From Salinicola socius (GTDB lineage: Bacteria; Pseudomonadota; Gammaproteobacteria; Pseudomonadales; Halomonadaceae): a stretch of 64,000 nucleotides of DNA. Positions 1-64,000 of this stretch are shown here, piece by piece. Where the stretch lies: positions 1-64,000 of the forward strand of contig NZ_MSDO01000005.1 of NCBI RefSeq assembly GCF_001937195.1, given 5' to 3'. Position numbers and translations under genes: made by a program. The notes beneath the pieces are model-generated. The model was not told the DNA's origin and did no database searches. It saw only the letters and a program-made list of their open reading frames with translations. Every line of letters begins with the position of its first letter. Position 1 is the first letter of the stretch.

Positions 1-24
1 TAATGCCCCGTGAGGCTTGACCAT
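1..24 (+). rRNA. 23S ribosomal RNA, 3' end only
   Basis: The window opens inside the last bases of a 23S gene. The stretch TAATG..CCGTGAGGCTT.ACC matches the terminal segment of the Escherichia coli 23S sequence, and a 5S gene follows about 190 nt later, as in a normal rrn operon. The rest of the operon lies upstream of the window. The exact mature end is placed by comparison with E. coli and may be off by a few bases. Confidence 0.85.
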
Positions 25-214
25 ATAACCCCAAGGGGTTTACGAGAGACGGAAAGAAAGATCCCTTCTCCGTTCGGTGATCATCACCGACATTGCCGGA
101 TACGCGCTGCCCTCAAGAGCGGGCAGCCAATAGACGTCGCTCAGCAGCATGATCCGAATCAGTGGGAATGAGGGCCGGGTAGGCAGTGAAGGCTCATTAT
201 TTCTGCGTCAGTTT

Positions 215-332
215 TGCCTGACGACCATAGCGAGCGGGAACCACCTGATCCATGCCGAACTCAGTAGTGAAACCGCTTAGCGCCGATGGTAGTGTGGGGT
301 CTCCCCATGTGAGAGTAGGTCATCGTCAGGCA
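215..332 (+). rRNA. rrf: 5S ribosomal RNA
   Basis: This is a complete 5S gene of about 118 nt. It starts with TGCCTGACGACC and ends with the complementary GGTCATCGTCAGGCA, which forms helix I. It contains the conserved blocks CCATGCCGAACTCAG and GCGCCGATGGTAGTGTGGGG seen in gammaproteobacterial 5S RNA. It follows the 23S 3' end and is followed by a strong intrinsic terminator, so it is the last gene of the rrn operon. Confidence 0.95.
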
Positions 333-343
333 CTTATTTAACG

Positions 344-376
344 AAGCCCCGGCCATTTGGTCGGGGCTTTGTTTTT
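344..376 (+). terminator. rrn operon terminator 1
   Basis: GCCCCG and CGGGGC arms of a GC-rich hairpin are followed by GTTTTT, twelve bases after the 5S 3' end. It is a standard rho-independent terminator for the rRNA operon. Confidence 0.85.
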
Positions 377-511
377 AGGGGTCTGCCCATGGAGAGTAGC
401 GGAGAGCCGCCCTGGTCATCGTCAGGCACCTATACCGTACCCCAGCTTCGAAAGAAGCTGGGGTATTTTTATGGTGCGACAGAAAACCAACGCAGTCATC
501 GTCAGGCACTC
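376..511 (+). repeat. two degenerate copies of the 5S 3' end
   Basis: GTCATCGTCAGGCAC, the last part of the 5S gene (318-332), recurs at 415-429 and 496-510. The first extra copy also keeps a corrupted form of the preceding 5S block (GGGGTCT.CCCATG.GAGAGTA at about 378-398). Each copy is followed by its own terminator hairpin (437-470 and 516-546). They look like leftovers of recombination or duplication between rrn operon tails. No complete second 5S is present. Confidence 0.75.
437..470 (+). terminator. rrn operon terminator 2
   Basis: TACCCCAGCTTC and GAAGCTGGGGTA form a 12-bp stem with a short loop, followed by TTTTT. It follows the first partial 5S tail. Confidence 0.8.
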
Positions 512-515
512 ATCC

Positions 516-546
516 AAAACCCCGGCCAACAGGCTGGGGTTTTTTA
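516..546 (+). terminator. rrn operon terminator 3
   Basis: AACCCCGGCC and GGCTGGGGTT arms are followed by a run of T. It follows the second partial 5S tail and is the third terminator in a row after the rRNA operon. Confidence 0.8.
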
Positions 547-602
547 TGCCCGGCATTTGGGGTAAGCCTTCCCGGTCGGGGGGTCTTTTGCCTGGAGCTT
601 TA

Positions 603-672
603 TGTCCAGAACCTCATGTCCAGAACCTTGCGTTCAGAAGCTCATGCTCAGAACCTCATGCTCATAAGCTGG
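603..672. repeat. five 14-nt degenerate tandem repeats
   Basis: Five consecutive 14-nt units (603-616, 617-630, 631-644, 645-658, 659-672) share the consensus TGYTCAGAACCTCA. The gap between the rrn terminators and the next gene (547-770) holds this array and, at about 722-750, two further 14-nt units of the type TATCNATAACYATC. No gene was recognised in the gap. Confidence 0.75.
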
Positions 673-770
673 GGCAGTCGCACTTCAAGGCTCACTGCCG
701 CCGCATGAGCTAGCCTTCTCCCTATCGATAACTATCTATCAATAACCATCTCCAGGTAGAAGAGGCCAGC

Positions 771-1511
771 ATGCTGCAAACGTTACCCGATGGATTTACC
801 GCTGTGATTACCGGTGCCGGCGGCGGAATCGGTCAGGCCATGGTGCATCGTCTGCTCGAGAGTGAACGCCCGGGACGCGTCGTCGCGGTCTCTCGCCATA
901 TTGCCGAACATGATGATCCGCGCTTCGAGCATCTGGCGGCCGATGTTACGACCCAGCAGGGGCGGCATGCGCTAGGCGAGACGTTGGACGGCGCGCCTGT
1001 GCACCTGTTGTTCAATGCCATTGGCCTGCTTCATGACAAGTACCGAGCGATCTCTCCGGAGAAACGGCTCGAGGATCTCGATGCCGAAACACTCGCAACA
1101 CTTTTTCAGGTCAACGCCATTACGCCGATTTTGCTGATCCAGACGCTGGCAGACTCGATCAAGGGGCGTCACCCCGTCATGATTGCCAGCCTCTCGGCCA
1201 GGGTGGGATCGATAGAAGACAACCGCTTGGGTGGATGGTACGGCTATCGGGCCAGCAAGGCAGCTCACAACATGTTTCTGCGTACCGCAGCCATCGAGCT
1301 TTTCCGCTACAACCGGCAGGCAATCGTACTCAGTCTGCATCCTGGAACGACCGACACCGGCCTTTCCCGACCTTTTCAGGACCGGGTTCCGGACGGCAAA
1401 CTATTCACGCCGGCTTTCGTGGCGGAACGGTTGCTGGATGTAATGAACGACCGCCGCCCTGAAGAGAGCGGCAGTTTCTGGGACTGGGCAGGTGAGCCGA
1501 TACCGTTCTAG
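771..1511 (+). CDS. short-chain dehydrogenase/reductase (SDR)
   Basis: A classical SDR of 246 residues, which would reduce or oxidise an unknown substrate with NAD(P)H in the cytoplasm. The Rossmann cofactor motif TGAGGGIG is at residues 14-21, the NA.G segment near 82-85, the catalytic Ser near 140-142, and Tyr159-x3-Lys163 forms the active site. Length and motif order fit the CsgA/C-factor-like SDR subgroup. The ATG at 771 follows a purine-rich AGAAGAGG. It is convergent with hisC, 24 nt away, so no operon partner hints at the substrate. The fold and enzyme class are secure; the substrate is unknown. Confidence 0.85.
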   Translation: MLQTLPDGFTAVITGAGGGIGQAMVHRLLESERPGRVVAVSRHIAEHDDPRFEHLAADVTTQQGRHALGETLDGAPVHLLFNAIGLLHDKYRAISPEKRLEDLDAETLATLFQVNAITPILLIQTLADSIKGRHPVMIASLSARVGSIEDNRLGGWYGYRASKAAHNMFLRTAAIELFRYNRQAIVLSLHPGTTDTGLSRPFQDRVPDGKLFTPAFVAERLLDVMNDRRPEESGSFWDWAGEPIPF

Positions 1512-1535
1512 TGCCGGAGGCGTTCCGCCACGCTT

Positions 1536-2588
1536 CTACTGCATGGCTTGCAGCGCTTCGATCAGGCTACTCATCTCGTCATCGGTGCCGATCGAAATAC
1601 GCAGGAAGTCGCGAAGTCCATCCTTGTCGAAATGCCGTACCAGAATGCCACGCTCGCGCAAGCCGCCGAAAATCGTCGCGCCACTATGCTCTGCATGGCG
1701 CACGAACAGGAAATTGGTCTGCGATGGCAGGACGTCGAAGCCCAACGATGCGAGCTGCTGGCGTGTCCACTCCCGCGTCGCGATCACCTGGTCGCAGCAG
1801 GCCCGGAAATGGCTCTCGTCTTCCAACGAAGCGATGGCGACTTCACTGGCCAGCATGTCGATCGGGTAGGAATTGAACGAGTTTTTCACTCGCTCAAGGC
1901 CTTCGATGAGTTCGCGGGAGCCGATCGCGTAACCCACGCGCAGCCCGGCCAGGCTGCGAGATTTCGACAGGGTCCCGGTGACCAGAAGATTGGGATGATC
2001 GGCGACCAGGGGTACGGCACTCTCGCCGCCGAAATCGACGTAGGCCTCGTCGACCAGAACGACGCTCTCGGTGATACGCGCGAGCAACTGCGCAATCGCC
2101 TGGCGCGGATGACCATGGCCGGTCGGGGCATTGGGATTGGCGAACACCACGCCACCGTTATCGCTCTCGAATGCCTCGAGAGCGATCTGCCATTGATCGT
2201 CCAGTGCCACGGTGCGGTAGGCAATGTCGTACAGCTTGCAATAGACCGGATAGAAACTGTAGCTGATCGCCGGCATCAACAGTGGCTTCGGCTGACAGAA
2301 GAAAGCCTGGAAAGCCAGCGCCAACACCTCATCGGAACCATTGCCGACAAAGACCTGTTCCGGTTCCACGCCGTGCGTCTTCGCCAGTGCTTCACGTAGC
2401 GCCAACGACTCGGGGTCCGGGTAAAGACGCAGATGATCCACCGCAAACCGCTGCAGCACCTGCTCGACCGCGGGGGAGGGCGGATAAGGGTTCTCGTTGG
2501 TGTTGAGCTTGATCAGTTTTTCGCGCGGCTGTTCGCCCGGTACGTAGGGTGTCAGAGCGCGAACGGCGGGACTCCAGAATTGACTCAT
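1536..2588 (-). CDS. hisC: histidinol-phosphate aminotransferase
   Basis: A PLP-dependent aminotransferase (fold type I) of 350 residues that converts imidazole-acetol phosphate and glutamate to histidinol phosphate in histidine synthesis. Visible family marks are LNTNENPYPPSP near the N-terminus (residues 28-39), NPNAPTG at 151-157, DEAYVDF at 180-186 and the PLP lysine in TGTLSKSRSLAG (Lys209), then RVGY. Length is normal for HisC. It stands alone, about 9 kb from hisBHAF, as is common in gammaproteobacteria where hisC2 is uncoupled from the main his cluster. The related aromatic aminotransferase activity of some HisC proteins cannot be excluded. Confidence 0.9.
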   Translation of the reverse strand: MSQFWSPAVRALTPYVPGEQPREKLIKLNTNENPYPPSPAVEQVLQRFAVDHLRLYPDPESLALREALAKTHGVEPEQVFVGNGSDEVLALAFQAFFCQPKPLLMPAISYSFYPVYCKLYDIAYRTVALDDQWQIALEAFESDNGGVVFANPNAPTGHGHPRQAIAQLLARITESVVLVDEAYVDFGGESAVPLVADHPNLLVTGTLSKSRSLAGLRVGYAIGSRELIEGLERVKNSFNSYPIDMLASEVAIASLEDESHFRACCDQVIATREWTRQQLASLGFDVLPSQTNFLFVRHAEHSGATIFGGLRERGILVRHFDKDGLRDFLRISIGTDDEMSSLIEALQAMQ

Positions 2589-2777
2589 GATCTCTCGCGG
2601 GCACGTGTGTTGCGGGGGCCGAATCGGCGCTTTCGGGCAGCGTTTATAGTGACGTCAGGCCTGAATCGACGCAAGCCGTCTCACGGAATAAGGGCGGAAC
2701 GGTTGATTAGTGCTCTAACGGCCGCATCTAGCAAGTATCCGATTCACCATCTGCATCACTGTCATTCAAGGAATTTC

Positions 2778-3875
2778 ATGGTTTACGACAAGCTGCTTTC
2801 ACCCATTACCGTCGGTGACGTCGAACTCTCCAATCGAGTCATGATGGCGCCATTGACCCGAGCCCGTACGCCGGACAGCGTGCCGGGAGTTCTGCAGGCG
2901 GAGTATTACGCCCAGCGCGCCAACTCGGGGCTGATCATCAGCGAAGCGACCAATATCTCGCCGACCGCTCGTGGCTATGTCTACACACCGGGGATCTGGA
3001 CCGACGCTCAGGAAACGGGCTGGCGCCAGGTCGTCGATGCCGTGCACGACGCCGGCGGCAGAATCGCGCTCCAGCTGTGGCACGTCGGGCGTATCTCGCA
3101 CGAGATGGTACAGCCGGAGGGCCAGGCCCCCGTCGCGCCCAGCGCATTGCTTGCGGAAGGGGCCAACTGCTTCGTCGAATTCGAAGACGGCAGTTCCGGC
3201 CAGCACCCCACCAGCACGCCGCGGGCGCTGGAACTCGACGAAATTCCCAGTGTCATCGACGACTACCGCCAGGCGGCCAAGCGCGCCAAGCGGGCGGGTT
3301 TCGATCTGGTCGAGGTGCACGCCGCCAACGCCTATCTGCTGCAGCAGTTCCTTGCCACCGGCAGCAACCAGCGCACCGATCGCTATGGCGGCAGCGTGGT
3401 CAACCGGGCCCGTCTGCTGCTGGAAGTCGTCGATGCGGTGACCGAAGTCATGGGCGCGGGTCGCGTCGGCGTGCGGTTGTCGCCGTTCATCGAAATCTTC
3501 GGGTTATCGGATGACGAGCCCGAAGCGATGATGGACTATCTGGCCGGTGAATTGAGCCGTCGCCAGATCGCCTACCTGCACATCAATGAGCCCGACTGGA
3601 CCGGCGAGGGCCCGCAGCTGAGCGATGACTTCCGTCGCAATCTGCGCGAGAGCTTCACCGGTACGCTGATCTACTGCGGGCACTACACGGCCGAGCGCGC
3701 TGAGGCGCTGATCGAGCACGGTCTGGGTGATGCCGCTGCCTTTGGGCGAGCGTATATCGCCAATCCGGATCTGGTCGAGCGCTTTCGCCGCGACGCGGCC
3801 CTCAACGAACCGGATCCGGAGACTTTCTACGGCGGTGGTGCAAAAGGCTATACTGACTATCCGACGCTGGATTGA
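2778..3875 (+). CDS. Old Yellow Enzyme family alkene reductase
   Basis: An FMN-dependent NADPH:flavin oxidoreductase of 365 residues, the NemA/OYE family that reduces activated C=C bonds, N-ethylmaleimide or nitro compounds. The TIM-barrel start reads LLSPITVGDVELSNRVMMAPLTRAR; LWHVGRISH holds the His-containing flavin/substrate region, followed by AP.APSA. HAANAYLLQQFL and the family signature NQRTDRYGGS come next, and GRAYIANPDLVERF near the C-terminus binds the FMN phosphate. The reading frame is open further upstream, but the ATG at 2778 is chosen because CAAGGA precedes it and it begins the conserved domain. Divergent from hisC. The physiological substrate is unknown. Confidence 0.88.
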   Translation: MVYDKLLSPITVGDVELSNRVMMAPLTRARTPDSVPGVLQAEYYAQRANSGLIISEATNISPTARGYVYTPGIWTDAQETGWRQVVDAVHDAGGRIALQLWHVGRISHEMVQPEGQAPVAPSALLAEGANCFVEFEDGSSGQHPTSTPRALELDEIPSVIDDYRQAAKRAKRAGFDLVEVHAANAYLLQQFLATGSNQRTDRYGGSVVNRARLLLEVVDAVTEVMGAGRVGVRLSPFIEIFGLSDDEPEAMMDYLAGELSRRQIAYLHINEPDWTGEGPQLSDDFRRNLRESFTGTLIYCGHYTAERAEALIEHGLGDAAAFGRAYIANPDLVERFRRDAALNEPDPETFYGGGAKGYTDYPTLD

Positions 3876-4003
3876 GCCGTTTCTGCGTGGCGGCCTGAGC
3901 CCTGACGGACGAATGGGATGTCACGCGCGAGACTTACCGCTATCCTGTCATGATGTGGCCGCTCAGGCGGCCTGTATGGCCCAGAAGTGCAAGGAGAACC
4001 AAT

Positions 4004-4468
4004 ATGCAGATCAGGACGTTGCTGGCCAGCGCCGCCACGGTAGCCGTATTGGCCGGTTGTGCCAGCGGTGGCACCCAAACGCAGACCGGCACCGCCGATT
4101 CATCTGCGGGTATGTCGTCAAGTGCCGTTACCTATGAAGGCACGTTGCCCTGCCGTAGCTGTGACGGTATCGATTTGACCGTCAATCTGAAGGGCACCGA
4201 GTCGTCGCCCGCTGCCGATCGTACCTTCACCCTCGAGGCCGATTATCAGAATCATCCGCAGAATCCGGACCCCGAGCAGTATGAAGGTCAGTGGGAAACG
4301 ATGACCGGCACCGCGGTCGATCCGCAGGCGACGGTCTACGAACTGACGCCGAATGGCGAAGGTCAGATCTACTACTTCCAGAAGATCGACGACCGCACGC
4401 TGGAGCTGATCGATCCTCAGCGTCGTCGTTTCGAGAATGGGGAAACGCTACGTCTGACTCGCCAGTAA
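4004..4468 (+). CDS. NlpE-like outer-membrane lipoprotein
   Basis: A lipoprotein of 154 residues. The signal peptide MQIRTLLASAATVAVLAGC has a lipobox LAGC with the lipidated Cys19. A Ser/Thr/Gly linker follows, then an NlpE N-terminal-type beta barrel containing YEGTLPCRSCDGIDLTV with a CxxC pair (Cys50, Cys53). In E. coli, NlpE senses surface contact and lipoprotein or copper stress and activates Cpx. The second (OB-fold) domain of E. coli NlpE is absent, so this matches the shorter copper resistance NlpE N-terminal family. The ATG at 4004 follows AAGGAG at 3991; the longer upstream frame is rejected because it would bury the signal peptide. Confidence 0.8.
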   Translation: MQIRTLLASAATVAVLAGCASGGTQTQTGTADSSAGMSSSAVTYEGTLPCRSCDGIDLTVNLKGTESSPAADRTFTLEADYQNHPQNPDPEQYEGQWETMTGTAVDPQATVYELTPNGEGQIYYFQKIDDRTLELIDPQRRRFENGETLRLTRQ

Positions 4469-4485
4469 GCGTTGCGCTGGTGACT

Positions 4486-4520
4486 CGAGAGGCGGCCACT
4501 GGCCGCCTCTCGTCGTTTAT
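4486..4520 (+). terminator. hairpin after the NlpE-like gene
   Basis: CGAGAGGCGGCC and GGCCGCCTCTCG form a perfect 12-bp stem with a three-base loop. Only a weak T-rich stretch (CGTTTAT) follows, so termination on the plus strand is likely but not certain. Confidence 0.6.
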
Positions 4521-4652
4521 GGATGCTGTTCACGGATGTCGTTGAGGGACGTCGTTGAACAGATGCCGCTCGGGTCGAGTCGTTCTGACAAAGCCATCTA
4601 TGGCACCATACGCGTTTCGCAACCCCTCCCGGCCTGATGGAGATCCACGCGC

Positions 4653-6029
4653 GTGGCAAAAGCGAAGAGCGCCTTTGTCTGCACTGAATGCGGTGCGGAT
4701 TACAGTAAATGGCAGGGCCAGTGCAGCAACTGTCGTGAATGGAACACGTTGAGCGAGGTTCGGCTCGGCGGTGCCCGCCCCGGCGCGTCGACCAGCGGCG
4801 GTGGCGCTCGCGGCGGCTATACCGGTGCGCTGTCACGGGAAGTCGTCGATCTCTCCGGCGTCGACCTCACCGAGGTGCCGCGCTTCAGTTCGACGTTCGA
4901 GGAGTTCGATCGCGTACTCGGCGGCGGCCTGGTACCCGGCTCGGCGGTATTGCTGGGCGGGCATCCCGGCGCCGGCAAGTCGACCTTGCTGCTGCAGACG
5001 GCGTGTCGACTGGCGCAGAGCAAGCGCGTGCTTTACGTCACCGGCGAGGAGTCGCTGTCGCAGGTCGCCATGCGCGCTCATCGTCTGCAGTTGCCGACCC
5101 GTGGGCTCAAGATGCTCGCCGAGACCAGCATCGAAATACTGCTGGCCGTGGCCGAGCGGGAGCGCCCGGAGGTGCTGATCATCGACTCCATCCAGACCAT
5201 GCATCTGGAAGATATCGGCTCGGCGCCCGGCGGCGTTGCCCAGGTCCGGGAATCGGCGGCGGCGCTGACGCGATTCGCCAAACAGAGCAATACCGTGCTG
5301 ATGCTGGTCGGTCACGTCACCAAGGACGGTTCGCTGGCCGGGCCCAAGGTTCTGGAACACATGATCGACGCCTCGCTACTGCTCGAAGGCGGCAGCGATT
5401 CTCGCTTCCGGACCCTGCGCGGTCAGAAGAATCGCTTCGGTGCGATCAACGAGCTCGGGGTATTCGCGATGGTCGAGCTTGGCCTCAAGGAGGTCAAGAA
5501 CCCCAGCGCGATCTTCCTGTCGCGCAGCGAGGAGCTGGCATCCGGCAGCCTGGTGATGGTGGTGTGGGAAGGCACGCGCCCGATCCTGGTCGAGGTACAG
5601 GCCCTGCTCGACGAGTCCGCACTGGGCAACCCGCGGCGGGTCGCGGTAGGGCTCGATCACAATCGTCTGGCGATGCTGCTGGCCGTGCTGCACAAGCACG
5701 GCGGCCTGTTCACCGGCGATCAGGACGTCTTTCTCAACGTCGTCGGCGGGGTCAAGGTACTCGAGACCAGCGCCGATCTGGCGGTGTTGCTCGCCGTGGT
5801 TTCCAGCCTCCAGAATCGACCGTTGCCGAGAGAGCTGGTGGTATTCGGCGAAGTGGGGCTTTCCGGCGAAATCCGCCCGGTACCGAGTGGCCAGGAGCGC
5901 ATCATCGAAGCTGCCAAGCATGGCTTCACGCGTGCCATCGTGCCGCGTGGCAACGCGCCCAAGAAAGCGCCGCCCGGCATGCAGGTGGTGGCCGTCGACA
6001 AGCTGGCCGAGGCGCTGGAAGCGCTGTGA
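4653..6029 (+). CDS. radA: DNA repair protein RadA
   Basis: A RecA-like ATPase of 458 residues that drives branch migration during recombination. It has the N-terminal C4 zinc finger (Cys10, Cys13, Cys24, Cys27), a Walker A motif GGHPGAGKST at 102-111, Walker B LIIDS near 176-180, the RadA-specific KNRFG motif at 259-263, and a C-terminal Lon-protease-like domain with GEVGLSGEIRPV. Length is typical. The start is a GTG at 4653, placed so that the protein begins MAKAKSAFVC just before the zinc finger. Nothing unusual was seen. Confidence 0.96.
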   Translation: MAKAKSAFVCTECGADYSKWQGQCSNCREWNTLSEVRLGGARPGASTSGGGARGGYTGALSREVVDLSGVDLTEVPRFSSTFEEFDRVLGGGLVPGSAVLLGGHPGAGKSTLLLQTACRLAQSKRVLYVTGEESLSQVAMRAHRLQLPTRGLKMLAETSIEILLAVAERERPEVLIIDSIQTMHLEDIGSAPGGVAQVRESAAALTRFAKQSNTVLMLVGHVTKDGSLAGPKVLEHMIDASLLLEGGSDSRFRTLRGQKNRFGAINELGVFAMVELGLKEVKNPSAIFLSRSEELASGSLVMVVWEGTRPILVEVQALLDESALGNPRRVAVGLDHNRLAMLLAVLHKHGGLFTGDQDVFLNVVGGVKVLETSADLAVLLAVVSSLQNRPLPRELVVFGEVGLSGEIRPVPSGQERIIEAAKHGFTRAIVPRGNAPKKAPPGMQVVAVDKLAEALEAL

Positions 6030-6125
6030 ACGCCCCGCACCGGCTGAGCCCGACGATTGGCGGCCGGGACGACGACATGCGGTGGCGCTGAGACGCGTCG
6101 CCGCGTCGGTTAAACTGCAGCCAGC

Positions 6126-6181
6126 AACGATATCTCCTGCAACGACATCGCCTATAACGGTATCCCCGTAACGATATTTCG
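6126..6181. repeat. four ~15-nt degenerate tandem repeats before selD
   Basis: Units at 6126-6140, 6141-6155, 6156-6169 and 6170-6181 share AACGATATCNCCT. The array ends about 25 nt before the selD start codon, so it lies in the probable 5' leader of selD. Confidence 0.65.
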
Positions 6182-6205
6182 AAAAAAGGGACGAGGAGTC
6201 AGATC

Positions 6206-7246
6206 ATGAGTGCCATCCGCCTGACGCAATACAGCCATGGGGCCGGCTGCGGCTGCAAGATCGCCCCCGACGTGCTCGACCGCATCCTCGCCAAGGCGGG
6301 CCCGGGAGCCAACAGCAAACATCTGATCGTCGGCAACCAGGGGCGGGAAGATGCCGCCGTCTACGATCTGGGCGACGGCCGCGGGCTGATTTCCACGACC
6401 GATTTCTTCATGCCGATCGTCGACGATCCGTTCGATTTCGGCCGCATCGCTGCCACCAACGCCATCAGCGACGTCTACGCCATGGGCGGCACGCCGATCA
6501 TGGCGCTGGGCATTCTCGGCTGGCCACTCGACAAGCTGTCGGCGGAAATCGCCGGCGATGTCATGTCCGGTGCCCAGGCCGTCTGTCGCGAGCTGGGCGT
6601 CGCTCTGGCGGGAGGCCACTCCATCGATGCGCCGGAGCCGATCTTCGGGCTCTCGGTCAACGGCCTGGTCGATCTCGACAATCTCAAGCTCAACAGCGGT
6701 GCCAGGCCCGGCGATCTGCTCTATCTGACCAAGCCGCTGGGCGTCGGTCTGCTGACGACGGCGGAAAAGCAGGGCCTGCTGCAGGCCGGGCATCACGGAC
6801 TTGCTCGCGAAACCATGCTGATCGCCAACGATATCGGCAGGGAGCTGGCGAGAGTTGCCGGCGTGCATGCCATGACCGACGTCACTGGCTTCGGGCTGGC
6901 CGGACATCTAAGCGAGGTGTGTGCGGCCAGCGGGGTCGAGGCGCGAATCGATTTCGCCAAGTTGCCGCGGCTCGCCGAAGCCGAAGCGTATCGTCGTCAA
7001 GGCGCGGTGCCGGGCGGCACCGGACGCAATCGTGAGGCGATCGGGGCCGCGCTGCCGGATATGGACGCTGCCCACTGGCAGTGGCTGTGCGACCCGCAGA
7101 CCTCCGGTGGCCTGTTGCTCGCCGTGGATCCGGCCTGGGCGGACGATGTCGAACGGATCGGACGCGACCACCAGATCAAGCTCGAAGCCTTCGGAGAGTG
7201 CGTCAGCCCGCGTGGCGGCCCTGGCCTGATCGAGGTGCGCGGTTGA
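6206..7246 (+). CDS. selD: selenide, water dikinase (selenophosphate synthetase)
   Basis: It makes selenophosphate from selenide and ATP, the selenium donor for selenocysteine and for 2-selenouridine in tRNA. The protein has 346 residues, the normal length. The catalytic loop HGAGCGCK carries Cys15, Cys17 and Lys18, so this enzyme uses cysteine rather than selenocysteine at the active position. STTDFFMPIVDDPFDFGRI, the ATP/metal-binding segment of the PurM-like fold, and TDVTGFGLAGH further on are diagnostic. ATG at 6206 follows GACGAGGAG. The selU stop-start overlap downstream shows the two genes are co-translated. Confidence 0.96.
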   Translation: MSAIRLTQYSHGAGCGCKIAPDVLDRILAKAGPGANSKHLIVGNQGREDAAVYDLGDGRGLISTTDFFMPIVDDPFDFGRIAATNAISDVYAMGGTPIMALGILGWPLDKLSAEIAGDVMSGAQAVCRELGVALAGGHSIDAPEPIFGLSVNGLVDLDNLKLNSGARPGDLLYLTKPLGVGLLTTAEKQGLLQAGHHGLARETMLIANDIGRELARVAGVHAMTDVTGFGLAGHLSEVCAASGVEARIDFAKLPRLAEAEAYRRQGAVPGGTGRNREAIGAALPDMDAAHWQWLCDPQTSGGLLLAVDPAWADDVERIGRDHQIKLEAFGECVSPRGGPGLIEVRG

Positions 7247-8391
7247 AGGGTAATGACAAGGGCACTCGCCAGGGAATGCGTCAGGGCGAGCGCCAGGAAA
7301 AGTTTCAGGCCAATGAATTCGTCGATGCGGATCTCGCGCTGCTCGATCGGCCGCTGCTGGACGTGCGGGCGCCGATCGAGTTCGCGGCCGGCGCCTTGCC
7401 GGGCGCGATCAACCTGCCACTGATGAACGACGACGAGCGTCGCGAGGTCGGTATTCGCTACAAGCACGCGGGGCAGGCTTCCGCGGTCGAGCTGGGTAAT
7501 CGCCTGGTTTCCGGGGAGAGTCGCGACGCGCGCCTGAGCGCCTGGGAGCGGGCCATCGAGGCGGCGCCGGATAGCGTGATCTACTGTTTTCGTGGCGGGA
7601 TGCGCTCGAAGATTTCGCAGCAGTGGCTCGCCGAACGCGGTTATCCGCTGCCCCGCATCCGTGGCGGCTGGAAAGCGATGCGCAGCCGACTGATCGAGAC
7701 GCTAGAATCCCATAGTCAGGCACCTTTGCTGCTGGTGGCCGGGCTGACCGGCTGCGCCAAGACGGCGCTGATCAATTCGCTGGATTCGGGTGTGGACCTG
7801 GAAGGCCACGCGCGCCACAAGGGCTCCGCCTTTGGCCAGCATCCGCTGGCCGGGCCGTCGCAGATCGATTTCGAACATGGGTTGACGCTGGATCTGGTGC
7901 GCCTGCCGCATGCGCGGGTGGTCGAGGACGAGTCGCAGCGCATCGGCCGGCTGGCGGTTCCGGCCACTTTCTGGCAGTCGATGAAGATGGCCCCGTGCAT
8001 TCGTGTCGAGATGCCGCTGGAGTGGCGTCTGGAACAGATACGCAAGGACTACATCGAAGATCTGAGTTCGACCTATCATCGCGATTACGGTCCGCATCTG
8101 GGCGAAGTGCTGTTTCGCAAGCAGCTCTCCGGCGCCCTCAAGCGTTTGGGTAAACGTCTGGGCGGTGAACGTCTGGCGCGGCTGATCGAGGCCCAGCAGC
8201 GGGCGTTCTCGGCCCAGCGTCACGGCAACGTTCAGGCACACGACGATTGGCTCGCGCCATTGCTGCGGGAGTACTACGACCCCATGTATCGTCATCAGAT
8301 CGACCATCAGCCCCGGCCGACGCTGCATGTCGGCGACTGGGACAGCTGTCTGGCGGTGGCGCGACAATGGGAGCGAGAGCAGACCGGCTAG
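7243..8391 (+). CDS. selU: tRNA 2-selenouridine synthase
   Basis: SelU (MnmH/YbbB) replaces the sulfur of 2-thiouridine at the wobble base of tRNA-Lys, Glu and Gln by selenium using SelD product. It has an N-terminal rhodanese domain (LLDVRAPIEF at 39-48, catalytic Cys115 in YCFRGGMRSK) and a C-terminal P-loop domain (GLTGCAKT at 167-174, DLEGHARHKGSAFG). The best start is a TTG at 7243 that overlaps the selD stop as TTGA, with GAGG seven bases upstream; an ATG at 7276 is the alternative and would leave the domains intact. With selD directly upstream and no selA or selB in view, selenium here may serve tRNA modification; the rest of the genome would have to be checked for that. Confidence 0.93.
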   Translation: MKGNDKGTRQGMRQGERQEKFQANEFVDADLALLDRPLLDVRAPIEFAAGALPGAINLPLMNDDERREVGIRYKHAGQASAVELGNRLVSGESRDARLSAWERAIEAAPDSVIYCFRGGMRSKISQQWLAERGYPLPRIRGGWKAMRSRLIETLESHSQAPLLLVAGLTGCAKTALINSLDSGVDLEGHARHKGSAFGQHPLAGPSQIDFEHGLTLDLVRLPHARVVEDESQRIGRLAVPATFWQSMKMAPCIRVEMPLEWRLEQIRKDYIEDLSSTYHRDYGPHLGEVLFRKQLSGALKRLGKRLGGERLARLIEAQQRAFSAQRHGNVQAHDDWLAPLLREYYDPMYRHQIDHQPRPTLHVGDWDSCLAVARQWEREQTG

Positions 8392-8410
8392 CCAGGGCCG
8401 TGGCTGAAAT

Positions 8411-9082
8411 CTAGCGGTATTCGAGCCATTGCGTCATGATCCGATCCAGCAGCGCGGCCTGCCGATCGAAGCGCTTGGGGTCGCGAAGCATCTCGTCTCG
8501 GGTGTGAATGGTCGGAATATTGGCAGCCGTTGGCAGGTCGTGGTCGCAAAGGGCCGTGGTGTCCTGAGCCGTCAGCTCCAGATGCCACTGCAGCGCGATG
8601 ACGCGCCCCAGGTCCCAGGCAAAGCCCTGCACCGGTCCGGCTGGCGTGCTGCCCAGCGGCAGGCAACCATCCGGCAGGCCGAAGATATCGCGGTGCCAGA
8701 GCAGCGCCTCGAAGGTCTCCGGTAGATCGAAGGGGCTTTCGTCTGCCAGCGTCAGCGGTTGCCAGCCGATTTCCGGCTGCACCGCGGGAGAGACGATGGC
8801 GCCAAGCGACTCGGCGATCAGGCCGGCGCCGTAGCCGATGCCCAGCACCGGTTTGCTGCTCTTCATGGCGCGGTCGACCAGCTTGCGTTCCCGCTTGAGC
8901 AGGGCCGCCTCGGGCGGTTCGAGCGCGTCGAGCAGCACCAACGCATCGCAGTTGGCCAACGGCGGCGGCAGTTCGCCCTCGTCCAGTCGGCAGTGGTTAT
9001 GGCTATGGCCCATGCCGGTGAGCCAATCCGCCAGACGGGCGGGGCCGAACAACGGGCTATGCTGGAGGAAATAGATATGCAT
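8411..9082 (-). CDS. class I glutamine amidotransferase-like protein, nucleophile lost
   Basis: A 223-residue protein with the fold plan of free-standing class I glutamine amidotransferases (GuaA-N/peptidase C26 type): MHIYFLQHSPLFGPARLADWL start, a DALVLLDAL strand, the nucleophile-elbow region VLGIGYGAGLIAESLGA at 79-95, WHRDIFGLP, and ALQWHLEL, which keeps the His and Glu of the triad. The elbow normally reads GICLGHQ; here it is GIGYGAG, so the catalytic Cys is replaced by Gly83 and the HQ pair is gone. The reading is unambiguous on the DNA. It therefore probably cannot hydrolyse glutamine. The internal ATG at 9082 was chosen over a TTG at 9142, which would coincide with the divergent gene. 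Convergent with selU. Confidence 0.75.
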   Translation of the reverse strand: MHIYFLQHSPLFGPARLADWLTGMGHSHNHCRLDEGELPPPLANCDALVLLDALEPPEAALLKRERKLVDRAMKSSKPVLGIGYGAGLIAESLGAIVSPAVQPEIGWQPLTLADESPFDLPETFEALLWHRDIFGLPDGCLPLGSTPAGPVQGFAWDLGRVIALQWHLELTAQDTTALCDHDLPTAANIPTIHTRDEMLRDPKRFDRQAALLDRIMTQWLEYR

Positions 9083-9141
9083 GATAGGCCCATCATGGGG
9101 ATGACCAGGCCGCTCCACAAGCGGGTAACGGGGATTTAGCA

Positions 9142-9444
9142 ATGGCCATTCGTGCCCAGATCCTCGAACAGATCTACACCATCGTGGCGCAGATCCCGCC
9201 GGGACGCGTCACGACCTATGGCCGGATCGCCCAAATGACGGAAGGGGCGACAGCGCGTCTGGTAGGCACGGCGATGCGCCAACTGCCCACCGGTCACGAT
9301 CTGCCCTGGTACCGGGTCATTGGCGCCAGTCGGCGAATTGCCGACCATGGTGGCGCCCAACGCCAGCACGAGCAATTGCGCGCCGAGGGTGTCGTGTTCG
9401 ACGCCAGCGGCCGCGTACCGATGCATTTGATGTGGCCAGAATGA
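9142..9444 (+). CDS. alkyltransferase-like DNA-binding protein (ATL)
   Basis: A 100-residue member of the MGMT/Ogt C-terminal domain family. It has the winged-helix recognition segment GRVTTYGRIAQM and RLVGTAMR, but at the active site it reads LPWYRVIG, where the true methyltransferases have PCHRV: Trp56 replaces the methyl-accepting Cys. ATL proteins with this change bind O6-alkylguanine, flip the base out and hand the lesion to nucleotide excision repair without repairing it themselves. The length without an N-terminal domain is also typical of ATL. Start codons of this gene and its minus-strand neighbour are about 60 nt apart, and the gene leads into the DUF416 gene 10 nt downstream. Confidence 0.88.
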   Translation: MAIRAQILEQIYTIVAQIPPGRVTTYGRIAQMTEGATARLVGTAMRQLPTGHDLPWYRVIGASRRIADHGGAQRQHEQLRAEGVVFDASGRVPMHLMWPE

Positions 9445-9454
9445 CGAGGAATTC

Positions 9455-10054
9455 ATGACCAAGCCCAGCGGTAGCTTCAACGCCAGAGTGCGTCAGCTCG
9501 ACGCGCGTCAACAGATCGCGTTCATGGCCGCGCTGAGCGAGCGGCTGGTGCCCAACTATGCGCTCTATGCGGGGATGAGCGGTCACGGCAACCCCGGCGT
9601 GTTGAACAACGTGCTGGATCTGGTGTGGGAGCGGCTCAAGGTCGCCTCCGCCAGGATCGATTTCGACAAGCAGGCCGAGAAGCTGGCCGAGGTCGAGCCC
9701 CCGGAGGCCGACGACAGCTTCGGGGCACGACGGGCGACGGAGAGTGTCATGGCCCTGACCACGTTGCTCGATACCCTGCGCGGAGAGGCACCGGATGCGG
9801 CGCTGGAGGTGAGTCGGGTCTCCCGCAACGGTGTACGCGCCTTTATCGAGATGACCGAGGGCAGCGAGGAGGCCGAGCGCCTCGATGCGCTGTTCCGTGA
9901 ACATGAACTGATGCAGGACGAGCGCGATTTCCAGGATGCGGTACTCGAAGCGCTCGAGGCCGATCCGAAGCTAGCCGATCTTTCGGCGCTGCGCGTATTG
10001 GGGCGTAATCACGGCATCAGCAATCTTGGCCTGAGTCTCGACGAATCCGCCTGA
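9455..10054 (+). CDS. YjaG family protein (DUF416)
   Basis: A 199-residue, acidic, helical protein resembling E. coli YjaG (DUF416): the opening ARVRQLDARQQIAFMAALSERLVPNYALY, the central DLVWERLKV and ESVMALTTLLDTL segments and the C-terminal RNHGISNLGLSLDESA are in the order expected of the family. No catalytic motif, signal peptide or membrane segment is visible, and the function of the family is not known. It starts 10 nt after the ATL gene with GAGGA before the ATG at 9455, so the two are probably one transcript. Confidence 0.8.
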   Translation: MTKPSGSFNARVRQLDARQQIAFMAALSERLVPNYALYAGMSGHGNPGVLNNVLDLVWERLKVASARIDFDKQAEKLAEVEPPEADDSFGARRATESVMALTTLLDTLRGEAPDAALEVSRVSRNGVRAFIEMTEGSEEAERLDALFREHELMQDERDFQDAVLEALEADPKLADLSALRVLGRNHGISNLGLSLDESA

Positions 10055-10133
10055 CCAGCCGGCTGTGGATAAACCGGCTACGCTAGAGGGTGTTGATAAC
10101 CGTTTGCGGGGTGCCGGATGCTGACACTGAACC

Positions 10134-10189
10134 GGTGGACGGTGGACGGTGGACGGTGGACGGTGGACGGTGGACGGTGGACGGTGGAC
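10134..10189. repeat. heptanucleotide microsatellite (GGTGGAC)8
   Basis: Eight perfect copies of the 7-nt unit GGTGGAC, from 10134 to 10189, lie 84 nt before the start codon of the next lipoprotein gene. A frame open from a GTG at 10090 runs through the array into that gene, but a strong AGGAGG at 10261 supports the later ATG. Because 7 is not a multiple of 3, copy-number change would shift the frame of any upstream translation and would alter the leader or promoter spacing. Confidence 0.95.
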
Positions 10190-10272
10190 GAAGGTCAAGG
10201 CGTTGCGGCATCGGGATCATGCCGACTGAGACAGGGAGCGGTCCGCAGGAATCACGTTCAAGGAGGAACATC

Positions 10273-11049
10273 ATGCAGAAAGGTTGGTGGATAGGCGGAA
10301 TGGTGCTGGTCAGCGTCATGCTGGCGGGTTGCCAGAGTCTGACAGGGTGGGGCGGCGATGCGCTGCGCACCGAACCGGTCGTCAAGCACGTGCACGAGCC
10401 CGGCTGTGAAGTCGATGGCTGTGCCAGCGTCAACGCCGCGTACCTGCGCTTCCCCGAGTCGTCACTGCTCTCGGCCGAGCTCGAGCGTCGCCTGTTCGGT
10501 CTGGCGAGCGGATTGAGCGACAATCCCGATGGCAATCCCATGGGGCAGGCAACGACCTTCGAGGATTTTTCCAGCCAGCTGTTCGCGGCCGCACAGAGCG
10601 CTCGCCAGGATGTGCCGGAACTGCCCGGCTACGAAGCCGATCTCAAGGCCGACGTCGTGGCAGATCGCGATGGTCTGCTGGTGATCGAGCTCGATGGCTA
10701 CCTCTACAGCGGCGGTGCGCACGGCTTGCCGTTGACTTCCTACATGGTGATCGAGCGCGATAAGCAGCAGGTCCTTGACCTTGACGACATGCTGTTGCCG
10801 GGACAGCGTCCGGCCTATGAGGCAGCTCTCGAGCGCGCCCACCGGCGCTGGCTCCAGTCCGATCAGGCATTCGGATTGTCCGAGCTGCAGTGGCCGTTCG
10901 CGACATCGGATAACGTAGCACCGCTGAAAGCGGGTCTGGCGATCAAGTATCAGGTCTATGATCTGGCGCCGTATGCAGTGGGCCAGCCGCAGCTGATGAT
11001 CCCTTACCCCGAACTCGATGGCATTCTCAAACCGCGCTACCTGCCTTGA
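10273..11049 (+). CDS. RsiV/DUF3298-family lipoprotein
   Basis: A 258-residue lipoprotein with signal MQKGWWIGGMVLVSVMLAGC (lipobox LAGC, Cys20). The mature part has a PdaC/DUF4163-like segment (AYLRFPE..) and a DUF3298-type C-terminal half with the characteristic YSGGAHG motif followed by a DLDDMLLPG strand-helix. Related proteins include YdgH-neighbour lipoproteins and the extracellular domain of RsiV, but no anti-sigma helix is present here. It is probably periplasmic, with unknown ligand. The ATG at 10273 has a perfect AGGAGG seven bases upstream. The GGTGGAC array in its leader could vary its expression. Confidence 0.75.
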   Translation: MQKGWWIGGMVLVSVMLAGCQSLTGWGGDALRTEPVVKHVHEPGCEVDGCASVNAAYLRFPESSLLSAELERRLFGLASGLSDNPDGNPMGQATTFEDFSSQLFAAAQSARQDVPELPGYEADLKADVVADRDGLLVIELDGYLYSGGAHGLPLTSYMVIERDKQQVLDLDDMLLPGQRPAYEAALERAHRRWLQSDQAFGLSELQWPFATSDNVAPLKAGLAIKYQVYDLAPYAVGQPQLMIPYPELDGILKPRYLP

Positions 11050-11087
11050 TCTCCGACCCTGCAACGGCACATGCACTGAAACCATGA

Positions 11088-11122
11088 AAGCGCCATGCCT
11101 GAATCAGGCATGGCGCTTCGTC
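11088..11122. terminator. hairpin between converging genes
   Basis: AAGCGCCATGCCT and AGGCATGGCGCTT pair perfectly over 13 bp with a five-base loop. It lies between the lipoprotein gene (plus) and hisF (minus) and may act as a terminator for both; the T-tracts are short. Confidence 0.55.
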
Positions 11123-11229
11123 TTGACGCTCGTCGGTGGCTCACCGTCACCGTCTGATGACCTCGACGCCGGGATCCATTCAACGCCGGGATGACCTCAA
11201 AACCGAAAAGGCTCCAGGTCGAGATAGCC

Positions 11230-12003
11230 TCAGAGACGCATCTCGATCCCCTGTTCGGCCATGTAACGCTTGGCGTCGGGAATCGTGTACTCACCGAAGT
11301 GGAAGATGCTGGCGGCGAGGACCGCATCGGCACCGCCTTCCTTGACCCCAGCCACCAGGTGATCGAGATTGCCGACGCCGCCGGAAGCGATCACCGGCAC
11401 CTCGACCGCATCGCTTATCGCGCGGGTCACGCCGAGATCGAAACCCACCTTGGTGCCGTCGCGGTCCATGCTGGTCAGCAGCAGCTCGCCGGCGCCGTAC
11501 TCGACCATCTTGCGCGCCCAGTCCACAGCATCCAGCCCGGTCGGGCGTCGCCCGCCGTGGGTGAAAATTTCCCAGCGCGACGGCTCGCCGTCGGCGCTGA
11601 CCTTCTTGGCGTCGATCGCCACCACGATGCACTGGCTGCCGAAGCGCTCGGCTGCCTCGCGGACGAAATCCGGATTGGTGACGGCCGCGGTATTGATCGA
11701 GACCTTGTCCGCCCCGGCATTGAGCATGGTACGGATATCTTCGCAGCGACGGATGCCGCCGCCCACGGTCAGCGGAATGAACACCTCGCCGGCGATGCGC
11801 TCGACCATCTCGACGGTGGTATCGCGATCTTCGTGGCTGGCGGTAATGTCGAGAAAGGTGATCTCGTCGGCGCCCTGCTGGTTGTAGCGCTTGGCGATCT
11901 CGACCGGGTCGCCGGCGTCACGAATCCCCACGAAATTGACGCCCTTGACCACTCGGCCGGCATCGACATCGAGGCAGGGAATGATGCGTTTGGCCAATGT
12001 CAT
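11230..12003 (-). CDS. hisF: imidazole glycerol phosphate synthase, cyclase subunit
   Basis: The (beta/alpha)8 cyclase of 257 residues. With HisH it makes imidazole glycerol phosphate and AICAR from PRFAR and ammonia. It opens with [24 protein letters not shown], holding the catalytic Asp near residue 12; [26 protein letters not shown], the IDAKK strand and [14 protein letters not shown] are typical phosphate-binding and barrel segments. Length is normal. Its start codon overlaps the hisA stop by four bases (ATGA), so the two are translationally coupled in the order hisB-hisH-hisA-hisF. Confidence 0.97.
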
Positions 12004-12797
12004 GAGCGAACTCCCGCAGCGTCGATCCGGTCGCCCCGAATCGAATCACCCTGAATCGAATCACCCTGAATCGAATCACTTAGCGCCTGCGCCTCGGCCA
12101 CATCGAGCGATCCTTCGTAGATGGCTCTGCCGGTGATGGCACCGATGATGCCGCTGTCGGCAACCTTGGCCAGCGCGCGGATATCCTCCAGGTCGGTCAC
12201 GCCGCCCGAGGCGATCACCGGCAGACCCCCGTCCCGGGCGAGCTGCGCGGTGGCCTCGACGTTGACGCCCTGCATCATGCCGTCGCGGGCGATGTCGGTG
12301 TAGACGATCGAGGAGACGCCATCGTCGGCAAAGCGCTTGGCCAGATCCACCGCCTTGACCGTCGAGACCTCGGCCCAGCCGTCGGTAGCGACGAAGCCGT
12401 CGCGGGCGTCCAGACCGACGATCACGTGACCGGGGAACCGGCGGCACATCTCGCCGACGAAAGCCGGTTCCTTGACTGCCTTGGTGCCGATGATCACGTA
12501 GCTGACACCGGCGGCGAGGTAATGCTCGATGGTCTCCGCACTACGGATGCCGCCGCCGATCTGGATCGGCAGATCCGGGAAGGCGCGGGCGATGGCCGTG
12601 ACGGCTTCGCCATTGACGGGTTGGCCCTCGAAGGCGCCGTTGAGATCGACCAGATGCAGCCGGCGCGCGCCGGCCTCGACCCAGCGTGCGGCCATCGCGA
12701 CCGGATCGTCCCCGTAAGAGGTGGCGTCGTCCATGCGGCCCTGCTTGAGGCGCACGCACTGGCCGTCCTTGAGATCGATGGCGGGAATTACCAGCAT
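12000..12797 (-). CDS. hisA: ProFAR isomerase with repeat-derived C-terminal tail
   Basis: The (beta/alpha)8 isomerase that opens the ribosyl ring of ProFAR to [25 protein letters not shown] (catalytic Asp8), [34 protein letters not shown] and [12 protein letters not shown] are all intact. The protein has 265 residues, about 20 more than usual. The extra tail is encoded by three 15-nt direct repeats (12034-12078) and reads as [10 protein letters not shown] units ending AAGVRS. The core enzyme is complete, so the tail is probably tolerated rather than functional. Confidence 0.96.
12034..12078. repeat. three 15-nt repeats inside the hisA 3' end
   Basis: Units at 12034-12048, 12049-12063 and 12064-12078 read CCCYGAATCGAATCA; the last two are identical. 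They are in frame (15 nt = 5 codons) and encode the DSIQG-type tail of HisA, just before the hisF start. Confidence 0.9.
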
Positions 12798-12868
12798 GGT
12801 TTCGAGTCCTTTGAGTCAGTCAGGTGCCGTCTGAAAAGCCGGCGCGGCAGCCACTTTTCGGATGGTGC

Positions 12869-13510
12869 CTAGGGCGCCCAGTTGACGAAATTTTCCAGCA
12901 ATTGCAGGCCGTCCCTGGCGCTCTTCTCCGGATGGAACTGGACGGCGAAGACGGTACCGCGACCGGTGACCACATGGGCGTCGATGCCGGCGTATTCGGT
13001 GGTGCCGAAGATATCGCCATCCCTTTCGGCTTCGACGTAGTAGCTGTGCACGAAGTAGAACCGTGCACCGTCCTCGATACCATTCCAGAGCGGATGTTGG
13101 TGATGCTGTGTCACCCGATTCCAGCCCATGTGCGGCACCTTCAGCCGCTCGCCGTCGGGCGTGGTCAGCTTGTGCCCGAATCGACGTACCTTGCCGGGGA
13201 GAAAGCTCAGGCAGTCGACACCGCCGTTCTCCTCGCTGCGATCGAACAGCATCTGCTGACCGACACAGATTCCCAGCAGCGGCTTGGCCTGTTCCTCGAG
13301 CAGATCCTTGACCAGGCCTTCGAGCTCGGTGCGTTGCAGTTCGCCCATGCAGTCGCGAATCGCGCCCTGACCGGGCAGCACCAGCCGGGAGGCGCCACGA
13401 ATCGAACGCGGATCGCGGGTCACCATGACGTTTTCATGAGTGACGTGCTCGAGCGCCTTGGCCACGGAGTGCAGATTGCCCATTCCGTAATCGATCACGG
13501 CGATCGTCAT
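12869..13510 (-). CDS. hisH: imidazole glycerol phosphate synthase, glutamine amidotransferase subunit
   Basis: The class I glutamine amidotransferase partner of HisF, 213 residues. It opens MTIAVIDYGMGNLHSVAKAL; the nucleophile Cys82 sits in LLGICVGQQML, and VQFHPEKS carries His193 and Glu195 of the triad. All catalytic residues are intact, in contrast to the degenerate amidotransferase at 8411-9082. ATG at 13510 follows GAGGGA. The open frame upstream is only a shadow of hisB. It lies 71 nt upstream of hisA and 40 nt downstream of hisB. Confidence 0.97.
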   Translation of the reverse strand: MTIAVIDYGMGNLHSVAKALEHVTHENVMVTRDPRSIRGASRLVLPGQGAIRDCMGELQRTELEGLVKDLLEEQAKPLLGICVGQQMLFDRSEENGGVDCLSFLPGKVRRFGHKLTTPDGERLKVPHMGWNRVTQHHQHPLWNGIEDGARFYFVHSYYVEAERDGDIFGTTEYAGIDAHVVTGRGTVFAVQFHPEKSARDGLQLLENFVNWAP

Positions 13511-13550
13511 TGCGGTTCCCTCGCTGATTCGGTGGTATCGATGGACGGTA

Positions 13551-14144
13551 TCACAGGCTGCCTTTGGTCGACGGCATCTGGCCGGCCATGCGCGGGTCTT
13601 GTTCGACCGCCGCGCGCAGCGCCCGACCGAACGCCTTGAAGATGGTTTCCGCCTGATGGTGCGCGTTGAAGCCCTTGAGGTTATCGATATGCAGCGTGAC
13701 CTGGGCATGATTGACGAAGCCCTGGAAGAACTCCCAGAACAGCTGGGTATCCAGTCGACCGATCGTCGCCCGGGTGAATTCGACATCCATGAACAGGCCG
13801 GAACGGCCGGAGAAATCGATCACCACGCGGGACAGCGCTTCGTCGAGCGGCACATAGGCATGGCCGTAACGACGGATGCCGCGCTTGTCGCCGATCGCCT
13901 TGGCGAATGCCTGGCCGAGCGTGATGCCGAGATCCTCGACGGTGTGGTGCTCGTCGATCTCGAGATCGCCCTTGGCATCGATCGTCAGATCGAGCATGCC
14001 GTGGCGAGCCACCTGGTCCAGCATATGGTCGAGGAAGGGGACCCCGGTCTGGCAATCCAGGCGGCCGCTGCCGTCCAGGTTCACCGTGACCGTGATCTGC
14101 GTCTCGTTGGTGTTGCGTGACACCGTGGCGATGCGCTCGGACAT
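13551..14144 (-). CDS. hisB: imidazoleglycerol-phosphate dehydratase
   Basis: The monofunctional dehydratase (197 residues) that makes imidazole-acetol phosphate, the substrate of HisC. Two similar halves carry the manganese-binding His/Glu motifs: [12 protein letters not shown] and [13 protein letters not shown] in the first, and HAQVTLHI and [18 protein letters not shown] in the second. There is no HisN phosphatase domain, unlike the bifunctional E. coli HisB. The ATG at 14144 gives [15 protein letters not shown], the usual N-terminus. It is the first gene of the hisBHAF cluster and faces the asmA-like gene. Confidence 0.96.
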
Positions 14145-14348
14145 GCGTGGGGAATCTCCCGGTACGGTTGGCGAGAATCGGCCATTATAGTGAATCGGGC
14201 CCTGCATCCGCTACAATGGCAGCGTTTATCGAGCGGCTATCATCGTATCGCCATCGGGTTCGGTCACGATGGTCGCTTCAAGATGCCGGCGATGCACCGT
14301 TTGCCGTCCGCAGGTGGCTGTCGATGGCCGCGCACAGGGAGGATTCGA

Positions 14349-16790
14349 ATGAAGGGGCTGTTCAGAGCGTTGCTGGCGGCAGTCGGGGTGCTGGGGATCG
14401 TTGTCGTGGTGGCGGTGGTCTACATCACCACGTTTTTCGACCCGAACGATCTCAAGCCGCGTCTGATCGAGGCGGTTCGCAGTCAAAGCGGCCTCGAGCT
14501 ACGCCTCGATGGCCCGTTATCGTGGTCCTTCTATCCGCGCATCGGCGTCAGCGTCAAGGATGCCGAGGCCTGGCTCCCCGGGCAGCCCGAGGAAGATGCA
14601 CCCTTCGTCGGTTTCGACAGCGCCGAAGTCAGCGTGGCGTTCACGCCGCTGCTGACCGGAGATGTCTCCGTCGACGGTCTGATCCTGGATGGCATGCGCC
14701 TCAACCTGGCCCGCGATGCACAGGGCCAGGGCAACTGGCAGGTGCTGCTGGATCGGCTGGCCGCCACCGACAACGTCGGCCAGTCGCCGCAGAACGCTGG
14801 CGGCTCGGCGACCCCCGCGGAGACATCATCGGAGAACCCGGTACCGCCAGAGAATCCGACGCAGCCCGAGAAGAAGGGCCCTGGTCTGAAGCAGGGCGAT
14901 GACCAGCCGGTGGCGTTCGATATCGCCAGCGTCAAGGTCTCCAATAGTCAGGTGAACTACGTCGATCGGCAGAAGTCGCTGGATATCACACTGGCCAATC
15001 TGAGTCTGCAGAGCAGCAACGTCAGCCCCCAGGCGTCGTTTCCGGTCCAGCTCTCCTTCGACGTCGACGGACGCCAACCGGACGTGAACGGCAACCTGAA
15101 GCTCAAGAGCCAGATGCGCATGGATCTCGGCGCCGAGCGCTACACCTTCGAGAACGTGACGCTCAACGGCAAGGCCCAGATGCCGACGCTGGCCGAGCAG
15201 GCCCAGACGCTCAATCTGAAGGTTGCGACGCTGGTCGCCGATACGCAGGCGAAGCAGTATCGCGCCGACGGCATTCAGCTCGGCGCTTCGCTCTATCACG
15301 CCGCCATGCAGGAAGCGCCGCTGTCGCTGGATCTTCAGGCCAATGCCGTGGCCGATCTGCAGGCCCAGACCGCCACGCTCTCCGATCTCGCCTTGAGCGG
15401 AGACGATGGGCTGAATCTGAAAGGCAACCTGGACGTCACGCAACTGGACGACGCGCCTCGATACCACGGACGAATGGAACTGGCTCCGCTATCGGTTCGG
15501 GACTGGCTGACGCGCTTCGGCGTCGAGGTGAACAGTGCCGACGACAAGGCGCTCACCGCGCTCTCGCTGAGCGGGCCGTTCTCCGGCGATACCCAGCGTA
15601 TCGATTTCGACGATCTGCAGATGACGCTGGATGACACTCAGCTCCGCGGTTCGCTGGGCGCCGCGTTCGACGGTCAGGCACTGAACTTCGACCTGGCCGG
15701 TGACCAGTTGGACCTGGACCGTTATCTGGCGCCGCGAGCGCAGAAGGCGGGCGGCGGCGAGTCGAGCGAGGGTGGTGAAGGTAAACAGACCGCCTGGCTG
15801 TCGGCGCTTGGCGTCGCGCCGGCCCTGGCTGCAGCGGAAGGCGCAGAGCTGCTCCCCGTCGATTGGCTGGCCGGACTCGAGCAGGAAGGGCATCTGACGC
15901 TGGACTCACTCAAGGCCAAGGGAATCAAGCTGAGCGATGTCGAGCTGTCCACCAGCGGTAGCGGCGGACGCCAGCGTATCGACTCTCTCGCCGCCAGCCT
16001 CTACGACGGTTCGCTGCAGGCTTCCAGCGCCCTGGACCTGCGTCAGCCGCCGATCAAGCTCTCCTTCACCGAGCGCATGAGCGGTGTCGATATCGCGCCG
16101 TTCTATCAGGACTTCAGCGGCAAGGCATCACCGCTGCGTGGCAAGCTAAACCTGCAGGGCGATTTCGATTCGCAGACCAATACCGCCCAGGGTCTCGAGC
16201 AGAATCTCGACGGTCAGGCGGCGCTGCGGATCGACGATGGCGCGATGCTCGACGTCAACGTGTCGCGTCAGCTGTGCACGGCCGTGGCGACCCTGGAAGG
16301 CCGTGAATCGACCCGCGAGTGGAGCGAGGACACCGCCTTCGACCGCCTGCAGGCCAGCGTAACGATCGACAACGGCGTGGTACACAACGACGATCTCGAC
16401 ATCGCCATCCCGGGCATCGACGTGACCGGCGAGGGCGACGTCAATCTGGTGACCAATCGCCTCGACTACCGTGCCGCGGCGCGGTTCACCGATACCGCCG
16501 ACGAGGCGGCCTGCGGTGTCAACCCGCGGCTGGCCAAGGTCGACTTCCCGATCCGCTGCCAGGGCAGTCTGGACGACGCCCCGGGCCAGTGGTGCGGCTT
16601 CGACCGCGAGGCGTTCCAGAGTTCGCTGGCGAATCTCGCCAAGAGCGAGGCCAGGCGCAAGGCCGGGGAGCGGGTCGACGAAGAGCTGAACAAGCAGCTC
16701 GACGACGAGACCCGCCAGAAGATCGACGACAAGCTGGGAGACGGGGCGGCCGACAAGCTCGGCAACAAGATCCGGGACCTGTTCCAGTAA
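14349..16790 (+). CDS. AsmA family protein
   Basis: An inner-membrane-anchored periplasmic protein of 813 residues. A single N-terminal helix (KGLFRALLAAVGVLGIVVVVAVVYITT) is followed by the AsmA signature FFDPNDLKPRLIEAVRSQSGLELRLDGPLSWSFYPR-like region and a long beta-rich bridge domain. The C-terminal AsmA_2 part includes KLNLQGDF and the inward DYRAAARF segment, and it ends in a charged helix rich in Glu/Lys/Asp (residues ~770-813). AsmA proteins belong to the bridge-like lipid-transfer group and affect outer-membrane phospholipid balance. ATG at 14349 follows AGGGAGGA. Residues about 135-185 are a Pro/Ser/Thr-rich low-complexity insert. Confidence 0.85.
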   Translation: MKGLFRALLAAVGVLGIVVVVAVVYITTFFDPNDLKPRLIEAVRSQSGLELRLDGPLSWSFYPRIGVSVKDAEAWLPGQPEEDAPFVGFDSAEVSVAFTPLLTGDVSVDGLILDGMRLNLARDAQGQGNWQVLLDRLAATDNVGQSPQNAGGSATPAETSSENPVPPENPTQPEKKGPGLKQGDDQPVAFDIASVKVSNSQVNYVDRQKSLDITLANLSLQSSNVSPQASFPVQLSFDVDGRQPDVNGNLKLKSQMRMDLGAERYTFENVTLNGKAQMPTLAEQAQTLNLKVATLVADTQAKQYRADGIQLGASLYHAAMQEAPLSLDLQANAVADLQAQTATLSDLALSGDDGLNLKGNLDVTQLDDAPRYHGRMELAPLSVRDWLTRFGVEVNSADDKALTALSLSGPFSGDTQRIDFDDLQMTLDDTQLRGSLGAAFDGQALNFDLAGDQLDLDRYLAPRAQKAGGGESSEGGEGKQTAWLSALGVAPALAAAEGAELLPVDWLAGLEQEGHLTLDSLKAKGIKLSDVELSTSGSGGRQRIDSLAASLYDGSLQASSALDLRQPPIKLSFTERMSGVDIAPFYQDFSGKASPLRGKLNLQGDFDSQTNTAQGLEQNLDGQAALRIDDGAMLDVNVSRQLCTAVATLEGRESTREWSEDTAFDRLQASVTIDNGVVHNDDLDIAIPGIDVTGEGDVNLVTNRLDYRAAARFTDTADEAACGVNPRLAKVDFPIRCQGSLDDAPGQWCGFDREAFQSSLANLAKSEARRKAGERVDEELNKQLDDETRQKIDDKLGDGAADKLGNKIRDLFQ

Positions 16791-16808
16791 GTTCGATCCA
16801 GGGTTACC

Positions 16809-16842
16809 CGTTGCGCCGACATCCTGTCGGCGCAACGTCTTC
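16809..16842 (+). terminator. hairpin after the asmA-like gene
   Basis: CGTTGCGCCGAC and GTCGGCGCAACG form a perfect 12-bp stem with a five-base loop, 19 nt after the stop codon. The following TCTTCG is only weakly T-rich. Confidence 0.6.
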
Positions 16843-16927
16843 GCTGACAGGGTGTCGGTCTCCCTGCCGCGATCCATGAGTTTCCCCCCCTGAATCCGTA
16901 GGTTTCACAATTCTGAAGAGGTGCCGT

Positions 16928-18013
16928 TTGGCAGAGATAGCCCTATCGGACGAGGCCTTTCGCCAACGCGTGTTCGACTGGTTCGATGCGCACGGCCGCA
17001 AGTCTTTGCCGTGGCAGTACGACAAGACGCCGTACCGGATCTGGGTGTCGGAGATCATGCTCCAGCAGACTCAGGTCACCACTGTCATTCCCTATTTCGA
17101 ACGCTTCATGGCGCGCTTTCCCGATGTTCAGGCGTTGGCCCAAGCGCCTCAGGATGACGTGCTGCACCTTTGGACGGGGCTTGGCTACTACGCCCGCGCG
17201 CGCAACCTGCACAAGGCTGCCAAGGTCGTCGTGGCCGAGTACGCCGGAGAGTTCCCGACCCACGATCTCGCGGCGATGACCGCCTTGCCGGGAATCGGCC
17301 GCTCGACCGCCGGCGCTATCGTCAGCATCAGTACCGGCCAGCGGGCCGCGATTCTCGATGGCAACGTCAAACGCGTGCTGGCCCGCCTGCATGCGGTGGA
17401 CGGCTGGCCGGGCAAGGGCGACGTTCTGGCGAGACTATGGACGCTGGCGGAACGCTATACGCCTCACCGGCGACTGCCGGACTACACCCAGGCGATGATG
17501 GATCTGGGCGCGATGATCTGCACCCGCGGCAAGCCGAGCTGCCTGCTGTGTCCGTTCGAGGATGTCTGCGTGGCACACGCCCAGGGCGATGAGCGCCGCT
17601 ACCCCGGTTCCAAACCCAGGCGCGAGTTGCCGACGCGCCAGACACAGATGTTACTGTTGCAGGACGACACGGGCCGAGTCCTGCTCGAGCAGCGTCCGTC
17701 CAGCGGCCTGTGGGGCGGTCTATGGGGCTTTCCCCAGTTCGAGGGAGACAGCGAGCTGCATGAGTGGCTGGAACGCCACTGCCGGGGCGTGCATCTCGAA
17801 TCCGCCTGGCGGCCGTTCACGCACACGTTCACCCATTTTCGGCTGGAGATCACCCCCCGCCCGGCAAGGCTTCCGGGCCAGCACGTCATCCCGGCGGTGG
17901 CCGAGTCCAATCGGCAGTGGGTCGATCCCGCCGAGCCCGCCAGCGTCGGTCTGGCTGCGCCGGTGAAAGCGCTGCTGGCGACGCTCGCCCAGACCCACGC
18001 ACTCAACGCATGA
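16928..18013 (+). CDS. mutY: A/G-specific adenine DNA glycosylase
   Basis: MutY removes adenine paired with 8-oxoguanine. In 361 residues it shows the HhH-GPD fold with catalytic Glu42 ([12 protein letters not shown]), the hairpin [11 protein letters not shown] and Asp144 (ILDGNVKRV), the [4Fe-4S] cluster ligands Cys198-x6-Cys205-x2-Cys208-x5-Cys214, and a C-terminal NUDIX-like domain that reads 8-oxoG ([18 protein letters not shown]). The start is a TTG at 16928 with GAAGAGGT five bases upstream; no suitable ATG exists before the conserved region. It leads directly into yggX, 12 nt downstream, as in E. coli. Confidence 0.96.
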
Positions 18014-18025
18014 CAGGAGGTTTTC

Positions 18026-18298
18026 ATGGCGCAGACCGTATTTTGCCGCAAGTATCAGCAAGAGCTCGACGCTCTGGCATTTCCGCCGCTGCCCGGCCCC
18101 AAGGGCCAGGAGATCCAGCAGACGGTTTCCAAACGTGCCTGGGAGGAGTGGCAGGCGTTGCAGACCCGGCTGATCAACGAAAAGCATCTCAACATGCTGG
18201 ACCCGGAATCGCGGGCATATTTGATGACCCAGATGAACCGCTTCTTCGACAACCAGGAAACCGATCATGCCGAGGGGTACGTACCGACCGGCCAGTGA
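18026..18298 (+). CDS. yggX: YggX family Fe(II)-trafficking / oxidative damage protection protein
   Basis: A 90-residue cytoplasmic protein, full length for YggX, opening MAQTVFCRKYQQELDALAFPPLPG with the conserved Cys7, followed by KRAWEEWQ, MLDPESRAYLMTQMNRFF and the YVP motif at the end. It protects iron-sulfur proteins such as MutY against oxidative damage, and it shares a transcript with mutY here. AGGAGG lies eight bases before the ATG at 18026. Confidence 0.95.
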   Translation: MAQTVFCRKYQQELDALAFPPLPGPKGQEIQQTVSKRAWEEWQALQTRLINEKHLNMLDPESRAYLMTQMNRFFDNQETDHAEGYVPTGQ

Positions 18299-18343
18299 TT
18301 TCGGGCGCCGTGAAAGGAACTCATCTTTTTGAAATAAAAAGGC

Positions 18344-18372
18344 TTGACCCCAAAACGGCTTGCTGGTTAAAT
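18344..18372 (+). promoter_or_regulatory. promoter of the tRNA-Phe/Gln/Thr cluster
   Basis: TTGACC (18344-18349), a 17-nt spacer and TTAAAT (18367-18372) match a sigma-70 promoter. An A-rich stretch upstream (GAAATAAAAA) could be an UP element, and the GCGTCCCC after the -10 box is a GC-rich discriminator of the type found at stringently controlled tRNA promoters. Confidence 0.7.
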
Positions 18373-18389
18373 GCGTCCCCGTTGGCGAA

Positions 18390-18465
18390 GGCCAGATAGC
18401 TCAGTCGGTAGAGCAGGGGATTGAAAATCCCCGTGTCGGCGGTTCGATTCCGTCTCTGGCCACCA
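18390..18465 (+). tRNA. tRNA-Phe (GAA)
   Basis: 76 nt including encoded CCA. Acceptor arms GGCCAGA/TCTGGCC pair perfectly, the D loop has AGCTCAGTCGGTAGAGC, the anticodon loop reads TTGAAAA (GAA), and the T arm has GGTTCGATTCC. Confidence 0.96.
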
Positions 18466-18472
18466 TCAATGC

Positions 18473-18547
18473 TGGGGTATCGCCAAGTGGTAAGGCACCG
18501 GTTTTTGGTATCGGCATGCGCAGGTTCGAATCCTGCTACCCCAGCCA
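18473..18547 (+). tRNA. tRNA-Gln (TTG)
   Basis: 75 nt including CCA. Acceptor TGGGGTA/TACCCCA, anticodon loop TTTTGGT with TTG, T arm GGTTCGAATCC. The weak U-A first acceptor pair is a known identity feature of tRNA-Gln. Confidence 0.95.
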
Positions 18548-18567
18548 TCGCTGACGTCTCTATGCTC

Positions 18568-18643
<76 letters not shown>

Positions 18644-18663
18644 GAGCTTAGAGATTGTTTTAC

Positions 18664-18712
18664 AAGGCTTTTTTAGCCTTGCAAGAGACCGCCAATTTGG
18701 CGGTTTTTTTGT
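18664..18712 (+). terminator. double hairpin terminator of the tRNA cluster
   Basis: A first hairpin (AAGGCT/AGCCTT around TTTT) is followed by ACCGCCA/TGGCGGT with a run of seven T at 18704-18710. The second is a strong rho-independent terminator. Confidence 0.8.
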
Positions 18713-18801
18713 TTTACGTGTGCGTAGATTATAGCTACAAATGGTCGTGAGATTGTTGCCGCTAGGCTTTGACCACCTACAGTTTCAAATCGCGTGGCGC
18801 C

Positions 18802-19413
18802 ATGGAAAATATAATTGCTTTTGTCTTCGCCGCTACGCTGCTCACCTTGACCCCAGGGCTCGATACGGCGTTGGTGCTTAGAACGGCTTCGATAGAAGGT
18901 CCCGGGCAAGCGGTGAAGGCCGCGCTGGGAATCAATGTCGGTTGTTTTCTATGGGGGGCTGCGGTTGCCTTTGGTCTGGGCGCGATAATTGCCGTCTCGG
19001 AATTCGCTTACAGCGTGCTGAAGTATTGCGGTGCTGCTTACCTATGCTGGCTGGGTTTGAACATGCTGCTTTCGCCTCGCTGCGGTATAGGGCCCGCCGG
19101 TGCGCACCCGATTAAGCGTGAAAACTGGTTCCTCAAAGGAGTCTTGGGTAACGCGCTGAATCCAAAGGTAGGTGTCTTCTATGCGTCATTTCTTCCACAG
19201 TTTATTCCCCAGGGCAGTTCGTTAATCGTTTGGACGTTTGGACTCGTTGCAATTCACGTGGTTATTGGCTCGGCATGGTCCCTGACTCTTATCGGAGCAA
19301 CTCGGCCGCTTGACCGCTTTCTTCGTAATGAGCGAGTGGTTCAATGGATGAATAGAACTACTGGTCTGGTGTTTCTGCTATTCGCAGCGCGCTTGGCGTA
19401 CAGTAAGCGCTGA
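18802..19413 (+). CDS. LysE/RhtB family amino-acid exporter
   Basis: A 203-residue inner-membrane protein with about six hydrophobic segments. It opens MENIIAFVFAATLLTLTPGLDTALVLRTA, the LysE family signature (TPGPD-like), and later has GVLGNALNPKVGVFYASFLPQF, the conserved NPK segment. Family members export amino acids or homoserine lactone-type compounds; the substrate cannot be read from sequence. The ATG at 18802 was preferred to an upstream TTG because it begins the first membrane helix. Base composition is clearly less GC-rich than the surrounding genes, and codons ending in A/T are common, which suggests acquisition from elsewhere next to the tRNA cluster. Confidence 0.82.
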   Translation: MENIIAFVFAATLLTLTPGLDTALVLRTASIEGPGQAVKAALGINVGCFLWGAAVAFGLGAIIAVSEFAYSVLKYCGAAYLCWLGLNMLLSPRCGIGPAGAHPIKRENWFLKGVLGNALNPKVGVFYASFLPQFIPQGSSLIVWTFGLVAIHVVIGSAWSLTLIGATRPLDRFLRNERVVQWMNRTTGLVFLLFAARLAYSKR

Positions 19414-19955
19414 TCTCGGTTATGGTATATGGACGACAGCGCAGATGACATAGTGGCACGTCGCTTGTGTTGGCCAGCGAGATGCTCGAGTCCTCCATCT
19501 TCCGCGAAGAACGATGTCCGTTAGCTCCCGGATTGTCTTATCGATTGCTTTTCACATTGGCCATGCCACGCCGCTTCATGCTTTGCAGGGCGAACGCTCT
19601 TCTTTTGTCATCACTCCTTCCTTTAAAGCTCAGTTCGAAAAAGGGTGCCAGTTACTATCGAACGAGCTCGCCAACTCAGTAACTTTTCATCGCCCTAGTT
19701 GTGTAGTTTGAATTCACGTCATTGATTTTTTGTTTTTAATGTCGTTTGAAAGAGGTTGCCAAAGCATCTGAGCGCCTGCTTGCCACGCCATAGAGCCTGG
19801 CGACCCCCGCGAGCTTGCTCGCGGGGGCTGGAGTGGCTACACCTTGTACGAGCTGTCGAGCATGGCGAGCATTCGCCATGACTGATCGTTGTGACCGCTC
19901 GAGTGCCAGAGAGAATGACAGCGGCTGGCTGAATCAATACACAGGGGAGTGGCTT
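19414..19955. other. 542-nt AT-richer gap without a recognised gene
   Basis: Short frames exist (for example 19467-19682 and 19514-19711), but none has a convincing ribosome site or a recognisable domain, and two overlap in different frames. The base composition continues the low-GC patch of the LysE gene. The only clear structure is the palindrome at 19804-19827. Confidence 0.5.
19804..19827. repeat. REP-like palindrome
   Basis: CCCCCGCGAGC and GCTCGCGGGGG form a perfect 11-bp inverted repeat around TT. The core resembles the extragenic palindromes (REP) of Pseudomonas and relatives. A single copy was noticed in this window. Confidence 0.55.
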
Positions 19956-21257
19956 ATGACATCGACACCGGGTATGGCTATCGAGACGCCCGATAGCGCG
20001 CATTTGAAAGATTGGCTACGTGAGTACCAGCGGGTTCGTGACGCCTCCGAGTCGCTTTGTGCGCCACTGGAAAAAGAAGATTACATCGTCCAGAGCATGA
20101 ATGACGTGAGTCCGCCGAAGTGGCATCTGGCGCATGTCAGCTGGTTTTTCGAGGCGTTCCTGCTGACGCCGTTCCTGAAAGATTACCGAACACTCGATCC
20201 CGCCTACGACTTCCTGTTCAATTCCTATTATGAAACCTATGGCACCCCGTTCCCGCGGGCCAATCGCGGTTTGATCTCTCGTCCCACCGTGGACGACGTT
20301 TACCGTTACCGGGCGCATGTCGACGATGCCATGAGCGAGTTGCTCACGGGGCCGCCGGCCGAACATGTCGAGGAAATCGAGCGTCGACTCACGCTGGGCC
20401 TACACCATGAGCAACAGCATCAGGAGCTGTTGCTGATGGATATCAAGCACATTCTCGCTCAGAACCCGTTGTTCCCCATCTATCGCAACGACCTGGCGCC
20501 AGCCCCCGAATGTGCATTCCGCGAGCTCGGGTGGCGTGTCTATCCCGGCGGGGTACGCCAGATCGGCCATGACGAGGCTGGCCAAGGGTTTGCCTACGAT
20601 CACGAGATGCCTCGGCATCGCCAGTTCGTCGAGGCTTTCGAGATCGCCGATCGGCCCATCACCAATGGCGAGTTTCTGGAATTCATGCGGGCAGGCGGTT
20701 ATGAAAAGCCGGATTACTGGCTGTCCGAAGGTTGGCAAAGAGTCAAGCAGGAGGGCTGGACGTGTCCGCTCTACTGGCTCGAGCGGGAAGGCATCTGGCA
20801 TTACTTTACGCTGGGCGGCCTAATGCCCGTGAATCTCGAGGCGCCTGTGTGTCATGTGAGCTATTTCGAAGCCGACGCTTATGCGCATTGGGCCGGAGCC
20901 CGGCTGCCGACGGAGGCCGAGTGGGAAGTGGTTGCAGAAGGCCTGGCGCCCCGGCAGGGCAATTTCGTCGAGCAGGATCACTTGCAGCCAACCGTGGCTG
21001 GCGCGTCGGCTGAATCGGGGCAGATGTTCGGCGACGTTTGGGAATGGACGGGCAGCGCCTATCGACCGTACCCGGGATTCAAGAAGCTGGCGGGCAGTCT
21101 GGGGGAATACAACGGCAAGTTCATGTCCGGCCAGATGGTGCTGCGTGGCGGTTGCTGCGCCACACCGCAGGATCATATTCGCACCACCTACCGTAACTTC
21201 TTTCCTCCGAGCGCTCGTTGGGCATTTTCCGGTTTCCGTCTGGCACGGGAGGCGTGA
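19956..21257 (+). CDS. egtB: ergothioneine biosynthesis sulfoxide synthase
   Basis: EgtB is a non-haem iron enzyme that joins trimethylhistidine to gamma-glutamylcysteine (or cysteine) with O2. The 433-residue protein has an N-terminal DinB-like bundle with iron ligands in WHLAHVSWFFE (His57/His60) and HHEQQHQEL (His151, His155), and a C-terminal formylglycine-generating-enzyme-like domain: FEIADRPITNGEFLEFM, CHVSYFEADAYAHWAGARLPTEAEWE, GDVWEWTGSAYRPYPGF and RGGCCATPQDHIRTTYRNFFPP. The start at 19956 follows CAGGGGA. The partner methyltransferase EgtD, often the next gene, is not in the 200 nt downstream nor elsewhere in the window. Ergothioneine is a thiol antioxidant. Confidence 0.92.
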   Translation: MTSTPGMAIETPDSAHLKDWLREYQRVRDASESLCAPLEKEDYIVQSMNDVSPPKWHLAHVSWFFEAFLLTPFLKDYRTLDPAYDFLFNSYYETYGTPFPRANRGLISRPTVDDVYRYRAHVDDAMSELLTGPPAEHVEEIERRLTLGLHHEQQHQELLLMDIKHILAQNPLFPIYRNDLAPAPECAFRELGWRVYPGGVRQIGHDEAGQGFAYDHEMPRHRQFVEAFEIADRPITNGEFLEFMRAGGYEKPDYWLSEGWQRVKQEGWTCPLYWLEREGIWHYFTLGGLMPVNLEAPVCHVSYFEADAYAHWAGARLPTEAEWEVVAEGLAPRQGNFVEQDHLQPTVAGASAESGQMFGDVWEWTGSAYRPYPGFKKLAGSLGEYNGKFMSGQMVLRGGCCATPQDHIRTTYRNFFPPSARWAFSGFRLAREA

Positions 21258-21454
21258 ATGGGGGCGTGTCGCCGAACCGGGTGACGGCGTGAGTCTGCAG
21301 GTTCGCCTATTGGTCGGACGATCCGACCGATGGCTATCCGTGCCTCGAGATTTTGCGTGATTTCCTGTCGCACCCAATGGATGCCGTCGTCATATCACCG
21401 CTTGGCGGCGGTCACCGCTTCCAAGCCCATCAGGTCGTGCCGATATCTGGATCA

Positions 21455-22381
21455 TCACAAATTGATTGGCCCGGCGCCGCCCTCGGCGCCACTCTTGTCC
21501 CAATGTCTCAGCAGCGTTTCGACGAAGCGTTCCGCGGCCGGGGAGAGCGCGCTGTCCCGACGTCGCACCATGCCCAGGGTCCGTTTCACCAGCGGCTCGA
21601 CCAGGGGGCGCTGGACCAGCAGCGGGTGCTCCTGATCGGGCATCGATAACCTGGGGACCGCCGCGACGCCCAGTCCGGCCTCGACCATGCCGAGCGAGGT
21701 CGACAGGTGCTGGACTTCGTAGAACCAGGTCGGTCGCTGGGTCAGCGACGAGAGTTCATGGTCCAGCAGCATCCGATTGCCGCTCATCTTTCCGACACCG
21801 ATCAGTTTGTGCGTGCTGAGCTCGCTCCAGGTGATGCTGTCATGCGCCGCCAGCGGGTGGTCGTGCCGGCACACCAGCACGAAGGGTTCCACCACCAACG
21901 GCGTGAAGAGGATATCGGGATGGTGCCCGCTGAGCATGTTGATGCCGAATTCCGCCTCGCCGCTGAGCACGGCACCGAGCCCGTCGTTCGCGCTCAGGTC
22001 GAGAAGGCGAATGCGGATATTGGGATAGCGGGCGTTGTACTCCCGGATGACCGCCGGCAGGAAATAGAACGCGGCGGTGGGAATGCAGGCCAGCGTGATC
22101 TGGCCGATCCGGTTCTCGGCCAGGGCGCGAATGTTGAACAGCGCATGGTCGAACTCATCCACCAGGCGTTTGGCCTGGGGGAAGAAGTCCCGCCCCACGG
22201 TGGTGAGCGACACGCTGCGAGTCGTGCGTGCCAATAGCGGCGTTCCCAGAATGGATTCCAGCTTCTTGATGCGCCGGCTCAGGGCCGGCTGGGAGAGATT
22301 GAGCGACTGCGCCGCCGCCTGGAAGCTCTCCAGTTCCGCGACCTTGAGGAACGCCTGGATCTGCTGCAGCTCATAGTTCAT
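21455..22381 (-). CDS. LysR-type transcriptional regulator
   Basis: A 308-residue LysR protein: N-terminal winged helix-turn-helix (QIQAFLKVAELESFQAAAQSLNLSQPALSRRIKKLE, residues 7-42) and a C-terminal periplasmic-binding-protein-like effector domain starting near IGQITLACIPT. It is divergent from the PrpF isomerase and tricarboxylate-transporter genes, the usual arrangement for a LysR regulator of a catabolic or uptake operon, so it most likely controls that operon in response to its substrate. The intergenic region of about 230 nt contains candidate binding palindromes (22400-22412 and 22469-22500). Confidence 0.9.
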   Translation of the reverse strand: MNYELQQIQAFLKVAELESFQAAAQSLNLSQPALSRRIKKLESILGTPLLARTTRSVSLTTVGRDFFPQAKRLVDEFDHALFNIRALAENRIGQITLACIPTAAFYFLPAVIREYNARYPNIRIRLLDLSANDGLGAVLSGEAEFGINMLSGHHPDILFTPLVVEPFVLVCRHDHPLAAHDSITWSELSTHKLIGVGKMSGNRMLLDHELSSLTQRPTWFYEVQHLSTSLGMVEAGLGVAAVPRLSMPDQEHPLLVQRPLVEPLVKRTLGMVRRRDSALSPAAERFVETLLRHWDKSGAEGGAGPINL

Positions 22382-22399
22382 GGCTCAAAACTTATAGTT

Positions 22400-22500
22400 C
22401 ATTGGTCTAATGCCACCTTGATCGGCGCCTCGGGAAAGCTCATCGCCTGACTCCGTTTTTTCATGACTATCAATGGCTTGACTCTCCTGAGCCTATTGAT
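22400..22500. promoter_or_regulatory. candidate LysR operator region
   Basis: Two palindromes lie between the divergent genes. One is CATT-N5-AATG at 22400-22412, close to the LysR start, where autoregulation would act. The other is ATCAATGGCT...AGCCTATTGAT at 22469-22500, which overlaps a TTGACT at 22478 that could be a -35 box for the rightward operon. Assignment is by position and symmetry only. Confidence 0.4.
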
Positions 22501-22612
22501 GTGTTTGATGCATTAATCGTCACGATAATTGCATTGGATCGCTCGATACAAGCATGCGAGTTTGCCCTCCACCAGTGGCCGCGGGTCGGCCGAAACGTGG
22601 AAGGAACGATCT

Positions 22613-23692
22613 ATGCAAGCCATTCCCTGCGTGCTGATGCGCGGTGGTACATCGAAGGGCCCGGTATTTCTGGGTAGCGATCTGCCCCGGGATCCTGCCC
22701 GGCGCGACGAGATGCTGCTGGCGCTGATGGGGTCGGGCAACGAGCTGGAGGTGGACGGCATCGGCGGCGGTTATCCGCAGACCAGCAAGGTCGCCATCGT
22801 GTCGCCCTCGTCGGAGCCCGGCATCGACGTGGATTACCTGTTCGTCCAGGTCATGGTCGAACAGCGACGCGTGGATACCTCTCCCAACTGCGGCAACATG
22901 CTGAGCGCTGTCGGCCCCTTCGCCATAGAACAGGGACTGGTGGCGGCCCAGGGCAACGTCACGCGGGTCACGATCCGCAACGTCAACACCCAGAGCGTCA
23001 TCGACGCCGATATCCAGACGCCGGACGGACGGGTCACTTACGTCGGCGAGACGCATATCGATGGTGTCCCCGGCACGGCCGCGCCGGTGTTGCTGGAGTT
23101 TCGCAACGCCGTGGGAGCGAAGACCGGCGAGCTCTATCCCACCGGCCATCCACGAGACGTCATCGACGGCGTCGAGGTGACCTGCATCGACGCCGCCATG
23201 CCCATGGTTCTGATGCGGGCGGCGGACTTCGGCAAGCGGGGTGACGAGTCGCCGGCCGAACTCGACGGGGATCGCGAGCTGATGGCGAGGCTGGAGTCGA
23301 TCCGGCGACAGGCCGGGATCGCCATGGGTCTGGGCGATGTCGCCAACAAGGTGATTCCCAAACCTGTCCTGATCAGTGCACCGCAAGCGGGCGGTGTTCT
23401 GCAGGTTCGGTATTTCATGCCGCATCGTTGTCATCGCGCGCTCGCCATCACCGGTGGCGTGGGTCTCGCCGTGGCATGCGTCGACGGTCGCGGGATCACC
23501 GACGGTCTCGCCAGCGTGTCGGACGACAGCGGACTGATGGAGCTCGAGCATCCGAGCGGCCGGTTGGGCGTCGTCAGCCATTGGCCCGCGGGGCAGCAGT
23601 GGCCGCGCTGCTCGCTGGTGCGTACCGCTCGCCGGCTGTTCAGCGGCTCGGTATTCGTCCCGGAAACGCTGGAGCTGGATGCCGCCGGCTGA
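22613..23692 (+). CDS. PrpF family isomerase (4-oxalomesaconate tautomerase-like)
   Basis: A 359-residue member of the PrpF/GalD family with the DAP-epimerase-like double fold. Typical signatures are IPCVLMRGGTSKGPVFL at the start, IGGGYPQTSKVAIV, DTSPNCGNMLSAVGPFAIE with the conserved Cys, NVNT, and GVPGTAAPVLLEF. Family members isomerise double bonds in tricarboxylic acids: PrpF acts on aconitate in the methylcitrate cycle, GalD on 4-oxalomesaconate in gallate breakdown. Linked to a tripartite tricarboxylate transporter, it probably channels an imported unsaturated or aromatic-derived acid into metabolism. No prpBCD or gal genes are in view, so the exact substrate is open. AAGGAACG precedes the ATG at 22613. 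Confidence 0.85.
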   Translation: MQAIPCVLMRGGTSKGPVFLGSDLPRDPARRDEMLLALMGSGNELEVDGIGGGYPQTSKVAIVSPSSEPGIDVDYLFVQVMVEQRRVDTSPNCGNMLSAVGPFAIEQGLVAAQGNVTRVTIRNVNTQSVIDADIQTPDGRVTYVGETHIDGVPGTAAPVLLEFRNAVGAKTGELYPTGHPRDVIDGVEVTCIDAAMPMVLMRAADFGKRGDESPAELDGDRELMARLESIRRQAGIAMGLGDVANKVIPKPVLISAPQAGGVLQVRYFMPHRCHRALAITGGVGLAVACVDGRGITDGLASVSDDSGLMELEHPSGRLGVVSHWPAGQQWPRCSLVRTARRLFSGSVFVPETLELDAAG

Positions 23693-23739
23693 GGACGTCG
23701 GACACACCATTCAATACAACACCAAGAGAAGGAGAGGAT

Positions 23740-24849
23740 ATGCACGCCAAGCCGAAACTCTCGCGAATGCCTTGCCGGCGCTGGTGGATCGCCTGTGCGC
23801 TGGCGCTGTTACCGCTATTCGCCGAAGCCGACGATGCCCAGCCCACGCCCGACACGCTGACCTGGACGGTGCCGTTCGGGGTCGGCGGGGGCACCGATGT
23901 CTGGGCGCGCTTCATGTCGCACTGGATGGCGCAGTCGCTGCCCCAGCATCCTGCCATCGTTATCGACAACGTACCCGGGGGCGGTTCGATCACCGGTACC
24001 AATCTCTTCTATACCCGCGCTCAGCCCAATGGCGAGGCGATGCTGGTCACTTCGGCCTCCACCCAGTTCCCGGCCATGCTCAAGGATCCGCGGGTCCGCT
24101 TCGATTACGCCAAGTGGACCCCGATCATTGCCGCGCCCACCGGTGGCGTGGTCTACGTCCAGCCGCGTTTCGGCCAGGAGACCGGCGAGATCCTCGACAA
24201 TCTGCGCGAGGAGCCGACGAAGTTCGCGATGCAGACGCCGACCGGGCTCGAGATGCCGGTGATGCTGGCATTCGACATGCTGGGCCTGGCGGTCGAGCCG
24301 GTCTTCGGCATGCGCAGTCGTGGCGAGGGGCGCCTGGCGTTCGAGCGCGGGGAAGCCGGGGTCGATTTCCAGACCACCTCGGCCTACTTCAGCAGCGTCA
24401 CGCCGCTGGTCGAATCCGGACAGGCCGTGCCGCTCTTTTCGCTGGGCGTGATGAACGAAGAGGGCGTGATCGTGCGTGACCCCGCCTTCCCCGATCTGCC
24501 CACGTTCTCGGAACTCTATCTGGCCCAGCCCGGCGCCAGCCGAGACGACGTCGCCTACGAGGTCTTCCACAAGTTCTTCGCCTCCGGCTACGCCCTGCAG
24601 AAGCTGCTGCTGGTACCCAAGCAGGTCGACGCCAAGCTGTTGGCGGGCTATCGCGCCGGTGCCAAGGCCCTTACGACGAACGAGGACTTTCTGGCCGCCG
24701 CGCGTCGGCAGGTCGGGCCATACGAGCCGGTCGTGGGAGAGGTCGCCGCCAGGCAGCTGGCGTCCGCGATGGAACTCAGCGATGCCCGTCGGCAATGGGT
24801 CGTCGACTGGCTCAAGGATCGTTATGGCGTGCGGGTCGTGACGCGTTAA
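23740..24849 (+). CDS. tripartite tricarboxylate transporter substrate-binding protein (TctC/Bug)
   Basis: A 369-residue periplasmic binding protein. A Sec signal peptide (residues 1-30, RRWWIACALALLPLFAEA before the cut) is followed by the Bug/TctC fold: LTWTVPFGVGGGTDVWARFMSHWM, the ligand-binding loop of this family, then IDNVPGGGSITGTNLFYT and PTGGVVYVQPRFG. The protein captures a carboxylate and delivers it to TctAB. GAGAAGGAGAGG lies just before the ATG at 23740. It follows the PrpF gene by 47 nt and precedes the TctA-TctB gene by 37 nt. At ~370 residues it is somewhat longer than the usual ~320. Confidence 0.86.
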   Translation: MHAKPKLSRMPCRRWWIACALALLPLFAEADDAQPTPDTLTWTVPFGVGGGTDVWARFMSHWMAQSLPQHPAIVIDNVPGGGSITGTNLFYTRAQPNGEAMLVTSASTQFPAMLKDPRVRFDYAKWTPIIAAPTGGVVYVQPRFGQETGEILDNLREEPTKFAMQTPTGLEMPVMLAFDMLGLAVEPVFGMRSRGEGRLAFERGEAGVDFQTTSAYFSSVTPLVESGQAVPLFSLGVMNEEGVIVRDPAFPDLPTFSELYLAQPGASRDDVAYEVFHKFFASGYALQKLLLVPKQVDAKLLAGYRAGAKALTTNEDFLAAARRQVGPYEPVVGEVAARQLASAMELSDARRQWVVDWLKDRYGVRVVTR

Positions 24850-24886
24850 CGGGATCGTCGTCGAGACGGTATGAGGAGACAACACA

Positions 24887-26842
24887 ATGATGGAAGCCTT
24901 GGTCGCAAGTCTGGGCGAGGTATTCAGCGCCTCGCATCTGGTCTACATGGGCCTGGGGGTGATGATCGGTCTGCTGGTCGGCATCATCCCCGGGTTGGGG
25001 GGTATCGCCGGCATGGCGCTGCTGCTGCCGTTTCTCTACGGCATGGAGCCGGGGTTGGCGCTGGGCATGCTGATGGGCATGGTCGCGGTGATCCCCACGG
25101 GAGACACGTTCACCTCGGTGCTGATGGGAATTCCGGGTTCGAGCGCCTCCCAGGCCACCGTGATGGATGGCTTTCCGCTGGCCAAGAAGGGGCAGGCGGC
25201 GCGGGCGCTGGCCAGTGCCTTCCTGTCATCGCTGTGCGGCGGCGTCATCGGCGCCATCGTGCTGACCGGGTTCATCCTGGTCGCGCGGCCGCTGGTGCTG
25301 GCGTTCTCGTCGGCGGAGCTGTTCGTGCTGACGCTGCTGGGGCTGGCCATGGTCGCGGTGCTCTCCGGCGACAGCCTGTTCAAGGGCATGGCCGCCTGCG
25401 GTCTGGGGTTGCTGGCCGGGGCGATCGGGACGGCGCCGGCGACCGGCGAGTTTCGCCTTAACCTGGGCGTCGAGTATCTGTTCGACGGCATCCCGCTGAT
25501 CGTCGTGGGGCTGGCGATCTTCGCGTTGCCGGAGATCGTCGATCTGCTCATCCGGCGCGGCAGCATCGCCCGGGAGCAGACCTCGCTGGGGCACGGATGG
25601 CGCCAGGGCATTCGGGACGTCGTCGACAATCGCGGCCTGGTCGCCAAGTGCGCCGGCATGGGGAGCCTCATCGGCACCATTCCCGGGCTTGCCGGCTCGG
25701 TCGTCGACTGGCTCACCTATGCGTTCGCATCGAAGACGGCCAAGGGCGAGAAGCATTTTGGCCAGGGCGACATTCGCGGCGTCATCGCGCCGGAATCGGC
25801 CAACAATGCCTGTGCCTGCGGAGCCATGGTGCCGACGCTGCTGTTCGGCGTGCCGGGGTCGGGCACGGCGGCGATTTTTCTGGGCGGGCTGCTGCTGCTG
25901 GGACTCGAGCCCGGGGTGAGCATGATCACCACTCATCTGGATCTGACTTACACCATCATCTGGTCGCTGGCACTGGCCAATATCCTCGGTGCCGCGCTGT
26001 GCCTGATGCTGGCGCGTCCGGTCGCCCAGCTCACGCGCATCCCCTTCGTGCTGCTGGCGCCGGTGATCACCACGCTGATTCTGTTCGCCGCCTTTCAGGC
26101 CACCCGTTCGCTGGGAGACTGGTACACGCTGATTGCCGTCGGCGCGATCGGACTGCTGTTCAAGCAGGCCGGCTGGTCTCGTCCCGCTTTCCTGATCGGC
26201 TTCGTCCTCGCACCGGGTGCCGAGACCTACTTCTACCAGAGCGTTCAGTTCCACGGCATGGCGGCGTTTCTTCGCCCCGGTGTCATCATCATCCTGACAT
26301 TGATCGCGCTGGCGTTTGCCTTCCCGCTGATCAAGCGGTTGCTCCAGCGCCGGCAGCAGCCGCTGGCGGTGGGTGCCGATGTCAACCGTCAGACAGCCGA
26401 TATACCGGTCCCGACCTTCGGCAAGATCGATCTGGTACTGGTCGTGGGGTTGCTCGCACTGGCGGCTGGTGCCTGGTACGACGTCAGCGGTATGTCGATG
26501 ATCGGCGGCATCTTCCCGATGCTGGCCATCGCGATCATGGGCACCGGCGCGTTGCTGGCCGGTGCCCAGGCGTGGAAGGGGCAGGCGAGCTGGGTCAGCC
26601 AGCCCATCGGCCAGCCGTTGGTCTGGCTCGGCGGACTGCTTGCCCTGGTCGTCGTCGCCTCGCTACTCGGTTTCATCAGCACCGCGTTCCTCATGACACT
26701 GGGCTTCATCCGGTTCGTCGCCAGGGCACGCTGGTCGACGGCGGCGCTGATCGCCATCGGTATCGGCGCCTTCCTGCTGGGTATGCAGGCGCTACTGAAC
26801 CTGCACTATCCCACGGGTTGGCTGGACGCGACGTTGTTCTAG
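24887..26842 (+). CDS. tripartite tricarboxylate transporter membrane protein, TctA-TctB fusion
   Basis: A 651-residue inner-membrane protein. Residues 1 to about 490 are TctA (about twelve helices; GIIPGLGGIAGMALLLPF and the duplicated IPGSSASQAT / PGSGTAAIFLGGLLLLGLEPG loops are the conserved glycine-proline motifs). After a polar linker (about 490-510) a second unit begins at GKIDLVLVVGLLALAAGAWYD and contains four helices that match the small TctB subunit (DUF1468). Normally TctA and TctB are separate genes; here no separate tctB exists, so the fusion supplies it. Together with the upstream TctC it forms a complete secondary transporter. Confidence 0.85.
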   Translation: MMEALVASLGEVFSASHLVYMGLGVMIGLLVGIIPGLGGIAGMALLLPFLYGMEPGLALGMLMGMVAVIPTGDTFTSVLMGIPGSSASQATVMDGFPLAKKGQAARALASAFLSSLCGGVIGAIVLTGFILVARPLVLAFSSAELFVLTLLGLAMVAVLSGDSLFKGMAACGLGLLAGAIGTAPATGEFRLNLGVEYLFDGIPLIVVGLAIFALPEIVDLLIRRGSIAREQTSLGHGWRQGIRDVVDNRGLVAKCAGMGSLIGTIPGLAGSVVDWLTYAFASKTAKGEKHFGQGDIRGVIAPESANNACACGAMVPTLLFGVPGSGTAAIFLGGLLLLGLEPGVSMITTHLDLTYTIIWSLALANILGAALCLMLARPVAQLTRIPFVLLAPVITTLILFAAFQATRSLGDWYTLIAVGAIGLLFKQAGWSRPAFLIGFVLAPGAETYFYQSVQFHGMAAFLRPGVIIILTLIALAFAFPLIKRLLQRRQQPLAVGADVNRQTADIPVPTFGKIDLVLVVGLLALAAGAWYDVSGMSMIGGIFPMLAIAIMGTGALLAGAQAWKGQASWVSQPIGQPLVWLGGLLALVVVASLLGFISTAFLMTLGFIRFVARARWSTAALIAIGIGAFLLGMQALLNLHYPTGWLDATLF

Positions 26843-26895
26843 CTTTCCGCGCGTCTGGACCTCACATGCCTCAGGAAAAGAATGCTGGAACCCGG

Positions 26896-26925
26896 ACGGC
26901 ACCGGCGACACCGGTGCCGTTTTTT
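26896..26925 (+). terminator. terminator of the PrpF-Tct operon
   Basis: ACGGCACCGG and CCGGTGCCGT form a 10-bp stem with a five-base loop, followed by six T. Strong rho-independent terminator 54 nt after the TctA-TctB stop. Confidence 0.88.
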
Positions 26926-26996
26926 GGCCTCGAGAGCGACCGTGCCCCCGAAGGTATGACCGCAGGCGCCAAACCGGCCTTGGTGTTTAAAATCGA

Positions 26997-27008
26997 TATA
27001 ACGTTATA
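26997..27008. promoter_or_regulatory. palindrome upstream of the persulfide dioxygenase-like gene
   Basis: TATAACGTTATA is a perfect 12-nt palindrome in an AT-rich stretch 47 nt before the start codon at 27055, at or next to the probable -10 region. It is a candidate operator. Persulfide dioxygenase genes are often controlled by ArsR-type sulfur sensors, but no such regulator is adjacent, so the binding protein is unknown. Confidence 0.4.
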
Positions 27009-27054
27009 ACTGTTCAGGCGTTACTCTAGGGGGATGCTTTCCCAAGGAGCCGTC

Positions 27055-27969
27055 ATGAATACCTTCGCTCTCTCCCGAGGTGGTGCGCACAGAGATCGAC
27101 CCGATGTCGCCGGTTTTTTCGATCCCCGCACCTTCAGCATCCAGTACGTGGTGTCTGATCCTGCCACTCGCCGCTGCGTGATCATCGACCCGGTGCTCGA
27201 TTTTGACGAGAAGGCCGGCGCCACCGCCACGCTGCAGGCCGACGCGCTGCTGGAATATATCGAGCGCGAAGGGCTCGTGGTCGACTGGATTCTGGATACT
27301 CATCCCCACGCGGATCACTTCTCCGCTGCGCGCTATCTGCATGACAGGACCGGCGCCCCCACCGCCATTGGCCGGCCGGTCACGCAGGTGCAGGCGCTAT
27401 GGAAGGCCATCTACAACTGGCCGAAGCTGCAGGACGATGGCAGCCAGTGGGACCATCTGTTCGGCGAGGGGGACACCTTCAAGCTGGGCGAGATCGATTG
27501 CCGCGTGATGCACTCCCCGGGCCATACGCTGGCTTCGATCACCTACGTGATCGGCGATGCGGCCTTCGTTCACGACACCCTGTTCCAGCCCGATTTCGGC
27601 ACCGCCCGCGCCGACTTTCCCGGCGGGAGCGCGCACCAGCTATGGCACTCGATCCAGGCGATCCTGGCGCTGCCCGATAATACGCGCCTGTTCACCGGTC
27701 ACGACTACATGCCGGGCGATCGCGAACCACAGTGGGAAAGCACCGTGCGCGAGCAGCGCGAGACTAATCCGCATCGCCTGGGCGAGGGCAGCGAGGCCGA
27801 GTTTGTCGCGCTGCGCCACAAGCGTGATCGCGAACTGCCGATGCCGAAGCTGATCCTGCATGCGCTGCAGGTCAATATCCTCGGCGGACGACTGCCCGAG
27901 CCGGAGAGCAACGGCAGGCGATATCTGAAGATTCCGCTGGATGCCCTTGATGGGGCGGCGTGGGAGTGA
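27055..27969 (+). CDS. metallo-beta-lactamase fold hydrolase, persulfide dioxygenase-like
   Basis: A 304-residue MBL-fold protein with the glyoxalase II-type metal motif in DTHPHADHFSAARYL (HxHxDH). Further ligands are MHSPGHTLASITYVIGDAAFVHDTLF (His and Asp) and FTGHDYMPG (His). The ETHE1/Blh-like pattern (DPRTFSIQYVVSDPATRRCVIIDPVLDFD at the N-terminus, RETNPH near the C-terminus) points to a persulfide dioxygenase that oxidises glutathione persulfide to sulfite, but glyoxalase II-type activity cannot be excluded. The ATG at 27055 is chosen because AAGGAG precedes it; an ATG at 27034 is in frame. No rhodanese or sqr is adjacent. Confidence 0.78.
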   Translation: MNTFALSRGGAHRDRPDVAGFFDPRTFSIQYVVSDPATRRCVIIDPVLDFDEKAGATATLQADALLEYIEREGLVVDWILDTHPHADHFSAARYLHDRTGAPTAIGRPVTQVQALWKAIYNWPKLQDDGSQWDHLFGEGDTFKLGEIDCRVMHSPGHTLASITYVIGDAAFVHDTLFQPDFGTARADFPGGSAHQLWHSIQAILALPDNTRLFTGHDYMPGDREPQWESTVREQRETNPHRLGEGSEAEFVALRHKRDRELPMPKLILHALQVNILGGRLPEPESNGRRYLKIPLDALDGAAWE

Positions 27970-28058
27970 AAAGGCGCCGTTCTGCGCATCAATCGGGCAG
28001 CGTGGCGTACCGGGACGGCCAGTGGCGCGGCCGGCGCGTTCGGTGCTAAGGTCTTGCC

Positions 28059-28132
28059 GTGGGAGATGGCATTCCTCCCGAGCGGCTTTCCCGATCGCTC
28101 GAACCACCGTCTATCGGTTAATGATGCCTGCG
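28059..28132 (+). promoter_or_regulatory. fluoride riboswitch (crcB motif)
   Basis: The RNA has the crcB-motif architecture. GGGAG (28061-28065) pairs with CTCCC (28075-28079), enclosing the ATGGCATTC loop. A second stem is GAGCG/CGCTC (28080-28084 with 28096-28100), and a third short stem is ACCG/CGGT (28106-28109 with 28115-28118). The 3' segment TTAATGATGCCTGC contains ATGCC (28124-28128), which can pair with GGCAT (28068-28072) to form the expected pseudoknot. It lies 107 nt before crcB, the classic regulated gene. Binding fluoride should stabilise the pseudoknot and switch on crcB-DUF190. No clear terminator hairpin follows, so control of translation is possible. Confidence 0.88.
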
Positions 28133-28238
28133 AGGCGCTTCGGTCGAGGCGTGTCAGCAGGTGTCCGTCTTTCCTTCCTGGCTGGCTCGTCTCCTCGAGC
28201 GGATCATTTCACGAAATGGATTTATCGAGGACGTTGGT

Positions 28239-28640
28239 ATGTGGTTGTCCGTACTGTCGATCGGGGCCGGTGCCGCGATCGGCGCGAACCTGCGCTGGCT
28301 GTTGGGCGTGTGGCTCAACGCCCTGTTTCCGGCGATTCCCCCCGGTACCCTGGTGGCGAACCTGCTGGGAGCTTGGCTGATAGGCATCGGCATCGCGTTT
28401 TTCGCGCAACTGCCCTCTTTGTCGCCGGAGCTCCGGCTGTTCGTGATCACCGGTTTCCTGGGTGCGCTGACCACCTTTTCCACCTTCTCCGCCGAGATGT
28501 TCGGCAACATTCAGGCGGAACGTTACGGGATGGCGCTGCTGGGCATCGGCATTCATGTGGTGGGCTCGCTCGTCATGACGGGCCTGGGCTTTTTGACCTA
28601 CGGCGTCATCCAGAACCTGCTGGGAGGATCGCAACAATGA
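28239..28640 (+). CDS. crcB: fluoride channel CrcB/Fluc
   Basis: A 133-residue membrane protein with four helices that works as a dual-topology dimer to release fluoride from the cell. It shows GAGAAIGANLRWLLG, GTLVANLLGAWLIGIG (the conserved Asn) and GFLGALTTFSTFSAE, which carries the phenylalanine box and the sodium-site TTFSTFS motif. The start was set at 28239, after CGAGGA, because it begins the first membrane helix; the longer frame upstream has no support. A fluoride riboswitch lies in its leader, and its stop overlaps the start of the DUF190 gene (ATGA). Confidence 0.95.
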   Translation: MWLSVLSIGAGAAIGANLRWLLGVWLNALFPAIPPGTLVANLLGAWLIGIGIAFFAQLPSLSPELRLFVITGFLGALTTFSTFSAEMFGNIQAERYGMALLGIGIHVVGSLVMTGLGFLTYGVIQNLLGGSQQ

Positions 28641-28972
28641 ATCGGCTCAAGAGCGGTTACGAGGTGATATTCATCGTGCCCGAATCACGCCGCCACGACG
28701 GCAAGCGTGTCTACGACTGGATCGTCGAGACGGCAAAGAGCCTGGGCATCGGCCGGATGACCCAGCGCGGCGACGTCGAGGGGACCGGGGCGGATGGCAA
28801 GCTCCATTCCGCTCATTTCTTCGACCTGGCCGACCAGCCCATCGAGCTGATGTACGCGATGGACGAGGAGACGGCGGAGCGCTTCGTGACGGCCGTCGAG
28901 GCAACGGGGGCGCCGGTCTTCTGTATCTGCCGGCCCGTTCACTTCGGTCAGTTGAACGACAATAGCGGCTGA
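28637..28972 (+). CDS. DUF190 protein coupled to crcB
   Basis: A 111-residue cytoplasmic protein of the DUF190 family, recognised from GYEVIFIVPESRRHDGKRVYDWIVETAKSLGIG.. and the GADGKLHSAHFFDLADQPIELMYAMDEE segment; the fold resembles PII-like signalling proteins. DUF190 genes are often found beside or fused to crcB. The ATG overlaps the crcB stop (ATGA), so the two proteins are made together under the fluoride riboswitch. A role in fluoride response or channel control is a reasonable inference, but no biochemical function can be stated from sequence. Confidence 0.82.
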   Translation: MNRLKSGYEVIFIVPESRRHDGKRVYDWIVETAKSLGIGRMTQRGDVEGTGADGKLHSAHFFDLADQPIELMYAMDEETAERFVTAVEATGAPVFCICRPVHFGQLNDNSG

Positions 28973-29032
28973 GATCGGTGCAACCGGGGGCTCCTGAGGG
29001 AGCCAATTCCGTTGGATCTCCCTCCAATGACA

Positions 29033-29069
29033 TTGCCAGGGTTTGATATGTCTTATATTCTGGACATAT
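29033..29069 (+). promoter_or_regulatory. arsR promoter with overlapping operator
   Basis: TTGCCA (29033-29038), a 17-nt spacer and TATTCT (29056-29061) form a sigma-70 promoter. An inverted repeat ATATGTC-N10-GACATAT (29046-29052 with 29063-29069) covers the -10 box and runs into the ATG at 29068; a second GACATAT follows at 29071. The repeat is a likely ArsR binding site. The expected transcription start falls on or next to the ATG, implying a leaderless arsR message. Confidence 0.65.
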
Positions 29070-29445
29070 GGACATATATGCCGTTACCCAAAGCTTTGCC
29101 GCCCTGTCCCAGGAGACGCGGCTCGAGGCCTACCGGCTGCTCGTGCGCCACGAGCCCGAGGGGCTGCCCGCCGGCGAGGTGGCGCGTCAGCTCGGCGTGC
29201 CGCACAACACCATGTCGGCCCATCTCTCGGTGCTGGCGCGGGCGGGGTGGGTCGTCTCCCGGCGGCAGAGCCGGTCGATCATCTATCGCGCCGATCTTTC
29301 CCACATGAGAGAGACGATCCAGTTCCTGGTGCGTGACTGCTGCGCCGGGCATCCGGAGGTCTGTGAACCGTTCCTGTCTGCGCTGGGTGGCTGCGCCGCT
29401 GAAGACGAGCAGGGCGGCGAACGGAACCTCGAAGACAAACCGTGA
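29068..29445 (+). CDS. arsR: ArsR family arsenite-responsive repressor
   Basis: A 125-residue winged-helix repressor (FAALSQETRLEAYRLLVRHEP..GEVARQLGVPHNTMSAHLSVLARAGWVVSRRQSRSIIY). It lacks the ELCVC As-site of the plasmid R773 type; instead the C-terminus has Cys91-Cys92-x6-Cys99 in DCCAGHPEVC, like the CC..C site of the Acidithiobacillus-type ArsR. Arsenite bound there should release the operator at 29046-29069. No Shine-Dalgarno sequence precedes the ATG, in line with a leaderless message. It heads the arsR-arsC-arsH-arsB cluster. Confidence 0.9.
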   Translation: MDIYAVTQSFAALSQETRLEAYRLLVRHEPEGLPAGEVARQLGVPHNTMSAHLSVLARAGWVVSRRQSRSIIYRADLSHMRETIQFLVRDCCAGHPEVCEPFLSALGGCAAEDEQGGERNLEDKP

Positions 29446-29452
29446 GGGCGTC

Positions 29453-29869
29453 ATGAAACCGTTGATCTATCACAACCCCGCCTGTGGCACGTCGCGCAAC
29501 ACGCTGGCGATGATCGAGGCCTCCGGCGAGACGCCGGACGTGATCGAATACCTGAACACGCCGCCCACCCGTGAGCGCCTGGTCGAGCTGATCTCGATGA
29601 TGGGCATCACGCCGCGAGCGCTGCTGCGCCGCAAGGGCACGCCGTTCGAGGAACTCGGCCTGGACGATCCGGCCCTGAGCGATGACCGGTTGATCGACGC
29701 GATGATGGCGCATCCGATCCTGATCAACCGGCCGATCGTGGTCACCGACAAGGGGGCCCGGCTGTGCCGACCTTCGGAGCGCGTGCTGGCGCTGCTGGCC
29801 AACCCGGTGGCGACGTTCACCAAGGAAGACGGCGAGGTCGTGCGGGCCGATGAGGCCGGGCATGAGTGA
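29453..29869 (+). CDS. arsC: arsenate reductase, glutaredoxin-coupled type
   Basis: A 138-residue thioredoxin-fold ArsC that reduces arsenate to arsenite with glutathione and glutaredoxin. [14 protein letters not shown] holds the catalytic Cys11 and the anion-binding Arg; the [11 protein letters not shown] segment, [14 protein letters not shown] and the conserved [24 protein letters not shown] with the second and third arginines are as in E. coli plasmid ArsC. GAGGGCG precedes the ATG at 29453. It begins 7 nt after arsR and its stop overlaps the arsH start by eight bases. Confidence 0.94.
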
Positions 29870-30614
29870 TAAAGACCTGAGTGCGATGAGCGATTCGGCC
29901 GATGCCGACGATCTGCCCAATATCGATCCGGAGAAACTGCAGCCGATCGATATCGAGGCGCTGGTGGGAACCGACGCGCCGCGTCATCCGCCGAAGATCC
30001 TGGTGCTCTACGGCTCCCTGCGGGAGCGCTCCTTCTCGCGGCTCGTCTCCGAGGAAGCGGGCCGACTGCTGCGCTGGTACGGCTGCGAGGTGCGCACTTT
30101 CGACCCTTCGGGCCTGCCGCTGCCGGACGACGCCGAGGCGGAACACCCCAAGGTGCAGGAGCTGCGCGACCTGGCCGAATGGTCCGACGGCATGCTATGG
30201 GTCAGCCCGGAGCGTCACGGCGCCATGACCGGGGTCATGAAGGCGCAGATCGACTGGATCCCGCTGTCGCTGGGCGGCGTTCGCCCTACCCAGGGCAAGA
30301 CGCTGGCGGTGATGGAAGTCTCCGGCGGCAGCCAGAGCTTCAACGCGGTCAATCAGTTGCGGATTCTGGGGCGCTGGATGCGGATGATCACCATCCCCAA
30401 CCAGTCCTCCGTACCCAGGGCATTCACCGAGTTCGACGACGCCGGACGCATGAAGCCGTCGCCGCTCTACATGCGCATCGTCGATGTCTGCGAGGAACTG
30501 GTGAAGTTCACCTGGCTGACGCGAGGACGTTCGGCCTATCTTACCGATCGCTATTCCGAGCGGGTCGAGAGCGCGGAAGCACTCTCGCGTCGCGTCAATC
30601 AAGGCACTCACTAG
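29862..30614 (+). CDS. arsH: ArsH, NADPH-dependent FMN reductase / organoarsenical oxidase
   Basis: A 250-residue flavodoxin-like protein with the ArsH signatures [25 protein letters not shown] (FMN phosphate loop), [58 protein letters not shown]-type region and [12 protein letters not shown]. ArsH oxidises trivalent methylated or aromatic arsenicals and reduces FMN or quinones. It overlaps arsC. The protein ends QGTH with a TAG stop that coincides with the CTAG at the left end of the inserted repeat element (30611-30756), so the original C-terminus may have been a little different. Confidence 0.93.
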
Positions 30615-30756
30615 GCTCTGTACGAAAACTGCCTGCACTCGGCAATACGGCGTTAAAAACCGGCTCAAGATGCCCATTTACACCCCGTAAACTCCGCGCT
30701 TTCGCCGATTTTTGCCTTGTCTTGCCTTCGCTCGCCGACTTTTCGTACAAACCCTA
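30611..30756. mobile_element. 146-bp MITE-like element inside the ars operon
   Basis: Ends are inverted repeats of 20 nt: CTAGGCTCTGTACGAAAACT at the left and, read in reverse complement, CTAGGGTTTGTACGAAAAGT at the right (17 of 20 identical). CTAG flanks both sides. The interior has no reading frame of its own and contains a GCCGATTTTTGCCTTG/GCTCGCCGA-type block. This is the layout of a non-autonomous insertion-sequence derivative. It sits between arsH and arsB. A 46-bp relative is at 37611-37656. Confidence 0.7.
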
Positions 30757-30813
30757 GAACGTACTGGCTAAACGTACTCACTAAAAAGTACTCACTGAAC
30801 GCAGGGGCATTCG

Positions 30814-32124
30814 ATGCTGGCACTGGCTATTTTCGTCGTCACCCTGGTCCTGGTGATCTGGCAGCCCAAGGGCCTGGGGATCGGCTGGAGCGCGCTCGGC
30901 GGGGCGCTGGTGGCACTGCTGGCGGGCGTGGTGCAGTTGTCCGACGTCGGCGTGGTGTGGGATATCGTGTGGGATGCGACGTTCACCTTCGTGGCCTTGA
31001 TCGTCATCTCGCTGATTCTCGACGAGGCGGGGTTCTTCGCCTGGGCGGCACTGCACGTCGCTCGCTGGGGCAACGGTCGCGGGCATCTACTGTTTCCGCT
31101 GATCGTGGTGCTGGGGGCGGTGATCGCGGCGTTCTTCGCCAACGACGGCGCGGCGCTGCTGCTGACGCCGATCGTGATCGCGATCCTGCTGCGGCTGGAC
31201 TTCTCTCCGCCGGCGGCGCTGGCCTTTATCATCGCCACCGGATTCGTTGCCGACACCACCAGCCTGCCGTTGATCATCTCCAACCTGGTCAATATCGTCA
31301 GCGCCAACTATTTCAATATCGGCTTCGATCGCTATGCGGCGGTCATGGTGCCGGTCAACCTGGTCTCGCTGGTGGCGACGCTGGCCGTGCTGTGGATCGC
31401 CTTCGGCCGTCGGATTCCCAGACGCTACTCGGTCGAGGAACTCGATGCCCCGCGCTCGGCGATTGTCGACCCGCTGGTCTTCCGCGCCGCTTTCCCGCTG
31501 CTGGCGGTGCTGCTCGTCGCCTATTTCGTCACCGCGCCGCTGGGCATTCCCATCGCTTTCGTGACCGGGGCCGCGGCGATCCTGCTGATGGCGATCGCCG
31601 GTCGCTGGTGGCGGGGCGGCAAGGGCGCCGCCGTGTCGGTCACCGCGGCGCTCAAGGGCGCGCCGTGGCAGATCGTGCTGTTCTCCATCGGCATGTACCT
31701 GGTGGTCTACGGGCTGGGTAACGCCGGCCTGACCGACTACGGCGCCCGGGCACTGCAGTGGCTGGCAGGGCAGGGCGACTTCGTTGCCACCATCGGCACC
31801 GGATTTCTTTCCGCCATCGTTGCCTCGGTGATGAACAACCTGCCCTCGACGCTGGTCGGCGCGCTGGCCATCGACCGGGCCCAGGTGCCGGCGGTGACTC
31901 AGGAGCTGATGGTCTACGCCAACGTGATCGGCAACGATCTGGGGCCGAAATTCACCCCCATCGGCAGCCTCGCAACGCTGCTGTGGCTGCACGTACTGGC
32001 CGGCAAGGGCTACAGGATTGGCTGGGGGCAGTACATGAAGATCGGACTTTTGATCACGCCGCCGGTGCTGCTGGCGACGCTCGTCGCGCTGGCGGTGTGG
32101 CTGCCAATGCTAGCTGCAGGTTGA
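30814..32124 (+). CDS. arsB: arsenite efflux membrane protein ArsB
   Basis: A 436-residue inner-membrane transporter with about twelve helices, ArsB/NhaD superfamily. Recognisable parts are [71 protein letters not shown] and [26 protein letters not shown], which are conserved in ArsB. It exports arsenite produced by ArsC, using the proton gradient, since no arsA ATPase is present. It lies 200 nt after arsH, separated by the MITE-like element and by a short degenerate GTACTCACT repeat (30757-30795), so it may now need its own promoter. Confidence 0.95.
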
Positions 32125-32334
32125 AGAATATCGTTTCCCGACCTGGCTTTACATAAAGAAACATATTCGTCGCGCTCGCTTAACCCACATGAACTTCATC
32201 GATGACGTTAAGGCGTACGGTGAACGTGCAGCGTCAGGAAGACGTTATGCCAAGGATGGAAATCGCAGGACGCGATGTTCACAGGGATGCATGGCAGGAT
32301 GCCATGGCGAGTTAGCAAGGAACCGCTACGATCT

Positions 32335-32364
32335 AACCCCGGCCCCCAGCGGTCGGGGTTTTTT
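32335..32364 (+). terminator. terminator downstream of arsB
   Basis: AACCCCG and CGGGGTT arms are followed by six T. It lies 211 nt after the arsB stop and just before the DUF2243 gene. The stretch between contains only an unconvincing 67-codon frame. Confidence 0.8.
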
Positions 32365-32442
32365 GTGCGATGTCGTTGGGTTCGTTCGCTGACCTCGGGT
32401 TGCTCGCCCCGAGAGACGCGAAGCGACGCGAGGGGAATCGAG

Positions 32443-32916
32443 ATGAACGAGATGAACGAGATAGTAAGGCAACGCATCGGCGCGACGCTGCTGGCGGCGA
32501 TTCTGCTGGGTATTGGCGTGATGGCAGCGCTCGACGAGATCGTCTTTCACCAGCTACTGGCCTGGCACCATTTCGTCGAGATCGACAACTCGGCATTGGC
32601 GCTGGCCTCGGATGGGGTGCTGCACACGCTGGAACTGGTGATGCTGGTCGTCGGTGGCGCGCTGATGCTGCGTCTTCATGAAACCGGGCAGCACGCGGGC
32701 GGCTTTCGAGGCGCGGGCTTTCTGCTGGGAATGGGCGGCTTTCAGCTGTTCGACGGCATCGTCGACCACAAGATTCTGGGGCTGCACCAGGTTCGATACG
32801 TCGACAATCTGTTGATCTACGACCTCGGCTGGAACGCGGCCGGCCTGCTGCTGCTGGCCATCGGTTACTGGCTGCTGCGCCGGGCCCGGCGGGGCGCGGC
32901 GTCGAGCCAGCGGTGA
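32443..32916 (+). CDS. DUF2243 membrane protein
   Basis: A 157-residue protein with four predicted helices. It matches the DUF2243 family: GVMAALDEIVFHQLLAWHHFVEIDN, LASDGVLHTLELVMLVVGGALML, and FQLFDGIVDHKILGLHQVRYVDNLLIYDLGWNAAG, which is rich in conserved His and Asp and may bind metal. DUF2243 genes are regularly followed by ctaG, as here with a GTGA overlap. Function unknown. ATG at 32443 follows GAGGGGA; a second in-frame ATG nine bases later gives the same core. Confidence 0.82.
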   Translation: MNEMNEIVRQRIGATLLAAILLGIGVMAALDEIVFHQLLAWHHFVEIDNSALALASDGVLHTLELVMLVVGGALMLRLHETGQHAGGFRGAGFLLGMGGFQLFDGIVDHKILGLHQVRYVDNLLIYDLGWNAAGLLLLAIGYWLLRRARRGAASSQR

Positions 32917-33662
32917 ACGGATTCACGCTGGTTTTCGCCACGCTGGCCATCGCTTACGGCTGGGGTTGGTGGCGATTGAAGCGGGGTAGTCGAGAGTGGC
33001 CGCTGTGGCGTCTGGTGGTCTTCTGGCTGAGTGCATTGGCGATCATTGCGGTGATGTCGCCACCATCGATGCATTGGGCGCACAGGGATTTTCGCGGCCA
33101 TATGGTGGTGCATCTCGTCGCGGGGATGATCGCGCCGCTGGGGCTGGTGATGGCGGCACCGGTGAGTCTGGCGCTGAAGAACGTGCCCGTGCATTGGGGC
33201 AGGCGCTGGGTCGGGTTTGTCTCCCTGCCTCCCATCCGCGTGCTGAGCCACCCGGTCACGGCGGCGTTGCTCAATATCGGCGGCATGATGGTGCTGTACC
33301 TGACCGACCTCTACGCGACGATGCTTCACTCGCCCGGATTCGCGCTGTGGTTGCACTGGCATTTCATTATCGCCGGCTGTCTTTTCAGCTGGGCCATCGC
33401 CGGGCCGGACCCGGCGCCGAAACGCCCCGCCCTGGAATGGCGCTTCGGCGTGCTGGTGGCATCGATGGCCGTGCATGCGATGTTGTCCAAGTGGATGTAT
33501 CGTTTCCACTTTCCCGCATCGATGCCGATCGATCAGGTCCGGCAGGGCGCGGAGCTGATGTTCTACGCCGGAGAGCTGCCGGAAGCGTTGCTGGTCTATC
33601 TGTTGGCGCGCCAGTGGATGCGATCCCGCTATCGGGAAACACCGGCATCGATGGCTTCCTGA
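32913..33662 (+). CDS. CtaG_caa3-type cytochrome c oxidase assembly factor
   Basis: A 249-residue membrane protein with about seven helices of the CtaG_c (caa3-type) family, thought to help deliver copper or assemble cytochrome oxidases. The family marks are LSALAIIAVMSPPSMHWAHRDFRGHMVVHLVAGMIAPLGLVM, GRRWVGFV, LYLTDLYATMLHSPGFALWLHWHFIIAGCLFSWAIAGPDP and a final AGELPEALLVYLLARQWMR; His residues recur in the helices. GTG start at 32913 overlaps the DUF2243 stop. No oxidase subunits are nearby. Confidence 0.82.
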   Translation: MNGFTLVFATLAIAYGWGWWRLKRGSREWPLWRLVVFWLSALAIIAVMSPPSMHWAHRDFRGHMVVHLVAGMIAPLGLVMAAPVSLALKNVPVHWGRRWVGFVSLPPIRVLSHPVTAALLNIGGMMVLYLTDLYATMLHSPGFALWLHWHFIIAGCLFSWAIAGPDPAPKRPALEWRFGVLVASMAVHAMLSKWMYRFHFPASMPIDQVRQGAELMFYAGELPEALLVYLLARQWMRSRYRETPASMAS

Positions 33663-33725
33663 CACGCTCGATGGCTTTTAACTAACACGCTCGATGGCTT
33701 TTTAACTAACACGCGCGATGGCTCT
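33662..33725. repeat. three 23-24 nt tandem repeats between convergent genes
   Basis: Units at 33662-33684 (23 nt) and 33685-33708 (24 nt), followed by a partial third at 33709-33725, share ACACGCTCGATGGCTTTT. The array fills the whole gap between the ctaG stop and the phosphoketolase stop; the first unit begins inside the ctaG stop codon. Confidence 0.85.
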
Positions 33726-36161
33726 TCATCGCTCCCGGTCGCTCTGGTCCAGAGGAAGTTCGATCTTGCCGCCCGACCAGACCCACTGGGTAATCTCCGG
33801 GATATCGTCGAGATGCTCACGAATATAGCGGTGATGTTTCTGCAGTAACGCCTGCAGATCCTCGATGAGTTCGGCGGCGTTCTCCCACTGCTCCGGCAGA
33901 TAGCGCAGGGCATCCAGCGCCAGATGCATGCGGCTCATGTGATTGAGTACCGTCATGTCGAACGGCGTGGTGGTGGTTCCCTCTTCCTGGTAGCCGCGGA
34001 CGTGGAAACGTTCGGTATCGGGGCGATTGTGAATCAGTTGATGGACCACGCCACGGAAGCCGTGGAAGGCGAAGACCACCGGGCGCTCGGCCGTGAACAG
34101 CTCGACGAAATGTTCCTGGCTGATCCCGTGCGGATGGTCCAGGCGTAGCGTCATGATATCGACCACATTGACCACGCGGACTTTCAGCGCCGGCAGATAG
34201 GAGAGCAGGATATCCACCGCCGCCAGGGTTTCCTGGGTGGCGGTATCGCCGGCACATGCCATCACGATATCCGGCTCCGCTTCGCCGCTATTGCTGGCCC
34301 ACTCCCAGATGCCGAGACCTACGCGACAGTGCTCGCGGGCCTCGTCCATCGTCAAATACTGCAGTTGAGGGTGCTTGTCGATCACGATCGCGTTGAGGTG
34401 ATCGACGCTGCCGAAGCAGTGCCGGGCGGTCGCCAGCAGCGTGTTGGCATCCGGCGGCAGGTAGATCCGTACCACCTGCGGCTGTTTGCTCAGCAAGGTG
34501 TCGATGAAGCCCGGCCCCTGGTGGCTGAAGCCGTTGTGATCGTTGCGCCAGCAGGTCGAGGTGAGCAGGTAGTTCATCGAGGGTATCGAGGCGCGCCAGG
34601 AGACCTCGCAGGCATGCTCCAGCCACTTGGCATGCTGGATCGCCATGGAATCGATGATCGAGACGAAGGCTTCGTAGCTGGCGAACAGACCGTGACGGCC
34701 GGTCAGCACGTAGCCCTCGAGCCAGCCGTTGCAGTTATGCTCGCTCAGCACCTCGAGCATGCGGCCATCCATGGACAGCTTCTCGTCGTTGTCGTCGAAT
34801 GGCCCCATGAAGCAGCGATCGGTGACTTCCAGCACTGCACCGAGTCGATTGGAGTTGACCTCGTCGGGGCAGAACAGCCGGAAGTTGTGCGGATTGTCGA
34901 CGTAGATATCACGCATGAACTGGCCAAGGCGTTCGGTGGAGCCGTGAAGCTCGCGACCCCGCTGCGCCTCGTCGAACTCGACGGCGTAGGTCTCGAGTGG
35001 CCGATATTGGAGCGGCTGGCGCAGCTTGCCGCCGTTGGCATGCGGGTTGGACCCCATGCGCCGTTCACCGACGGGGCAGAGGGCGAGGATGGATTCCCGC
35101 GGCGCACCCTGCCCGTCGAAGAGTTCCTCTGGCTGATAGGACTGCATCCAGCTTTCGAGCTGTTGCAGACGCTCGGGATGCGCCCTCAGGCCGCTCATTG
35201 GCACCTGATGCGCACGAAACGTGCCTTCCACGGCCACACCGTCGACGAACTTCGGCCCGGTCCAGCCCTTGGGCGTGCGCAGCACGATCATCGGCCACAC
35301 CGGACGAGTTTCGATGCCTTCGTGGCGCGCCCGCCGCTGAATCTCGCGAATCTGATCGAGCACCCTGGAGAGCGCCGCCGCGAAGTCGCGGTGAACGGCA
35401 TCCGGGTGGTCGCCAGCGACGAACACCGGGGCATAGCCGTGGCCGCGGAAATAGTGATCCAGCTCATGATCGCTCTTGCGCGCCAGCACCGTTGCCGAGC
35501 CGATCTTGTAGCCGTTGAGGTGCAGGATCGGCAGAACCGCGCCGTCCCGGGTCGGATTGAGATAGTTGACGCCTTTCCACGACCCTTCCAGCGGGCCGGT
35601 TTCCGCTTCGCCATCTCCCACGACCGCGGCCGCGATCAGATCGGGGTTGTCGAACACGGCACCGAAGGCGTGAGTCAACACGTAACCCAGCTCGCCGCCT
35701 TCGTGGATCGAGCCCGGCGTCGGCACGCTGACATGGCTGGGCACGCCGCCGGGCGTCGAGAACTGGCGGAACAGGCGCTGCATCCCTTGGGCGTCGCGCG
35801 TTACGTGGCTGAAGTGCTCGCTGTAACTGTTCTCCAGCCATAGATTGGCGAGCAGTGCCGGACCGCCATGACCGGGACCGGCCAGATAGATTACGTCGAT
35901 ATCGCGGCGCTGGATCTGGGCGTTGAGGTGGGCGTAGATCAGATTGAGCCCGGGGACCGTGCCCCAGTGTCCGAGCAGGCGCGGCTTGATGTGTTCGAGC
36001 GTCAGCGGCGTCTCGAGCAGCGCGTTATCGGTGAGATAGATCTGGCCGACGGCGAGGTAGTTGGCTGCCCGCCACCAGTGGTCGATTCGCTTCAGAAGCT
36101 CCTCGTCCTTGTCGACCGGCAGGCGGGGCAGGGTCGTGGATTGGCTCACGGTGGGAGGCAT
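33726..36161 (-). CDS. xfp: xylulose-5-phosphate/fructose-6-phosphate phosphoketolase
   Basis: A thiamine diphosphate enzyme of 811 residues that splits xylulose 5-phosphate (and usually fructose 6-phosphate) with phosphate into acetyl phosphate and an aldose phosphate. Family signatures are DHWWRAANYLAVGQIYL, LLGHWGTVPGLNLIYAHLN, VYLAGPGHGGPALLAN-type (here IYLAGPGHGGPALLANL), EGGELGYVLTHAFGAVFDNPDL, the ThDP-binding GDGEAETGPLEGSWKG, and the C-terminal DNHNGFSHQGPGF-like block (here RNDHNGFSHQGPGFID). Length fits. Start ATG at 36161 follows CAGGAG. ackA lies 144 nt upstream on the same strand, so acetyl phosphate is likely converted to acetate and ATP. Confidence 0.95.
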   Translation of the reverse strand: MPPTVSQSTTLPRLPVDKDEELLKRIDHWWRAANYLAVGQIYLTDNALLETPLTLEHIKPRLLGHWGTVPGLNLIYAHLNAQIQRRDIDVIYLAGPGHGGPALLANLWLENSYSEHFSHVTRDAQGMQRLFRQFSTPGGVPSHVSVPTPGSIHEGGELGYVLTHAFGAVFDNPDLIAAAVVGDGEAETGPLEGSWKGVNYLNPTRDGAVLPILHLNGYKIGSATVLARKSDHELDHYFRGHGYAPVFVAGDHPDAVHRDFAAALSRVLDQIREIQRRARHEGIETRPVWPMIVLRTPKGWTGPKFVDGVAVEGTFRAHQVPMSGLRAHPERLQQLESWMQSYQPEELFDGQGAPRESILALCPVGERRMGSNPHANGGKLRQPLQYRPLETYAVEFDEAQRGRELHGSTERLGQFMRDIYVDNPHNFRLFCPDEVNSNRLGAVLEVTDRCFMGPFDDNDEKLSMDGRMLEVLSEHNCNGWLEGYVLTGRHGLFASYEAFVSIIDSMAIQHAKWLEHACEVSWRASIPSMNYLLTSTCWRNDHNGFSHQGPGFIDTLLSKQPQVVRIYLPPDANTLLATARHCFGSVDHLNAIVIDKHPQLQYLTMDEAREHCRVGLGIWEWASNSGEAEPDIVMACAGDTATQETLAAVDILLSYLPALKVRVVNVVDIMTLRLDHPHGISQEHFVELFTAERPVVFAFHGFRGVVHQLIHNRPDTERFHVRGYQEEGTTTTPFDMTVLNHMSRMHLALDALRYLPEQWENAAELIEDLQALLQKHHRYIREHLDDIPEITQWVWSGGKIELPLDQSDRER

Positions 36162-36305
36162 GGAGCAGACTCCTGGGAAAGGGGTGGCGTGAATGGCTTT
36201 CGTAACAAGCCGAGGCTGGCGGCGTCTCCTGTTTCGACGCCACGAGTGTCTTGAGTGCCCTGAACGGCGCGGTACGCTCACCGCCCCCGGGTCCGCGTTC
36301 GAGCT

Positions 36306-37553
36306 TCAGTTCTGGTCAGAGGCAGAGTCCGGGACATGGGCGCCGTCACCGGCGTTCGACCGAGAAAGCTGCCAGGTGTGACGGGCGATCATGACCTCCT
36401 CGTCGGTGGGGATGACGTGAACGGCGACCGCACTGTCCCGGGTCGAGATGCACCCCGGCTCCGCGGAGCGGTTCGCGGCGTCCTCCAGCGCCACCGACCA
36501 CAGCGGTGCCAGGCGCTCGATGATCGCTTGACGGACTGGCGCGGCGTGCTCGCCGATACCGGCGGTGAAGACAATGCCGTCGACGCCGCCCAGGCTGACA
36601 GCCATGCGCCCCATCTCCTGGGCGACGCGATAGACGAAGAAGTCCACCGCCAGCTGCGCGCGGGGGGAGTCGCTCTCCAGCAGCGTCTGCATGTCGCTGT
36701 CGAGGCCGGAAAGACCGAGCAGTCCCGAATCGTGATAGAGCAGCGACTGCAGCTGCTCGCTCGAATAACCGAGCTCATGTTCGAGATAGAGCATCAGCCC
36801 CGGATCGAGGGCGCCCGAGCGAGTGCCCATCGGCAGCCCGTCCAGCGCGGTGAAGCTCATCGTGGTATCGATGCTGCTGCCGGCTTTTAGTGCGCAGAGG
36901 CTGGCGCCGTTGCCCAGATGGGCGACGATGGTCCGACCCTCGGCCAACCGTTCATCGACCTCGTGCAGTCGCCCGGCGATGTATTCGTAGGATAGCCCAT
37001 GAAAGCCGAAGCGGCGGATGCCCTGCGCGAAGAAGGCGTAGGGAAGGCCGGTCAACTGGGCCACGATCGGCATCTCGAGATGAAAGCTGGTATCGAAACA
37101 GGCGACCTGCAGCGTGTCGGGCGCGAACCGGCTGACGGCGTCGATGCCTTCCAGATGATGCGGTTGATGCAAGGGGGCCATCGGGGTCAGGGCCGCGATA
37201 CCTTCGCGGGTCGCCTCGTCGATGACGACCGGCTCGGCAAAACGATCGCCACCGTGAACGATGCGATGGCCGACGGCTGCCAGGGCCAGTTCGCCGAATT
37301 GTTGCTCGAGGGCCTCATGGAGCCGGGCGAAGGCGCTGTCGTGGTCCGCAAGTTCATGATTTCCCGGTGTCTCATCGAGGAATCCGGTTCCATCGGCGAG
37401 CTCGCCGGAGAGATGCGGCGAGTCACCGATTTTCTCGACCTTCGCCTTGGCGACGAATTCAGGTGGCGCCATGTCGCCGAGGCGATAGAGCGAGAGCTTG
37501 ATGCTGGAGGAACCGGCATTGAGCGCAATGATATGAGGATGCGGCGCTGCCAT
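36306..37553 (-). CDS. ackA: acetate kinase
   Basis: A 415-residue ASKHA-fold kinase that interconverts acetyl phosphate + ADP and acetate + ATP. HIIALNAGSSSIKLSLY is the first PROSITE-type signature, GHRIVHGG and MPIVAQLTGLPYAFFAQGIRRFGFHGLSYEYIA come next, HLGNGASLCALKAGSSIDTTMSFTALDGLPMGTRSGALDPG is the second signature, and FTAGIGEHAAPVRQ closes the active site. Placed just upstream of phosphoketolase without pta, it most likely serves the phosphoketolase shunt. AATAAGGGCGAGC precedes the start. Confidence 0.95.
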   Translation of the reverse strand: MAAPHPHIIALNAGSSSIKLSLYRLGDMAPPEFVAKAKVEKIGDSPHLSGELADGTGFLDETPGNHELADHDSAFARLHEALEQQFGELALAAVGHRIVHGGDRFAEPVVIDEATREGIAALTPMAPLHQPHHLEGIDAVSRFAPDTLQVACFDTSFHLEMPIVAQLTGLPYAFFAQGIRRFGFHGLSYEYIAGRLHEVDERLAEGRTIVAHLGNGASLCALKAGSSIDTTMSFTALDGLPMGTRSGALDPGLMLYLEHELGYSSEQLQSLLYHDSGLLGLSGLDSDMQTLLESDSPRAQLAVDFFVYRVAQEMGRMAVSLGGVDGIVFTAGIGEHAAPVRQAIIERLAPLWSVALEDAANRSAEPGCISTRDSAVAVHVIPTDEEVMIARHTWQLSRSNAGDGAHVPDSASDQN

Positions 37554-37610
37554 GAGCTCGCCCTTATTCCTTGCTGATAATCAGCAACTGGAAATCAGCC
37601 GATGCCTTAA

Positions 37611-37656
37611 GCTCTGTCTGAAAAATCGGCGAGCGCAGGCCTTTGTCAGACAGAGC
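37611..37656. repeat. 46-bp inverted-repeat element, relic of the ars-operon MITE
   Basis: GCTCTGTCTGA (37611-37621) and TCAGACAGAGC (37646-37656) are perfect 11-nt inverted repeats. The inside AAAATCGGCGAGCGCAGGC resembles the right end of the element at 30611-30756 read in reverse complement (AAAAGTCGGCGAGCGAAGGC). It lies upstream of ackA. Confidence 0.55.
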
Positions 37657-37716
37657 GTAGCGTCGGTCGCGGTTGTTCAAAGCGTGGTTCATCTTGACCA
37701 ACCCTTCAAATGACGA

Positions 37717-37742
37717 ACGGGTCTCGAAATCTCGAGACCCGT
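37717..37742. terminator. hairpin downstream of the manganese catalase
   Basis: ACGGGTCTCGA and TCGAGACCCGT form a perfect 11-bp stem with a four-base loop, 24 nt beyond the catalase stop on the minus strand. The following bases on either strand are only moderately T-rich. Confidence 0.55.
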
Positions 37743-37765
37743 CGTGATTTTCCGCCAGCGCCGGG

Positions 37766-38590
37766 TTACAGCTGCTCTTTCTGGGCACCGGAGCCTTCAC
37801 GAGCCTTGCCCAATGACGGTTCCTGGCCCTCGGGTTCCGGCTTCTGACGCGTCGAGTATTCGCCTCTTCCGTCCAGCGACGGCCCCTGATTCCAGCGGCC
37901 CATCGGCGCTTTTTTGTCGGTCAGGGTGTTGAGGTAATAGTAGGAATGCTCCATCGCCTCGTGCGCTTCCGGCGTCGAATTGGGGATCGGCAGGTTCTTC
38001 TCGAATCCGCCCAGCTCCTCGATCACCGCGAGCCACTGCTGCTGATGATAGGTATCGCGCGCGATCAGGAACGACAGGAAATCTTTCATGCCCTTGTCGC
38101 TGGTCCAGTTGTACAGCCGCGAGGCCAGCACGCGGCCGCCGGACTCCGCGGCGACATTGGCCATCATGTCCGCGGCGATGTTGCCGGTGGCATAGACGTG
38201 GCTCATGTCGAACGGTACGCCATTGGCATTGACCGGCATCGCGGAGAGGCCGGAAGAGAGCAGGTGGCGTGGGTTGGCCCCGCCCAGAATCGCGTTGATG
38301 ATCGGATCCTTGGCGGATTCCTCCTGATAGGAGACCGGCGCGCCCTCCAGGTTCAGGGCGACGGCATGGCCAAGCATCTCGATATGAGACAGCTCTTCGG
38401 TGGCCGTGGACATCAGCAGATCCCGGATGCGGTCGTCGCCGCGGGCGCCCATGGCCTGAAAGAAGTACTGCATGGCAACACGGATTTCGCCCTCGACACC
38501 GCCGATGGCCTGCTGCAGCAGCATGGCGAACTGCGGATCGGGCTTGTCGACCTTGACCGGGTATTGAAGTTTCGATGAATGCTGGAACAT
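37766..38590 (-). CDS. manganese catalase
   Basis: A 274-residue non-haem catalase of the ferritin-like superfamily, which disproportionates hydrogen peroxide at a di-manganese site. Metal ligands are visible: Glu35 in GGVEGEIRVAMQYFFQA, Glu66 and His69 in TATEELSHIEMLG, a second Glu in VAAESGGRVLASRLYN and His in ARDTYHQQQWLAVIEEL. The C-terminal 50 residues are polar and rich in Gly, Pro and Glu, as in other Mn catalases. The ATG at 38590 (MFQHSSKLQYPVK) follows GGAGAAC and is preferred over the longer frame. Confidence 0.93.
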   Translation of the reverse strand: MFQHSSKLQYPVKVDKPDPQFAMLLQQAIGGVEGEIRVAMQYFFQAMGARGDDRIRDLLMSTATEELSHIEMLGHAVALNLEGAPVSYQEESAKDPIINAILGGANPRHLLSSGLSAMPVNANGVPFDMSHVYATGNIAADMMANVAAESGGRVLASRLYNWTSDKGMKDFLSFLIARDTYHQQQWLAVIEELGGFEKNLPIPNSTPEAHEAMEHSYYYLNTLTDKKAPMGRWNQGPSLDGRGEYSTRQKPEPEGQEPSLGKAREGSGAQKEQL

Positions 38591-39013
38591 GGTGTTCTCC
38601 GATGGCAAAGCAGCGTAGGAATCCGGCGTAATCATCTTGGATTCAGGGTGGTTATCCCGAATCCGATTATCCTGAATCCAAGGGAATGATCTGGCTTGCA
38701 CGACCCGATAATCATTTGCGTCATTCAAAGGATCGCGGATGCTCCTAGAAGCTAGTTCGCTCTGAAAAATGCGCTACTGATCCAGGTTAATGGGGGGCCT
38801 TTAAACGTCTTTTATTGACATCCATTAACAAGCATTAATTTCCGATCATGTTTCGAGTGGCAGTAAGCCCATGAGCCGTATTGGACGTGCTAAATCCTCT
38901 CGCCTATCCCACCTGCGTTAATGACCTGGCGCGCCAGGTGGCGTTGACTAAGCTGAAGTGTCCACTGGCCGGATGATCGCTGACATTTTTCCGGCATCGT
39001 GAGGGAGCAATGG
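38591..39013. other. 423-nt gap between divergent catalase and ligD genes
   Basis: It must hold both promoters. The only strong structure is the inverted repeat TTGGATTCAGG (38637-38647) / CCTGAATCCAA (38671-38681), which also contains two 15-nt direct units of type TTATCCYGAATCCRA. The middle (about 38800-38870) is AT-rich (TCTTTTATTGACATCCATTA) and includes TTGACA, a likely -35 box on the plus strand. No gene was seen. Confidence 0.5.
38637..38681. repeat. inverted repeat upstream of the manganese catalase
   Basis: TTGGATTCAGG and CCTGAATCCAA pair perfectly around a 23-nt spacer that itself contains a direct repeat of the same motif. It is 47 nt upstream of the catalase start and could be an operator or a leader hairpin. 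The CCTGAATC core resembles the tandem repeat in hisA. Confidence 0.5.
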
Positions 39014-41683
39014 ATGGCTGACCTCGAGACCTATCGTCAAAAACGTGATTTTTCGCGTTCGCCGGAGCCGCGCGGCAAGCGGGGCAGGAAGCGTTCGCAG
39101 TCCAGCTTCGTGATCCACAAGCACGATGCCAGCCAGCTGCATTATGACCTGCGGCTGGAAGAGGGCGGTGTGCTGCGCAGTTGGGCGTTGCCCAAGGGCC
39201 CCAGCCTCGAACCGGGGGAGAAGCACCTGGCGGTTCAGGTCGAGGATCATCCGCTCGACTATGGCGATTTCGAAGGCGTGATTCCCGAGGGTTACGGCGC
39301 CGGCACCGTGATGATATGGGATCGCGGCGTGTGGCGAATCACCGGCAAGCATGATGACGACCAGATCGATTTCGCGCTCGACGGCGACAAGCTCAAGGGG
39401 GCGTGGACGCTCAAGCGGATGGGTGCGCGTGGCGGTAACGGAAAGCCGCGGGACGGCAAGCAGTGGCTGATGATCAAGCGTCACGACGATGCCGGCGCCC
39501 AGGTGCCCGACAGTCTCGACGACATCAGCGTCGTTTCGGATCGAGACATGGCGGCGATCGCCGAGGCGAAACCCGCAACGTCTTCGGCATCTTCATCGTC
39601 GAAAAAGGACGCCGCCTCGGGAACCTCTTGCGCGAAAAAAGCCTCGTCCGTCAAGGTGCGAGGCACGCGTTCGAGCGGTGGCCGCAAAGCGAAGTCGGGT
39701 CCACTTATCGAAGCCGACAAGATCGATGGCGCGCGCAAGGCGAGCTTGCCCGCCCACCCCTCGGCCCAGCTGGCGACCCTGGTCGAAAAGGCGCCGCGGG
39801 ATGACGACTGGTTTCACGAGATCAAGTTCGATGGCTACCGGATCCTGGCTCGTCTCGATCACGGCAAGGTGAGCCTGCTGACCCGTAACGGCCACGACTG
39901 GCGGGATCGCTTCCCGGAAATTGCCGAGGCGATCGAAGGGCTGCCGCTGGAAAAGGCGCTGTTCGACGGCGAGATCGTGGCGCTGCGTCGTGATGGCGTC
40001 AGCGATTTCCGGCGCCTCCAGCAAGCGCTTGGCGAAGAGAAGAGTGCCGGACTGACCTACCAGATCTTCGATCTTCGCTATCTTGAGGAGCCGGGGTTGG
40101 ACGGTGTCGTTCTCGACGATGTGAAACTGCGCGATCGCAAGGCGCTATTGGCGCAGCTCTGCGAAGCCGTGAGGATCGGCAACCGTGGCATGCTGCGCTA
40201 TACCGACCATATCGAGGGGCAGGGCGAGGCGTTCTACGAGCAGGCGAGTCGGCAGGGTCTGGAAGGGATCGTCTCCAAGCGCGCCGACGCGCTGTATCGC
40301 GGACGGCGCAATCGGGACTGGCTGAAGACCAAGACCGAGCATCAGGCCGAGTTCGTGGTCGGCGGATACACCGATCCCCAGGGGAGCCGCAGCGGCTTCG
40401 GTTCGTTGCTTATCGGCGCCTACGACGATGACGGCAAGCTGCGCTACTGCGGTCGGGTCGGGGCAGGATTCTCCCATGATCAGCTGACGACATGGCAATG
40501 GGAGCTGTCCCGCTCGCCGCGCAAGACCTCGCCCTTCGTCGAGCGCGATATTCCCGATCTGGCCAACAGCCACTGGGTCACGCCAAAGCGCGTGATCGAC
40601 GTCACGTTCGGCGAATGGACCCGCGATGGACGCCTGCGCCATCCGCGCTTTCGCGGCGTGCGCGAGGATCGCGATCCTGCGGACATCCGGCTGAGTCAGC
40701 AGCAAACGGCGGAGAGGCCCATGAACGATGGTTCAAGCGAGACGGCCGGCGGGAAGCGTCGATCCCCCGCGGTAGCCGATAACGGTGAGATCGAGATCGA
40801 AGGCGTTCGGCTGACGCATCCCGACCGGGTGCTGTTCGAGGACGCAGGCATCACCAAGCGCGCGCTTGCCGAATTCTACGCCGAACATGCCGAGTGGATA
40901 CTACCCGGTCTCGCCGAGCGACCATTGACGCTGTTGCGGTGCCCCGGTGGCGTCGGCAAGGAGTGCTTCGTCCAGAAGCACCCCGGCGAGACCATGCCGG
41001 ACGACCTTCCGAGCGTGGCCATTGCCGAGAAGTCCGGCACGCATGACTATCTCTACGCGCGCAGTGCCGCCGACCTGGTGGCGCTGGTGCAGATGGGCAC
41101 CCTCGAGTTTCATCTCTGGAACAGCCGTATCGATGACCTCGAGCGCCCCGATCAGCTGGTATTCGATCTCGACCCGGCACCGGACTGCGAATGGCAGGCA
41201 GTGATCGACGTCGCCCGCGAGCTGCGTCAGGCGCTGGCCGAGCTCGAGCTCACGGCGTTCCTGCGCACCACCGGCGGCAAGGGGCTGCACCTGGTGGTCC
41301 CGCTCAAGCCTCACGCCGACTGGGAGACGGCCAAGGCCTTTGCCGAAGCCGTCTGCGAGCGGTGCGCCGAGCGGCATCCCGATCAGCTGACGCTCAACAT
41401 GTCCAAGCAGGCCCGTCACGGCAAGGTGCTTCTCGATTACCTGCGCAACGGGCGCGGCGCCACGGCGGTGGCTTCCTACTCGGTTCGTGCCAGACCGGGT
41501 GCGCCGGTGGCAACGCCGATTCGCTGGGCCGATTTGGGGCCGAAGCTGAGCGCCGATCGATATACGCTGGCCAATCTGCCGCGCCGGCTTGCCTCACTCA
41601 AGCGCGATCCCTGGGCCGGGTTCGACGACGCTCGCCAGCGACTGACCAAGAAACGCTGTCGCGACGTCGGCATGGAAATCTGA
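39014..41683 (+). CDS. ligD: DNA ligase D (phosphoesterase-ligase-polymerase)
   Basis: The multifunctional end-joining ligase, 889 residues. Residues ~20-175 are the 3'-phosphoesterase (FVIHKHDASQLHYDLRLEEGGVLRSWALPKGPS, then VIPEGYGAGTVMIWD). A Ser/Lys/Ala-rich linker (~180-240) follows. The ATP-dependent ligase (~245-560) has the nucleophile lysine in HEIKFDGYRILARL, then LFDGEIVAL, GLEGIVSKR and DWLKTK. The C-terminal polymerase/primase (~590-880) has LTHPDRVLFEDAGITK, LEFHLWNSR, the catalytic VFDLDPAPD and TTGGKGLHLVVPL. The order PE-LIG-POL is that of Pseudomonas LigD. ATG at 39014 follows GAGGGAG. Two ku genes follow in the same operon. Confidence 0.96.
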   Translation: MADLETYRQKRDFSRSPEPRGKRGRKRSQSSFVIHKHDASQLHYDLRLEEGGVLRSWALPKGPSLEPGEKHLAVQVEDHPLDYGDFEGVIPEGYGAGTVMIWDRGVWRITGKHDDDQIDFALDGDKLKGAWTLKRMGARGGNGKPRDGKQWLMIKRHDDAGAQVPDSLDDISVVSDRDMAAIAEAKPATSSASSSSKKDAASGTSCAKKASSVKVRGTRSSGGRKAKSGPLIEADKIDGARKASLPAHPSAQLATLVEKAPRDDDWFHEIKFDGYRILARLDHGKVSLLTRNGHDWRDRFPEIAEAIEGLPLEKALFDGEIVALRRDGVSDFRRLQQALGEEKSAGLTYQIFDLRYLEEPGLDGVVLDDVKLRDRKALLAQLCEAVRIGNRGMLRYTDHIEGQGEAFYEQASRQGLEGIVSKRADALYRGRRNRDWLKTKTEHQAEFVVGGYTDPQGSRSGFGSLLIGAYDDDGKLRYCGRVGAGFSHDQLTTWQWELSRSPRKTSPFVERDIPDLANSHWVTPKRVIDVTFGEWTRDGRLRHPRFRGVREDRDPADIRLSQQQTAERPMNDGSSETAGGKRRSPAVADNGEIEIEGVRLTHPDRVLFEDAGITKRALAEFYAEHAEWILPGLAERPLTLLRCPGGVGKECFVQKHPGETMPDDLPSVAIAEKSGTHDYLYARSAADLVALVQMGTLEFHLWNSRIDDLERPDQLVFDLDPAPDCEWQAVIDVARELRQALAELELTAFLRTTGGKGLHLVVPLKPHADWETAKAFAEAVCERCAERHPDQLTLNMSKQARHGKVLLDYLRNGRGATAVASYSVRARPGAPVATPIRWADLGPKLSADRYTLANLPRRLASLKRDPWAGFDDARQRLTKKRCRDVGMEI

Positions 41684-41728
41684 ATGGCCGACGGGTGGCA
41701 ACCGATTGTCCGACAGGAGAGAAGAACG

Positions 41729-42502
41729 ATGAGTGCTCGCGCGGTCTGGAAAGGGGTCATCGGGTTCGGCTCGGAGCGAGTCCCGGTCAAACTCTACACG
41801 GCGGTCACCGACCGCAACGTGCACTTTCGTCTGCTCGATCGGCGCCGGCATCGTCCCGTTCATCAAATGATGATCGAACCGCAGAGCGGCAAGACGGTAT
41901 CGAGCGACGATCGGCACAAGGCCGTCGTCGGCAAGCGGGATCGGATTCTGTTCGACGACGAGGAGCTGGACGCGCTGACGCCGGCGCCCTCGCGCGACAT
42001 CGAGGTGATGCACTTTCTGCCCCCGGGAACGATCGATCACCAATGGTATCAGCGACCCTATTTTCTCGGTCCCGACGGCGATGTCGAGACGTTCGATGCC
42101 TTTGCGGCCGCGCTCGCCGGCAGCGGGCGGGAAGGTCTGGTCCACTGGGTGATGCGCCACAAGGCCTACGTCGGCGCGCTGCGCGATCACGACGGTCACC
42201 CGCTGCTGATCACCTTGCGCCATCTCGACGAAGTCGTCGACGCCGACGCTCTGGAGCCGCCCGGCGGTGATGAACTCAGTGACAGCGAAGTGAGGATGGC
42301 GACCGATCTGATCGAGATGTATGCCGCCGACTTCGAGCCGGAACGCTATCAGGACGAGTATCGCCAGCGGCTGGAAGCCCTGGTGGAGACCAAACGCAGT
42401 GGCAAGCGGGTCAAGGTCAAGCCTCGTCGACGTCAGCAGCCTGACGACGATATCGCCTCGTCACTCAAGGCCAGCCTTGCCCGGGAGCGAAAACGTGCCT
42501 AA
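41729..42502 (+). CDS. ku: Ku-like end-binding protein, first copy
   Basis: A 257-residue bacterial Ku that forms a ring on DNA ends and recruits LigD. The core begins MSARAVWKGVIGFGSERVPVKLYTAV and continues RLLDRRRHRPVHQMMI, DDEELDALTPAPSRDIEVMHFLPPGTIDHQWYQRPYFLGPDG and WVMRHKAYVGALR. It ends soon after the core with a short basic tail (RSGKRVKVKPRRRQQ). It starts 45 nt after ligD with AGGAGAG upstream. It differs clearly from the second copy in sequence and lacks its long tail. Confidence 0.93.
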   Translation: MSARAVWKGVIGFGSERVPVKLYTAVTDRNVHFRLLDRRRHRPVHQMMIEPQSGKTVSSDDRHKAVVGKRDRILFDDEELDALTPAPSRDIEVMHFLPPGTIDHQWYQRPYFLGPDGDVETFDAFAAALAGSGREGLVHWVMRHKAYVGALRDHDGHPLLITLRHLDEVVDADALEPPGGDELSDSEVRMATDLIEMYAADFEPERYQDEYRQRLEALVETKRSGKRVKVKPRRRQQPDDDIASSLKASLARERKRA

Positions 42503-43664
42503 GTCGAACAGGACCCGGCCGAAGGCGCCCAGGCCGGAGAAGAACCGGCACCCGGATCGCGGCTTTCACGGACCACGGCCGTTCTGGTCCGGCACCATCG
42601 CCTTCGGGCTGGTCAATCTGCCGGTGGGGCTGTACGCCGCCTATCATTCGCGGGATGTCACGCTGAAAGAGGTCGATGACCAGGGCCGGCCACTCTCCCG
42701 GCGCTTCTTCAGCGAAACCGGGCGCCAACCGCTCAAGTCGAACGAGCTGGCACGAGGCATCGAGGTCAGCGAGGATCACTACGCGATCGTCGAGGATCAG
42801 GAGATCGAGGATGCCACGCTCGAGCACCGGCGCGAGATCGAATTGAGTCGATTCGTCTCGCTGGACGAGCTCGATCCGCTCTACTTCCGACGCGCCTACT
42901 TCCTGGTACCGGACTCTCGTTCAGCTGGCCGCGGGGGAGCATTGAAGCCCTACCGGCTGCTCGCGGCGGCGATGGCAAGCGCCGGCCGGGCAGGCATCGC
43001 CACGCTGGTGATGCGGGGTCGGGAAGTGCTGGTGGCGATTCTTGCCGAAGACGGCATTCTGCGCGCTGAAGCGCTGCGTTTTCATGACGAGTTGCGTTCC
43101 CCCCGGAGCATCGGCCTGGCGGCGCCGGGTGAGCCGGATGCAAAACGCGAGCGCCAGATTCATCGGGCGATGGACCGGCTCAACGCGAAGCAGTTCGATC
43201 CCGACGAGTTGATCGATCCGCACATCGAGGCGCTCAAGAAGCGGGTGCGCCAGAAACGCCGGCGCCATCAGGATATCGCGCCGATCGAACCCGTCCGATC
43301 CGGCACCGAGGATGACAGCAGCGAAAACGAGGAAGGCGCCGAGGTCATCGACCTGATGCAGGTGCTCAAGCGCAGCCTCAAGCGGGGTCGGATCGAACCG
43401 ACGGGGAAGAAGGCCGACGAGGGGAAAGACGGTAAAGCCGCTGCCACTCCTGCCGGAGCTCAAACGTCCGGGCTCGGAACGACCGCCAAGTCCAAAACGA
43501 CCGCTAGGTCCAGGAAGGGGACGAAGTCCTCCAAGGCCGACCCATCCGATCTTTCCCGGCTTTCCCGCGAGATGCTTTATGAGATGGCGCAGCAGCGCAG
43601 GATTCGCGGGCGCAGCGACATGAACAAGATGCAGCTGATCGAAGCGCTACGGCGCGGTGACTGA
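42495..43664 (+). CDS. ku: Ku-like protein, second copy with SAP-like C-terminus
   Basis: A second bacterial Ku, 389 residues. The core runs from FWSGTIAFGLVNLPVGLYAAYHSRDVTLKEVD through LDELDPLYFRRAYFLVPD and TLVMRGREVLVAI to about residue 265. A long Lys/Ser/Thr-rich tail (~265-350) ends in a SAP/Rho-N-like helix-turn-helix, LSREMLYEMAQQRRIRGRSDMNKMQLIEALRRG, probably an extra DNA contact. The start is a GTG at 42495 that overlaps the first ku stop, so the pair is translationally coupled. Two unlike Ku proteins could form homo- or heteromeric rings. Confidence 0.92.
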   Translation: MPKSNRTRPKAPRPEKNRHPDRGFHGPRPFWSGTIAFGLVNLPVGLYAAYHSRDVTLKEVDDQGRPLSRRFFSETGRQPLKSNELARGIEVSEDHYAIVEDQEIEDATLEHRREIELSRFVSLDELDPLYFRRAYFLVPDSRSAGRGGALKPYRLLAAAMASAGRAGIATLVMRGREVLVAILAEDGILRAEALRFHDELRSPRSIGLAAPGEPDAKRERQIHRAMDRLNAKQFDPDELIDPHIEALKKRVRQKRRRHQDIAPIEPVRSGTEDDSSENEEGAEVIDLMQVLKRSLKRGRIEPTGKKADEGKDGKAAATPAGAQTSGLGTTAKSKTTARSRKGTKSSKADPSDLSRLSREMLYEMAQQRRIRGRSDMNKMQLIEALRRGD

Positions 43665-43764
43665 ACCAATCGAGAAAGCCGCGCGCGCTCGGTGAACTCG
43701 GGCAAACGGCGCCGATGCCAACGCCGGTTGGCAGTCGCCCGCTCCCCTCTACCTGGCTTTCTTG

Positions 43765-43800
43765 CCTTCCTTCTTCCCTTCCTTCTTCCCTTCCTTCTTT
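43765..43800. repeat. three 12-nt polypyrimidine tandem repeats
   Basis: CCTTCCTTCTTC occurs at 43765-43776 and 43777-43788 and with a last-base change at 43789-43800. It is a homopyrimidine tract of 36 nt, about 100 nt after the second ku gene. Confidence 0.85.
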
Positions 43801-44100
43801 TCCGCTTGCGCCTTGTCATCTCCGCCAGCCCGTTCGTCCTGTCCGGCCGCCGTGGATGAGGGGTGCTTTTCACCAAAAGTTGTACAAGAAATAATGTTGT
43901 GACAGAAATGTAATAAAAAATTCATGCAGGCCTCACTCCGGGAACTGCCATTTTCGAAGATGTCTCTACGAAGAACTAACAATTTGAATTCACTCAATTT
44001 GCTGATAGCAAAGAAATTTTAGGTATATCGCGCAGCGGTGGGCGCCGCTGGTTCACGTCGTCGGGAAGGGTGGGGAAAGGCTACAGAACCTTAAATAAAA

Positions 44101-44128
44101 TTAAGTTTATCTATACATCGGCCGATAG
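44101..44128 (+). promoter_or_regulatory. candidate sigma-28 (FliA) promoter of the chemoreceptor gene
   Basis: TTAAGTTT (44101-44108) and GCCGATAG (44121-44128) each match the flagellar sigma-28 consensus (TAAAGTTT and GCCGATAA) at seven of eight positions. The spacing is 12 nt instead of the ideal 11. It lies 107 nt before the chemoreceptor start codon. Confidence 0.6.
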
Positions 44129-44235
44129 AGCGTCTCGCGGCATGAAGTGAATTCCCCCTGAGAGAATTTTCGCCTGCCGAGACCAGTTCCACTCGCCCTG
44201 AGGCTCAAGCCAAGGGCACCTATCGGGGCTTTGCC

Positions 44236-45933
44236 ATGCTGCTACTCAATCGAAGCGTGAAATTCCGCCTGGCTGCGAGCCTGGGCGCCTGTATCGCCAT
44301 GCTGTTCATCGTCGGGGTCGTCGGGCTGTACTGTCTGAGTCATATCAACGATGCGCTCGAGCGGACCTATGAAGGGAACGTGCTGACCCTGAAGGATCTC
44401 AGTCGCGTCGACCGGGCTCTGCTCAGCAATCGGGTCAAGATCACCGCCGAACAGCGTGACCGAAATCCGGCGTCCGCACGGACGACACAGCAGGAGATCG
44501 CCGACAACGATGCGATCATCGATGCCGCCTGGAGCGACTACTATCCGCAACGCATCAGCGGCCCGCGGGAGCGCGAGATGGCGGATGCCTTCATCACGGC
44601 GCTGGCCGGCTTGCGGGTCACCATTGCCGAGCTCAACACGGCGATGATCGGCAATGATTTCGAACGAGCTCGGGTCATCGCGACGACCACGTTGCGCGAC
44701 CAGTATCCCGAGGCGCTCGACGCCATTCAAACGCTGATCGAGCGCAACAGCGCGCAGGCCGCCGAGGCGTTCGAAGGCGCAGCCACCGAATACCGATGGG
44801 CGCGCACACTCGTCATCGCCATCATGATCGGTTCACTGATCCTGGGCATAGGGGTGGCGCTGTGGCTGATCCGCGGGATCATGACGCCGCTGGGCAAGGC
44901 GCAGGTACTTGCCAATGCCATGGCGGAAGGGAAGCTCGACAACACGATCGATATCACCTGCAAGGACGAGTTCGGCGTGATGCTACGCTCGCTCAAGGCC
45001 ATGGAGAGCCAGTTCTCCCGAGTCGTCATGAGCGTGCGGGATAACGCCGAATCGGTCAGCACGGCGGCGGATGAGATTGCCCAGGGGACCGACGATCTCA
45101 GCCGGCGCACCCAGGCGCAGGCGGCCAGTCTGGAGCAGACGGCAGCATCGATGGATGAGATCACTTCCACCGTGCGCCAGAACGCGGAAAACGCCGCCGA
45201 AGCCGACAAGCTCGTCCATGACGTCAGTCAGCGCGCCAACGCGGGAGGCGAGGTTGCCGGGCAGGCGGTCAAGGCGATGGAAGGCATCAACGCGTCGAGC
45301 CGCAAGATTGCCGGCATCGTCGGCTTGATCGATCAGATCGCCTTCCAGACCAACCTGCTGGCGCTGAACGCCTCGGTGGAAGCGGCCCGCGCCGGCGAGC
45401 AGGGCCGCGGATTTGCCGTGGTGGCCAATGAAGTGCGCAATCTCGCCGGGCGAAGCGCCGATGCCGCCAAGGAGATCAAGAAACTGGTGGAGGAGAGCAT
45501 CGGTCAGGTGGATACCGGTACCGTGCTGGTCAATCGTGCAGGCCACGCGCTGGAAGAGATCGTCGACGGTGTCGCCCGCGTGACCACGCTGGTGGGGGAA
45601 ATCGCGGTCGCCAGCCGCGAGCAGTCCCAGGGAATCGACCAGGTCAACACCGCGGTGTCGCAGATGGACGGGGTGACCCAGCAGAATGCGAGCCTGGTGG
45701 AAGAGTCCAGCGCCGCCGGTCGGTCGCTGCAGGGCCAGGCTGCCAACCTGCTGAAAGAGGTCTCGTTCTTCCAGGGGGCTGCGCGCGGCACGACGCAGGC
45801 GTTGCCGTCAGGCTCGGCCACGGCGTCATCGAATGCCTCGGCCATGACGCCGGTGCGGCCTCAGACGCTGGCGCGCCCGCGGACCAGTACCGCACCGCAG
45901 AAAGCCGAAACCGGAGAGTGGACCTCTTTCTGA
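44236..45933 (+). CDS. methyl-accepting chemotaxis protein
   Basis: A 565-residue transmembrane chemoreceptor. The first helix is at residues ~12-35 ([23 protein letters not shown]). A four-helix-bundle periplasmic sensor of the Tar/4HB type spans ~36-190, the second helix ~193-213 ([21 protein letters not shown]), then HAMP (~214-266) and a long coiled coil with methylation regions. The signalling hairpin is [44 protein letters not shown]. The last five residues EWTSF resemble the NWETF tail that binds CheR/CheB in E. coli Tsr, after an Ala/Thr/Pro-rich linker. The ligand is unknown. A sigma-28 promoter would place it in the motility regulon. Confidence 0.95.
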
Positions 45934-45963
45934 AATCCACATTCTGAGCGCGATATCCTTGCC

Positions 45964-45985
45964 AAGCGCCCCCGTCGGGGCGCTT
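45964..45985 (+). terminator. hairpin after the chemoreceptor gene
   Basis: AAGCGCCCC and GGGGCGCTT form a 9-bp stem around a four-base loop, 30 nt after the stop. There is no T-run, so it may be a weak or rho-assisted end. Confidence 0.45.
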
Positions 45986-46090
45986 CGGGGTTCGCGGATC
46001 GTTCGTTCAGCCCATCGGCGTCATCGCTTCATTCCCGTTCCCGCCTCCCTGTCCGCTCACGCCTCTCCGTTCGTTTGTATCCCTCTCCAT

Positions 46091-46906
46091 TCACGCCTTG
46101 GGCGCCAGCTCATAGATCCATACGCTGAAGCCGCTCAGCGTGTTGGGGCCGAAGGTATGAGTCAGCGGAACATCGGTGGCATCGCGGCCCTGGGCGATCA
46201 GCACGCGGCCGATGCAGGGCGCGTTGTTGCGGGGATCGAAGGTCCACCAGCGCCCGCCGAGGTAGACCTCCATCCAGGCCGCGAAATCCATGTCGGCATA
46301 GGGCGGCGGCTTGCCGATGTCGCTGATGTAGCCGGTGCAGTAGCGCGCAGGCAGATTCATGCAGCGGCAGAGCGTGATCGCCAGATGGGTATAGTCGCGG
46401 CACACGCCTACCCCTTCGTGATAGGCCTCGGCAGCCGTGCGTGTCGGTCGCGAGTGCTCGTAGCCGAAGGTGATGTGCTGATTGACGAAATCGCAGATGG
46501 CCTGAATGCGGGCCCAGCCGGGCGGCGTGCCCTGAAACCGCTTCCAGGCGATCTCGCTGAGCAGGTCGGTCTCGCAGTAACGGCTGCCCAGCAGGTACTG
46601 CAGCACCTCCGAGGGAAGCTCTTCCACCGGATGCTGGCGGGCATCGAGACCGATGGGATCGTAGCCGCCGTCGTCATGCAGGATCGCATTGGTACCGAGC
46701 GTGAAAGTGCCGGCCGGCGCGACCATGCGGTTGCACCAGTTGCCGAAGCTGTCGCGGTAGCTCGACAGGTTGACCCTCGGCGAGGTGATCAGATGATCCG
46801 GGCCTTCCAGGCTGGAGAAGCGGGAATGGTGCACGTTGAGCATGGCGATCATCGGTGTGGGCGCGGCGAACTGATAGATCATTTCGCAACCGAGTTGAAT
46901 TCTCAT
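46091..46906 (-). CDS. transglutaminase-like protein with altered catalytic triad
   Basis: A 271-residue protein of the COG1305 transglutaminase/protease-like family: an N-terminal beta domain (MRIQLGCEMIYQFAAPTPMIAMLN) is followed by the papain-like core with the Cys motif AYHEGVGVCRDYTHLAITLCR and GRWWTFDPRNN, which carries the Asp. The position before AWMEVYLGG, usually the catalytic His (HAW), is Ala here (DFAAWMEV). The DNA reads this clearly. It may be inactive, or another His may take over. It lies 97 nt downstream of the giant glucan synthase on the same strand, with a hairpin between. The start at 46906 was chosen because it begins the conserved domain. Confidence 0.8.
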   Translation of the reverse strand: MRIQLGCEMIYQFAAPTPMIAMLNVHHSRFSSLEGPDHLITSPRVNLSSYRDSFGNWCNRMVAPAGTFTLGTNAILHDDGGYDPIGLDARQHPVEELPSEVLQYLLGSRYCETDLLSEIAWKRFQGTPPGWARIQAICDFVNQHITFGYEHSRPTRTAAEAYHEGVGVCRDYTHLAITLCRCMNLPARYCTGYISDIGKPPPYADMDFAAWMEVYLGGRWWTFDPRNNAPCIGRVLIAQGRDATDVPLTHTFGPNTLSGFSVWIYELAPKA

Positions 46907-46950
46907 GAGCGGAATCTCCAAAGCGTTACGGATGACGGAGAGGGCAAGGG

Positions 46951-46983
46951 CGCGAGAGACATGCCGAGGACGTGTCTCTCGCG
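46951..46983 (-). other. intercistronic hairpin
   Basis: CGCGAGAGACA and TGTCTCTCGCG pair perfectly over 11 bp with an 11-nt loop, between the glucan synthase stop and the transglutaminase start. No T-run follows on the minus strand. It may stabilise or partly terminate the upstream message. Confidence 0.45.
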
Positions 46984-47003
46984 GTATCGAGATCGACCCG
47001 TCG

Positions 47004-50000
47004 TCATGGGCAGTCGCCGACGGGATCAGGCTGTGGCGTTCGTGGTGACGAGGTGCGAGACGCAGGATCGGGCGATGCCGGATCGGATGACATCGGATCG
47101 GATCCGCGCTCGGCAAGACGAAGGATCAACCGATGGGGTTTGCCATCCAGCGTCAGCCGCGCCTCGGTGGCGCTGTCGGCCAGCGGTTCGTCATCCAGCG
47201 TGGCACCGGCGGGGTGGCCCGCCGTGGGCCGTTCGACGCGAATCATGCAGGCGCTTCCCTCGAGATTGACGGTGGCGGAGAATCCCGGCCAGGCATCGGG
47301 GATGCAGGGCGATACGATCAACTGAAGTCCTTCCCGGCGAATGCCGAGAATACCGCCCGCACCGGCCTGATACATCCAGCCGGCGGAGCCGGTGTACCAG
47401 GTCCAGCCGCCGCGTCCGACGTGAGGCGCCTCGGAATAGACGTCGGCGGCGATCACGTAGGGCTCGACGCGATAACGCGCCACCGCTTCCGGCGTCAGCG
47501 CATGGTTGATCGGATTGAGCAGCGAGAACAGGCGATGGGCCCGCTCGGCCTGGCCCAGTTTGACGAAGGCGAGGATCGACCACATCGCGGCGTGGGTGTA
47601 CTGCCCGCCGTTCTCTCGCAGCCCCGGCGGATATCCCTTGATGTAACCGGGCTCCAGCGCGGTGTCGTCGAACGCCGGCGTAAACAGCAGCGCCAGTCGT
47701 TGCTCCGGGTGAATCAGATGGCGTTCCACCGAGGCCATGGCCTGGGCGGCGCGCTCGGGATCGGCGCCTTCCGAGAGCACGGCCCAGGATTGGGCGATGG
47801 CGTCGATGCGGCAGGCGTCGTTGTCGCGGGTTCCCAACCACTGGCCGTCGTCGAAGGTGGCGCGACGATACCACTCGCCATCCCAGGCCTCGCTTTCCAA
47901 TGCCTGGCGCAGCGTCTCGGCGCGTTCCCGCCAGCGGCCGGCGCAGGCCCGATCTTGCGGTGCGTCGCGGGCCTCGGCCAGCGGCGCGAACAGCGCAAGC
48001 GTGCGCAGCAGCAGCCAGCCCAGCCACACGCTCTCGCCGCGACCGGCCTCGCCGATACGATTGAAGCCGTCGTTCCAGTCACCGGTGCCGATCAATGGCA
48101 GACCGTGCTCGCCGAACTGCTCGAGGGCCTGATTCAGGGCGCGGGCACAGTGCTCGAACAGCGACGCCGCCTCGTCGGCCACCAGCGGCTGCGCGAAGTC
48201 GTCGTGAGCCTCGGGGGCGAGCGGGGCGCCCTCCAGGAAGCCGACGCGTTCGTCCAGCACGGTGGTATCGTCCGTCGCCCGAATGTAAGTCGCGGCGGCA
48301 AACGCGAGCCACACCCGGTCATCGGAGATCCGGGTACGAACGCCCTGGCCGGAATGCGGCAGCCACCAGTGCTGGACATCGCCTTCGACGAACTGGCGGC
48401 CGGCGGCACGTAGCAGATGGTGGCGGGCCAGCGCCGGCATGGCGAAGGTGAGCGCCATGCCATCCTGCAGCTGATCGCGAAAACCGTAGGCGCCGCTGGC
48501 CTGATAGAACGCCGAGCGGGCCACGACCCGACAGGCCAACGTCTGGTACATCAACCAGCCATTGAGCATCAGGTCCATGGCCGGGTCCGGCGTATTGACC
48601 TGCAGCGAACTCTGCAGCGTTTGCCAGTAAGCCTCGACCTCGCCCAGCTTGGCATCGAGATCGGTGCCTCGGTAGCGCTCGATCAGCTCCCGCGCGGCTT
48701 CGTCGCTGCCGGTCTGCCCCATGAACGTGACGATCTCGACCGCTTCACCGGGGGCGAGGGTCAACGTGCGCTGCTGCACCGTGCAGGGGTCGTACCCGGC
48801 GCCGACGCTGGCCGACAGCGGGCGCTGCTCGGTCAATGCGTCGGGCGCTGCCAGCGAACCCTCACCCAGGAACTCGCGGCGATCGGCGGTCCAGCCACTC
48901 TGGTGCCCATCCAGGTCGACGAATCCGACCCTCCCGGGGAACGCCTGATTCCAGGGGTTGCGCATCAACAGGGCGCCGGTGGCCGTATCGTGTTCCGATA
49001 CCAGGAAGGGCGCGGTTGTGGCCCGCGAGGTCCCCATGACCCAGGCGGTATAAGCGGTCACGACCAGTCGCCGCGGCCTGGCGGTACGGTTTTCCAGCGT
49101 CAGCCGCGAGATCTTGATCGGATCGTTCAGCGGGACATACTGCAACAACGCCATGGAGAGCTCGGCGGTATCGTGCTCGAAGCGGGTATAGCCGAAACCG
49201 TGGCGAGCGACATGACGAATCGGATGATCGGTTGCGCGACGATGGGAACCCGTGCGGCCGGGACTGGCGGTGACGGTGGTCAGCTCGCCGCTGTCGGCAT
49301 CCTGCACATAGATCACTTCGCCGGGCAGATCGCTGACCGGATCGTTGGACCATGGCGTCAACTGGTTCTCGCGGCTGTTGTCGGCCCAGGTGTAGCCACC
49401 GCCCTCCGCCGAGACCTGAAACCCGAATCCGGCGTTGGCGATCACGTTGATCCACGGCTGTGGCGTGGTAGCGCCATCGTCCAGCACGCAGACATACTCG
49501 CGGCCGCCACGGTCGAAACCGCCAGTGCCATTGAAGAACATCAGGTCCCCCAGTGGCGGGCGCGAAGAGGGAGCCACCGCCGGGCGGTGGTGAGGCGCCT
49601 GCGTATCGGTCTTGCCATTGTGGCTGACGCGATCCTGTGGGGTGGACCCCGATCGAGTCCCGGGACCGACACTGGCATCGTGGCGGATTGTCGGTGCCGC
49701 CAGCAGCGCATCGAGCTGGGCGGGAAGCGCTCCCTTGCGGGCCGTCAACACGACCCGGGCCACGGCCAGCAGCAGCTCGTGGCTGGCCAGGCTCAACTGG
49801 TTGGCGCGCAAGGTATAGACCGAGCCCAGCGCCAGATGGCCATCGACGTGCGTCGGCGGGCGGTTGGAGCGAACGGCCGTTTCGATCGCATCCTGCAGCT
49901 CCTGCAGATAGGAGTGGGCGCGGTCGTTGATGATCACCAGATCGACCCCCAGCCCTTTGGCGCGCCAGTATTCGTGGGCGCGCAGCAGCGTCTTGAGCCA

Positions 50001-53000
50001 CGCGATCTCCTCGAGATCGCCGAGGCGCAGCAGCACGATCGGCAGATCCCCGGAAATGCCCATCGGCCACAGGTTGGACTGTACCGACAGCCCGCGCTTC
50101 AGGGCCTGGGAAGATGGGCGGAAGCGGGCATCGCTGTACAGGATCGGCGCTGCCAGACGCTGAAAATCGGCGGCCTCTTCCAGATCGATGTCGAGATGAC
50201 GCAGCTGCACCTGGGCCTGAGTCCAGGCCAGGGTGCGGGCGCGTTCGAAGGCGCTGATGTCGTGGTGCTTGTCGATCAGGGCCAGCAGCGTGTCGCGGCT
50301 CTCGGCGACCACGGTCCAGAAATCGATATGGCCGACGTGTCCCGGTGCGATACGAAGGGTGTAGCGCAGCGAGAATATCGGATCCAGCACCACGCCAGTC
50401 GTATTCGACAGCGGCTGGTGATCGAGCGCCCTGGCATTGCCGAGTTGACGCCCCCGGCCCAGAAAGCGGGCCCGATCCGTCTCGTACTGCGGCTCACCCT
50501 CGCATTCGCCCTTGGTCACCGCGAAATGTGCCGCCCAGATCGGCGTTTCCTGGGCAGCGCGTCGACGCCGCGTCGCAGTCAGTGCGGTGTATTCGGGAAC
50601 GAAATCCGTCTCGACGAACAGTTTGGCGAATGCCGGGTGGGCGTCATCGGTGGGCGGCTGGGTGAGCACCATCTCGGCGTAGGAGGTCACGTCGATCGTG
50701 ACCTCATGGCGACCGCCGTTGGTCACCGAGAGACGGCGCACTTCGCCGTCGTCCTCGCCGGAGACCAGCACCTCGAGCATGGTGGTGAGATCGCCGTCGC
50801 GCCGGGTGAAGCGTGCATGGTCCTCGGCGAATACCACCTCCCGGTGATCGGCCGGGCCCTTGATCGGATGCGCGCCGGCGGACCAGCGGGCATCGCTGTC
50901 ATGATCGCGCAGCAGGATGAAGCTTCCCCATTCATCGCAGGTGGCGTCTTCCCGCCAGCGCGTGATCGCCTGCTGCTGCCAGCGGCTGTAACCGGCACCG
51001 GCGGCGGTCAGCATCACGCTGTAGCGGCCGTTGGAAAGCAGATGCGTGACCGGCGGCGTGGCCGGTTCCCCTTCGAGTCGTCGCACCGCCGCTGCCGGCG
51101 CGATGGTGCTCGAAGGCGCGGCATGGTCGGCATCGTTGGGCGAGGGCAGCGTAGCCACTTCTCGCGGCAGGCGTTCCTGCAGCAGGAGCTCGCTGGCCTG
51201 GATCATCGGTTCACTGTGGAAGTGGCTGCGCAGGCGTCCTTCCAGCAGAGCATTGGCGATGGCCGCGATCGTCATCCCCTGATGGTGCGCCATGACGTTG
51301 CGCACGATGACGAAGGTCTGATCGACGGGGAGGCGCGTGGGGGTGAAATCGATCGCCTCGAAGAAGCCGAAGTGGCTCTCGGCCTCCATCGCTCTGAGGC
51401 GAGCGAAGTTCTCCAGCGCCGCCTGGGGCGCGACCATCGTGGCCAGCGCGGTGGCGTAGGGCGCGATGACGAGATTGTCGCCCAGGCCACGCTTGAGGCC
51501 CAGTTCCGGCACGCCGAAGTTGGAATACTGATAGGTGAAGTCGATATCCCGAGCGTTGTAGGCGGATTCCGAAATCCCCCAGGGAATGTCCTGGCGCTTG
51601 GCGTAGTGGCGCTGGCTGGCCACGACCAGACGGTTGGTCTGTTCGAGCAGGCTGCCGAGCGGGGCCCGCATGATCAGGGAGGGCATCAGATATTCGAACA
51701 TCGAGCCCGACCAGGAGATCAGCGCGACGCCGTCTTTCAACGGTGTCACCGCCCGGCCCAGCCGGAACCAGTGGCGGGTGGGCAGATCACCCTTGGCGAT
51801 CGCCAGCAGACTCGCCAGGCGCGCCTCGGAGGCGAGCAGGTCATAGCAGCCTTCGTCGACGCGATCCTCCCGCGGGGCGTAGCCGATCGACATCAGCTTG
51901 CGCTCCGGCACCAGCAGGAAGTGGAAATCCATCTCCAGCGCCAGCCGGCGCGCTTCGCCGGCCAGGGCGCCGAGCCGCTGGGTCAGGGTGTCCTGGTGAG
52001 CGTCGGGAGCGCGCGTCGCCGTGTGGATTTCCGACACACTGGTGTCCGACCGGCGAGAACCGCCGTTGTGGCGCTCCGGTGACAGCGGGGCGGTATCCTC
52101 GGCGTCGCGGCGATGCTCGTCGAGACACTGCTGAAGTATCAGCAGCCAGCGCTGCGGCGAGACTTCCCCGGTCGCGGCATCGACATCCAGCGTACCGACA
52201 TTCGCCGTGGCGGGGGTCGGCGTCGCGAGCAGGCGCTGGCAGGCGTCGATCGACTGACGCAGGAAATCGCAATATTCGATGCCGTAGGCGGTCGCTTCGA
52301 GGTGAGTCGAAAGCGTGTCCAGTTCGCCCAGCAGTGCCTTTCGCGTCTCCTCGCTCACCCATTCGGTGGCGGCGATATCCTCGCGACACAGCAATAGCGT
52401 ATCGCTGAGCCCCTCGCGGGGATCGAGAACGTGAGGGTGAGTGGCCCAGGCGTCGCAGGCGCTGGCCAGGGTAATCAGGTGTCCGGCCAGGTTGCCGCTG
52501 TCGACCGTGGAAACGTAGAGCGGCTCCAGCGGGGCGAGAGTCCGGGTGTCGTACCAGTTGTAGAAATGGCCCTTGCAGCGCTCCATCTCGCGCAGGGTGG
52601 CCAGTGTCTCTTCCAGACGTTCGACCGCTCGATGGGTGCCGATCCAGGCGAAATCCCGTGCCGCAATGCACGCCAGCAGATACAGGCCGATATTGGTGGG
52701 CGAGGTGCGCTGGGCGATGACCGGTTTGGGATCCAGCTGGAAATTGTCCGGTGGCAGCGCGTGGGAGTCCGGGGTGACGAAGGTATCGAAAAACTGCCAG
52801 GTGCGCCGGGCGATGCGCCGCAGCGCCTGAGCCTGCGGTGGCGACAGACGCAGGTTGTCGGTGGTGTCGGCGGGTGCGCGACTGGTCCAGAGCGCGATCA
52901 ACGGCGCCAACAGCCAGAGCAGCAGCAATGGCAGCGCGAGCGGCCAGGCCGGCGGTTCGACGACCGCCAGAACCAGCGCCAGCGACAGGCTCAGCAGGGT

Positions 53001-55841
53001 GCCGCCGGCCATCTCGCGTCCGAACCCCGCGACGCCCAGACGTTCGCCTCCGGCCAACTGGGAGGCCGTGGTCCACTCCAGCAGATGACGGTGGGAGACG
53101 TAGACGCGATAGAGCGTGCGCACGATGGCATCGCTCATCTGCCAGGCCTGATCCGCCAGCAGTGTCAGGCTCAGCAGGCAGCGTCCCGTCTCGGTGCGCA
53201 GGTCCCGCCCAATCGTTCGCCAGTGGTGACGCCAGTTGCCATCACGACGATGCGGTTTCAGCGCAAAAAACACCGGGATCAGCGCGGGAATCAGCATGCA
53301 TGCCAGGGTCAGGGCCATGGCGGTCAGCGCCGCCGGTATCGGCAGCCACGCGCTGAACATGAGGGCAGCGAACAGGGTCGGCGCCAGCAGCGAGCGGCGC
53401 AGGTTGTCGGCGATTTTCCAGCAGCCGACCGCGGTCAGCGCCTGGCGATCGGCGCGCTGGCCCCAGAACCAGGGCAGCAACTGCCAGTCCCCGCGCGTCC
53501 AGCGGTGCTGGCGTCGGGCCGCGACGTCGTAGCGTTCCGGATAGGCCTCGACGACTTCGACATCGGAAGCCAGCCCGGCGCGGGCGAAGATGCCCTCAAG
53601 CAGGTCGTGACTGAGCAGGCTGTTTTCGGGAATTCGACCGGTCAGCGAGTGCTCGTAGGCGTCCACGGCATAAATGCCCTTGCCCGCGAACGACCCCTCG
53701 CCGAACAGATCCTGATAGAGATCGGAAACCGCGGCGGTGTAGACATCCATGCCGCCGGGCGCCGAGAACAGCCGCTGGTAGCGCGAACCCTGGCGACCGA
53801 TAGGCAACGAAGGCGTCACGCGAGGTTGAAGAATGGCATGGCCGCGCACCACCCGGTCGTTGCCACCGAATACCGGCTGGTTGAGCGGATGCGCCATCTT
53901 GCCGACCAGCCGGGCGATCGTGTCGCGCGGCAGCCGCGTGTCGCTGTCCAGCGTGACCACATAGCGAACGTCGGACGGCACCCAGGGCGTATGGCCATCG
54001 ACGGCCACGAACGAGGTGTCGTCGGCACCGCGCAGCAGGCGATTGAGCTCGGTCAGCTTGCCCCGCTTGCGTTCCCACCCCATCCAGCAGCCTTCGCTGG
54101 CGTTGAAGATGCGATGGCGATAGAGCAGCAGAAAGCGCGGCCCGGCAGGGCCGGAGCCATGGCGCAGGTTGAGGCGCGCCATGGCATCGATGGCGATGGC
54201 CAGCAGGATGTCGTCACTGGGTATCTCGGCGGTATCGGCGTCACGGCCATCCAGCAGCAGGGCGAATGTCAGATCGCCGCCGCTGCCGGAGAGGTAGTGT
54301 ACTTCCAGGCGCTCGATCAGTTCGCGCAGGGCGGCCGCCTCGGTCAGCATGGCGGGGACCGCGACCAGCGTTCTCAGCCCGGTGGGGACGCCGTCCTCCA
54401 GCGCCAGCCCGGGCAGCGCTTCGCCGCCGACGCCCATGCCCATTGCGCGATTGACCAGTGCCGTCGCGACCTCGTACGCCGGCAGAAAGATCAGCAACAG
54501 CCAGGGCAGTTGCCACAACCACGCCAGGCCGGTGGCGCTCAACGCCCAGATCGCCAGTCCCAGCAGCGCTATCGTGATCAGGCTCGTGGCACAGGCATAG
54601 CCGGCCAGCCCCGCCGCCAGCACGATACGCCGGACGCGAAGCCCCAATGGCGGGTGGAAACCGAGCGTTCGCTCCAGCTCACGGCGACCGTCGGCGACCA
54701 GGTAATACCCTGGATCGGAGCGTCGCTGCACTTCGGCTGGCGGGCAATCCGTCGGCGGCGCTTTCCGCGCGGCTTCGAGGGCCGCTTCGGTGACCGATAG
54801 TTCATCGCGTTGCGAACCGCGAGCCAGTTGTTCGATGGCGTTGCGGTAACGATCCCGGGTGACGAAATCCATCTCGGCGAAACGGCTACCTGCGCGCAGT
54901 CGCTGATCGACCAGACTGACCTGCTCGACCTGGGTCGCCCAGTCGAAGTCGGCGATCAGGCGCAAGCTGGTGATGGTGTTGCGAACGCTGACGTTGGAGG
55001 CGCCCTGACGTTGGTGGGCGTTCTGCACCACGGCGGTGGTCGTGGTGTCGAGGCGAATGAACTCCTGTTCCAGCCAGGCCAGCGCCGGCGTCTTGCCGGG
55101 ATCCTGATCGCGCAACCGCTTGGCCAGCTGGGCCAGGAACTGGGAGGCAAAAGGATCGGCGATATCGAGATTGGCATAGGCCTGCAGCGGTTCGCTGCCG
55201 GCGCCCGGGCGAAGCAGGTGTTCGCACAGCGCGTCGGCCTCGGCACGGGCTTCCAGGCCACGCACGATCTGGGCGGAAAGACGGCGCAGATTTTCTACCA
55301 GCACCAGCCGCAGACTGATCGCCACCGCCCACAGCTCGCCGATGGTCAGCGGTTCGACGCGCTGATAGGCATTGATGAAACGACTCAACGTCAATGGATC
55401 GAAGTGGCTGTCGGTATGAGCGACGTAGCCCCAGGTCAGACCGAAAACGCGGGGATAGCCGGCAAAGGGGCCATCGGCGAGTTTCGGCAGCTGGCGGTAA
55501 TAACCGGGGGGGAGATCCTCGACGATATCGCTGACGTGCTTTTCGACATGATGATAGTGATCGAGCAGCCACTCCGCCGCCGGCACGATGCTACGGCGGT
55601 GGCTCACTTCATTGGTGATGGCCCGATAGGCGACTTCCAGCGCCACGGTGTTGTCTCGCAGTCGGCGGTACAAGGGCAATACATCGGGTGGATCCGAGGT
55701 GATGGGCTGTGCCACTGCGAGGCTCTGGGCGTGTTGCTCGAGCCGTTCGGGGCCAAACAGCTCTTCGCGCACCGGCGCCTTGGCGTCCCATGGAGACGAG
55801 AGTTCGGTGATGGCACTACCCCGTCGCCACCAGGCGTTCAT
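47004..55841 (-). CDS. cyclic beta-1,2-glucan synthase (NdvB/Cgs-like)
   Basis: A giant inner-membrane protein of 2945 residues that should make periplasmic (osmoregulated) beta-1,2-glucans. The N-terminal ~450 residues are helical. Membrane segments follow around 460-520. The GT84 glycosyltransferase has RYVVTLDSDTRLPRDT near residue 634 and QHRWTRGDWQLLPWFW near 780. More membrane helices come at ~830-1000, then a glucoamylase-like DUF3131 domain (GLYLLACIAARDFAWIG, MERCKGHFYNWYDT) from ~1050. Two beta-sandwich regions and a C-terminal GH94 phosphorylase with GTGDWNDGFNRIG near 2590 set chain length. Domain order and size match Rhizobiales Cgs. The last ~35 residues are a low-complexity SDPAS-type tail. 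ATG at 55841 follows GGAGGTG. Confidence 0.93.
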   Translation of the reverse strand: MNAWWRRGSAITELSSPWDAKAPVREELFGPERLEQHAQSLAVAQPITSDPPDVLPLYRRLRDNTVALEVAYRAITNEVSHRRSIVPAAEWLLDHYHHVEKHVSDIVEDLPPGYYRQLPKLADGPFAGYPRVFGLTWGYVAHTDSHFDPLTLSRFINAYQRVEPLTIGELWAVAISLRLVLVENLRRLSAQIVRGLEARAEADALCEHLLRPGAGSEPLQAYANLDIADPFASQFLAQLAKRLRDQDPGKTPALAWLEQEFIRLDTTTTAVVQNAHQRQGASNVSVRNTITSLRLIADFDWATQVEQVSLVDQRLRAGSRFAEMDFVTRDRYRNAIEQLARGSQRDELSVTEAALEAARKAPPTDCPPAEVQRRSDPGYYLVADGRRELERTLGFHPPLGLRVRRIVLAAGLAGYACATSLITIALLGLAIWALSATGLAWLWQLPWLLLIFLPAYEVATALVNRAMGMGVGGEALPGLALEDGVPTGLRTLVAVPAMLTEAAALRELIERLEVHYLSGSGGDLTFALLLDGRDADTAEIPSDDILLAIAIDAMARLNLRHGSGPAGPRFLLLYRHRIFNASEGCWMGWERKRGKLTELNRLLRGADDTSFVAVDGHTPWVPSDVRYVVTLDSDTRLPRDTIARLVGKMAHPLNQPVFGGNDRVVRGHAILQPRVTPSLPIGRQGSRYQRLFSAPGGMDVYTAAVSDLYQDLFGEGSFAGKGIYAVDAYEHSLTGRIPENSLLSHDLLEGIFARAGLASDVEVVEAYPERYDVAARRQHRWTRGDWQLLPWFWGQRADRQALTAVGCWKIADNLRRSLLAPTLFAALMFSAWLPIPAALTAMALTLACMLIPALIPVFFALKPHRRDGNWRHHWRTIGRDLRTETGRCLLSLTLLADQAWQMSDAIVRTLYRVYVSHRHLLEWTTASQLAGGERLGVAGFGREMAGGTLLSLSLALVLAVVEPPAWPLALPLLLLWLLAPLIALWTSRAPADTTDNLRLSPPQAQALRRIARRTWQFFDTFVTPDSHALPPDNFQLDPKPVIAQRTSPTNIGLYLLACIAARDFAWIGTHRAVERLEETLATLREMERCKGHFYNWYDTRTLAPLEPLYVSTVDSGNLAGHLITLASACDAWATHPHVLDPREGLSDTLLLCREDIAATEWVSEETRKALLGELDTLSTHLEATAYGIEYCDFLRQSIDACQRLLATPTPATANVGTLDVDAATGEVSPQRWLLILQQCLDEHRRDAEDTAPLSPERHNGGSRRSDTSVSEIHTATRAPDAHQDTLTQRLGALAGEARRLALEMDFHFLLVPERKLMSIGYAPREDRVDEGCYDLLASEARLASLLAIAKGDLPTRHWFRLGRAVTPLKDGVALISWSGSMFEYLMPSLIMRAPLGSLLEQTNRLVVASQRHYAKRQDIPWGISESAYNARDIDFTYQYSNFGVPELGLKRGLGDNLVIAPYATALATMVAPQAALENFARLRAMEAESHFGFFEAIDFTPTRLPVDQTFVIVRNVMAHHQGMTIAAIANALLEGRLRSHFHSEPMIQASELLLQERLPREVATLPSPNDADHAAPSSTIAPAAAVRRLEGEPATPPVTHLLSNGRYSVMLTAAGAGYSRWQQQAITRWREDATCDEWGSFILLRDHDSDARWSAGAHPIKGPADHREVVFAEDHARFTRRDGDLTTMLEVLVSGEDDGEVRRLSVTNGGRHEVTIDVTSYAEMVLTQPPTDDAHPAFAKLFVETDFVPEYTALTATRRRRAAQETPIWAAHFAVTKGECEGEPQYETDRARFLGRGRQLGNARALDHQPLSNTTGVVLDPIFSLRYTLRIAPGHVGHIDFWTVVAESRDTLLALIDKHHDISAFERARTLAWTQAQVQLRHLDIDLEEAADFQRLAAPILYSDARFRPSSQALKRGLSVQSNLWPMGISGDLPIVLLRLGDLEEIAWLKTLLRAHEYWRAKGLGVDLVIINDRAHSYLQELQDAIETAVRSNRPPTHVDGHLALGSVYTLRANQLSLASHELLLAVARVVLTARKGALPAQLDALLAAPTIRHDASVGPGTRSGSTPQDRVSHNGKTDTQAPHHRPAVAPSSRPPLGDLMFFNGTGGFDRGGREYVCVLDDGATTPQPWINVIANAGFGFQVSAEGGGYTWADNSRENQLTPWSNDPVSDLPGEVIYVQDADSGELTTVTASPGRTGSHRRATDHPIRHVARHGFGYTRFEHDTAELSMALLQYVPLNDPIKISRLTLENRTARPRRLVVTAYTAWVMGTSRATTAPFLVSEHDTATGALLMRNPWNQAFPGRVGFVDLDGHQSGWTADRREFLGEGSLAAPDALTEQRPLSASVGAGYDPCTVQQRTLTLAPGEAVEIVTFMGQTGSDEAARELIERYRGTDLDAKLGEVEAYWQTLQSSLQVNTPDPAMDLMLNGWLMYQTLACRVVARSAFYQASGAYGFRDQLQDGMALTFAMPALARHHLLRAAGRQFVEGDVQHWWLPHSGQGVRTRISDDRVWLAFAAATYIRATDDTTVLDERVGFLEGAPLAPEAHDDFAQPLVADEAASLFEHCARALNQALEQFGEHGLPLIGTGDWNDGFNRIGEAGRGESVWLGWLLLRTLALFAPLAEARDAPQDRACAGRWRERAETLRQALESEAWDGEWYRRATFDDGQWLGTRDNDACRIDAIAQSWAVLSEGADPERAAQAMASVERHLIHPEQRLALLFTPAFDDTALEPGYIKGYPPGLRENGGQYTHAAMWSILAFVKLGQAERAHRLFSLLNPINHALTPEAVARYRVEPYVIAADVYSEAPHVGRGGWTWYTGSAGWMYQAGAGGILGIRREGLQLIVSPCIPDAWPGFSATVNLEGSACMIRVERPTAGHPAGATLDDEPLADSATEARLTLDGKPHRLILRLAERGSDPMSSDPASPDPASRTSSPRTPQPDPVGDCP

Positions 55842-56427
55842 TGTCCACCTCCGCAGGAAGGGGGGCGGGATCGAACGAGGGATAACCTGTCGCGTGGATG
55901 CATTGGTGATCTCCTGCCTTCGACCGAGCGGGATCAGGGCTCGCGTCGAGACGATAACTCCATGCCATGGTGCAAAACGAATCACGCCCGCTGGCGTTAG
56001 GCGGTGTCACTCGAAGGTTCGTCGAGTGTCGAGGTGGAGTGAGCCATGAACGACCGTCACGGCGTTCTACGAGGTGGGGGGAGTCGCAGGAAGTGATAAC
56101 CGACCTTTGATGATCGGCACGCGTCTAGCGAGAATCCGAGCAGATCGTGATCTTGAGTATGGGCGCTGGTTGGCGAATTAGCGAATACTCACTTTTCGGA
56201 TGTCCCGAGATTTTCCTGCCGACAAAGGAGAAATCGCGCTTACCGTGGCGAGGTCACCGGCGCTGTCTCGATCCGATAGAATCGAATGGATGATCGGGAA
56301 TCGAATTCTGCCGATAAAAGTATTGGTCGGCGCCGATAAAAAGAACTAGTTTCCTGATTCCGAGTCCGCCTGCAAGGTCTCGGCTTCCCCGTTAGTGTCG
56401 TTTTCTCTCGCTTGAACACAGGAGCTC
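55842..56427. other. 586-nt gap upstream of the glucan synthase
   Basis: It holds the leader and promoter of the glucan synthase (minus) and of a small plus-strand gene. The right half is AT-richer. GCCGATAAA occurs twice (around 56312 and 56331), but the spacing to any -35-like box does not fit sigma-28. No gene was seen. Confidence 0.45.
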
Positions 56428-56673
56428 ATGTCTCCAAGGAAGTCCTCGGTGAAGATCACGTCTCACGAGCAGCGGCTGCTCGTCCCTAGAAGAACGAATG
56501 TTCCCGTGGCAGGAAGCCTTAACGCCAAGGCGATAATAAATAACGTCCCCCTCGGCACGCTAAAGACAAGAATCAGGAAACTGATCGACAGTGGCATCGA
56601 GCGCGAGCGGGCAATCGAGATCGCGTTGAACCGGCCCATTGGCCCTCAGGGCAGACCACGCAAGCAGGACTAA
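56428..56673 (+). CDS. small basic protein of unknown function
   Basis: An 81-residue protein that I do not recognise. It is strongly basic (many Arg/Lys, such as RKSSVKITSHEQRLLVPRRTN and the C-terminal GPQGRPRKQD). A central segment NAKAIINNVPLGTLKTRIRKLIDSGIERERAIEIAL could form a helix-turn-helix-like or short two-helix unit, so DNA or RNA binding is possible. There is no signal peptide or Cys. The start at 56428 has AGGAG four bases upstream, which supports real translation. The gene is less GC-rich than its neighbours. A terminator lies about 130 nt after the stop. Confidence 0.6.
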   Translation: MSPRKSSVKITSHEQRLLVPRRTNVPVAGSLNAKAIINNVPLGTLKTRIRKLIDSGIERERAIEIALNRPIGPQGRPRKQD

Positions 56674-56802
56674 AAACCCGGCTAGCCGTATCAAAGCGCT
56701 ACTGATATCGAATTGAGTGCGAAATGACGCGCTTGTCGGCGTTTTATTAAGCAGCGCTTAAGCTAAGCTGCGCTCGGTTTCGATTCCCGCGAAACACATT
56801 TG

Positions 56803-56829
56803 GCCCCGACTCGGTTCGGGGCTTTTTTT
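56803..56829 (+). terminator. terminator after the small basic protein gene
   Basis: GCCCCGA and TCGGGGC arms with a six-base loop are followed by seven T. Clear rho-independent terminator on the plus strand. Confidence 0.85.
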
Positions 56830-56859
56830 ATCAACCGAGCCGACGGCAGACGCGTCGGT

Positions 56860-57336
56860 TCAGGCTCTGAGCCAGGCGTAAAGCAGCTTGTAGAAGGTTT
56901 CCTCATTCAGAGGCACGTACTTGGACAGGTCACGCTTCTGGCCGAACTGCAGGTCGGTGAAGTAATACTCCCCCTCGGACTCGATGATCTCCTTGATGTC
57001 GTCTTCGTCCGATGAGGCAAACAGCAGTACGCGATTGCCGTGAAGGTACTGTTCTTCCGGTTCGACGTGCAGCTTGCAGCTACCCAGCGAGATGGTCAGT
57101 TCGCGCAGGGTCAGCTCGAAGGTCTCGTCGAATTTCTCGAGCGTGTGAGAAGTATCTTCGTAGCGAACGTCGATGCCCTCCATTTCCAGCGCCGCGATCC
57201 ACCCCTCGATGTTGCTCTGCAAGACGCGCAACTGCTCCTTGCAGGTATTCAGTTCCTGTTTGAAATCCGTCAGCTGCTGCTGGCAGTTGAGAATCTCGTC
57301 CTTGATATAGCTTTGGAGTTGCGCGATATCGACCAT
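56860..57336 (-). CDS. coiled-coil hypothetical protein
   Basis: A 158-residue acidic cytoplasmic protein with no recognised domain. Residues ~1-55 (MVDIAQLQSYIKDEILNCQQQLTDFKQELNTCKEQLRVLQSNIEGW) have heptad-like Leu/Ile spacing and should form a coiled coil. The remainder alternates beta strands (FELTLRELTISLGSCKLHVEPEEQYLHGNRVLLFAS) with acidic turns and ends in a helix (ETFYKLLYAWLRA). GGGGATC precedes the ATG at 57336. It faces the small basic gene convergently and follows a terminator of the zinc-ribbon genes, so it is transcribed on its own. Confidence 0.7.
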   Translation of the reverse strand: MVDIAQLQSYIKDEILNCQQQLTDFKQELNTCKEQLRVLQSNIEGWIAALEMEGIDVRYEDTSHTLEKFDETFELTLRELTISLGSCKLHVEPEEQYLHGNRVLLFASSDEDDIKEIIESEGEYYFTDLQFGQKRDLSKYVPLNEETFYKLLYAWLRA

Positions 57337-57394
57337 GATGATCCCCTTGCATCGATCCCTTGCGGGCCCGATGTCTATAGTAGTCTGCTGACGA

Positions 57395-57420
57395 CAAAAA
57401 ACCGCCTGTCGCAGGCGGTT
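57395..57420 (-). terminator. terminator of the zinc-ribbon gene pair
   Basis: Read on the minus strand, ACCGCCTG and CAGGCGGT form an 8-bp stem, followed by TTTTTT. It ends transcription of the two small genes at 57469-57911. Confidence 0.85.
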
Positions 57421-57468
57421 TCGAAGCTGTGGCTTTGACGACGACGGTTCGAAAGACGTCGATGTCGA

Positions 57469-57663
57469 TCAGGCGGCCGCCGGATGATGGCCGAGGCGGG
57501 AGCGCTGTATTGCGCTCAGCGCTTTCTCCAGATCCAGCGTCTTGCACTTGAAGGCGCTGCAGTTGGCACAGCGGACATTGGCGCCTTCGCTGGCGTTCAC
57601 CGGCAGATAAAACTGCTGGTGCGAACAGACCGAACAGCTAAGTTCCAATGTCACCCGGATCAT
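57469..57663 (-). CDS. small zinc-ribbon protein
   Basis: A 64-residue protein with two CxxC pairs (Cys10/Cys13 in SCSVC and Cys32/Cys35 in RCANC), the layout of a rubredoxin- or zinc-ribbon knuckle. A short helix and a basic, Ala-rich tail follow (LEKALSAIQRSRLGHH). It probably binds zinc; partner and role are unknown. Its ATG overlaps the stop of the upstream zinc-ribbon gene by four bases (ATGA), so both are made together. Confidence 0.7.
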   Translation of the reverse strand: MIRVTLELSCSVCSHQQFYLPVNASEGANVRCANCSAFKCKTLDLEKALSAIQRSRLGHHPAAA

Positions 57664-57911
57664 GCCGTGGCCCTCAGGGTGGGGTAGTGATCGTTCAGGG
57701 GACGATTTTCTCGTGCCATTTTCAGTGTCAGACTGCGGCACTGATTGAGAATCTGCATCGAGTAGTTGGGAGCGTGCGAGTCCGTCCAGTGACCCACGGT
57801 GTCGAGAAAATCTCCGCATTCGGAACAACTGATTTCGTCCCAGTCCTCCAGTGCTTCGACTGAAACCGATTGAGCGTTACCGCAGCGGGTGCATGAGATA
57901 GTGTCTTTCAT
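57660..57911 (-). CDS. small zinc-ribbon protein, upstream partner
   Basis: An 83-residue protein with Cys7/Cys10 (SCTRCGN) and Cys29/Cys32 (SCSECGD), a zinc ribbon related in layout to that of the next gene but not closely in sequence. The C-terminal half is helical and polar (NYSMQILNQCRSLTLKMARENRPLNDHYPTLRATA). The start at 57911 follows GGGAGGG and begins just before the first CxxC; a longer frame to 58034 is unlikely. It is coupled to the downstream gene by a four-base overlap. Function unknown. Confidence 0.7.
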   Translation of the reverse strand: MKDTISCTRCGNAQSVSVEALEDWDEISCSECGDFLDTVGHWTDSHAPNYSMQILNQCRSLTLKMARENRPLNDHYPTLRATA

Positions 57912-58591
57912 GATCAGCCCTCCCTGGCTTGGGTTGGTCGATCGACCAACCAGAATGGTGGCAATCCTTGCCGCTTGATGCTGGGCGTCCTTGCCCGGTG
58001 CTGCCCGGCTTTCCGTGCCGGCTGACGATTTCATGCTGGCACACCCCGCTAGTGCTGTACAAGCCTTGTACGAGACGCCGTGTCAGGCTAAGTTATCCTG
58101 CGTTAAATTTTGTTCACTAAGCCGCTGAATCCATTGGGACGGCAGCACTCGCGAATTTTGAAAACTTTTGTAATTCCGCCATGTCGTGTCCGCGGTGTCG
58201 TCAGTTCTTCAATGAAATCCGAGGACTACGACGAATGGATGGGGTGGGGCGTCACCGTTCTGTCATCGAGATCAGTCACGTTGGGACGGCAAGAGCCAGG
58301 AAGGCGACGATATCATCGGCAGGGAGGCAGAGAGCAGGAAGCTCGTTCGAGTGGACAAGGAAAGGTTTCAGGACCAGCGCTCAGCCGTGAGGCTTGGCGC
58401 TTTCCTGTCCATGTCCCCCTACTGTCCGTGTGATCGTTCCCGTGCCCTTGTTTTCGAGCCTCGCTAACGCTGACTTTTACCGGATTCGTCACCAATACGT
58501 GGGGGAATGCGGTTACCTGCATTCTTCACTAAACGTTTGCACGCTGTGACCGCTATGCTTGGTGAACAAGTCCCTTCGATTCGGAATCCTC
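57912..58591. other. 680-nt gap with a long hairpin
   Basis: Frames on the plus strand (58110-58433, 58181-58390) lack a convincing ribosome site and share no domain with known proteins, although the second begins with one CxxC. The clearest structure is the hairpin at 58353-58410. The right end should carry the promoter of the AI-2E family gene. Confidence 0.45.
58353..58410 (+). other. long imperfect hairpin, possible structured RNA
   Basis: GGACA and GGAAAG (58353-58364, one bulged A) pair with CTTTCC and TGTCC (58400-58410), giving an 11-bp outer stem that encloses a 35-nt region with its own short CCA/TGG helix. No T-run follows. It could be part of an unknown RNA or a decayed terminator. 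Confidence 0.35.
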
Positions 58592-59737
58592 ATGAGTTCT
58601 CTGAGCCAGCACAAAGCGTTCATCCTATTGCTGACGCTAGTGTCCATCGCCTTCGTCTGGTTGTTGTTGCCGTATTACGGTGCCGTGCTGTGGGCCGTGA
58701 TTCTGGCAATCCTGTTTCAGCCCATGCATCGTCGACTGGAAGCTCGCCTCGAAGGCCGACATAACATCGCGGCGCTCATCAGCGTGCTGGCCTGTCTGTT
58801 CATCGTCATCATTCCGATGTCACTGATCTTCGGTGCCCTGGTGCGGGAAGGCGCCAGCGTCTACCAGCGCGTGGGCAGCGGGGACATCGACTTCAACGCC
58901 TATATTCAGCAGTTCCAGAGTTCGCTGCCGACATCGGCGCAGACCTGGCTCGGTGACGCCGGCTTCGGGAGCCTGTCCGATATCAGCAATCGCCTGGCAT
59001 CCGCACTCGAACAGGGCAGTCGACTGATCGCCACACACATGTTGAGCATCGGCCAGAACACGCTTCAGTTCCTGGTCAGCTCCGGCATCATGCTCTATCT
59101 GCTGTTCTTCATGTTCCGGGACGGCCGCTCGCTCGGTCAGCATATTCGTATCACGATCCCGCTGAGCGACGAGTACACCTACAAGCTGATCGACAAGTTC
59201 ACCGCCGTGGTGCGCTCCACCGTCAAGGGCAATGTCATCATCGCCATCGTGCAGGGCGCGATCGGCGGCGTGGCGTTCTGGGCATTGGGCATCGAAGCCG
59301 CGCTGCTGTGGGGCGTGATGATGGCGTTCCTCTCGCTGCTGCCGGCGATCGGCTCGGCCATCGTATGGGTGCCGGTGGCCACCTATCTGTTGATCACCGG
59401 CGCCTACGTCAAGGGCGCGATCCTGATCTTCGTCGGCGTGGTGGTCATCGGCCTCGTCGACAACTTCCTGCGTCCGCCGCTGGTCGGCAAGGAGACCAAG
59501 CTGCCGGACTACGTGGTGCTGATCTCGACGGTCGGCGGGATGACCCTGATGGGCATCAACGGCTTCGTACTCGGCCCGTTGATCGCGGCGCTGTTCATCG
59601 TTGCCTGGTCGCTCTATCGCCAGGAGCAGGAGGAAGCCGCCAAACTGCCACCGGGCGAGACGGCATCCGCGGACTCGTCTGCTGAAGCCGGGACAGAGAA
59701 CGGCTCCAGGACCACGCCGGAAATCCGGGAGTATTGA
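58592..59737 (+). CDS. AI-2E family transporter (YdiK/PerM type)
   Basis: A 381-residue inner-membrane protein with about eight helices of the AI-2E/UPF0118 family. It opens with FILLLTLVSIAFVWLLLPYYGAVLWAVILAILFQPMHRRLEAR and has the conserved C-terminal region LPAIGSAIVWVPVATYLLITGAYVKGAILIFVGVVVIGLVDNFLRPPLVGKETKLPDYVVLISTVGGM with the DNxLRP and GG motifs. Members include YdgG/TqsA (AI-2 export), PerM and Na+(Li+)/H+ antiporters in halophiles; which activity applies here is open. The C-terminal 35 residues are acidic and polar. ATG 58592 is preferred to an upstream TTG. Confidence 0.85.
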   Translation: MSSLSQHKAFILLLTLVSIAFVWLLLPYYGAVLWAVILAILFQPMHRRLEARLEGRHNIAALISVLACLFIVIIPMSLIFGALVREGASVYQRVGSGDIDFNAYIQQFQSSLPTSAQTWLGDAGFGSLSDISNRLASALEQGSRLIATHMLSIGQNTLQFLVSSGIMLYLLFFMFRDGRSLGQHIRITIPLSDEYTYKLIDKFTAVVRSTVKGNVIIAIVQGAIGGVAFWALGIEAALLWGVMMAFLSLLPAIGSAIVWVPVATYLLITGAYVKGAILIFVGVVVIGLVDNFLRPPLVGKETKLPDYVVLISTVGGMTLMGINGFVLGPLIAALFIVAWSLYRQEQEEAAKLPPGETASADSSAEAGTENGSRTTPEIREY

Positions 59738-59877
59738 TGCGATAGCTGTCTGGGTGGATTGATTGTTAATATGCTAACTAAATCGCTGCGCCTGGCTGCG
59801 CTCTCTTCGGGCCACATCCCAGGCAGCATCATTACCAGACAGCTTTATTACCCAATAGCATCAGTACCAGGAAACGG

Positions 59878-61389
59878 ATGTCCGACTCGATTCGACTCAT
59901 GTGTGGCACCGCCCGGTGGATTGGCGGCGCCACGATCGCGGTAACCACACTTGCAGGTTGCGCCAACTACGCCGGTATCGAACCGCAACAGACGCTGACC
60001 CCCATCAGCCGCCTCAGTGCACAGCAGATCCTCGGCCATGCGCCGGTATCGCCGGCGGCGTGGCCCGAGGCCGATTGGTGGAAGCAGCTCGGCGACTCCG
60101 AACTCGACGACCTGATTCAGGAAGCGCTGGGCGACTCACCGGATATTGCAATCGCCCAGGCGCGGCTGCGTTCGGCCAACGCCGCCATCGCCTCGGCGAA
60201 AGCCAGCCGGCTGCCGAGCCTGGATGCTTCCGCCGACATCTCGCGATCTCGGGTGTCGAAAGTCGAGGATCCGCAAGGGCAGGGCAACTTCTACTCCACG
60301 TCTCGCTCGCTGTTGGTGTCGTTCGACTATGACCTGGATCTCTGGGGTGGCACCCGTGCCGCGTGGGAAGCCGCGCTCGGCGAAGCGCGAGCGCAGGAGA
60401 TCGAGTTTCGCGCCGCCGGGCTGACGCTATCGGTCAACGTGGCGCGAGCCTACGTCAGTCTGGCCGATGCCTACGCCACCCGAGACGTGGCCCAGCGCCA
60501 GCTGGATCGGGCGCAGCGGATCAACGACATCAACGACGAACTGCTTCAGGCCGGCTTGAACAACCAGTCGCAAAGCCTGCAGTCCAGAGTGACCGCCGCC
60601 AGTGCGCGCCAGGCCGTGGAATCCGCCGAACAGTCGATCCGCAGCGAACGCATTTCGCTGGCGATTCTGCTGGGCAAGGGGCCCGATCGCGGGGAGGCGA
60701 TCCCCCGGCCCACCGCGCTCTCGCCCGCCATCGCCGCGCTGCCCAGCGTGATTCCCGCCGAGCTGATCGGCCATCGGCCGGATGTCGTCGCCGCGCGCTG
60801 GCGGGTCGAAGCCGCTTCCAAGAGCATCGAGGCAGCCAAGGCCCGGTTCTATCCCAACATCAATCTGTCGGCGATGGCCGGGTTTCGCTCGGTGCTGGGC
60901 GACTACTTCTTCAGCGAAGCGGCGAAGTCCGGCAGCGTCACGCCGGCGATCTCGCTGCCGATCTTCGACGGCGGCCAACTGCGCGCCAATCTGGAAAGCA
61001 CCGACGCCGACTACGATTTGGCGGTGGCGCGATACAACCAGACCATCGTCTCCGCGCTGGGGGAAGTCGCGGACGATATCACCACGCTGCAGTCGCTCGA
61101 CCGCCAACGGGCGAGCCAGCAGAACGCGCTGGAGAGTGCCCGTTCCGCCTACAGTCTGGCCGAAGAGCGCTACCGCGCCGGCATGGCCGATTATCTCGAC
61201 GTGCTCAGCAGCGAGCAGCAGCTGCTCTCCGCCGAGCAGAAGCTGAGCCAGCTCGACACCCAGCGCCTCGACCGCTCGGTTCAGCTCGTCCAGGCATTGG
61301 GCGGCGGCCTGTCGCTGGATACCGGCGCAGCGCAAGGTGACGGCGGAATCGCCCCCGCGCCCGGCCCCGACGCAACCCCCTTGGATTGA
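59878..61389 (+). CDS. NodT family outer-membrane efflux factor
   Basis: A TolC-like outer-membrane lipoprotein of 503 residues (RND/MFS efflux outer channel). The signal peptide ends in the lipobox LAGC (Cys28). Two OEP repeats follow, with WWKQLGDSELDDLIQEAL, the DLWGGTRAAWEAA segment, IPAELIGHRPDVVAARWRVEAAS and PIFDGGQLRANLESTDADYD, all typical of NodT. It would form a trimeric channel working with a membrane-fusion protein and an inner-membrane pump, but neither is adjacent: the next gene is a tRNA and an integrase. AGGAAA precedes the ATG at 59878. Confidence 0.92.
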   Translation: MSDSIRLMCGTARWIGGATIAVTTLAGCANYAGIEPQQTLTPISRLSAQQILGHAPVSPAAWPEADWWKQLGDSELDDLIQEALGDSPDIAIAQARLRSANAAIASAKASRLPSLDASADISRSRVSKVEDPQGQGNFYSTSRSLLVSFDYDLDLWGGTRAAWEAALGEARAQEIEFRAAGLTLSVNVARAYVSLADAYATRDVAQRQLDRAQRINDINDELLQAGLNNQSQSLQSRVTAASARQAVESAEQSIRSERISLAILLGKGPDRGEAIPRPTALSPAIAALPSVIPAELIGHRPDVVAARWRVEAASKSIEAAKARFYPNINLSAMAGFRSVLGDYFFSEAAKSGSVTPAISLPIFDGGQLRANLESTDADYDLAVARYNQTIVSALGEVADDITTLQSLDRQRASQQNALESARSAYSLAEERYRAGMADYLDVLSSEQQLLSAEQKLSQLDTQRLDRSVQLVQALGGGLSLDTGAAQGDGGIAPAPGPDATPLD

Positions 61390-61458
61390 CTGCGGGTGAC
61401 ACCCAAAGCCTCAACGCCAACCGTCTGTTTCACGACGATTTGCGGATGACGTTTCCAG

Positions 61459-61487
61459 TTGTCCGTCATGGCGTTGATGATTATCAT
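61459..61487 (+). promoter_or_regulatory. promoter of tRNA-Thr(CGT)
   Basis: TTGTCC (61459-61464), a 17-nt spacer and TATCAT (61482-61487), 12 nt before the mature tRNA 5' end. Good sigma-70 match at the expected place. Confidence 0.7.
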
Positions 61488-61499
61488 AGGCGCCGCCTG

Positions 61500-61575
61500 G
61501 CCGGTATAGCTCAGCTGGCAGAGCAACGCATTCGTAATGCGTAGGTCGGTGGTTCGAGTCCACTTACCGGCACCA
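61500..61575 (+). tRNA. tRNA-Thr (CGT), integration site
   Basis: 76 nt including CCA. Acceptor GCCGGTA/TACCGGC, D arm AGCTCAGCTGGCAGAGC, anticodon stem ACGCA/TGCGT with loop TTCGTAA (CGT), T arm GGTTCGAGTCC. An integrase gene starts 95 nt downstream, so the 3' end of this tRNA is probably the attachment site of the following element. Confidence 0.95.
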
Positions 61576-61669
61576 GGTATATCAAGGGTTTGCGCCCGAT
61601 CCTGCCTTGCACCACTTCCTTTTTATCCAGTATTTGGCACACTTGCGGTACATCTCCGCAGGTAACGCT

Positions 61670-62635
61670 ATGGCTACGTTCCAAAAACGCTCCGGCTCTT
61701 GGCGAGCGATCATTCGCAAGAAAGGCTATCCGCAACTCAGCGCGACGTTCGACACGAAGGCGCATGCCGAGCGTTGGGCGAAGCAGATCGAAACCGAGAT
61801 GAGCCAGTCCCGGTTCGTCGACACTCGCGAGGCCGACGCGCTGACAATCGCGGCAGCGCTCGAGCGTTACGAGCGGGAGATATCGGTCCATAAGAAGAGC
61901 TATCGGAACGAGCGATCGCGGCTCGCGATCCTCGCACGAGATCTCGGACGATTCACACTCTCGACCCTCCGGTCATCCGACGTCGCACTGTATCGCGATC
62001 AACGGCTCGAGATCGCGTCGGGTTCGACGGTTCGCCGCGACCTGGCGTTGCTGTCGCACCTTTACACCATCGCGATCAAAGAATGGGGGATGCCAGTCGA
62101 CAATCCGTGCGCGAAGATTCGAAAGCCGAAGCTGAACAAGGATCGAGAGCGCCGCGTAACGGATGATGAGCTTGCCGGGCTGATGGAGGCAGCAGGCGCG
62201 CTTCACGTTGAGATGCCGCGATTGATCACGCTGGCCGTCGAGAGCGGCATGCGGCGGGGCGAGTTGATAGGGCTGAAACGGTCGGATGTGAGGGGGAGTG
62301 TGGCCTACCTGGCCGAGACGAAGAATGGCACCAGTCGAGCGGTGCCTCTTTCGCGAGCGGCCCGCGCGGCGGTTGAGGAGCTACCGGCGAGGCTGGATGG
62401 TCAGCTCTTCTCGCTGCGGCCCGATACGGTCACGCACTATTTCGAGAAGAGCTGTAAAGCGGCGGAGGTTGAGGGGCTGCGGTTTCACGATCTGCGCCAC
62501 GAGGCGACGTCGCGATTTTTCGAGAAAGGGCTCAACATCATGGAGGTCGCCGCGATCACTGGTCACAAGGATTTGCGGATGCTGCGGCGATATACCCACC
62601 TCAACCCCTCAGCGCTTGCGGAGAAGCTGGGGTAG
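61670..62635 (+). CDS. int: tyrosine site-specific integrase
   Basis: A 321-residue tyrosine recombinase. The N-terminal AP2-like arm-binding part (FQKRSGSWRAIIRKKGYPQLSATFDTKAHAERWAKQIETEM) is followed by a SAM-like core-binding domain (~57-150) and the catalytic domain with Arg195 (SGMRRGELIGL), His273-Asp-Leu-Arg276-His (HDLRH), His299 (TGHKDL) and the nucleophile Tyr308 (RRYTH). All catalytic residues are present, so it should be active. ATG at 61670 was chosen over the longer frame because it begins the arm-binding domain. Its 3' end overlaps the convergent excisionase-like gene by 35 nt. Confidence 0.94.
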   Translation: MATFQKRSGSWRAIIRKKGYPQLSATFDTKAHAERWAKQIETEMSQSRFVDTREADALTIAAALERYEREISVHKKSYRNERSRLAILARDLGRFTLSTLRSSDVALYRDQRLEIASGSTVRRDLALLSHLYTIAIKEWGMPVDNPCAKIRKPKLNKDRERRVTDDELAGLMEAAGALHVEMPRLITLAVESGMRRGELIGLKRSDVRGSVAYLAETKNGTSRAVPLSRAARAAVEELPARLDGQLFSLRPDTVTHYFEKSCKAAEVEGLRFHDLRHEATSRFFEKGLNIMEVAAITGHKDLRMLRRYTHLNPSALAEKLG

Positions 62636-62879
62636 AGCGTGGTCGCCCCGGTCGGCGGCGCGGTTCTTGCTGCGCTGTCGCCTCTTCGGCATCCAAGTTC
62701 TCGAGCCATTCCATCACTCGCGTCCGCTTCCATGCCCAAAGGCGACCGACCTTAAACCTGCCTGGCGGCAGTGCGTCGCTCTCCCGCTTGATGAGGTTGG
62801 TCACCGCCTGCTGCGACTTGCCCATCAGCTGTGCCACGTCCGATGCGTAGAGAATCTCTGCCTGGTGATGTCTCATCAT
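62601..62879 (-). CDS. AlpA/excisionase-like HTH protein
   Basis: A 92-residue DNA-binding protein with a MerR/AlpA-type helix-turn-helix (EILYASDVAQLMGKSQQAVTNLIKRESDALPPGRFKVGRLWAWKRTRVMEWLENL) and a basic Pro/Arg-rich tail. Such proteins act as phage excisionases or regulators of the integrase. It is convergent with int and overlaps its end by 35 nt, a common arrangement for recombination directionality factors. The start at 62879 overlaps the stop of the upstream gene (ATGA); a second ATG follows immediately. Confidence 0.75.
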   Translation of the reverse strand: MMRHHQAEILYASDVAQLMGKSQQAVTNLIKRESDALPPGRFKVGRLWAWKRTRVMEWLENLDAEEATAQQEPRRRPGRPRSTPASPQALRG

Positions 62880-63157
62880 GAGGAGGCTCCTTGTTCTTTG
62901 GGGCGGCGAGCTCGCCATCGGTTGAATCGGTTTTGAATCAGTCGGAACGTGGCCGCCGCTTGCTGGTTAGTGTCGATCTCCGCTCGGCTCGTCACTCGGC
63001 AAGCCTTCCGGATCCACTCGCTGGCGTCCTGATCGGTGTGTGTGCCGTCCGGCACATCCGCGCCGAATTTGGCCCGGGCGCGGCGATCGAGGTAGAGCCG
63101 GAACACGGGGTCGCGGCAGAGGATGCCCGCCGCGCGGGCGTGGTGGTTGCCAGCCAT
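62876..63157 (-). CDS. phage-type hypothetical protein
   Basis: A 93-residue basic protein (NHHARAAGILCRDPVFRLYLDRRARAKFGADVPDGTHTDQDASEWIRKACRVTSRAEIDTNQQAAATFRLIQNRFNRWRARR). I do not recognise a domain. The FRLYLDRRARAKFG and ASEWIRKACRVTSRAEI segments look like helices that could bind nucleic acid, and proteins of this kind occur in early regions of Pseudomonas- and Halomonas-type prophages. It is coupled to the excisionase-like gene by a four-base overlap. Confidence 0.6.
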   Translation of the reverse strand: MAGNHHARAAGILCRDPVFRLYLDRRARAKFGADVPDGTHTDQDASEWIRKACRVTSRAEIDTNQQAAATFRLIQNRFNRWRARRPKEQGASS

Positions 63158-63168
63158 CGTCCGGCCTC

Positions 63169-63384
63169 TCAGTACTGATACCGGCCCGGCATCGCCGGGC
63201 GCGGATCGTTGATGGTCATGTCCGCCGTCTCGGCGCGATCGGTCGCACGGATCTCGATCACCTCGATACGTGGCATTACGCGGGACGCCAGCGCGATTTC
63301 GGCCTGAAGAGCAATGCCGATTGCGAGCGCGAAGATAAGCAGGGCTGCGGTATTCGACAGCCGCTTGATACGTTCACCGGACAT
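63169..63384 (-). CDS. small membrane protein
   Basis: A 71-residue protein with one predicted membrane helix (LSNTAALLIFALAIGIALQAEIALA, residues ~9-33) after a basic N-terminus, and a polar C-terminal domain. Function unknown. It overlaps the upstream gene end by 11 nt and precedes the next gene by 11 nt. Confidence 0.55.
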   Translation of the reverse strand: MSGERIKRLSNTAALLIFALAIGIALQAEIALASRVMPRIEVIEIRATDRAETADMTINDPRPAMPGRYQY

Positions 63385-63595
63385 GACGGCCCCTTGCTTC
63401 TCGGATCGACTGGCAGTCGATGCAGGTAGTTGCCCAGGGCGCGGCCTGACGGCGGGCCTCGGGGATCTCGGTGCCGCATTCCTCGCAGTCGATATCCATC
63501 GCGCTGGCGAAGGTCACCGGCAGTTGGTGCTGGGCGAGTGCGTTGGAAAGATGGCGCTCGATGACGACACCGGCGTTGTCTGCTGCATCAGCCAT
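63374..63595 (-). CDS. DksA/TraR-type C4 zinc-finger protein
   Basis: A 73-residue protein. The N-terminal half is helical (ADAADNAGVVIERHLSNALAQH), and the C-terminal half has a C4 zinc finger, IDCEECGTEIPEARRQAAPW..TCIDCQ, the pattern of TraR and the zinc-finger end of DksA. Phage and plasmid TraR proteins bind RNA polymerase in the secondary channel and mimic DksA-ppGpp. The size and Cys spacing fit TraR. It overlaps both neighbouring genes. Confidence 0.8.
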   Translation of the reverse strand: MADAADNAGVVIERHLSNALAQHQLPVTFASAMDIDCEECGTEIPEARRQAAPWATTCIDCQSIREARGRHVR

Positions 63596-63791
63596 GGGGG
63601 CGCTCCTTCATTCGCTTTTGCACGCTCGGCAACTCGCTGTAGCAGCCTTTACAGGTGCTTCTCAGGCCATCCGGCTGGCGACGGTCGCCGTAGAAGAACT
63701 CACGGTCTGCGGGGAAGTCCTCTCCACAGCTCACGCAGATCTTGGTTTTTTCCGCGACTGGGGTGCTCTCGATATCAGCCATGTCAGTCAT
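63588..63791 (-). CDS. small zinc-ribbon phage protein
   Basis: A 67-residue protein with ICVSCGEDFPADREFFYGD and STCKGCYSEL, two CxxC pairs about 24 residues apart, suggesting a zinc ribbon like that of HNH-type or recombination-associated phage proteins, but no catalytic motif is present. The start at 63791 overlaps the stop of the upstream gene by eight bases; an ATG nine bases later is the alternative. Confidence 0.6.
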   Translation of the reverse strand: MTDMADIESTPVAEKTKICVSCGEDFPADREFFYGDRRQPDGLRSTCKGCYSELPSVQKRMKERPHG

Positions 63792-64000
63792 TCCAGTGGG
63801 TGAGTTCGTCGTCGGCTGCCGTTTCCGGTTCCGGCTGCCCGCCGGCTGGGTGAGCGCGACGTTCGTTCTCGGCGTCATTCCAGGCTGCATCGGCCGCCTG
63901 GCTGGCGATGTCGTTGGTAACTCCGGTCTGGCGGTGGATGCGCAGGGCGAACCGACGGCACCATTCGTCGTGGCCCAGCAGGCGCTGGCGTTCGGCGTCA
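63784..64000 (-). CDS. phage hypothetical protein, 5' end beyond the window
   Basis: An open frame with no stop enters from the right edge and ends at 63784. The visible 71 residues (RLLGHDEWCRRFALRIHRQ, then NDIASQAADAAWNDAENERR and an acidic Pro/Glu-rich tail ending THWND) show no known domain. The frame overlaps the next gene by eight nt, as elsewhere in this cluster, which supports it as a real gene. The start is outside the window. Confidence 0.6.
   Translation of the reverse strand, partial: DAERQRLLGHDEWCRRFALRIHRQTGVTNDIASQAADAAWNDAENERRAHPAGGQPEPETAADDELTHWND

Follow-up and report, generated by a model that had tools for sequence, protein, structure and literature searches.

The gene on the minus strand at positions 8411 to 9082 of the window, the stretch of 64,000 nucleotides from Salinicola socius that was analysed, probably encodes a stand-alone pseudoenzyme that has the fold of class I glutamine amidotransferases and in which a binding function persisted after catalysis was lost. 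Class I amidotransferases typically supply ammonia to a synthase. A free-standing amidotransferase in which the nucleophile has been lost, with the loss fixed across a family while a Cys-bearing sister is still alive, constitutes a clean natural experiment on the transition from enzyme to binding protein. In addition, the label "glutamine amidotransferase" on the Halomonadaceae copies would mislead about their activity. A previous inspection of the window (hereafter the sequence-only reading) had proposed a non-hydrolytic protein, perhaps with a binding or regulatory role, and this is the best reading of the data presented here.

The gene and its product

The open frame starts with ATG and has zero internal stops over 223 aa, in agreement with the intact gene without frameshift described before. 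Its product matches the class I glutamine amidotransferase profile PF00117 (E 6e-9, 36.2 bits versus a cut-off of 22.8). The relevant elements are the following:

8411 to 9082, minus strand: putative pseudo-glutamine amidotransferase gene (translation, 223 aa plus stop; PF00117; fold Z 31)
8822 to 8842, minus strand: elbow of the former nucleophile, G81-I-G-Y-G-A-G87; active form GICLGAQ (translation and alignment with relatives)
8834 to 8836, minus strand: GGC, the codon of Gly83, where active relatives encode the catalytic Cys (Gly in all 62 orthologues)
8924 to 8929, minus strand: Asp52-Ala53 where the Gly-Gly of the oxyanion loop is expected (Gly-Gly in 67 of 68 Cys rows of the alignment, one row gapped)
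8576 to 8584, minus strand: His167-Leu-Glu169, the other two triad residues (translation; both retained in 54 of 62 orthologues)

The elbow GIGYGAG without catalytic Cys is thus present as the sequence-only reading had described it. The active motif was given there as GICxGHQ, but this subfamily presents GICLGAQ instead. The retention of His-x-Glu, also claimed, is true of the window protein but not of the whole family, as the count above indicates. A second lesion, Asp52-Ala53 in place of the oxyanion-loop Gly-Gly, had not been mentioned. Of the residues that characterize the PF00117 class, the protein keeps the His and Glu of the triad and lacks both the nucleophilic Cys and the Gly-Gly. With Gly83 it would be unable to form the gamma-glutamyl thioester and, this chemistry being lost, no hydrolysis of glutamine, that is, no glutaminase activity, would be expected.

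The genome of S. socius contains seven PF00117 matches, and the window protein is the exception among them, as the six others have Cys elbows. The presence of Gly in all the orthologues together with Cys in six of the seven class I matches of this genome is more than chance would give. The six Cys-bearing matches could also be taken as candidate partners, the protein forming a mixed complex with one of the cell's active class I amidotransferases and thereby stabilizing or inhibiting it. This possibility is very improbable, as its own genome (G000) has one match in the subfamily and the other matches are more distant.

Distribution in Halomonadaceae

A search of 117 genomes, 73 of which belong to Halomonadaceae (G000-G072), revealed the orthologue (loci L008-L069) in 62 of these 73. 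In every one of the 62 the frame is open, across many genera, the Cys position is occupied by Gly, and the gene adjoins two or more of the genes usually found around it (radA, selD, mnmH, an alkyltransferase-like gene, a DUF416 gene and hisF/A/H). The alignment with Halomonadaceae homologues, suggested previously as a check, consequently showed a loss of Cys common to all of them. A sequencing error as the source of Gly83 is ruled out by the same 62 orthologues. Named genomes carrying the gene include Salinicola, Halomonas, Chromohalobacter, Kushneria, Litchfieldella, Modicisalibacter, Onishia, Aidingimonas and Halotalea; the pattern employed to scan the named genomes favours Gly at the elbow, so that the resulting Gly-only alignment (A2) is not independent evidence. 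The 11 genomes of the family without orthologue are G015, four of genus g3, four of genus g4, G034 and G040. In G015 two neighbours are missing as well, which may reflect an assembly gap. The absence from 11 of 73 genomes implies that the gene is dispensable in some lineages.

Origin of the Cys loss

The lower-scoring matches that were fetched from the search of 117 genomes, above the weakest ones (26 loci, L070-L095), carry Cys in all cases, and beside none of these 26 loci was the usual neighbourhood found. Their Cys codons are TGC (16) and TGT (10), and the Gly codons of 59 of the 62 orthologues are GGC or GGT, one base away from the former. A profile search of the order matched 92 of 293 genomes. 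Among the best 40 match rows outside the family that had not been sampled previously, 39 presented Cys and one, L201 of family f21 (perhaps Pseudomonadaceae), presented Gly in a GSGFGAL elbow. The set of rows not belonging to the Gly clade of the family adds up to 72, in which L201 and L236 are the same gene and L181 and L239 likewise, so that its 68 Cys rows represent 67 genes.

In the careful tree, which was built omitting the Cys column and including 17 of the 62 Gly rows of the family, the latter formed one clade (support 99/91) with L070 as sister (99/92). An earlier, quick tree that included 27 of the 62 orthologues agreed with it. L070, located in genome G040 of the same family, has an intact GICLGGQ elbow, the Gly-Gly, the His and the Glu, and lies in a different neighbourhood. 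A single Gly clade with a Cys-bearing sister indicates one loss within the family; hence, the loss of Cys is best placed as a single event inside Halomonadaceae, after the split from the Cys-bearing sister lineage. Since this change from Cys to Gly, the gene has kept its position on the chromosome and has been under purifying selection, and the residues that handle glutamine have meanwhile drifted.

Cys was also replaced elsewhere. Close relatives were found in 6 of 119 genomes of the genus to which L201 belongs, with Cys in L237-L239 and Gly in L236 (the L201 gene), L240 and L241. The last three represent a second, independent Cys-to-Gly lineage, in which the triad His is also gone in all three; the tree test is compatible with one clade for these rows (p 0.67). 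A single origin of all the Cys-to-Gly changes was rejected when the f21 Gly rows were forced together with the family clade (AU p 0.0001, a somewhat optimistic value because the group was picked after an earlier tree had been seen). At the L236 locus (genome G257), a class III aminotransferase gene (2169-3416, minus strand) adjoins the Cys-less homologue. In the aminotransferase the motif LGKGLGGG is changed to LGGALGGG, so that its PLP lysine may be lost too. The Lys of that motif is retained in the five related loci L237-L241.

Selection and residue conservation

The dN/dS ratio, proposed in the sequence-only reading as a way to recognize decay, had a median of 0.173 and a range of 0.059-0.324 (Nei-Gojobori, 17 loci of the genus, 135 pairs with dS 0.1-1.5); dS was fairly high (median 0.87) and the ratios are thus approximate. 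This median is close to those of the neighbour genes: 0.120 for atl, 0.143 for yjaG (14 loci), 0.146 for mnmH and 0.092 for selD (atl, yjaG and hisH are the names that these neighbours presumably bear). The gene is under purifying selection, with a constraint slightly weaker than that of its neighbours, and drift is excluded. What is generally expected of a pseudoenzyme, a catalytic residue that is gone and purifying selection across species, was therefore observed. Gradual decay towards loss of the gene would fit the slightly higher ratio (0.173 versus 0.092-0.146) and the absence from 11 of 73 genomes of the family. However, the frame is open in all 62 orthologues, 28 positions are invariant among them and selection is purifying; decay is extremely improbable and refuted in practice. 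The earlier claim of a maintained non-hydrolytic protein instead of a decaying one was thereby borne out, 62 of 62 orthologues lacking the Cys under purifying selection.

Many of the 28 invariant positions lie beyond the active site. Several of them (R16, D19, S27, E37, P150, D157, D213, R214 and W219) are variable in the Cys rows, although the Cys rows span the order and the Gly rows one family, for which a higher invariance is expected among the latter. The main groups are:

9023 to 9037, minus strand: R16..D19-W20, first helix (invariant 62/62; helix 15-23 in the model)
9002 to 9007, minus strand: H26-S27 (invariant 62/62)
8603 to 8614, minus strand: D157..R160 hairpin (both invariant 62/62; position 157 gapped in most Cys rows)
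8426 to 8446, minus strand: D213-R214..W219, C-terminal helix (invariant 62/62; helix 203-220 in the model)

Apart from Gly83, L070 shares 24 of the 27 remaining invariants, the exceptions being S27T, P150E and R214L, and in the other 71 rows of the 72-row set the number shared has a median of 13 and does not exceed 19; as L070 is the nearest kin of the orthologues, part of this sharing is expected from kinship alone. Since the sister with Cys has nearly all the invariants as well, the simplest account would be that they serve a function that predates the loss of Cys. The binding function would in this manner be older than the loss of the chemistry.

The active site presents another picture. 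Four residues that are fixed or nearly fixed in the Cys rows have been lost to different extents in the 62 orthologues: Gly52 is kept in 7 (lost in 55), the elbow Gln in 12 (lost in 50), Gln165 in 45 (lost in 17) and His130 in 53 (lost in 9). These losses, together with the lack of an attached output domain, make it rather unlikely that the protein is a ligand sensor, whose old pocket would bind glutamine, glutamate or a gamma-glutamyl compound uncut and signal the nutrient state, even though His167 (60/62), Glu169 (56/62), Glu104 (53/62) and Gly106 (59/62) are mostly retained, as such a sensor would have it. The His and Glu, present jointly in 54 of the 62, and the invariant Ser27 could also be claimed for an enzyme still active with a different chemistry, through His167/Glu169 or another nucleophile. 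We consider this improbable: no substitute Cys is conserved in at least 85 percent of the orthologues, Ser27 is situated at the start of strand 2 in the model, which by the logic of the fold would place it on the side of the sheet far from the elbow, and 8 of the 62 orthologues retain the gene without the His or the Glu.

With regard to the pseudoenzyme with a binding function, the retained job would most likely be docking to a protein partner, an uncertain assignment that we infer from the conservation pattern. A protein partner seems likelier than glutamine because the pocket drifts while the other sites do not. Docking would take place via the conserved residues that are largely off the old active site, namely the first helix, positions 26-27, the 157-160 hairpin and the C-terminal helix. 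Alternatively, the invariant residues could be due to the structural packing of the first against the last helix and not to an interface. The retention of His167 and Glu169 in most orthologues counts against pure docking, which does not require them.

Fold and comparison with known systems

The AlphaFold2 model, for which the window protein together with 53 named orthologues served as input, showed a mean pLDDT of 94.4 and a pTM of 0.92. In it, R16-W20 belong to helix 15-23 and R204-W219 to the last helix (203-220). The best matches among solved structures were 3m3p (Z 31.4), 3l7n (30.6), DnfC of Alcaligenes (8khs, 28.9), 1o1y (28.9) and 7d54 (26.9), all of them with the same full-length single-domain fold (Z 27-31). 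Unlike the window protein, 3l7n and 1o1y align with a Cys at the elbow. At the family level, the best matches were the NCBIfam "glutamine amidotransferase" families PRK07053, PRK08250 and PRK06490, each matched by 30 of the 30 members of alignment A1. The window protein scored 91, 65 and 54 bits versus cut-offs of 250, 301 and 339, respectively, so that it falls outside the PRK07053 equivalog (91.4 bits against the curated cut-off). In PHROGs there was only a weak match. The gamma-glutamyl peptidase 1 of Arabidopsis (9k7i-l) has the fold in common (Z about 23) with 15-16 percent identity; according to the titles of those entries it is a peptidase with a gamma-Glu intermediate, whereas the window protein is without nucleophile.

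Inactive amidotransferase domains are already known, and this stand-alone, family-wide form would be a variant of them. The S2 domain of human carbamoyl phosphate synthetase CPS1 is characterized as inactive and amidotransferase-like, with Ser for Cys (PMC4655335). The Cys is replaced there as it is here and the folds match (Z 17), but CPS1 has Ser and the window protein Gly. Moreover, the dead domain of CPS1 is part of a large synthase, while the window protein is a separate single domain with neither a fused synthase nor an operon partner at its locus. The result listings and the starts of abstracts from our literature searches contained no description of this stand-alone protein.

Genomic neighbourhood

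The gene stands alone between two neighbours, convergent with one and divergent from the other, with no operon partner:

7276 to 8391, plus strand: mnmH, tRNA 2-selenouridine synthase, convergent neighbour (NF008751 above cut-off)
9142 to 9444, plus strand: MGMT-type DNA-binding-domain protein (alkyltransferase-like), divergent neighbour at 59 bases (PF01035)

Promoter and terminator scans of positions 8300-9300 found nothing. A link with tRNA selenation (mnmH, selD) was unsupported, as the gene is kept in seven loci where mnmH was undetected by tblastn at E 1e-4 (L054, L055, L057, L058, L059, L062 and L069).

The neighbour at 9142-9444 is divergent in 58 of the 58 loci that have it, with gaps of 18-227 bases. 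MGMT enzymes carry the catalytic motif PCHR. This neighbour has PWYR at the corresponding site, and the Trp is present in the same 58 loci (PW.R); judging from this motif, its product looks like an alkyltransferase-like protein. Two enzyme-like proteins that are apparently non-catalytic would then be encoded head to head. In a quite improbable reading, the window protein would be a family-specific pseudo-glutaminase with a dedicated partner, and the two proteins, whose genes are divergently paired in 58 of the 62 loci, would perhaps have a promoter region and a function in common, for instance in the handling of DNA damage. A strict link between them was unsupported, as L060, L061, L063 and L064 keep the gene without this neighbour, and it is also contradicted by G034, where the neighbour is present and the gene absent. 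The corresponding locus of G034 (L217) contains radA, the alkyltransferase-like gene, the DUF416 gene and hisF together, and no match to selD, mnmH or the pseudo-amidotransferase gene was obtained there.

Further along the window, the ORF at 10090-11049 has a translation that starts with repeated VDGGRWT units (positions 10090-10250). The DNA ahead of what resembles a lipoprotein gene may accordingly contain a short tandem repeat.
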